Position numbers and translations under genes: made by a program. From Branchiostoma floridae (taxonomy: Eukaryota > Chordata > Leptocardii > Amphioxiformes > Branchiostomatidae), in the NCBI RefSeq assembly GCF_000003815.2, contig NC_049979.1, positions 12,376,766-12,440,765 of the forward strand: 64,000 nucleotides of DNA, read 5' to 3'. Below the pieces are notes generated by a model. The model was not told the DNA's origin and did not search any database. It worked only from the letters and a program-made list of their open reading frames with translations. Shown here piece by piece: positions 1 to 64,000 of the stretch (position 1 is the stretch's first letter; the number at the start of each line of letters is the position of its first letter).

Positions 1-553
1 GTTACAAAAACAGATGTCTGACAGGTGGCCACCCATCAAGATGGTGATATTGTATCTATTGTGACATAACCAAAGGTGGGGGGTGAAGGCTTCTTACCCT
101 GATGGGTTGGGGCTTGAAGACATCAATCTTCAAGGTGGCAAAGTAGTTTTATGGTTGGGGTTGTTGACTTACAATCTTAAGATTCTTGGTTCCAAATCCG
201 CAGCAGTCAAGAGCATTAATAACCACTTCAGTGACAGTCGTCAGCACCATAAAGCCCTAGCAGTCCCAATCATATTATGCTACTGGGTAAGGCACTTAAA
301 CACCTATTTTGTCACTCCACTCAAGTGGAAATGAGTACCTAGCTGCAGTTAGGGATTGTCATCTACCATGTGACATTAAGTTGTCCTGGAGGCCCCATAT
401 TTGAGGAAAGGCTAACCTCACCATATGAAAGTACTAGATGTATTGAAGGAGTATTAAATGTTACAGAAGCAGACATAAAACAGCAAAAAAACAAGCATAG
501 ACTTCCCAAACTTTTACAACTAGCTGTCTCTGCTATTCATTCCTCGTCCTCAC

Positions 554-27326
<26,773 letters not shown>

Positions 27327-27383
27327 GTTGTTCCTTGCTGTGCTATGCAATGTACGAATGAATACCTCTGTCCAGGCGAGTCT

Positions 27384-27436
27384 CACGTGGTCGAATTTGG
27401 CGCGAAATTTTCGCGGGAACAATCGTCATTGGGCGG
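27384..27436 (-). promoter_or_regulatory. MCM5 proximal promoter: E-box, paired E2F-like sites, CCAAT and GC box
   Basis: CACGTG lies at 27384-27389, TTTGGCGCGAAA at 27396-27407 and TTTTCGCGGGAA at 27408-27419. The last two are adjacent matches to the E2F consensus. ATTGG is at 27428-27432 and overlaps a GGGCGG box. The cluster is 60-110 bp upstream of the MCM5 start codon. Vertebrate MCM genes are E2F-driven at G1/S, so the same control is inferred. Confidence 0.75.
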
Positions 27437-27710
27437 AAGTGTGGATTATTTGGAGTAGTCCACTAGAAGCCATAGAGGTAGTATTATTTTTTAAGTGCCA
27501 TTTAAACTAAAATAAAATAGTAAATCAGAAGTAAATCTAATCAAACATTATTATGATTTAATACATTATGTCATATTCGTGTCTATAACATTTTTATCAT
27601 TACATATTGAATGCATAATACAAAGGATTCAGAATAGTACCCCTATTTTTTAATAGGGCAAGTGATCATGTGTTGTTTGTCATATGGGCGTAGTCAAAAT
27701 ACTGAGCTTT

Positions 27711-27749
27711 GATTGGTCAAATGGCTGATCCTGCTGTGTTTTGATTGGT
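27711..27749 (+). promoter_or_regulatory. Two inverted CCAAT (NF-Y type) boxes upstream of arginase
   Basis: GATTGGT occurs at 27711-27717 and again at 27743-27749, exactly 32 bp apart and about 155-195 bp upstream of the arginase ATG. Paired CCAAT boxes at about three helical turns are typical NF-Y promoter architecture. Confidence 0.55.
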
Positions 27750-27904
27750 TGTCGCGGTCGCTCTCTTACGTGGACACAACGTGATCATGTTTCTTTCTTT
27801 CATGCTGTAATCTGCACTGGAAAATTCCTGTGGAAAAACGGGTCGGTTCTGTGAAGTCACACACAGTCGTGTCAAGGTGGATTGATATCGAGTCGTCGAG
27901 AAAC

Positions 27905-30900
27905 ATGGCGTGTAGGAGAACGTTACAGATGTGTGGGTCGGGACTGTTGAGGAGATTTGGCCGCCAGCAACAGCTACGACACTCCAGATCATACGGCAGG
28001 GATGTCGCCATCATCGGCGCGCCATTCAAGAAGGGACAGGTACTATCACTCGCACATGTTAGGATTCGCGCCACGCCTCCCAGTAAAAACCAGAACGTTG
28101 ACCTTAAATGTAGCAGGCGTTGTTGGAGCGAAATAGCATCTTTTGAAAAAGTGTGTGTTTTCAACGCTTCGAGTTGACTGTGTGCACCATCAACCGCACA
28201 TGACCTATATAAAGGCGCCGGTTGTAAACCCGGAAGTTGTTGTGTCACTGATGGTCATATTTGTTTGCAAAGCACAGGTTGTTTGCAGTGCACAGTAGTT
28301 GCACAGTAGTTGTTAGTCCGGGTGACATCCTAGCAAGTTTGCCAGAACTCCCACACTAGTCGCTTTGTAAGGGCACGAATATTGTAGTCCCAGTAAACTA
28401 ATTGGACGTTAAAGTTGTATAACACATGAGATAAACATTGCTCTATGACGTAGGACCTTTGGCCAAAGGGGGACTTGATACAGAACCTTTGACCATGGTG
28501 ACAGCGCACTATCAGTAACGGGGCTCGAAATTGTTTGTTTGTATCTGATTAATAATATCACGCCTGTTTTCTTTTACTAGTTTTAGTTTGCCAAATTGCA
28601 AGTTCTTTACACCAATGACATATATGTTATTAATTTTTGTATCCTGCATTCCCAAACCACTATATGCAAATCATCAGTTTCTGTTTTCTACTGCAAATCC
28701 TGATTTTTATCCACTATTGATTAATTGAGTCACCTTAGAACACCTTTAGCCTTGGTGCTGCCTTTGACTATTGTGCCATTACAAAATCTGTGAGCAGAAC
28801 ATTCGATAAGGTAGAATGCAGAATTTACCAAATATTGTGGAAAGGCTATGATATGGCACAAATCATAATCATGTGGCTAGATAAATCACACTTAAACCTT
28901 TACCACAACTCATAAATGTTTTATACCATGGGATTTACCTGGATTAGAGAGTTGCCTAATTGATTACTATTGCCAGATGCTTTTCTGGCTGTCTAAGCTA
29001 TAAGTCTCGAATCCACAAACACTTTGAGAGTGTGCAAAGTGGCTTGACAGTTGAACAGACATTATGTACCTGATATTTAGAGTCCAAAGACTACTGGTAG
29101 TATCATGAACTCTAATGCTCTATTCCAGAGGTTGGCCGGGGTTGAGCAGGGACCCAGAGTGATGAGAGAAGCAGGATTGATTGAGAAAATCAGAGAACTC
29201 GGTAGGTATATCAGCTCCTTGATCAGAGGTGGACTAAAGTTAAAGAAAACAGACTCTTTTGACTCACAACAAACCTCTTCCTTCCTTCCTTCCTTGTGAC
29301 CCATGAGTTAAGTGAAATCAAGAATGACACTGGCTTTACCTTAAGATGATAATTTTTCCTGTTAGTGTTACTTAACCTCATTTTTGACAATTAAATTAAT
29401 ACTATCATCCACCTTGTTTAAAATTAATACATGTACTATAGATAGCATTGTAATATAAGTAACGTTACAATGCCTGCTCAGTAGATTTTTAAAAAATGTT
29501 ACTGTTATAGTGCACATGTTGTATTGGTCTAAAAATATGGTTCTTGACAAGGACTCTTGATTTATTATTTTGTTTTGCCAATGCCCCTGTCATCATCTAG
29601 CTCATGTTACAATTGCTTTCTCAGAGTGTCACCTGATACTTGCACTGTCACTGATAGAACTGCAGTTGCCTTACACTTTCCAAAACGTTGCTCATGTTCC
29701 CCATAGAAATTGCTAACATTCAGGACTGAGAAAGGCACAAATTTCCTAGTTGTGTGTGAGAGGAAGTCTGACTTAAAACAATATTTTCAAAAGCATTCAC
29801 GATTGGGAAAAGCATTCTGTGTGTAAGACATTCCCAGGGTCTTCTGTTAAAATAATCAAGCCATCAAGAACCCAAAAGAACTTCATAGCATGATGGTGTA
29901 TCAATATTACAATTGCTGTGAGTCATTAGTTGCATCAGTCAGAACCTAGCATGGAAAATACCAACAGCAGCTTTAAAAGTTGAAATACTGTGAATCATAG
30001 AATTTTTTGGTGGTTTTATGTTTGCAGTGAGCCCTCTGTGAACTTTTAACACAATCAACATGTCTTGCATTGCACTACTATAGTTGTTTGAAACTTTCAA
30101 CTGCAGTGTCAATTCACTGTGAATGTGTCCTTTGTCCTCAAATCATAAAGATAAGTCACGGCAAACTTGAATGATTTATAGTGACCTCTTCAACTGGCTC
30201 CTGAATTCCCGTTAAAGCTTTGGAAAAATCCATTGCACTCAAAGCCTTATAGAACTGTCAAACCAAATGTGGAGAAATCCCACCTCAAGCCAAGCTTAGA
30301 CCTTGGGGAATTATATCCTTTTTGAGAGGCTCTGCCCTAGATCCATATTCGATATGGGAGGATTCCAGTGATAAAGAGCACCAGGGTTGGTATTTAGATA
30401 TAAAACCACTCTGAACAGTAAAATCTATCCGAGTTACATCAACTGTTAACATTATGCACGGCCATAACAGTGGCCACAGCTGACTCTGGGCTTTGTATTA
30501 AAAGTTTTTAAAAAAATGTTGAATGAGCTTAAGAATGGAAACACAAAGGTTTTTCAGGTCAGTACTTTGTTCTGCATGGTACATTGAGATCCCATGGCCA
30601 TGGTACATTAAAACCTAAGAAAGGGTCATTAAGTTTGATTTATAATACCATCACCATATACTGGATGTTGATGACCCAGCTGGGACTGTTTCTGCCCTAG
30701 TACTGTACAGTATACTAGCAGAACATATTAGGCATGTCATTATCAGTGTTAAATGTAGTTTATGCATCACTACAATTTATTATATTTACTAGACTAAGTA
30801 CTGTTGCTTATGCCATTACTGGCAGAAATGAACCTTTTATAAAAATGATGTCACTGACCTCTAAACTCTATGTGAACTTGCAGGCCACAATGTGGAAGAC

Positions 30901-33900
30901 AGAGGCGACCTCAACTTTGAAGTTTTTAAAGACGACCCGAGGAACTATGTTCTCAACCCCAAAGCTGTGGGCGCTGCAACTAAGAAGGTGACTGCTTGTG
31001 CTTCTTGTCATTCCATTCATATGCATAAACACAAATACACACACAGGCACACACACACACAAACACACACACACAGCACTCAGATACCTACACAATAGAT
31101 AAATAGATACACATACACGCACACATACGCACACACACATGAATGTAACTTGATACCCCATTAGATATGATTGAAGATCTCGGCACAAGAGACTCACATG
31201 ACCATCAACTGATACTCTGAAGTCATGACCAACAGTAAAGGCAAACTGCTGTTACCAATACAATGGACCTCACTTCTACTGTAGATGGTAGCAGTCTGCG
31301 CATTACATGACTTGTACATTATCAGGCTTACTTTGGGTCGGTGATTAAGCCTGGATCACATGACAAGGAAGTGATCCTTCTGTAGTAAATAATCCAACAG
31401 AACAAGTAAAGGCCTGGAGAATGTTGTCCTTGACCACCTGCTTATTCCTAAAATTTTTGTATTTGTAATTGTATGATTATTTGTGTCCCTTGCAGGTATC
31501 AGCAGCAGTGGAGCAGGCAGTACGGGACAACAAGTTGACAGTGACGTTGGGAGGGGACCACAGGTAGGGGTGTCATGATTCCTCTTTTTCTCCCTTAAAT
31601 GCTCACACTGTTGTTTAATATAGGGTAACAGCATGGTCGTTTTCTATAACCACAATCAATCAATCAATCGTTCGATAATGATAATGATATTGGGTGTATT
31701 TTGCAGCCAGTAGATACCCAAAGTGCTGAGTTAACTACTGAGGTAACTAGTAAGACCAGTCCAATTAAGGACATCAATAGCAAGGCACAATGCATTATGT
31801 GGCACATTATCATTTGGGGTCAAATGCTGGGCACTGTGTCCTGGGTGACAAGTTGACATCAGGCAGAAATGATGGCATAGCCAACTGACCCTTAGGATTG
31901 GAAGCACAGACCCCTACTTCTTTCCTTCCTTCCTACCATACAATTTATGACTTGCTGACTTTGAATGTCCACACTGAAGCCACACAGGAGCACTGTACTA
32001 ATTTCTATGTGAACAAAAGTAAATGTTGAAACATCCGGTTGAAACATCCATTCAGTCAGTGAGTTGTGTGGGTGTGTCAACAGTTAGAAAGGTATCTTCA
32101 ACATGCATCAAACTGACAGCAGCACACAGGCTTATTTATCCAATGTTGGCATTTTCCATATTCTGTGGACCACACAGTTGAACAAGCAACACGGTTGATT
32201 TCTCCTCTTTAGCATATCCATCGGGACGATCCACGGCCATGCACAAGCCGAGCCCAACCTGTGTCTCCTTTGGATCGACGCCCACGCTGACATCAACACC
32301 CCACTCACCACGCCAAGTGGCAACATCCACGGCACACCGCTGTCCTTCCTGGTCAATCAGCTGAAAGACACAGTGAGTAAAACGGGGTATTGTATTTCAC
32401 ACTCAACAATCACGTAATTCAAGACTCACCTTTGACAATGCTGTTTTTGTTGTTGTTATGGATGGAATAAAAGTCTGTCATGCCAGTGCAGGGCTGTATC
32501 CAGGACCCGTCCCTCCCAGGACAGAAATTTAACTGTTGGGAAGGACAAAAATTTCTGCCCTTCTTCCCCAAAATCTGAACTCCATGACATTTAATTGATG
32601 AAAAGATATTTTTCTATGTTTAAGATGACAGATTCAACAATGAAAATTAGCAACATGGATTCTCAAACAATGAGTGGGTGTGGAGATTAATTGAAAGCAG
32701 GAGACAGCCCTGTGCCAGTGTTGTCCTGTCCATGCCCGTAGCCAGGGGGGGTTCGGGGGGTGCGGTCGCACCCCCCACGCGGGCTCGAAGGTCCGCTTTT
32801 TTTATCGAAGGTCCGTATTTTCAATGCACAATACTTTTAAAAGGCGGACTAATTTTTATTTCCAACGGGTCCAATATCAATCCTAGAAAAATTGCTCACA
32901 TTGTCTGTGGTTTGCAGAGGCGTGCTACTGTTATGTAAAAGACCCGGCCCGCGCAAGGCGGGGCGCGGCACGCGTTAGAAAGACAACTTTCACGCCATCA
33001 CCCTCGTTGAACTCCAGCTCCGACCCGCACGATCCAGCTCTTGCCCGCACGGTCCAGCTCCGGCCCGCACTGATTCCAGCTCGTAGCTGGACTGTGCGGG
33101 CCGGAGCTGGGACGTGTGGGCCGGCGCTGGAATCAAAGCAGGCCGGAGCTGGACCGTGCTGGCAAGAGCTGGACCGTGCGGGCCGGAGCTAGCTGGAGTT
33201 TAACGGGGTGGCAATGAAAGTGGCTGACCGCAGTCAAAAAAGTCAAGCCTAGCTGTTGCTATGGTAAAAGGCGCCCGGAAGTCTTATTTGGCGGACTGTG
33301 GATGACAGCGCCGAGATAAGCTATAGAACTGTAGTTAATTGATAAATGTAGATGCCATACTTTTTATCTTGTACAATTGTTGTGCAACAAAGGCACAGTG
33401 ATATAGAGCCTGCTGATTGGCACGATGTAGTTTCACCCATTTCTAAGAGGAAAAACATTTCAAGTACAAGAGCGTTGTAAAGCATCCAGTTTTCGTGTCG
33501 GTTGTCATATACAAATTGAATGGGGTATCAGAGCCAGTTAAAAGTTCGGAGAAGTGATGACGTGCCATTTCATAACTGATGTACCCAATCTTTCGTTTTC
33601 GTCGAATAAAATAATGTCTGAAGCAGTTGTGTGAGTGGCTCTGATTTCTCCTTTGAAAATCTCTCAAAAATGCAGGAAATGCCATTTCAGAGAGTTCAAT
33701 TTTCAAAATTTTCCGGGGAGCATGCCCCCAGACCCCCCTAGGAAACGCGCGCCTTCGGTACTCGCCTCGCGCCTTTGGCGCTCGTTGGTCCGCCATAGAG
33801 TAAAACGAACCCCCCCAGGCAAAATCCTGGCTACGGGCATGCTGTCTTCTTGTCATCCTGTTGGTCGTACCATTAGAAAAGTGATGTTGGTTAGTTACTG

Positions 33901-36553
33901 AGTTTCAATTTCCTTTGGCGAACAGATTCCGTGGACAGCCTTGTCACCATTTGATTGGCTGAAACCATGGTGAGTAAGCTCTTCCATTTACCGTTATTAT
34001 CATGAACATGCATTTATTATTTAGTTTCACTGAACAAGTAAGTGTAAACCCAGCAGGCCTAGGATGGAACCCAAGCTATGAACTCCACTATGCCATATGT
34101 GGCAACAATTTGTGATCATCTAAAGTCGTGGAGAATAATGCTCTAACCCTGTTCTTTGAATACATGTATGTTTATGAGGATTAGACAGCCAGGTAGAACA
34201 TTATGGAATACAAGCTAAATCAAGTAGCTGGATAAATTCATTGAAGAGTCAGATGTTTCAGATAGCACCCACTGTCTTTCATCATGAGTGACCAACAATG
34301 AACGATCATGAATATGATGTCAGTCACTAATAAAAGATAGTGAATGCTGCCTGAAAGGAACATCTGACTCTCATAGATGTTACTGGTAGCCTGATTTATT
34401 TGTCAAATAAACAATATTTTGATATGCCTAGTTAATATTATTGTGTTTCAGCCTCAACATCACAGACATTGCCTTTGTAGGTCTGCGTGACCTGGATCCA
34501 GGTGAACGGTAAGTAGGCTGTCAGCCAGACTCAGCCACACTCACTATCTAGTCAGTTGTCTGTTGTTCCCTGTCTCACGAGGGTTGGAATTACACATACC
34601 TGCACAATCAAGAACTTAGTAGTGCATGGCTGTCACAAATAGAACCATATTAAAGCGCATAATAAAAAATGCAAAAGCCAAACTGTAAAAAAAATGTAAT
34701 GTCAAGATTATTTTCCAAAATATCAAGAAAGCTTATATGATATATTACACAGTAGAATACAAGCTTTATTCTTTTATTGCCAACCTTTACATGACCTTGA
34801 CCCCTTCTACAGCTACATTCTGCAAAAGTTCAACATCACCAGTTTCTCTATCCATGAGGTGGACAGATATGGCATCCATGAGGTTATCGCCAGGTCATTG
34901 GATGCTGTTAACCCAAAGTGAGTCGACTGGTAAAATTTTCTGCCTAGTAGTAGTCGGGGTAGTGACAATAAATGGGTGAATAAATACTCTAGCAGACACA
35001 GGATCAAGAGGTATTCCTAGCTAGACGTTGTGTCCTTAGCAAAGGCAATTTCCTCACTGTGCATTTACTCCAAGGGTGAAATGGAAACCTACTTTCGTTC
35101 GGTAGTCTTATAAGGATAAGTTTGGTCCTCCAATACCTGTTCTAGACACAGTGGAGTAGCAACCTACTGCTCCTATGGCTTCATAAAGGCTCTGGGACCT
35201 CTGCCTCTAATACATTATCATCATCATCATAATGTCTGGCTGCTTTAATAGCCAGACTAGCTATAGGTCCACTCTACTTCTCCAAGCATCTTTGTCTTTC
35301 ATGATGTACAATACCTGGCCCTGCGCCCAAATGCTTGAATCTATTTACATCATCAGTAATTGACATCAATAGTTCAAAGTAAATTCTGTTTTCCCACTCA
35401 GAGGGGACCGACCAATCCACATGAGTTTCGACATCGACTCTGTTGATCCTGCCGTCACTGGTGCCACAGGAACTCCTGGTAAGCCTCTTTGCTCAGCCGG
35501 GGTGAATTCTGTAGCCTAGGTTGCTGGTATCCATCTTTTTCTCACTCCAGCCATTCTAGTCTATTTGTCTGGTATCTGTCCCTATCTAAATGATTAGGCC
35601 TTATATGACTAGAATACTACATAGTTAATTAAGTATTACCTGAGCTACTAACCTGACTCAATGGGGACCGAGGGTGATCTGGAATACACTGTTTTTCTTT
35701 TTATGTTGAACTCACCCAAGAAAACCCACATTTTAATGTAAAATGCTCCAAAAGTTGTCCTCAATGCAAAGAATTGTTAGAACATCAATTCCAATGTGCA
35801 GCTCTGGTACTCAGATTTTTGACTTGATGGAAGTCTGTGGGATCCAAGCAAATGCTTTTGGGATATGTAAAATATGGATAGGTCTAGAACACACTTACCG
35901 TTATTGAATGTTATCTTGAACCTGGTACGACATAGTGGAGGGTATCAGAAGCAGTGTGATGGCAATGAAACTATATTTGACAATGCACAGACTTCAGTAC
36001 TGGTACTTGAAATGGGTCGTGTTAACTTTTGTTGTTGTCCATTGCCCTGACCATGATGCTCTTCTGTGTGCTTCAGTACCGGGTGGTCTGACCTTCCGAG
36101 AGGGGATGTTCATTGCTGAGCACGTGTACAGGACAGGTAAGACAGCAGAGAGAGCTATGTGATGTGTCACTGACGAAAGGTAGTGGATGCTACCTAAAAT
36201 GTCTTACCTTTCAGTGCCTTATTATCTAGATATCTAACCTTCTTTAAACATAAGTAATATGTAGGTTAGACTTTCCAAACTTGATGTTATACTTAGCTTA
36301 GCTCTGAGTTGGAAAGACATGGTGCTTAACTGTATTGCCATATTACTGTGGTTTATTACACAAACCCCATTTCCTTTCCCCCCTCCCCACAGGTCTACTC
36401 TCAGCCCTTGACCTTGTAGAGGTCAACCCAGAGGTCGGAAGTCGTCAGGACAAGGCCAATACCGTCATGACAGCAGTGGAGGTTCTGACAGCGTGTTTGG
36501 GGAAGAAGAGGGAGGGTAACCTACAGCCGGGGTACCAGCTCCCCTTGCCTTAG
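27905..36553 (+). CDS. Arginase, mitochondrial ARG2-like
   Basis: Hydrolyses L-arginine to ornithine and urea using a binuclear manganese centre. Exons: 27905-28039, 29129-29201, 30884-30987, 31496-31563, 32213-32372, 33926-33969, 34452-34508, 34813-34917, 35402-35478, 36077-36136, 36393-36553. They join in frame to 347 residues and end in TAG. Metal-ligand motifs are intact: GGDH (H126), DAHAD (D149, H151, D153), SFDIDSVDP (D259, D261) and the family glutamate in EVNP (304). The first 32 residues ([19 protein letters not shown]...) are arginine-rich without acidic residues, which suggests a mitochondrial targeting peptide as in vertebrate ARG2. The reading frame continues upstream without an ATG, so 27905 is the first methionine. 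Intron 5 carries a 1.1-kb inverted-repeat element. Whether it is orthologous to ARG1, ARG2 or their common ancestor cannot be settled here. Confidence 0.95.
32731..33841. mobile_element. 1.1-kb inverted-repeat DNA element in arginase intron 5
   Basis: CATGCCCGTAGCCAGG at the left end is perfectly inverted at the right end (CCTGGCTACGGGCATG). The element is flanked by CTGTC on both sides (32726-32730 and 33842-33846), a likely 5-bp target duplication. There is no transposase ORF. The centre holds a GC-rich inverted repeat (33008-33201). Confidence 0.88.
33008..33201. repeat. GC-rich internal inverted repeat
   Basis: The left arm contains CTCTTGCCCGCACGGTCCAG; the right arm inverts it as GGACCGTGCTGGCAAGAG. 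Arms are about 72 bp around a loop of about 45 bp and contain several GGTCCAGCTCCGGCCCGCAC-type subunits. Confidence 0.9.
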
Positions 36554-39500
36554 GGTCGTCAACCGTTTCTACTCCATTTCCTTCCTCTTAACATACTTTG
36601 GAAGAGACCACTTGTAACTGCAGTTCACCTTTATCTACGGGGTAGCCTATATCCATTGTTTTCAAAATGGATATGTATTTTCAAATTGTAATACATTGTA
36701 CTTTCAAAATGTTGCCATTTGGAACCACTGTCCCTAGACTTGATATGCCTTAGGTAACAACATATCAGGGCTGTCTCCTCCAGGACCCATCTTTCCACCT
36801 CAGGGCGGAAATTTGCTTGTTGGACAGAAAATACATCCAAAAATACACCAAAAATACATCTGGAAATCCATCTGAAAAATGACATCAAACTGTTGAAAAT
36901 GTACTTCAATAAGCTTAAAATGACATATCTAAGCAGGAAAATAAACAACACATGGGCTCCCAAACAATGAGTAGGACAGAAAAAAATGTTAAGCTGGAGA
37001 CAGCCCTGCAACAGATACAGGTCACAACGCAAATAAAGGTGAACTTTCAGTGTTAACTTCTCCCTGCTACCTAACCCCATCACCAATACAAATTTGGTGC
37101 CAAACAGCTACCTTAGCAGGCTGAGGGTTAAGGTGTAACATTAAAAGAAACAACATTATTTTGAAGTGTCCTCATGAGAAGATGATAACGGTGTAACTAT
37201 ACTGTACATGGTATCATCCAAAGGATTATAGCAATTTAACATCGATAGTCAGAAAGCTGTGGTGGTGTATGTTCCATGTCTGTCTGTGTAGAATGCTGTG
37301 GAATAGGTGATCTTAATACTGAAGAACTATATATATTTTAGACACGAAGTCCCTAAAGGTGATAGTGGGTTTGTGATATTTTTATGGGTTCATTGAGCCT
37401 GGTTCATTGGACTGTAATGCTGTTCACCTTTATCAATGGAGGTATAGCCGAATATAAAAACCGGGTGTTTAGGGATATTCAAGTGGATGGACGATGGTTT
37501 GAAACTGCAATATTTTCAAATTGTTGCAGTTTAAAACAACCATCCGTCTTCTTGACGTCCCTAAATACCCAGCTTTTAAATACTACTGATATTGGTTACC
37601 CCACGGATAAACGTGATCTGGCATTATAGAAAAGTCTGAATATTGAGAAAATTTTCATTGTCATGTAAAGAGTATTCACACTAAATTTTATAATACTGAT
37701 TAATGTTAAACAGAACAGGTAACAGTCTCTTTCAAGGTGAGGCCACAACAATTTTTTCCTTGGTTTTCCATACCTCAAGAAGTCCAGCAAGAGGACAACA
37801 TGAAAACAAAGGACTGGGAGGAGAATCTCACTACTATAAAATGTAGTATTTTTGCCTTTTGAAAATTTTTGTACAAGCATTCCTCTGAGAATCTATTTTC
37901 ATGTTGATCTTCCAGGTCAGCATGTTTTAAAAATTAAGGACCAACAGATTGAATTGGAGTGGCCTGGAGTGCATGTACCAGGTTCTCGAGTTTGGTAGTA
38001 ACACCTACTTGGGTGGGTGTGCTGTCCCTCTCTGCTCAGATATGCTTACGAGGGAATTTTCTGATTAGTTTGCAAGATGGTGCATTTCATAGAAATTTGA
38101 ACTTGTGCTTCCCTTATTGTGGTCAGATGCAAATAACATTACATGTATGATGCTGATCACGTATTATCCTTTGTTGTATTGTATGTGGCTTCGATAGCAG
38201 AGTGGTTTGGCTAACGGACAAAGAATCAAGAAGTCCAGGCTCTAGGACCTTTGCCTTTTTTATGCCCTTGAGTTGCTTTTGTGAGGGCCTTGTTACATAG
38301 CTGTTGTTAAGTTTACTGCTGCTTGAGTGCAATGAAGCAATTTTATGTTGTAATTTTGATGTTGCCATCATCACTAGAGTAACGTTATAGTATGTTTTAG
38401 GGAACAGTGCAGTATAGAGGTATTGTGCTGCTTTTGTTTGCAAGTGAACAAAAGCAGTTCATTATTCCTTATAACCACACAGAATTGTGATTGTAAAACA
38501 AACAAAGCATGAAAAGATTTGTTTATCGATGAAATTTGTTGAGCACTCTATGAAATTGTTCAGACACAGTGACAATGGCAATGTGGTAGCTTTGGTGAGA
38601 CACCTGTTTAGTGCTAGCAAAATGCTGAAGGATGGTACACAGGGTAAGGCTTCACTCTGATATATACTATCTCTTTCTTTTCTTTTAATGACTGATTTAT
38701 AAGCGCACCCTTAATGCTTAATTTGCTTATTTTCTATGAAAACTAAAAAGAGATCTGCCTGCCATGAGACCAAGAACAAGAAAGCTTCTCATGCTTAGAC
38801 ATATAACGTTATAAGTTTAAATGAAGACAATTGACACTAGTTTCTTTTAGGTACTGGTGCATATATAAGGATTTGGTTTACATTGAATGTAGACTGTCAT
38901 TTTGGTGCATTTTCTGGTCAGAATTAAATTGGATGTAAAAGTTTTGTGGATTGCCCTTCTTGACGCATCTAAGACGTACTAGGTCTTACAGGCCATCTTT
39001 TCGTAGTCTGGATAGCATCCTACGTAGTTTACCGCTGCACTGACCCAAACATGACCAGTGACGTCATTAAGTCCCCAGGTGTGGTGAGATTTCATGCATC
39101 TGCCACCAAAATATCAAGACCATAGCACGTCCAGGCCAAAAGATACAAAAACGGAAGTTCTGCTGCAGTACCAAGGTCACATACCAGGGGCCCAAAATTG
39201 ATTGTTGACCTTCATCACTTAACAATCCATCCAGAGGTTCTAATGTTATGTTAACCACAAATATCCGGAAACGTGCACAGACACACACACACACACACAC
39301 ACACATGAACAACATATCCATTTTTCATGGAGGTAATAAAGTTTCTAACTGGCTGTTGACGTTACATTTCGGGTCCAACAGACATGTCTGTGTATAGTGT
39401 GCTCCAGACTTGTAGATGGTTTGCATATAAATATTTTATTTCTTTTATCTGTAACGATGGACATGTTTGTAAAAGAACAAAAAACTTAAATCTAAATCTA

Positions 39501-39864
39501 TGTTGCTGCTGTACATTTACTATAATATTATGTACTATATACTATATAACGTTATATATATATATATATATATATAAAGAGAGATGGGTGGAGGGATGAA
39601 TGGAGGATACATATGGACAGATAGATATTATTGATGGATGAACAGATAGATAGAAAGATAGATTAGATACATTGTTTAGAACAATTAACGATGAAGAAAT
39701 GAAATTTATATACAAAGGTTATCTGGTCAAGATGGAATGCAATCGTTCTGAATAGTCTGTACAGTCAAGTATCGGCTCGCATCTTATATGCCTCCTTATG
39801 ACCGTCCAAGCTTGAAATTCTAGATCATATGTTTGGGCAAGATCACTTTTGACGATTGTGGCCG
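36554..39864. other. Intergenic: arginase 3' flank and MYND gene 3' flank
   Basis: No gene is recognised. AATAAA at 37032 is a candidate arginase poly(A) signal, and TTTATT at 39435 is one for the minus-strand MYND gene. It contains the foldback at 37453, a tRNA-like SINE head near 38189-38245 (TAGCAGAGTGGTTTGGC), a dispersed repeat (39150-39310) and an AT microsatellite (39555-39576). Confidence 0.6.
37453..37582. mobile_element. Long foldback hairpin with almost no loop
   Basis: Arms of about 62 bp: the left contains GTTTAGGGATATTCAAG and GATGGTTTGAAACTGCAA; the right inverts them (TTGCAGTTTAAAAC, CTTGACGTCCCTAAATA). The loop is only a few bases. Confidence 0.88.
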
Positions 39865-42175
39865 CTACATTATCCGTGTCCCGTTGGCCTTCTCAAACGC
39901 GACCATCCCGTTGCAGTCGGGTTTGTGCCCGTGCCCCCAGTGGTGGGTCTGGCACCCTGCGCTGCAGTACCTGGCAAGACCGCAAGCGGCGCACATCTTG
40001 AACTTGCTGCCCTCCTCGACGTTAGAGCACTCCGGAGAGGAACACACCACCGGAAACTGAAAGTACTGTTTGTAGCCGTGTCTGCGTCTTTTTGTGGGTT
40101 GTGAGGTCGTCTTTCCACTTCTTAGGGTGGTAATGAGTCCGTCCACTGCTTGGTGCAGTTTGTGCCGTACATCGCCAGGTGCCGCTTCCCTGTGTCGCTT
40201 CCAGACTTCCGACAGCTCACCCTCTATCTGTAAGTAAGTAAGCAAGTAATAAACACTTTTATCGAAACTCAATGATACAAATGAAAACAATAGGCTTCTT
40301 TTGAATACTATAAGATTAAAGCAATCAGTTTTTCTTTCCAAGTGATACGCAAATATAAAGAACAATGAACTAGCCTGGGTACCATCCGTATTCTACCGGG
40401 CCGGCTCCTTACACTCGCTACCCCTTTAGGGAAGTGAGTGTAAGGAGCCCCGGTAGAAATAGGATGGTAACCAGGCTACAATAAACTGCCTTCCACTTTG
40501 AATTAAACGAGGATTTGCCGCATTGATCAAAAGTGGATTTGTTCTGCACTCAACCGTCCATGATTCCTGCCTATGTGCTTAGGCCAGGAGCTGCCCCTTG
40601 CTCCGCTCCGTAAGAAGCCTCCCGGTAGCACGATCCTGATTCGGCATTAGATAAATCAGAAAACACAGGGATTCAGGCACAAAACAGTGTGATCCCTCAG
40701 ATCGCCAAAAAACAGTCGTTCTCATCATTTTCAAGGCTCCAAGAAGATGAATCGGCCGCGGGGTCTTTTGTGGCCGTTTAGTCGGCATTTTTGTTTCTCC
40801 CTACTGTCATGACTGTAGTGGTCCGCGCTTTTCCTCCTTTTTATTCGACAAAAAAACTTGAGAACAGGATTGACATTTCTGACATTTTTTCCCCACTCAA
40901 TTTACAAAATATATGACTGGTTGCCGTGTGTGTGTGGTTGGTCAAAACAAGAGTTTAAAATACATGCTTCGTCTCCTTCACTTTCGCCGTTCTTGTAAAT
41001 TGCTTATGGAGCTGCCTATACGTCTGAAAGANNNNNNNNNNNNNNNNNNNNNNNNNNNNNNNNNNNNNNNNNNNNNNNNNNNNNNNNNNNNNNNNNNNNN
41101 NNNNNNNNNNNNNNNNNNNNNNNNNNNNNNNCCTTATATGGGCACCAGGGGACGTCTTGTTGCCCGGACAGGATTCTGCCCAACACCGGCACGGCTCCGG
41201 ACTCGCACAGAGCCATGGCTTGTCTGTGACACCCGCCGGCCAGCAGCATCGTGTGCAGGAGGGTTGCCCCGATCCTCCTCTTCCTTACGGTCACATCTCG
41301 CCTCTCATTAACGTCCGTGATAGAGTCGGAGTTCCGGGCTCCTTCCTCAGAAATAAGTCTTAGACATTGAGGCAGCAGCTGGGAGAATAAAAGAATGAAT
41401 CAATATCTTGCGCTCTATCCGACCATCCCGTCCTGTACAACTTAAAAGTACTGGACAACTCTTACAAACCAACCATCACCGTCAGGCGAATGAAGATTTA
41501 AGGAGTACTAGTGGTTGATGAGCGAGTCCATGGAGTAGTAACTCCTACCTAACCCGAAGATGTCTACTCTACTCCATTTTTTATAAGCCACCAAAATGAT
41601 ACGATGAATGACGCATCAAGAGGACAGACGTACAGATTAACAAAATCAAGAGGTACTTAACGGAAGATTGAGAAAATGTATAAGTAAATGTCATATATCA
41701 CAGACGACCAGATTAACAATCATTGGACAGAGACATCAAATCATGTATACAGATAAACAGAATCCAAAATTATTGAACCAAGACTTCACATAACAAAGGC
41801 AAGCTGTATATGGTAGAACCAAAAGATCTGCAACAGGTAACAGGTATAGTATATGTAGAAACTTACCTGGCAAAAATACGCGGACAGTTTCTTGGCGCCC
41901 GGATAGTACACGGAGACGTGGCACAGCGTTTCCATGTGTTTGTAGACATCGCTTTCAGTCGCGTTAGGTGGGTTTTGCACCTGGGCTAAGACGTGGCCCA
42001 GACACACAGGTAAGCACTGTTCCCCAAGGCACTGGTGCAGCCGGCAGTTCCCGAACCTGGTGCGGCACACCTGACGCAGCCGGGCGTCGCCGGTGACGTC
42101 GACGTAGCCGTGCTTCTTCAGGTGAGACGCGACGATCGAACGGACGTCGACTCCCTCCAAGACGAAGCCAGACAT
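39865..42175 (-). CDS. MYND-type zinc-finger protein (model broken by assembly gap)
   Basis: Three pieces are visible. Exon 1 (41867-42175) encodes 103 residues starting MSGFVLEGVDVRSIVASHL and ends at a clean GT donor. Exon 2 begins at 41378 after an AG acceptor and runs into the N gap at 41131; it reads as helical, Arm- or HEAT-like sequence (IGATLLHTMLLAGG, then ALCESGAVPVLGRIL). The last exon (40227-39865) ends in TAG and carries a MYND finger: CSSPEC, CAAC, YCSAGC, then HKPDC, so all expected cysteine and histidine ligands are present. MYND fingers usually mediate protein-protein contacts with proline-rich partners. The N-terminal part is a cysteine-rich helical region I do not recognise. 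Codons between 41132 and 40227 are lost in the gap or in an unseen exon. The specific family member is not identifiable. Confidence 0.8.
40371..40478. mobile_element. TAGCCTGG-family foldback element
   Basis: TAGCCTGGGTACCATCC and CTCCTTACACTC are inverted as GAGTGTAAGGAG and GGATGGTAACCAGGCTA. Flanks CAATGAAC and CAATAAAC look like a diverged target duplication. Confidence 0.85.
41032..41131. other. Assembly gap (100 N)
   Basis: Exactly 100 Ns, the usual placeholder for a gap of unknown length. It cuts exon 2 of the MYND gene. Confidence 1.
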
Positions 42176-42270
42176 CTTTATTTTGATATCATTTATATTG
42201 CCCAGCCGCGCCGAGGAGCCACTTGTTAGACCGCCGGAGTGGGAATGGGAAGATTGTTCGCCAGCTGGAA

Positions 42271-42300
42271 GATATATACATAGGAAGCCGCTCTGATTGG
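42271..42300 (-). promoter_or_regulatory. Candidate core promoter of the MYND gene (CCAAT and TATA)
   Basis: On the minus strand CCAAT (42300-42296) is followed 16 bp later by TGTATATATC (42280-42271), about 100 bp before the start codon at 42175. Order and spacing suit a TATA promoter. Confidence 0.45.
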
Positions 42301-42692
42301 TCGACCTCATGAGAACGTACCACTTGATTGCAGGGTGGTAAGAACAAATCGTTCAGTCTAAAGTTTAAGGTTTGTTTATAGGATTTCTTGGGGTTACAGC
42401 TTAATAGTCCTAAGTATTGATAATGACACCACTTACGGCCGAGCGTGTGAGCGGGTGATTTATTTTTATTACTATTTGTGAATTTGCCTAGCCCCTTTGT
42501 CCCAAATGGTGAAGTCTGCTGAACAAAGCTTGCGTCATTGTTGACATACTAGCACTAATCTCCAAGCAGATGTAAGTATTGAAGAGCCGTTGAAAATGCA
42601 ATACTACTTGTACTAGTAAAGAGTTTCAAATGTTGCAAAACATGCGTAAGGCACAGGAAATGAGTCGGATCCTTACATATGCCCGGTACAGG

Positions 42693-43212
42693 TAGCGCCA
42701 TAGCCCTTTTCAAGGCCGAGGGGGCAGTGGGTTGTCATCCGGAGTAGAGTAGAGTAGAGTAGAGTAGAGTAGAGTAGAGTAGAGTAGAGTAGAGTAGAGT
42801 AGAGTAGAGTAGAGTAGAGTAGAATAGAGTAGAGTAGAGTAGAGTAGAGTAGAGTAGAGTAGAGTAGAGTAGAGTAGAGTAGAGTAGAGTAGAGTAGAGT
42901 AGGGTAGGGTAGGGTAGAGTAGAGTAGAGTAGAGTAGAGTAGAGTAGAGTAGAGTAGAATAGAATAGAGTAGAGTAGAGTAGAGTAGAGTAGAGTAGAGT
43001 AGAGTAGAGTAGAGTAGAGTGTGTCAAGGGCACGGTATTAAGTGGCAGACCACAAACCCTTAACTCCCGTCCCGTTTTACCTCCCCAACTGAAGTCAGGT
43101 ACCCATTTGTACACCTGGTAGGAGTGGGGAAAGTCGTGTTAAGTGCCTCCATTGGAGCACAAGATCGGTAGCAAGGCACTTAGACAGGATGCGAACCCAG
43201 GACCTCTGACAA
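42693..43212. repeat. SINE-like dispersed repeat, copy C, split by a microsatellite
   Basis: Both halves match copies at 10185 and 12385: GGGGCAGTGGGTTGTCATCC before, and GTGTCAAGGGCAC plus ACCTCCCCAACTGAAGTCAG after the 280-bp AGAGT array. Confidence 0.8.
42742..43020. repeat. (AGAGT)n pentanucleotide microsatellite
   Basis: About 56 units with rare AGAAT and AGGGT variants. The frame stays open on the minus strand, giving a spurious Tyr/Ser/Thr/Leu repeat ORF. Confidence 0.97.
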
Positions 43213-43737
43213 CCACATTCATGTCTTCATTAAAAAAAATTACGTTTTATATCAGTGATCGTTATTATTAAACAACAATAGACAGGTTTAGTGTTTTCTG
43301 TGAGCACAGCAAAGCTTTCGCCGGGGGCTTTGCTGGCAGTTAGATTCAGGTACACCGAATTTATAACTGGTCCAACGACATACATGCAAATTACTTGTAG
43401 TGAGGGGAAGGGTCAAGGAGGAGCGTTTCCCACGGTCAAACCTTAAGGCTGGGTCCTGTGGAATGCCGAGCGTTACTAGTCTCTGAGGAGCATAAATGCC
43501 TCCTTCCACCCGTTTGCAATTTTCTTCAGAGTCTTTTAAAACTTTACATGTCTTTTGACGAGTAGGCAAGTTGCTGGACATGTATGTAACAACGACTGGA
43601 AGGGAGATATGGACGTCACACTGTGTACTCTGATTGTTGTGGTAAGTGTTACATAACGTTAAATCTCCTCATTATTGCGACAACCTGGTCTGTTTGACTA
43701 GGGCGTATGGAGTTGCACAGTGTATGTATGTATGTGT

Positions 43738-43740
<3 letters not shown>

Positions 43741-43816
<76 letters not shown>

Positions 43817-43824
43817 CGTGCGCG
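43741..43824. repeat. (TG)n microsatellite
   Basis: Long TG run with a CG-rich end, in the 5' flank of the MFSD6-like gene. Confidence 0.97.
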
Positions 43825-44147
43825 TGCGTGTCTCCGTGTATAATGTGTGCGCTAGTTTTCTTATCTGGCCTTTATACCCCATACTTTAAACAATAAAAGG
43901 CGCGAACCCTGTGCCAATCCAATAGGTTGTCAAAATTTGATGTCACCCACAGTCACTCACATGGGTACATACACACACACACACACACACACACCCGCGC
44001 ACACACAGTCACACACATACACACACATACACACACAGACACAGCGAAAAGACATTAATTTTTGAGGCAATAAAGTGGTAACGTTATACTTGTACTACAG
44101 CTCGTGACCGGTCAGTGCGAACGGTGCCCGTGAGCTGCCATCTCAGC

Positions 44148-47100
44148 ATGATGCCATCCTGTGACTGTGTGGATGGAGACCTTCTGGTCGTCAAGGCCGT
44201 CTTCTTCTTCTTTTTCTCCGGTAGGTGAAAAGTTTTTCTGGCAAGCACGGCGCTTATCTTAGATAACGTTAAAGATCATCTGATATATTTGCTTGTTTTC
44301 AGAGAGACATCAAAAGAATTTCAGTATCTCTTGAAACCCCTCCGGTTCTGTTTCAACAAGACGTACATTTGTCGAAATCACATGATTCATGATATTCTAT
44401 ATACTGATACGATACTATACTATATCATAAGAGACGAACTAATATCGCACACTGAGCCTTTTCATGATATCTGGACAAGTTCAGTTTCAAAACGTCTTAA
44501 ACTGTATTCGTGCCTGTTTTGTCTTAAGCAGCATGCTATCATTGACTTCTATAAAATTGAAACTATTGAATCCGCATGTTTTGTTGCTGCAGGGATGGCC
44601 TGTGTCTCCCCCTACATGTCCATCTATCTGAGATACCTGGGACTCCGCCCGTCACAGACCGGTGTGATCACTGCTACTAAAAACTTCATGTCGGCCATCA
44701 TCAAACCCCTTCTGGGCAGTATAGCAGACAAGACTGGGAGGTGAGCGTGTGTATGCATGTTTGTGCGTGCGTGCGTGCGTGTGTGTGTGTGTGCGTGCAC
44801 ACGTGCGCGCGCGCTTTTTGTGTGTGCGTGTGTGTGCGCGCGTGTGTGTGTGCGTTTGTCTTTTTGTGTGTGTGCGTGCGTGTATGCGTAAATATGTGCG
44901 TGAACGTATGTAACGTTATACATGTGCGTGTACCGTGTGTGGGTACATGATGTGGTGTTATGTGATTGTGTATCATCTCTACCAAATTGCAAATTGTCCC
45001 CTGCACTAACCCATACCACTATACGCAGGCCCAAACTAGTGGCGATTCTGACCGTCCTGGCAGCTTCCGCCCTGCACTTCTCGCTTCTGTTTGTACCGCC
45101 CGTGACGTCACCAGCTGGGCCACAAACCGTCCAACACCAGAGACGCCATCAGGAGAGAGACAACCACACGAAAACAACCTGTCTGCTACCAGGCGAGGTC
45201 GCCCGTGCGATGGACTTGCGAGGTGCGGAAGACACGCAGTCGTTCTTCTCGCTGACGTTCTGGTTGGTCTTCTGGATCATGTTCACCTCTCACGGTGCGC
45301 AGTGGAGTTCAACTTCACAGGTAAGGACCTGGCCACACGCGTCGTACGATCATAGTCTGCTCATTTTCATCGTACGCGTTGTACTCAACTTACGGCTGCT
45401 CGCCGTTATTTTCAAGATCAATACACTATATTAGTAGCACGATCAGACTGCACACCGGTCCCGCTTGAATTTGCACATACGACAGAAGTACGGCAGTTGT
45501 CGCCAGTGCAGGTTAAAGCTCCTAGCTCATGATAACCGATTCCTGTACAAAGTCTCTTATGTTCTCCACCACGCATCCCTCTGTTTTCTTCGAGGGAATA
45601 AGTTCTATATACAAGGACTACTGCAATTGATATAACGTCTATTCCATGTAAACTTCGCTTAATTGAGATACTAGCCCCAGCGTCTAGTCAAGTAAAGTAA
45701 AAACACGTATAGCATTTATCTCTCCATAGCCGCTTTCAAGAAGGTTGAGTGAGAATAAAGGATCACAATTCCAAACGGATTCATCGGATGTGATTTTATG
45801 ACTTTCTTTCAGGTGGAGGCGGCAACTTACCAGATCATCAAGGAGAAAGGTGGTCCTACATTCGGACGACAGCGTCTGTGGGGATCCATGGGGTTCGCTT
45901 TGCTTTCCCTGCTCTCCGGGATCGCCATGGATACGTTCACTGTAAGCACCGGACTGGACAACCCGAACTATTCCGTGACCTTCTACATGTTTCTGGCCTT
46001 CATGGTCGTGGCTTCGGGTTTCCTGTTCGTCTTGGATGACTGGAGCACGGGGCCATCGGTAAACTTGAACTTACTTAAACTTACCTAAGCTCACTTAAAC
46101 TTACGTAAACTTAAACTTACTTAAACTTAAACTTACTTAAACTAACTTAAACTTACTTGAACTTACTTAAACTTAGCCCTTAAACTTACGTAAACTTAAA
46201 CTTACATGAACCTAAACTTACTTAAACTTACTTGAACTTACTTTTATCAAACATCAAAATAGCAGCACATGCTACTCAATGTGGACAGAACAGCGTGCGT
46301 TGATTTTTGTTTACGGAGTAGATCGAAAGTATTTAAACACAACTGATGCTTATATAAAATCTAAAACGTTACATACATATAAACAGATACTCGGGCAGCG
46401 AGCGTTGAACAGTACAGCATTAATATAGGCTTGTAAGGTCTCTAATAGTCTCATGACAAACGAATTTCTATGTCCGTTAGTCCGACTGGGTGAGTAGGTG
46501 CTGTACATTCCTATGTCTCAGGCTGTATCGCAGGCGTTCCTCTCACCATGTAGGAAGAAGACGTTAGAGGGGTATCATAGAATCCCTTTCAGTTCTCTTA
46601 ATGAAACCCCTCTTTTACTAGGTAGCGTTCCTGGACGGCGTGGGCAAGCTTCTCTCTGAACCCCACCTTGTGATTTTCCTGTTCGCCGTTATGTGGCTGG
46701 GCGCGTTCGACGGCGCCGGAGACACGTTCATGTACTGGCACCTGAAGGACCTGGGGGCCAGTCAGACCGTCATCGGTATGTAACAGTGCTCTCTAAAGCC
46801 CCGGTCACAAGAATCGTACGATTGACTGCGATGGAGGTTTTATGCGCGGCATAAGCGCAGTACGTCGTAAGTCGGGGAAGAATCGGAAGCAATGGTTTAA
46901 ATATATGAATCCGTGGTCACAAGAATCGTAGTGCATCGTACGATGAGGTCATAAGAGCGTACCTGCGTCAATCGCAGGTAAATCATAGTAAATCGGGGAG
47001 CCTCCTATGACGAAAATAGAGCTGAAATGGATTTTGAACATGTTCAAAATTTCGCTATCGTCGTAAGATTTTATTTGCCCCCAAAGCAGACTTCATTACG

Positions 47101-49860
47101 GCAATTTTTGTCTACTGATGAGGTTTTAGATTTATGAATTTTTAGCATGTTGTGATGGTTTCAGTTTTCCTTGATATTGTCGATATTGACGAAAAGGGAA
47201 AATATATCAGTCGCAACTGCCACAGTCGCAACCAGAGAACAGCGCGCCCCGCACAGGTGATGCAGACAATTGTTTGATCGTTTCATGCACGTGAGTTTAT
47301 AATTAGATCAAATCTCAGCTCTCGTCGGTCTTGGGTCAGTTTACCATAATCGTAAAAACCATGGGGACAACTCAAACATAAAGGCAGGCTCTATGAGTCG
47401 GAAATATATATGATATAATGCTTATGATATGATTTTTGTATGATGGCATCTTTTTGTTGATAGCATATCATGATACGATCTTCGAAAGAGCCTGACACGT
47501 ATAGCCGGCAAGCAGGCCGAGATAACCATACCAGTACTCACGCTTGATTTGTTTGAACTTTTGCTTGTAATACTCTTGTTGTCATGGTCTTTTTTAATTC
47601 ATTTTTACAGTTAAAGATATTATAGGAAGGTATTCAGCAGCGATGTCCACATTTTGTTGGTTAAAGAAGCACAAAAACGGTCAGACGGCTATACAGAAGA
47701 GACACAAGTGAAAAATCGTACGACGCTGGAAAAATTTTGAACATCATCCGATGCTCTGCGATGGCTGATTTTGCTTACGATTTAGCTGCGATCCACTGTG
47801 ATCATCGTGCGATAGGCGTAATATGCCATCGCAAGGACGTCGTACGATTCATGTGACCGGGGCTTAAAAGACTGACTACGCTGGCTATTATAGGGGAAAA
47901 AATTGCTAGGGGAGTTTTGCTACCAGAGGAGTTGGTCGGCCTCGCCAGCCAGGAACCTTAGCGTGGGCTGACTCCTCTGGCCAATTTCCCGATTTTTTAT
48001 TTTTTTTGCCGAAGTCTACGATCCCCGCACCCCCGTAGGAAGGCTTGGTGGAGGCTAATGTAACAGTGGGGTTCAAGCGCCGCCAAACTGACCACTGTCT
48101 GTCCCTTTTGGCGTAACGGTTTAGCGGGTTGGGCTTGTGATCTGGCGGCACGAGTTCGAATCCAGGGAGTCAGGAGAGTGTTTGTACTCGTCTTTGTGTT
48201 TCAGGTATCAACATGTTCGTCAGGACTGTCACAGAGGTCCCGCTGTTTCTTGTCTCCGGGTGGTTCATAGACTTCATCGGACACGTATGGGCCCTGCAAC
48301 TCAGCTTCGTGGTGTTCGCTCTCAACTTCTTGGGCTACTCGCTCGTACAAAACCCGTGGTGGGCCGTGCTGATTGACGTCATACACGGGTACCAGGCGAT
48401 CACGTGGGCAACAGCGACGTCATACGTGAGCATCTCTGCCCAGGATGACCTCCAGGCCGTCGCTCAGGGAATCGTTTCCGCAACTTTCTACGGACTGGGT
48501 GAGAGCATATATCACTAGTGGTGGATCGAACGAATGTTTTCCGTAAGGATCGTATGCTTTTCTTAAGAATCGTATGTTTTAAGCTAACGTCACATTTCCA
48601 CGAAGTGACCCGGCGAGCAGTTTCGGGGATACAAAAAAGTCGACATGAAAGACAACAAAACATAAAACTAACCAAGAATAATTCAATAGCATGCATTGTG
48701 CATATTTATTGGCATGTAATTTTTCATTTCCGCAAACAGTCCGGTCGGGTCCCAGGTAGGAAATGTGACGTAGGCAGTAGTGGATCGTATGGATTCCATT
48801 ATCGTATGAAGATGCTTGAATAATACAAAATTGGTCAATCAAGGCTGCAAACTTTGCCAGAGGAGTTGGACGGCCAAAGAGCTACACATTTTCGGTAACA
48901 AATGTGTGGCTCCTATGCGGTCGGCTAAGTGGTCGGTTAGGCAAAACGCTGTCTTCTAAAAATCGCGAAGGACCAAAAATGGTCGTCCGTTGAGCCGACG
49001 GTCGTCCTGTGACGGTCGTATTTTACTGTATTTGTCTAGCAATGCAAATCATCTGATAGAGATTACGAATATTCACATGGAACATTTGACCTATCCGCAG
49101 GGTATGGTGTAGGGAACCTGGTCAGCGGCCCGGTATTCCACTACTACGGCGCCGTGGGGCTCTTCCGATCGCTGAGTGTCTGCTGTCTGATCGGATTCAT
49201 CATGTTCTACCTGTTACATAGGTGTTATGGGAAGAAGGGAGTCTGCACAGGTGAGAACACCTTTGTGATATGTATAAGTATCGGAAACTGTAATGTTAAC
49301 CCGAAACGTAGGGTCTGCCAACGGGTCTGTAAGACAATAATCATGACTGACACACGCATTTTGTTGAACATCTAAACTACACTGGAAGGACATCTCCGCA
49401 TGGACGGCTGGAATTTGATAGGAACTTAAATTGAAATTGATCGTTTTGCAAGTTCAACTTCACATAATACAGCTGTGAAGTAAGATAACAAGAACCTAAT
49501 CTTCTTTGTCATGTTTGGTTGACTAATGTTAATGATTTGTTGTATAATTGTTGGTTTAGTTCAAATTACCCACTGTACAACTTTGCATAATTCAGGGATC
49601 GAGGCAAAATTCATTCGACATGCATGTGAGTTTGTCGTTTAAATAAATGATATAAATATAAATGTATGAATATCTTTTCTACACGAGACCCGGACACAAG
49701 GGGAGGAGTGGAAACAGGACCGATGCTGAAGCCTGACGCCTTTCTGCGCGGAGGAAGAGTGACTACCGGGACGGGCGAGACGCTGGGCTCCCTACGCATC
49801 GTCAGACCACAGCTCAACCAGTCTGGAAAAGGGAGCAGACACGTGCATTTCTCTCAATAA
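44148..49860 (+). CDS. MFSD6-like major facilitator superfamily transporter
   Basis: Predicted multi-pass membrane transporter, 509 residues, in 8 exons: 44148-44220, 44593-44740, 45029-45320, 45813-46058, 46622-46775, 48205-48498, 49101-49250, 49688-49860. All joins are GT-AG and in frame. The start is the first of two adjacent ATGs ([21 protein letters not shown]), directly before TM1. It has the MFS loop 2-3 region ([11 protein letters not shown] then SIADKTGR), a long polar loop in exon 3, and the MFSD6-typical [11 protein letters not shown] block after it. The C-terminal half has [10 protein letters not shown] then [11 protein letters not shown]. Human MFSD6 is 791 and MFSD6L 586 residues, so the protein is compact. 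The substrate is unknown. The last exon (49688, acceptor ACACGAG) is polar, cytoplasmic-looking and the least certain. It is convergent with the deiodinase gene. Confidence 0.88.
44745..44895. repeat. Imperfect (TG/CG)n tract right after an MFSD6-like exon
   Basis: The tract begins at the splice donor of exon 2 (44740|GTGAGCGTGTG) and continues for 150 bp, a potential Z-DNA former. Confidence 0.85.
46059..46240. repeat. ACTTAAACTT minisatellite adjoining a splice donor
   Basis: Repeats of ACTTAAACTTACTTAA and variants start at the exon 4 donor (46058|GTAAAC) of the MFSD6-like gene. Confidence 0.9.
46797..47864. mobile_element. 1.07-kb inverted-repeat element with TAA target duplication
   Basis: AGCCCCGGTCAC and, after a short interval, GAATCGTACGA at the left are inverted at the right (TCGTACGATTC, GTGACCGGGGCT). 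TAA abuts both ends (46794-46796, 47865-47867), as for PIF/Harbinger elements. No ORF. It lies in intron 5 of the MFSD6-like gene. Confidence 0.85.
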
Positions 49861-50934
49861 CAGGACAACAGCAAAGAAAGCAAGGAAGAACTCACGATAA
49901 CTCTCCTTTCCTCCAAAAGTTCATTAATGGATTGAAGCGAATATCGTCGTCGAATCCAATATCCATTGATTTTGTTACCTTGGGAAAGGCACTTGACACG
50001 AATTTCCTCTCTTTAATCGGGTGAAAAGGAACACCTAGCTTCGGTAATATGACGCTAAATGGAGATCCCGTGTTTGAGGAGAGCCACACCTAAAGCACGT
50101 AAAAGAACAGGGTCCTTTCCGGTGTGAGTGGATAAAAGAAATCTGTCCGGTTTGCAGCTTGGACTTTCAGGTACAAACTTAGCGTGTTACGCCATTAGGC
50201 GGTTTACCGGGCATGTAATATACTGACAAACAAATAAACTCTAGTTTAGACTCTCGTCAACGCAGATCTTATAGAGCAGATACCGAGGTACTAACATGTG
50301 ACAACCATCGATCAACCAAACGTAAAAGGACCTTCACTATTTAGTATACTAAATTTTGATTATCAAACTATTGTAACATATTTCTATGTATCAAGAGGGA
50401 CGCACGTCTCACGGTGTGTACCATGTGCGCATATGCTTAGACCGACTCTGTGAAAAGTATAAAAGAAATATCTAATCTGTGACTGCATTATCGTTTGTTT
50501 CAACTTACTAATGAAAGCTTAAATCGGCCTGCAGGCCTTTTTTTTCCATTGAGTGAGGAGAGAGGCAAGGGCCTGACTATCATCCGAATAAGATTTCATC
50601 TGAAGAAAATACAAGTTACAGAGATACAGATCTTTTAAGTCCTATTCAATCTTTCAACATACATCATTACATATACAAGGTACAAAACACATAGTAGAGC
50701 AAAAAGCTATTTCATGGTTCGTGTCCGTTCGTTTTCATTATTGCTATTACTTCAAGAGTTGATTGTGAAATTAAGTATAGCACCACACCTTTACCTTACA
50801 ACAGCATATAGTAAAAAAAGAAACATCGATACAGTTGTCTTACTTCAGCATCCGTGACTGAATATATTCATCATAAGTTCAGCAGCAAAATTGCAATCCA
50901 GAGCGAAGCCAAGGCGGATCGTGGTGGTCTCGTT
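49861..50934. other. Convergent 3' region of the MFSD6-like and deiodinase genes
   Basis: No gene seen. AATAAA at 50233-50238 may end the MFSD6-like mRNA. A SINE-tail-like stretch (CCTTGGGAAAGGCACTTGAC) lies near 49978-50000. Confidence 0.5.
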
Positions 50935-50980
50935 CTCAGGTTCTCACCAGCGCCCTGTGCGTTTCCGGCGAGACCATCAT
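50935..50980 (-). promoter_or_regulatory. SECIS element of the deiodinase mRNA
   Basis: Read on the minus strand from 50980: ATGAT, then stem GGTCTCGCCGG, then the apical segment AAACGCACAGGGCGC, then the returning stem TGGTGAGAACC, then TGAG. The stem pairs about 10 positions with one bulged A and two G-T pairs. This gives the canonical ATGA/TGA quartet and the apical AA. CGC and GCG can pair inside the loop, as in form 2 SECIS. It lies about 500 nt after the deiodinase stop, a normal SECIS distance, and would recruit SBP2 and EFsec for Sec insertion. The motif is seen directly; function is inferred. Confidence 0.85.
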
Positions 50981-51025
50981 GCTGTCTCACTACGTACCCG
51001 ACATGACTTAACTCCTGCTGTCACC

Positions 51026-51055
51026 AGACAGAAAATGAGCATTTCCTGTCTGATT
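51026..51055. repeat. Tight hairpin in the deiodinase 3' flank
   Basis: AGACAGAAAATG and CATTTCCTGTCT pair over 12 bp with a 2-base loop, between the deiodinase stop and its SECIS. Confidence 0.75.
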
Positions 51056-51477
51056 TGCAATATAATCTCCTGACGAAAAAGAAGTGATATGAAACATCGT
51101 TTTGAGACAATATATCCCATTGTTTTGATTTTGAAATGAAATGATTCCCATGATAGGCACCCTGGTCAATCAGGAACTTTTGCGCAACAAAAAGAAATAT
51201 ACACTGTATGATAACTGAATAGATTTGAGTGAAGTATGCTGATATCATATGATGCGTTAACGTTACCTCGTACAAACATTGTGCTCAGTCATTCATCAAT
51301 ACAATTCATCCGGAATGTCCTTCAATAGGCTTTGCTTTTTGAAATGAATCTTCAAAATATCTTGCCAAGTACAATAAGTATTTATCTTAGACGAAAATGA
51401 TCTAACATAGCAAACTGAAGGATGCCTCCCAAGCAAAAACAACAACAACAACAACAAAAACACTACGCCCTTCTGTT

Positions 51478-51679
51478 TTATCCAGAGAATTTCTGCAGCC
51501 AGTCACGGACTTCCTCCGGGAGGTAGCCAACCGGACCGGGCTCGCCCTTGTAAACACACACCCCGTCCAACACGATGTACAATCTGCAGGGGGAAGAATG
51601 AGAGAGAAATAAGACAAATAACGAGGAAATTGAAATTCGTGTTATCAACATGATTCACTCCTCCGTGTTGTTGTTTTTC

Positions 51680-51719
<40 letters not shown>

Positions 51720-51743
51720 GCTTTCTTTCTTTCTTTCTTTCTG

Positions 51744-51786
<43 letters not shown>

Positions 51787-52563
51787 CTCTCTGTCTCTCT
51801 CTGTCTCTCTCTGTCTCTCACGGTCTCTCTCTGTCTCTGTCTGTCTCTCTGTTTGTCTCTCTGTCTGTCTCTCTTTCTCGGCAACTCACCTGTCCGGGAT
51901 CGCTGCATAGGCCCGCGCGGCGGCGTTGTCCATGGTGTCCACCAGGATGGGGCAGGGGATGTCGTGCAGAGCCAGCATCTCCGCCGCCGCTAGTCTCTCC
52001 TCCAGACTCCGGTGCTGCTTGATGTCCATGTTCCCGCTCATTGCCCAGCCGTCCGTGGGGTGCGCCTCGGCCACGTACACCACCACGAAGTCGGCCACGG
52101 CGGCGAAGTCCGACATGATCTGCTTGACCATGTCCAACTTCGCCCGGAACGGCTGTCAGGTGTTGCTGCCGAAGCTGATGACCAGAGGGCGGGCCGCCCG
52201 GGCGAACTGCAGCAGCCGGCAGGAGCTCCCGTCTAGCCTGACCAGGGAGGGGTCGGCGGCCTTGCCTCCCGCGAACACCTCAGCCTCCAGGTAGGACATC
52301 TCCATGGAGATCATTCCTTTCCACGCAGCAAAACTTGTCATGTCGTACAACTCCTGGTAGCACTGCTCAGGAGTCGTCAGAACTCCTGGAGCCACACTGT
52401 CGGCTTCTCTCATGTATAGAGACAAAATTGGTCGCCTGAGAGCCGGGAGGAGGCATGCTGTCCTTGCTAGTACAGAACAGACAAAGAAAAGCGGCGTTCC
52501 CAAGACACAGAACAGCAGGAACCGCACACCGCTCCAAGCGCTTTGTATAAAGGTGGAGGCCAT
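51478..52563 (-). CDS. Iodothyronine deiodinase (selenoprotein, TGA = Sec)
   Basis: Removes iodine from thyroid hormones or related iodotyrosine derivatives; a thioredoxin-fold membrane enzyme. Two exons: 52563-51890 and 51583-51478, joined AG|A to give 259 residues. An N-terminal hydrophobic anchor is visible (VRFLLFCVLGTPLFFVCSVL). The in-frame TGA at 52156-52158 is codon 136, in the context ISFGSNT-U-QPFRAKLDMV, which aligns with the deiodinase active site (GSCTU or GSATU in vertebrates). Downstream, the motif EAHPTDGWAM (E166, H168) and the C-terminal RLYIVLDGVCVYKGEPGPVG are deiodinase hallmarks, so the TGA is selenocysteine and not a stop. The length fits DIO1 and DIO2. Position -2 from Sec is Asn instead of Cys or Ala, and Pro after Sec is replaced by Gln. 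Which vertebrate type it equals cannot be assigned. Confidence 0.95.
51674..51870. repeat. (TTTC)n then (TCTCTG)n microsatellite in the deiodinase intron
   Basis: About 27 CTTT units followed by CTCTCTGT units, ending about 20 bp from the donor of deiodinase exon 1. Spurious ORFs run through it on both strands. Confidence 0.97.
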
Positions 52564-52588
52564 TACACAATAACCGTTATATGTGGAC

Positions 52589-52596
52589 TGACGTCA
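52589..52596. promoter_or_regulatory. Palindromic cAMP response element next to the deiodinase start
   Basis: TGACGTCA, a perfect consensus CRE, lies 26 bp upstream of the deiodinase ATG. DIO2 of mammals is cAMP-inducible through a CRE; a similar role here is inference. Confidence 0.45.
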
Positions 52597-52925
52597 GTGC
52601 ACTTTAACATTACATCAGCTGTATGACCCACTTTATAATTCGATCACAAGACGCAGATCAAACAACAGAGGTCAAATAGACGTGTTCCACATACCACTGT
52701 ATGCAGGCCAGGATATACCTTCAGGTAGTAGACGTAAAAAGAAAGGAATAAAGAGCCACATATTTCATTATTCACAATCACTTTAAAAGCATTCACAAGA
52801 ATCGGGTGCTGTGGGGGGTCGGACAGACGCACATGTAACATCGTCAAAACAAAGAACAAGAAAATAGAAAGCAATTTTCTTCAGTGAACCCGAGTCATGT
52901 GCTTACACATAGCCAACAGCGCCGG

Positions 52926-53055
52926 TATATAAACAGACGACGCACTACTCAGTCTGAGTCAGTGCATTAGGTTTGGAAGGATGTTTTTAATTGCATGTGG
53001 CATTAGTCAGTACAAAACTGTAGTCGGTGTACCTGTCACGATCAGGTTAAAGTGA
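52926..53055 (+). promoter_or_regulatory. Possible orphan TATA/Inr core promoter with a 24-codon ORF
   Basis: TATATAAA at 52926-52933 is followed about 25 bp later by the initiator-like CTCAGTC. The ATG at 52981 opens a 24-codon ORF ending at 53055. No known gene starts here; MESD begins 1.1 kb further on. Confidence 0.3.
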
Positions 53056-53454
53056 TTTTTGTTTTATTCCTGGCGTTTTTTAATGCATGACATTTAGATC
53101 ATCCAAGGACATTATACCACATCGTCCTTGGATCATCTTGTGTCATCATCCGGCCATCTATCTGCCGTTACTTTGCTGCAGTTTGTAAATAACCACTAGA
53201 AGGCGTTTCCCTCTTGCATGTTTCAAACTTTGTGCAGAAAAAAAAATAGTAGAGTCAACTCTGTGTCGACTTAATAGTCATTTACTTTTGTTATGTTTGA
53301 ACTTTGCAGTTCTTTCTCAATAAGACATTGGATCCCTGCACTTGACTTTCACGTCATGTACTAGAGTACCCTGGGCTTATCATTCTCACACCTGACACGC
53401 CCCCTGCTCTCGTTCCCAGAACCTTCAGTGGGGATGACCCAACTTGACCCCAAC

Positions 53455-53586
53455 ATGGCGGCGGAGGAGACTAATTTTCACTGGGAGTGACTTCCGCCAG
53501 GTTCTGAAAAGCGCCAAGACCTTCTAAGTCGAACTTCATTCACTATACAGCTTACTTCTTGCTAGAGGAACATACCAGAGAGCTTG
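53455..53586 (+). promoter_or_regulatory. Likely untranslated first exon of MESD, with short uORF
   Basis: ACATGGCGGCGG around 53454 resembles the YY1/initiator motif of housekeeping promoters. The segment ends in AGCTTG|GTAAGT, a strong donor, matching the acceptor at 54041. If the RNA starts upstream, the ATG at 53455 opens an 11-codon uORF ending at 53490. Confidence 0.45.
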
Positions 53587-54071
53587 GTAAGTACACGATA
53601 TGTATAGATCATGTAGCAATGTTATGCAAAGCTTTCGGTTCGTGAGAGCTGTTTACGCGCGCACGGCAGAATTGCAGAAGGACACGTCAGCGACGTGCAT
53701 ATGATGTTTGAAGAAAGTAGGCCTTGAATATTTCTCATATGCACGGTTCGTTAGCATTGTTTGCATGATGTCCCTTGCACGGAATTTCGTAGATTGCATA
53801 GCCAATTTACACTCGCACGAAAGAGAGGCATGCATCCGTATGACGTTACCCGTAAAACCATTGGTAAAACATGTCAGCGGTGTCGTGCTTTCATTGTGAA
53901 AAAGGCCAACGTTGAATATAATGTAAAAACATGGAGGCAGAACTGAGAAAAAATGGCTAGACGTATCATGGATCTAATACCTCCGTGCGTCGATGGGACG
54001 CAACTTAAGTCTTGTTCTTATAAGCTTTAACATTCACACAGGTGTTTCGTCAATATTTGCTGAGGGCGGAG

Positions 54072-55817
54072 ATGGCGAGGTACGTCTGGATAGTTCTCCT
54101 CTGTGCCCTGATCCTCCCGCTGGGCTGGACCAAGAAGGAGATCCCAGAAGACAAGAAGATGAAAAAGGACCTGCGGGATTACACGGACGCTGACTTGGAG
54201 CGGCTGTATGAGCAGTGGGAGGAGGTAAAAACAATCTCCCCAATATATTTGATAATTTCTTAAACCCTTAAAGGCATACTACGCAGTTTTTTGCGCTCAA
54301 ATTTGAAATATTCTAGAATTAAGAAATATCAGATTTACTACTACTTTTTGTCACTTTTTGACACTTTTGTGTCATTATTTCACGTTTGCAACGTAAAGGA
54401 TTAGCCTACAAACATTCCGCTCTAGGCACCCTGTAACCTTGTGTCCCCCCAAGTTAGACCCTACAGGTCTTGCTTGCCACCAGTAGGTCCCCCGGGGTGG
54501 GGTAATCAGTTAGCACATGCATGGCAGACTGCAGATAAAGAACACAATGGAGATCTTCTTTGGAAACACCTATATCTAATCATTCTAAAATAGCATATAA
54601 TCATGAACTTATTAGTCTATTTTGTAGGATATCAACAAGCTAAGGTCATATTCCCTTCAAAACTGCAAGAAACCTTGTACAGAAAGCTAGTCTACTGTAC
54701 TCAGAGGAACTGTCAACTGGCCCCCCACTGGGAAGCCAGGCTGATAAGCAAGAAACAACAACACACAGAGGCAGTAACCAGCCTGTGCCCATCTGTTTCT
54801 TGGAAGATCACAATTTTTATACATCATAATGTGGTGCATTGATGTCGCAGCATCTCTCCATGAATATTGGTATGCAATGCTATAGGGTTGATTGAGCTAA
54901 CAATGTAAAGAAAAAGTAGCAAAAGCTACTTTTTGTTTTGTTCAAAAATCCCGTAGTATGCGTTAACGTTATTCATTTGTACACACCTATTGTCCCAGGC
55001 AAAAAAATGCTACATGCCTCCCTTCAGCACATCATTAGCACAGTCCCGACTGCTGCCTACCTGTGTCAAACTTCTGATGTTAAAAAGTACCATGAAAAGC
55101 CATTATTGTCCCCTGTGGTAGCCTTTTATATCTCATATGTTCAGTTCATAATCCACATAGCATGCTTATCACTTTCTATATAATGTATAACAAGTGCTTT
55201 CTTCTTATGAATGATAATTAAGATGAATTTTTATTAGTATAAAGGAGGAGGCCCCCCTCCCGCATATGTTTTTATTGTTTATTGAATTATGTCATTTCTT
55301 CCTTGTTGTGCAAATGAATGAAAAACACAAGGATGAGGAGCCACTGGAGGAGGATGAGCTCCCAGAACACCTCCGTCCTGCCCCGAAGATCGACCTGTCC
55401 AACCTGAACCCAGACAAGCCGGAGGATCTCCTCAAGATGAGCAAGAAGGGTCGGACCCTGATGATGTTCGTCTCTGTGTCCGGCAGCCCCACGCAGAAGG
55501 AGACCGAAGAAATCACCCAGCTGTGGCAGTCCAGCCTTTTCAACGCAAACTACGAGGTGACCCGGTACGTTGTGTCGGACGACCGGGTCATCTTCCTGCT
55601 GAAGGACGGCAGCAAGGCGTTCGAGATCAGGGACTTCCTGGTTCAGCAGGACCGCTGCGCTGAGGTCAGCTTCGAGAACCAACAGTTCCCCGGAAAGGGC
55701 GCCCCACAGGGAGAGGAGGGAGACAACAACAGCGCTCAGACCAAGAGCAAAAAGTCATCCAGTAGCAAAGGGAGTGGTGACGAAAACAAAACAAAGAAGA
55801 AGAAAACAGAACTATGA
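54072..55817 (+). CDS. MESD: MESD, LRP-receptor chaperone (mesoderm development)
   Basis: ER chaperone that folds the beta-propeller/EGF modules of LDL-receptor family proteins, including LRP5/6 of the Wnt pathway. Two coding exons, 54072-54224 and 55332-55817, joined in phase 0 (EQWEE|DEEPLEEDELPEH), 212 residues; human MESD is 234. A signal peptide (MARYVWIVLLCALILPLGWT) is followed by the conserved DLRDYTDADLERLYEQWEE. The core domain contains MSKKGRTLMMFVSVSGSPT, LWQSSLFNANYEV and DFLVQQDRCAEV. The tail is Lys/Ser-rich and ends KTEL, a KDEL-like ER-retrieval signal. An AG acceptor at 54041 and a GT donor at 53587 suggest an untranslated first exon near 53460-53586. The intron holds a TTAA-flanked element. 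Confidence 0.96.
54268..54966. mobile_element. TTAA-flanked inverted-repeat element in the MESD intron
   Basis: GGCATACTACGCAGTTTTTTG near the left end is inverted at the right (CAAAAATCCCGTAGTATGCG). TTAA lies at 54268-54271 and 54963-54966. No ORF. It has a different terminal sequence from the 7981 element, hence a second TTAA family. Confidence 0.82.
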
Positions 55818-58195
55818 CAGGGAGTAAGCAAAGTCAAGGCATAAGCTTGTATCAAACTTGACAGCCATTCCGTAGAGAAATTTAGGTCTTGTATTCTATG
55901 CACATCATTTTTATGTTTGATCAATAGGGATAAAATCACCTCTAGTCCTGGCACGTTTCATATATTTTTTGTTATACAGAAACTTTTTGTAAGAACTTCA
56001 GTCAAACATGTTACTTCAATATCATCCAACTATTTTGATTCAATTTTTTTTCCCAAGCAGACAAGGTCACCCCTACTCCTCTCGATATGTGTATTCTTTT
56101 ATGAGAGAAAGTTTGAAGTTTTTAAAAGTCTTATGCCTGAAGCTCCCTCATACATGGGGTCACTGGCAAAGTGGTGCAGTTCATGGAAAACCTTCTTCTG
56201 TGTTTAAGTACTGTGGCTCAGTTTTATAGTTCAGTATTTCCTACTCAAGTACAGTGTGTTGGAGCTGATAAAGTGAAAAGCTTTGCAGAAATATGGACTA
56301 CCGGTAAGATGGGACTTCATAAGTTCTTCATGGCTGTCTCAAAGTTTCTTTTTTTTCCATCCCGCTCATTGGCTGGGAGCCTATGTTGTTAAATCTGTAA
56401 TTCTATGCTTTCAAAAATACATTTCCATCAGTTTCTAGTAAACAGCACAAGCAATATCCACTGAATTTAGTGAATGACTGACTTGATGTATGCCTTTTAT
56501 ATGAATTCTGAAAGAAAATCTATTGAATGATTCATGCACAAAATACTCTATCTAGTACAAGTAAGCATAATACATCTTACATTAATGAAATGTCTACACC
56601 AGATGTATTAGTACTCAATATGTGTAGCATACATGATTTGTAGTCTCCAACTTGATTCTGCTGGAGAATTGTTTATTGCCAAACAACTTGTCACCTAAAT
56701 ATGATTCTACTAAATAGAAAGGATAAAAATCAGTGTTTTTTTCTAGCACATGTACTTCTGTATACTGTTAACAGTGTCAGAGAACACAGTAGGATTTTTT
56801 TATTCCAACACAAAAGATGTTAATTCCTTACCTAGGTTTTGGTCTGATTAACATCAGTTCTTATGATTGGTGGCCCACCCATCAACTTGAAGTAGTGAAT
56901 GATTCTGGTAAGATAGCCATGCCTAGAATCAAACTCTGAGCTTGCAATGGGCAGGTTTAACCGACCTGTTAATGTGGATCAGAAAACTTAGGCGAGGATG
57001 ATCTGTTGTTGTGCATGAGCAAATATTTAGTTTTACTATCTGTGGTTAGATGCAGGAAAACCTTAGTCATCCGCAATCTTGTAAGTTGGTCATATTAAGT
57101 GCCTTAAGGTAAAAAAATCTCCAAGCAGATGTTAGTGGGGTAGACATGGAAAGGGATTTTATTGGAGTATCACTCTTTCCTTAAGAGGTATAAGATTCTT
57201 TAGAGTAACTATTCCAGGAGAGAACACAGCATATACATAATGGATTGATATGTGTCACGGTGTCACTCAGAAATTTCCCCTCCAGTATCTGCTTGGAGAT
57301 TGTTAAACGCCCTTCAGAAGGAATGTGAACATTCCTAATAACTGGTACAGTACTGAGAGATTTCTTAAGTTCCATGAAGAAGTGAGGTGAGCAGGTCTCA
57401 TAGTTTTGTGAACTGTCATACCTACACAGACCGAAGAGCACTTGTAAGGGCACTGGGAAAGAGCAGAGGCGTGTCTTGTTTGCATGGATACGCCCGCTAA
57501 TCTCATTCCCAGGCCTGCAGTGAAGTATGAAGGAGTGCCATATTGAATCCCAAAGTGTGAACAAAGTGTAAGGAAGGAGTATCCACCTCCTGTATTTGTC
57601 TGGGACTGGGTGTCGTGAATGACGTCAACTAACATGCAAACTCCGAGGAGAGTGTAGTTGTGTGATAGGCAGGGCCAGAAACCATTGAGGATATGGGACC
57701 TCCTTGTTGAAACCAAGGGAGGCCATTAATGTGAAAACGGTTGCGATTGTGCCGATTAAAAGATGATTGACAGTTAGTACTTGTGTCTGTGAGGTGTTGG
57801 GTTCACTTATGCCTGGAATGTCTTGAATGGAACGTCTGTGACACTGTGTCAAAAAGTGTTAGAACTTAGGAGAGCAATTCTGAGTTTCCATGGGCCTGGT
57901 CACCGCTCTCCTCTGGTCGGATTTATGAGTCTGTCGGGCACAGGCACTACTACTATCAGCCTAGTTTTCAGCCTTTTGAGTTTTCGCCGCTAGAGGGTCA
58001 ACTGTTTAGGTCAGCAATTTTACGACTAAGCTTAACAATTTTACGTGAATTCTTTATTTGCTAGTAACGTTTATTCGCAAAATTAGTAAGCACACTAATA
58101 AAACTGCGCTGTCCTCGAAAAAGGATGTTGCACCGTGTTCGGAAAAGTGAAGTGTAGTTTTTGGGCACCCGGTCCGCATAAGAAGCAAGACAGTC

Positions 58196-58709
58196 TTAAA
58201 GGGGTCCTAAACTCCAGACGGGACGGGAGTGTTATTTTTCAACAGATAAGGTGTCGATGAACTCATAATCAACAACCTTTTTGCAGAATTTTACTTGCAG
58301 TAAATTATGCGAAGTGCACATGTGTTTGTAAAACTCACTAAACCCATGCAGACCCCACCCATGCATTTCCTATACGTATAGACACTTCTTTCTTCGTGAA
58401 TATTTCTGGCATAAATGAGGGGCGATGTGCACACTACACAAGACGGTCAATTGTTTACAAGATATCAAACAACACAAAACAAGACGAGTTTTTAACATCG
58501 CCCCTCAAATTAGTTTTGTAACCGAACTTTTATCAGGCCATAGGCTGAGCTTTCTTAATTAAATTAAAGAGTATTTGGGGAGTTTACCACAAGTATATAC
58601 TGAATGAATGTACTTGAGACTAGTGGGTATTTTATCATATAATGTTTTACATCTTAAAATTAACATATATCGGTAGAAAGCACCCTCTTGTGAGTTGTGG
58701 AGTTTCAAG
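58196..58709. mobile_element. TTAA element, copy 2 (diverged)
   Basis: It aligns along its whole length with 7981-8497, for example CACTAAACCCATGCAGACC followed by CCCATGCATT and AATAAATGAGG. It starts TTAAAGGGGTCC; the right inverted repeat is decayed (GTGGAGTTTCAAG). Confidence 0.85.
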
Positions 58710-58719
58710 TCAAGTCAAA

Positions 58720-58845
58720 GTCCTTTCCGTGCCTGATGGCGCATAGGGCGGCGCCCCTCTCCGTTTCATCAGCCCAGGGCCACACAACTTCGTACAATCA
58801 CTACAGCAGGGGGCTAGTCCACTGGTAGTGGTGTGTGTTCAATGA
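58720..58845. repeat. Dispersed repeat shared with 10700-10830
   Basis: Second copy of the repeat at 10700; it follows directly on the right end of the TTAA element copy 2. Confidence 0.7.
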
Positions 58846-59976
58846 ATATAAATATGAATAAAGAAAACATGGTGTTGTGCAAGGGTTGCGCATGTGTAAA
58901 TCGTCGCACATCCTTCCTTGTGTTCACCGGATCTTCTTCCCACCTTTAACTTCATTTCCTTCGTAATACTTGGTGCTATACCACTGGTCCACTGCTACAT
59001 TCGGGAGCCACACCCGCAAAAGTTTATTATCCTACAGAAACAGACTGTCAATAAGAAACTAAAATACCACAGAAAACAAAAGACCACCCCTGTAACCGAG
59101 TGGTCAACGCCTGAATGATACCCACCCACATAAACTACTATGATAACATATCAAACGGTCTCTTTTGACCATTGTGTTCAGAGGAGGAAGTCACGACAAC
59201 AAAGCTCTCAGGTAAGGACTAATGATATATGATGTGCAGCCTACGATCCATATTGATTCTGGGGTTTCCACAAAAGTGAAGATATCAAACACTTTTAGTA
59301 AGTATTGGCTTTGCTTGATCTTGCTTGGGCATTTTTGTACAAAGTTTCTACAACATAACTGATTTCAAATGAGGTTAAACTCCACCGAAACAGAAATTTC
59401 ATGATTTCCTTGGTTGACCATGACATACATGTTGCCAGTCTGTACACATGTACACCACAAACATGTAAATTAGCGGTTAGGAGAAAGAAAATCGATTAGA
59501 CTAGCATCCGACTTTGGCCTACATTTAGTGGGACATGTGACCGGGCAGACGTTTTTCTGAGTTTGAAAATACGTTCAGATTGGCTATATGCAGTATGCAA
59601 ACCTACAATGGTTGTAAGATAGTCTTTCACAGTCCGTTGCGACAAAAACGTACGGATAGTTTACCTTCAGTTTCTGTCTTTTCGAAGATAGAAGTGTTTT
59701 TTTAAGTCTCGTGACAATCATACGATGGGTGTGTGTGGGAATATTTAGATCACATCGTCTTCGTACTATCATAATATTGGGTTATATGTCATAACTACAG
59801 GGTATTTGGCCCATTATCTAGTGGTACTGGGTTCAAATCCCGTTATGCTAACGATCTTTTGCCCTTTGGAAAGTCACTTTACTTGCTTGGGGTGCCACCA
59901 CATATTGTAAGCTTCAGACCCTGTAAAAAGAGAAGAGTCGGCCCATCCAATAACCAATGATAATCCAATTACTATC

Positions 59977-60094
59977 TAGCCTGCGTATCAGCCTTGTTAG
60001 TTTACCGGTATACCAGGGCTTCCATACTCCCCGTCACTGGTGAGCATGGGAGCGTTCGACCTCCGATAAACTAACAAGACTGATACTCAGGCTA
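59977..60094. mobile_element. TAGCCTGC-type foldback element
   Basis: GTATCAG, CTTGTTAGTTTA and their inverses (TAAACTAACAAG, CTGATAC) form arms of about 27 bp ending TAGCCTG and CAGGCTA. Confidence 0.8.
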
Positions 60095-61095
60095 ATTATC
60101 GGGTCCGCCCGATTTTTTTGGGTGGCGGGTCAGTAGTTGTTGATTATACCCAGGCTACACTCCACCATGTCCACCCAGAAATGATGTAAAAATTAGTATC
60201 TTTAATAGTCCTAGACTTCGGTTGAGGAGGCAAAAGGTGGTGGCTGTGGGGGCCATGCCTTCCAATACCCACCGCCCCCAGGCTTAAAAAATTTCTCCGT
60301 TTTCAGAAAATTAAAGTTACGGAACCGGCCAGATTATCTTTACTTTCACCAAGGAGGCTAAGTTTTGGTTTTCGGAGCTGTAGTTGTTTTCGAAATGAAG
60401 GAGTGATTAGCTACATTATGGGCCCCTAGCAGATTTTAAGGCACTGCAGCAGGATTCACGGTTTTGATATCTCGTGTTCTTGGTATGCTATAGTAATGGT
60501 GGAAAGCTCATGAACTCTCCAAGAAGTGTCATCGGTTTTAGCCCCTAGCAGCTTTTCTTTGAACGGCAGGGGTCTATTTTGTTAACGTTGCAATCTTCTC
60601 TACCTCTGCTTCGAAATTCTATTGGTTTTAGCATTTTCTTGGGTACACTTGACAATTTTACGGGTATTCTTAACTAGTAACGTTAAGTATGCACATAGTG
60701 CCATTGCTAAGTATAACAACGTTACAAATAAAACTGCCCTGTATTCAGACAAATTATTGCACTGAGCTCCGCAAAAAGTGAGTGTACTTTCTTGGGCAGT
60801 GGACACCCCTACAAGGCAGTCTTTGCCGACAGTGTGCATAGCAGGATTCAAACCCCCAACCTGCTCTCCAAGCAAAGGTTAGGCTTGGAAAAACGTACAA
60901 AACACCGCCCAGTATGCTCACAGCAAGCCCGCTGCCTGCTACATACATCTGCTTGGAGATTATGCAAGACCACCCGCGACATCCGCGAATCGTGTTGTGC
61001 AGAGGGTTACGCATATGTAAATCATCTCACATCCTTCCTTGTGTTCACAGATCTTCTCAGTGACTCAGAGTTGAGCAGCCGAGCTTGCCGAAAAG

Positions 61096-61457
61096 ATGGG
61101 GCTCTCCTCGGGCCTCTTGGCCTCCCTGTTATGCCTGGGTTTCCTGGGCCCGGGCTTGGCTAACAAGCGGACGGAACAGTGTAGCTGTGCGGCCGAGCAA
61201 GGATCCCTCCACGACCATCACGCCATGCTCCTGGACGGGTCTCGCAACGTCAGCCTGGCCGAGTACCGGGGCACGACCCTCCTGGTGGTGACCGTCGCCA
61301 CCTTCTGAGGGTTCACCCAACAGTACGTCGGTCTGAATGCACTAAGGAACAAAATGGTCGAGGAAAACGGGCACCGTTTCGAGATCCTGGGTTTCCCCAC
61401 CAACCAGTTCGGGTTAGAAGAGCCAGCGAGAAATGACGAGATTCTGAACGGGATAAG
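61096..61457 (+). CDS. Secreted glutathione peroxidase, first coding exon (selenoprotein, TGA = Sec)
   Basis: Reduces peroxides with glutathione or thioredoxin. The exon encodes 120 codons plus two bases. A signal peptide (MGLSSGLLASLLCLGFLGPG) indicates secretion, as in GPX3. The TGA at 61306-61308 is codon 71 within VTVATF-U-GFTQQYVGLNAL, which aligns with the GPx VNVASYU active site. The same frame then gives EILGFPTNQFGLEEP, with the catalytic Gln at residue 104, and EILNGIR, where it meets a donor (AG|GTTCGT). That is where GPX genes are interrupted before YVRPG. Further exons, the catalytic Trp region and the SECIS are not found before 64000 and presumably lie beyond. A 5' UTR acceptor (TTCACAG) sits at about 61050. 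Confidence 0.93.
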
Positions 61458-61779
61458 GTTCGTAGTAGAACTCTACATTTTTGTTAGTTCGTCAAAGGCC
61501 GCCGTCCAAAAGCTAAATATTTCCCCCTTGAATAAGACTTTTTGTCTATAATTTTTATTTGTTCTTGTTGACATTTGTTGTACTGTAATCCTGAACACCA
61601 TCTCGAGTGGTACATCACAGGCATGGCTTTTGTGTGTTTGCAGTTTTTTTTTTATATATGAAAAAACGTTTCGCGGAGTTGTTCTGTGATTTACTGTGAT
61701 CTCCCTGCCATTATGATTAGAACCTGGGCCGACTCCCCCAAAATATGATAAGAAATAAACGTCAGTGCTCCATTATAGA

Positions 61780-62116
61780 TAGCCTGGTATCCAGACCGCC
61801 GTGCTATACTCGCTAATCACTTCGGGCCGGCAACCGATTAGCCCCGCCGCCAAACACAGCACGCGGGCCCTGATTATCTCTCGCAGGTATAGTTATCAGA
61901 AACTGGATGCCTAGCCTGGATTCCATACCCCAACCTCAAGATATATCTATCGCACGATAGATACTTGAGATCGGGCTGGGGTTTGGTAACCAGGCTACTG
62001 GATGCCATTACCTCTGAGTGCAAATAGAGACTGGGGCTTGGACCTTCCCTGGCATAAGGATTATACATTACCGCGAAAGGGCTATAGTATAGAGCGAGGG
62101 ACTGGTATCCAGGCTA
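61780..62116. mobile_element. TAGCCTGG-family element with 9-bp target duplication
   Basis: The ends TAGCCTGGTATCCAG and CTGGTATCCAGGCTA are imperfect inverts. CATTATAGA occurs immediately outside each end (61771-61779, 62117-62125). It contains a second element of the same family (61912-61997). Confidence 0.88.
61912..61997. mobile_element. Nested TAGCCTGG-family element with 9-bp target duplication
   Basis: The 86-bp foldback starts TAGCCTGGATTCCATACCCC and ends GGTTTGGTAACCAGGCTA. CTGGATGCC occurs at both sides (61903-61911, 61998-62006). Confidence 0.88.
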
Positions 62117-62308
62117 CATTATAGAAGACCTGCAAACGAGACTACTAGTACCTCATGCCATGAAGAGGTCCCTCGACACTTGGAGAATGTTGAAGACTGG
62201 ACTCCCCAGTAGGCTCTATGGGCGGCGTGATCAGCGATCAGCAAAAAACGGCAATATCAAAAAGTTGCCCGCAGCGCCTGTTACGAAGAGGTCAACAGCC
62301 TGGGTGAC

Positions 62309-62506
62309 TCGAGCCTCTGTCAGGCTCCTCGGATCGTTGGTAAAATAGTAGAACAGAAATTGGACAAATAGAGGTTATGGTGTGCTTGGGGAGTCGTGTA
62401 CTGACTCCTCTGGCCGGCCGACCCCCCCTAGCACACTATTCCATATAAATTTATGTATCCAATTTCTACTATTTGACCAACGATCCGAGGAGCCTGGTAG
62501 AGGCAA
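62309..62506. mobile_element. Foldback element downstream of the peroxidase exon
   Basis: GGCTCCTCGGATCGTTGGT and AATAGTAGAA are inverted in the right arm (TTCTACTATTTGACCAACG, ATCCGAGGAGCC). The centre is also self-complementary. No ORF. Confidence 0.85.
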
Positions 62507-64000
62507 GGGTGACTCGGCATGACTCACACTCTGTGGTCTTCCTTAGTCTTCAAGAAGATAACGTTATGTAGTTTGGGACCGTGATTTCAGATATCCTTCT
62601 TCATTTTTCTAGTAGTAACGTTGTTCGTTAAACTGGAGCCGTAAAGCTAAAACCAATTATGACATTATATAAAACCTTCTAAAACATACAACGTCCTCGT
62701 TAAAATAAAGAGAAGAAATGCCACAAAACTTGCGGGGAAACACAAACATCAAACACCAAGTCGGACGCTACTGCGCCAGTGGAGACCCCCCTTCCGGTAC
62801 TTGCTCCCTTCTCTCAGCACTTCGCAAAGTTGTGTCAGAGTGAAAAGTAAACCCCACAAATCTGTGACTATCTGTGGGTGAACGAGCTGCCTTGCCGGGG
62901 TCCAAATCATTTCCATGTTGCCGTGGCCGTTCGCTGCTTGTTCCATGCTGCATCCACAGTCTTCTAATAGCAAGCCGTGCCAAGCGCGAATTCATGGCGG
63001 TAACGTATGTATTGAAAGCAAGAACTGAGCTGCCTTGAAAGGCACAACTGTCTGCACTTTTGTTCTCTTTCCAGCTGAGTTTTCCTTTGTAAAGCATTCT
63101 AAGGCTCTGCGCTACCGTGTCTGAAAGGGGTCGCCAAACTCGAGACTGTTAGGTGCATGTTTAACCTTGATTTCGTCAAAGAAATTGCCGGTGCATCTCG
63201 AACAGGTCTACCTCAGGTCAGTTGGCCTTTTTTGGCCCTGGAAACAGCCTGGCATCCAGTCTACACTGAGCGCTACAACCAACGACGAAACAAATCTCGA
63301 CTGGTCTGTTGGGCTTACGAAAGACGCAGAAGGTTAGCCTCTTTACGTCAGAATGAAATACGATGCAGCTTTCCCCTGTGTCCCAGCAGACTAGTGAGAA
63401 AAGTGGGTCAGATGTAAAAATGTTGTGACGAAGGACAGATCTGGTCAAGTAGTCACCCCAGAATTCTTCATCACTGCTACTGCTACTGTATCCGTCCCTC
63501 TGTTTCCAGGGCTTACGCAAGCCAAGGAGGTCTCTTTCAACCTCAGCACAACTGAACTCTACATGACTCANNNNNNNNNNNNNNNNNNNNNNNNNNNNNN
63601 NNNNNNNNNNNNNNNNNNNNNNNNNNNNNNNNNNNNNNNNNNNNNNNNNNNNNNNNNNNNNNNNNNNNNNGGAGTCTTTCTAGACTGACGGCTTGGCTGA
63701 AATTAAGCATTGATAATCCGCCACAAACAGCAGATGTTTTCTCCAGATTGTTTATCGCGTGTTTTGTACATATTTCACTCTCGTCGTTGTGGGCGTCTTT
63801 CTGGTGTTCGAGAGGACCGTGCTAGCCTGGGTAACAGACTGTCTCCCTGCTCTCTAAGGCCGGTTCCTAGATTCTTGATCCAGCCAAAATGCCCCCAAGT
63901 AAATTTTATTCGAGATCGCTCCCCCTTCCATGAGTTACAAACATTTCTCACGGACTATCTCGGGGTGGGGTCGGGCTACTCATGGGAGCCACAATGTTGG
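62507..64000. other. Peroxidase intron or flank, no supported gene
   Basis: I looked for the next peroxidase exon (YVRPG, NFQLFE-like) on the plus strand and did not find it. The minus strand has open stretches (62768-63097, 63218-63520) with no recognisable domain. TAGCCTGGGTAAC at 63823 may be the start of another foldback element cut off by the window. Confidence 0.45.
63571..63670. other. Assembly gap (100 N)
   Basis: Exactly 100 Ns; the true length is unknown. Confidence 1.

Follow-up and report, generated by a model that had tools for sequence, protein, structure and literature searches.

On the minus strand of the window, i.e. the whole 64,000-nucleotide stretch of DNA analysed here, lies a gene that very probably encodes an iodothyronine deiodinase selenoprotein, anchored in the membrane and acquiring selenocysteine (Sec) at its active site by SECIS-directed insertion. 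What can be read directly in the DNA is the open frame, the protein family, the position of an in-frame TGA and a SECIS-like hairpin downstream, from which we infer that the transcript extends past the SECIS, that Sec is inserted, that the protein is membrane-anchored, and that it is an active enzyme with the substrate proposed below. The gene itself is confirmed as real and as an unexceptional representative of a familiar enzyme family.

The predicted product of 259 residues is encoded by two exons on the minus strand. Coding exon 1 (51890..52563, 674 nt) runs from the ATG at 52563 through an N-terminal hydrophobic segment and a catalytic domain with the in-frame TGA (52156..52158, codon 136, predicted selenocysteine) and terminates within codon 225 (Arg), while coding exon 2 (51478..51583, 106 nt) lies inside the Pfam match described below and closes with a TAA at 51480-51478. 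From the ATG at 52563 to the TGA, the open reading frame has exactly the 135 amino acids given in the preliminary description. The exons are separated by a GT-AG intron of 306 bp (51584..51889), some 200 bp of which are microsatellite (tandem repeats at 51674-51879), with a GTGAGT donor after 51890 and the acceptor CCCCTGCAG before 51583. They join in frame into 260 codons, with TGA at codon 136, TAA at codon 260 and no other stop. The splice is deduced from the consensus sites and from homology. R225-L226-Y227 is restored at the junction, and the intron call is supported by the match of these residues in the bacterial relatives (R in 80/80, L in 68/80 and Y in 79/80 of the best 80 of 244). 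Of the remaining two frames in the segment from TGA to donor, one lacks stops and the last contains two; since a second frame is open as well, openness is weak evidence in this stretch and it is the homology that decides.

That homology is provided by a single match to Pfam PF00837 (T4_deiodinase), which spans residues 24-257 and profile positions 13-236 of 237 (E 3.4e-59, 200.5 bits for a cut-off of 27) and crosses the TGA as well as the splice junction, so that homology and frame extend 123 residues beyond the TGA. A PDB search with the product of exon 1 yields two distinct sequences, Dio2 (9h48) and Dio3 (4tr3, 4tr4), with 48% and 44% identity, respectively, over the aligned catalytic region. 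The TGA aligns with the catalytic position of these solved chains, where Cys is found. Both the assignment to the deiodinase family and the placement of the TGA at the catalytic residue, as put forward in the preliminary description, are borne out by the Pfam and PDB matches. Within the 64-kb window, tblastn returned no second deiodinase besides these exons, the next match having E 1.9. At the N-terminus, the 19-residue hydropathy peak of 2.43 over residues 15-33 fits an anchor, as judged by hydropathy only; in the available text of PMC8699336, the N-terminal anchor region is apparently missing in the non-vertebrate chordate proteins considered there.

The active site reads GSNTUQPF, with Asn134 at position -2 and Gln137 at position +1 of the Sec. 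Vertebrate Dio2 and Dio3 share the catalytic position and the EAHPxDGW motif with this gene but display GSAT-x-PPF and GSCT-x-PPF, respectively (x being Cys in the solved chains). The bacterial relatives differ as well, since F or Y occupies -2 in 75/80 and P or G occupies +1 in 77/80, Asn at -2 and Gln at +1 each being encountered in 0/80 of these best 80 of 244 rows and in neither of the two PDB chains. The Pro at +2 is retained, as in 78/80 bacterial rows and both PDB chains; a Pro at this position accompanies low propylthiouracil sensitivity.

Bacterial relatives were collected by scanning genome contigs with two patterns, which gave 265 pattern matches and 244 relatives, of which the best 80 were examined. 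At the Sec column, 61 of these 80 carry TGA and 19 Cys. The sample is biased by its own construction: part of residues 166-173 is prescribed by one pattern (EAHP[ST]DGW), and Cys at the Sec position by the other. Every one of the 61 stops there is a TGA, the Cys codons being TGC (16) and TGT (3). No further stop interrupts the aligned region in 60 of these 61 loci, the remaining one having four stops. The TGA in these relatives may be taken as an independent sign of Sec at the same codon in the deiodinase gene. Residues Y163, E166, H168, P169, D171, G172, P223, R225, G232, G241 and P242 are each present in 80/80 of the best 80 of 244; conservation from E166 to G172 is partly by construction, EAHP[ST]DGW being a search pattern, and P223, R225, G232, G241 and P242 lie outside the search patterns and still reach 80/80. 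Records with TGA at the column are titled Planctomycetota, Verrucomicrobia, Chloroflexi/SAR202, Acidobacteria and Gammaproteobacteria, among others. In bacteria, Sec insertion relies on a hairpin within the coding region. Rfam at the gathering threshold gave 0 matches in 10 of the 80 bacterial loci. Among viral contigs five stretches fit a pattern and 0 proved to be relatives, and plasmids gave 0 matches. Deiodinase-like selenoproteins of bacteria, from the same Pfam family (pfam00837), have already been published, as the available part of PMC9312934 attests.

Downstream of the gene and on the same strand, a form 2-like SECIS-like element (50927..50990, minus) emerges from the Rfam SECIS_1 model, from folding and from shuffling. 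Its motifs are AUGA (50980-50977), AAA (50964-50962), a CGC/GCG mini-helix and UGA (50938-50936), the AUGA sitting about 498 nt beyond the TAA. In the predicted fold, the upper helix has AUGA facing UGA at its base and, above these, the unpaired AAA on the 5' side, and the form 2 mini-helix with its 5-nt loop belongs to the minimum-energy fold in 6/6 contexts. Across these six contexts of 64 to 1078 nt, the mean pair probability of the upper helix and mini-helix is 0.93-0.94, and the weakest single pair has 0.48-0.49. A larger stem enclosing the element (50900..51015, minus), with helix I beneath an internal loop (12 nt per strand), folds at -44.1 kcal/mol (z -2.32, 4/200 shuffles equally good); by itself, the 64-nt element is just slightly more stable than its shuffles (z -1.56, 15/200 as good). 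The form 2-like SECIS announced in the preliminary description some 500 nt past the stop is thus recovered with its AUGA/AAA/UGA hairpin and mini-helix, and so is the quartet on which that reading hinged, AUGA lying opposite UGA. A rival helix pairing GGUCUCG with a downstream CGAGACC was considered and rejected, its mean pair probability being 0.000 in all five contexts, of the six, that contain it.

The Rfam match to SECIS_1 (RF00031) covers the full model, 1-64, at 23.1 bits, below the gathering threshold of 35. Over 4227 families, the E-value is 0.21 in the 2.4-kb stretch (2401 bases) and 5.7 in 64 kb, which, divided by the number of families, corresponds for SECIS_1 alone to about 0.00005 (2.4 kb) and 0.0013 (window). 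On the minus strand, no Rfam match in the 2.4-kb stretch ranks above it; 12 other matches in that stretch, all under gathering and several over the intron microsatellite, were discarded, and at the gathering threshold Rfam gave no match in the whole 64-kb window. As a null, the 1-kb UTR was dinucleotide-shuffled 2000 times, and 20 shuffled windows were added, read on both strands with 200 N removed. An ATGA/AA/TGA hairpin of any stability appeared in 119 of the 2000 shuffled UTRs and 92 were counted in the 20 shuffled windows, with 0 at -17.6 kcal/mol or better in either set. In the real window, the ATGA motif-plus-fold scan yields 50980 as the sole strong candidate, beside weak ones at 14428 (plus) and 44701 (minus), both at -6.7; allowing GTGA at -9 or better adds 34340 (plus, -16.1) and 34578 (minus, -9.8). 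With GTGA-type hairpins elsewhere in the window, the motif alone is therefore not unique, and position and strand matter. A search of the 1-kb UTR for a second SECIS found one place only.

According to the available text of PMC8481496, the 3' side of the SECIS core is KGAW. Here the 3' side of the quartet is UGAG, in which K, G and A fit and the last base is G rather than A or U; as UGAG is off the strict consensus, the claim is limited to a SECIS-like element with probable SECIS function. The departures at both the active site and the quartet could be joined in one reading, i.e. a Sec-deiodinase whose altered rim GSNTUQPF is tuned to a substrate other than T4 or T3, for instance a TRIAC-like one, and which is served by an atypical UGAG SECIS; this is conceivable but rather unlikely. 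The same two departures, along with the sub-gathering SECIS_1 score, speak for a decaying copy, in which the TGA once encoded Sec and the gene or its SECIS is now non-functional; the invertebrate selenoprotein clusters of PMC3473315 include, in the part available, incomplete or SECIS-less genes. Against decay stand the 260-codon frame, with one TGA and 0 other stops before the TAA, its GT-AG splice sites, the conserved residues of the catalytic domain and a hairpin predicted in all six contexts tried, which together make a decaying copy quite improbable. Slightly less credible still is that translation really ends at the TGA, or that a sequencing mistake has replaced a Cys codon, the hairpin being coincidental: Cys forms do exist in the family (the 19/80 bacterial rows among the best 80 of 244) and the available portion of PMC8699336 refers to an amphioxus deiodinase that is no selenoprotein, but frame and homology run on for 123 residues after the TGA and an equally stable hairpin with the same motifs arises in 0/2000 UTR shuffles.

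For the functional selenoprotein deiodinase, the favoured reading, the SECIS in the 3' UTR would recruit the eukaryotic Sec insertion machinery, which consists of SBP2, eEFSec and tRNA-Sec, and the UGA at codon 136 would be read as selenocysteine. The resulting 259-residue product would be held in the membrane by its N-terminus. Deiodinases are thioredoxin-fold enzymes, and the selenolate of the Sec would strip iodine from iodothyronines or similar iodinated molecules. While the understanding of Sec insertion is unchanged by this gene, it supplies one more sequence for the question of deiodinase roles before vertebrates, and the Asn and Gln beside the Sec constitute a testable variation.

This course of events supposes that the SECIS is included in the deiodinase transcript. 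The minus strand was scanned from 51480 to 48500 for eight variants of the poly(A) signal. No AATAAA or ATTAAA separates the stop codon from the SECIS, the weak variant GATAAA alone occurring there, at 51386; beyond the SECIS come AATATA (50868), ATTAAA (50017), AATACA (49032), AGTAAA (49027) and AATAAA (48710). An early transcript end, before 50980, which the preliminary description held to be contrary to its reading, is hence not indicated by the canonical signals, GATAAA at 51386 notwithstanding. On the plus strand, exons of an MFS_1-like gene (44229-44744 and 48141-48518) are arranged tail-to-tail with the deiodinase.

Deiodinase selenoproteins are not new to the species. The available text of PMC3473315 counts nine Branchiostoma floridae deiodinase (DI) selenoproteins, in totals that include several incomplete genes; three of them form the cluster Bf.DI_a-c, and Bf.DI_b has two downstream SECIS elements. 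These are likewise invertebrate Sec-TGA deiodinase genes, with SECIS downstream in the case of Bf.DI_b, and the present gene could be identical with one of the nine, or orthologous to one. In contrast to that cluster of three, as described there, the 64-kb window harbours a single deiodinase, and in contrast to the two SECIS of Bf.DI_b, one candidate is found in the 1-kb UTR. The present gene, carrying a TGA, also differs from the non-selenoprotein amphioxus deiodinase reported in the accessible part of PMC8699336 as inactive on T3 and T4. Also in print are the cloned Mytilus coruscus McDx and McDy cDNAs (258 and 242 amino acids), which in the available text of PMC8481496 likewise combine a Sec-TGA with a 3' UTR SECIS, the core of the latter being UGAN/KGAW as against the UGAG on the 3' side here. 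The non-selenoprotein deiodinase of amphioxus, unlike the present gene, is a Cys form.

Elsewhere in the window, two mir-92-family hairpins were noticed on the minus strand at 23783-23862 and 23897-23971, with 43.0 and 28.7 bits, both below the gathering threshold of 47, and fold z-scores of -8.28 and -2.04. They lie between two same-strand open reading frames that carry portions of MCM5, the OB-domain at 25050-25394 and the P-loop at 20970-21362. The vertebrate mir-25 cluster, of the 92 family, resides in an intron of MCM7, and an MCM5 host is curious for this reason; a literature search on amphioxus mir-92 together with an MCM7 intron found nothing. Upstream of the deiodinase and divergent from it, a MESD chaperone exon is found on the plus strand at 55227-55817 (PF10185, E 2.1e-59), and a MYND-family match figures among the neighbours in the window. 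Together with the deiodinase intron, these MCM5, MESD, MFS_1-like and MYND matches point to an animal origin of the DNA. Finally, a long simple repeat at 42673-43138 on the minus strand is read in two overlapping open reading frames as (TLLYS)n-like stretches.
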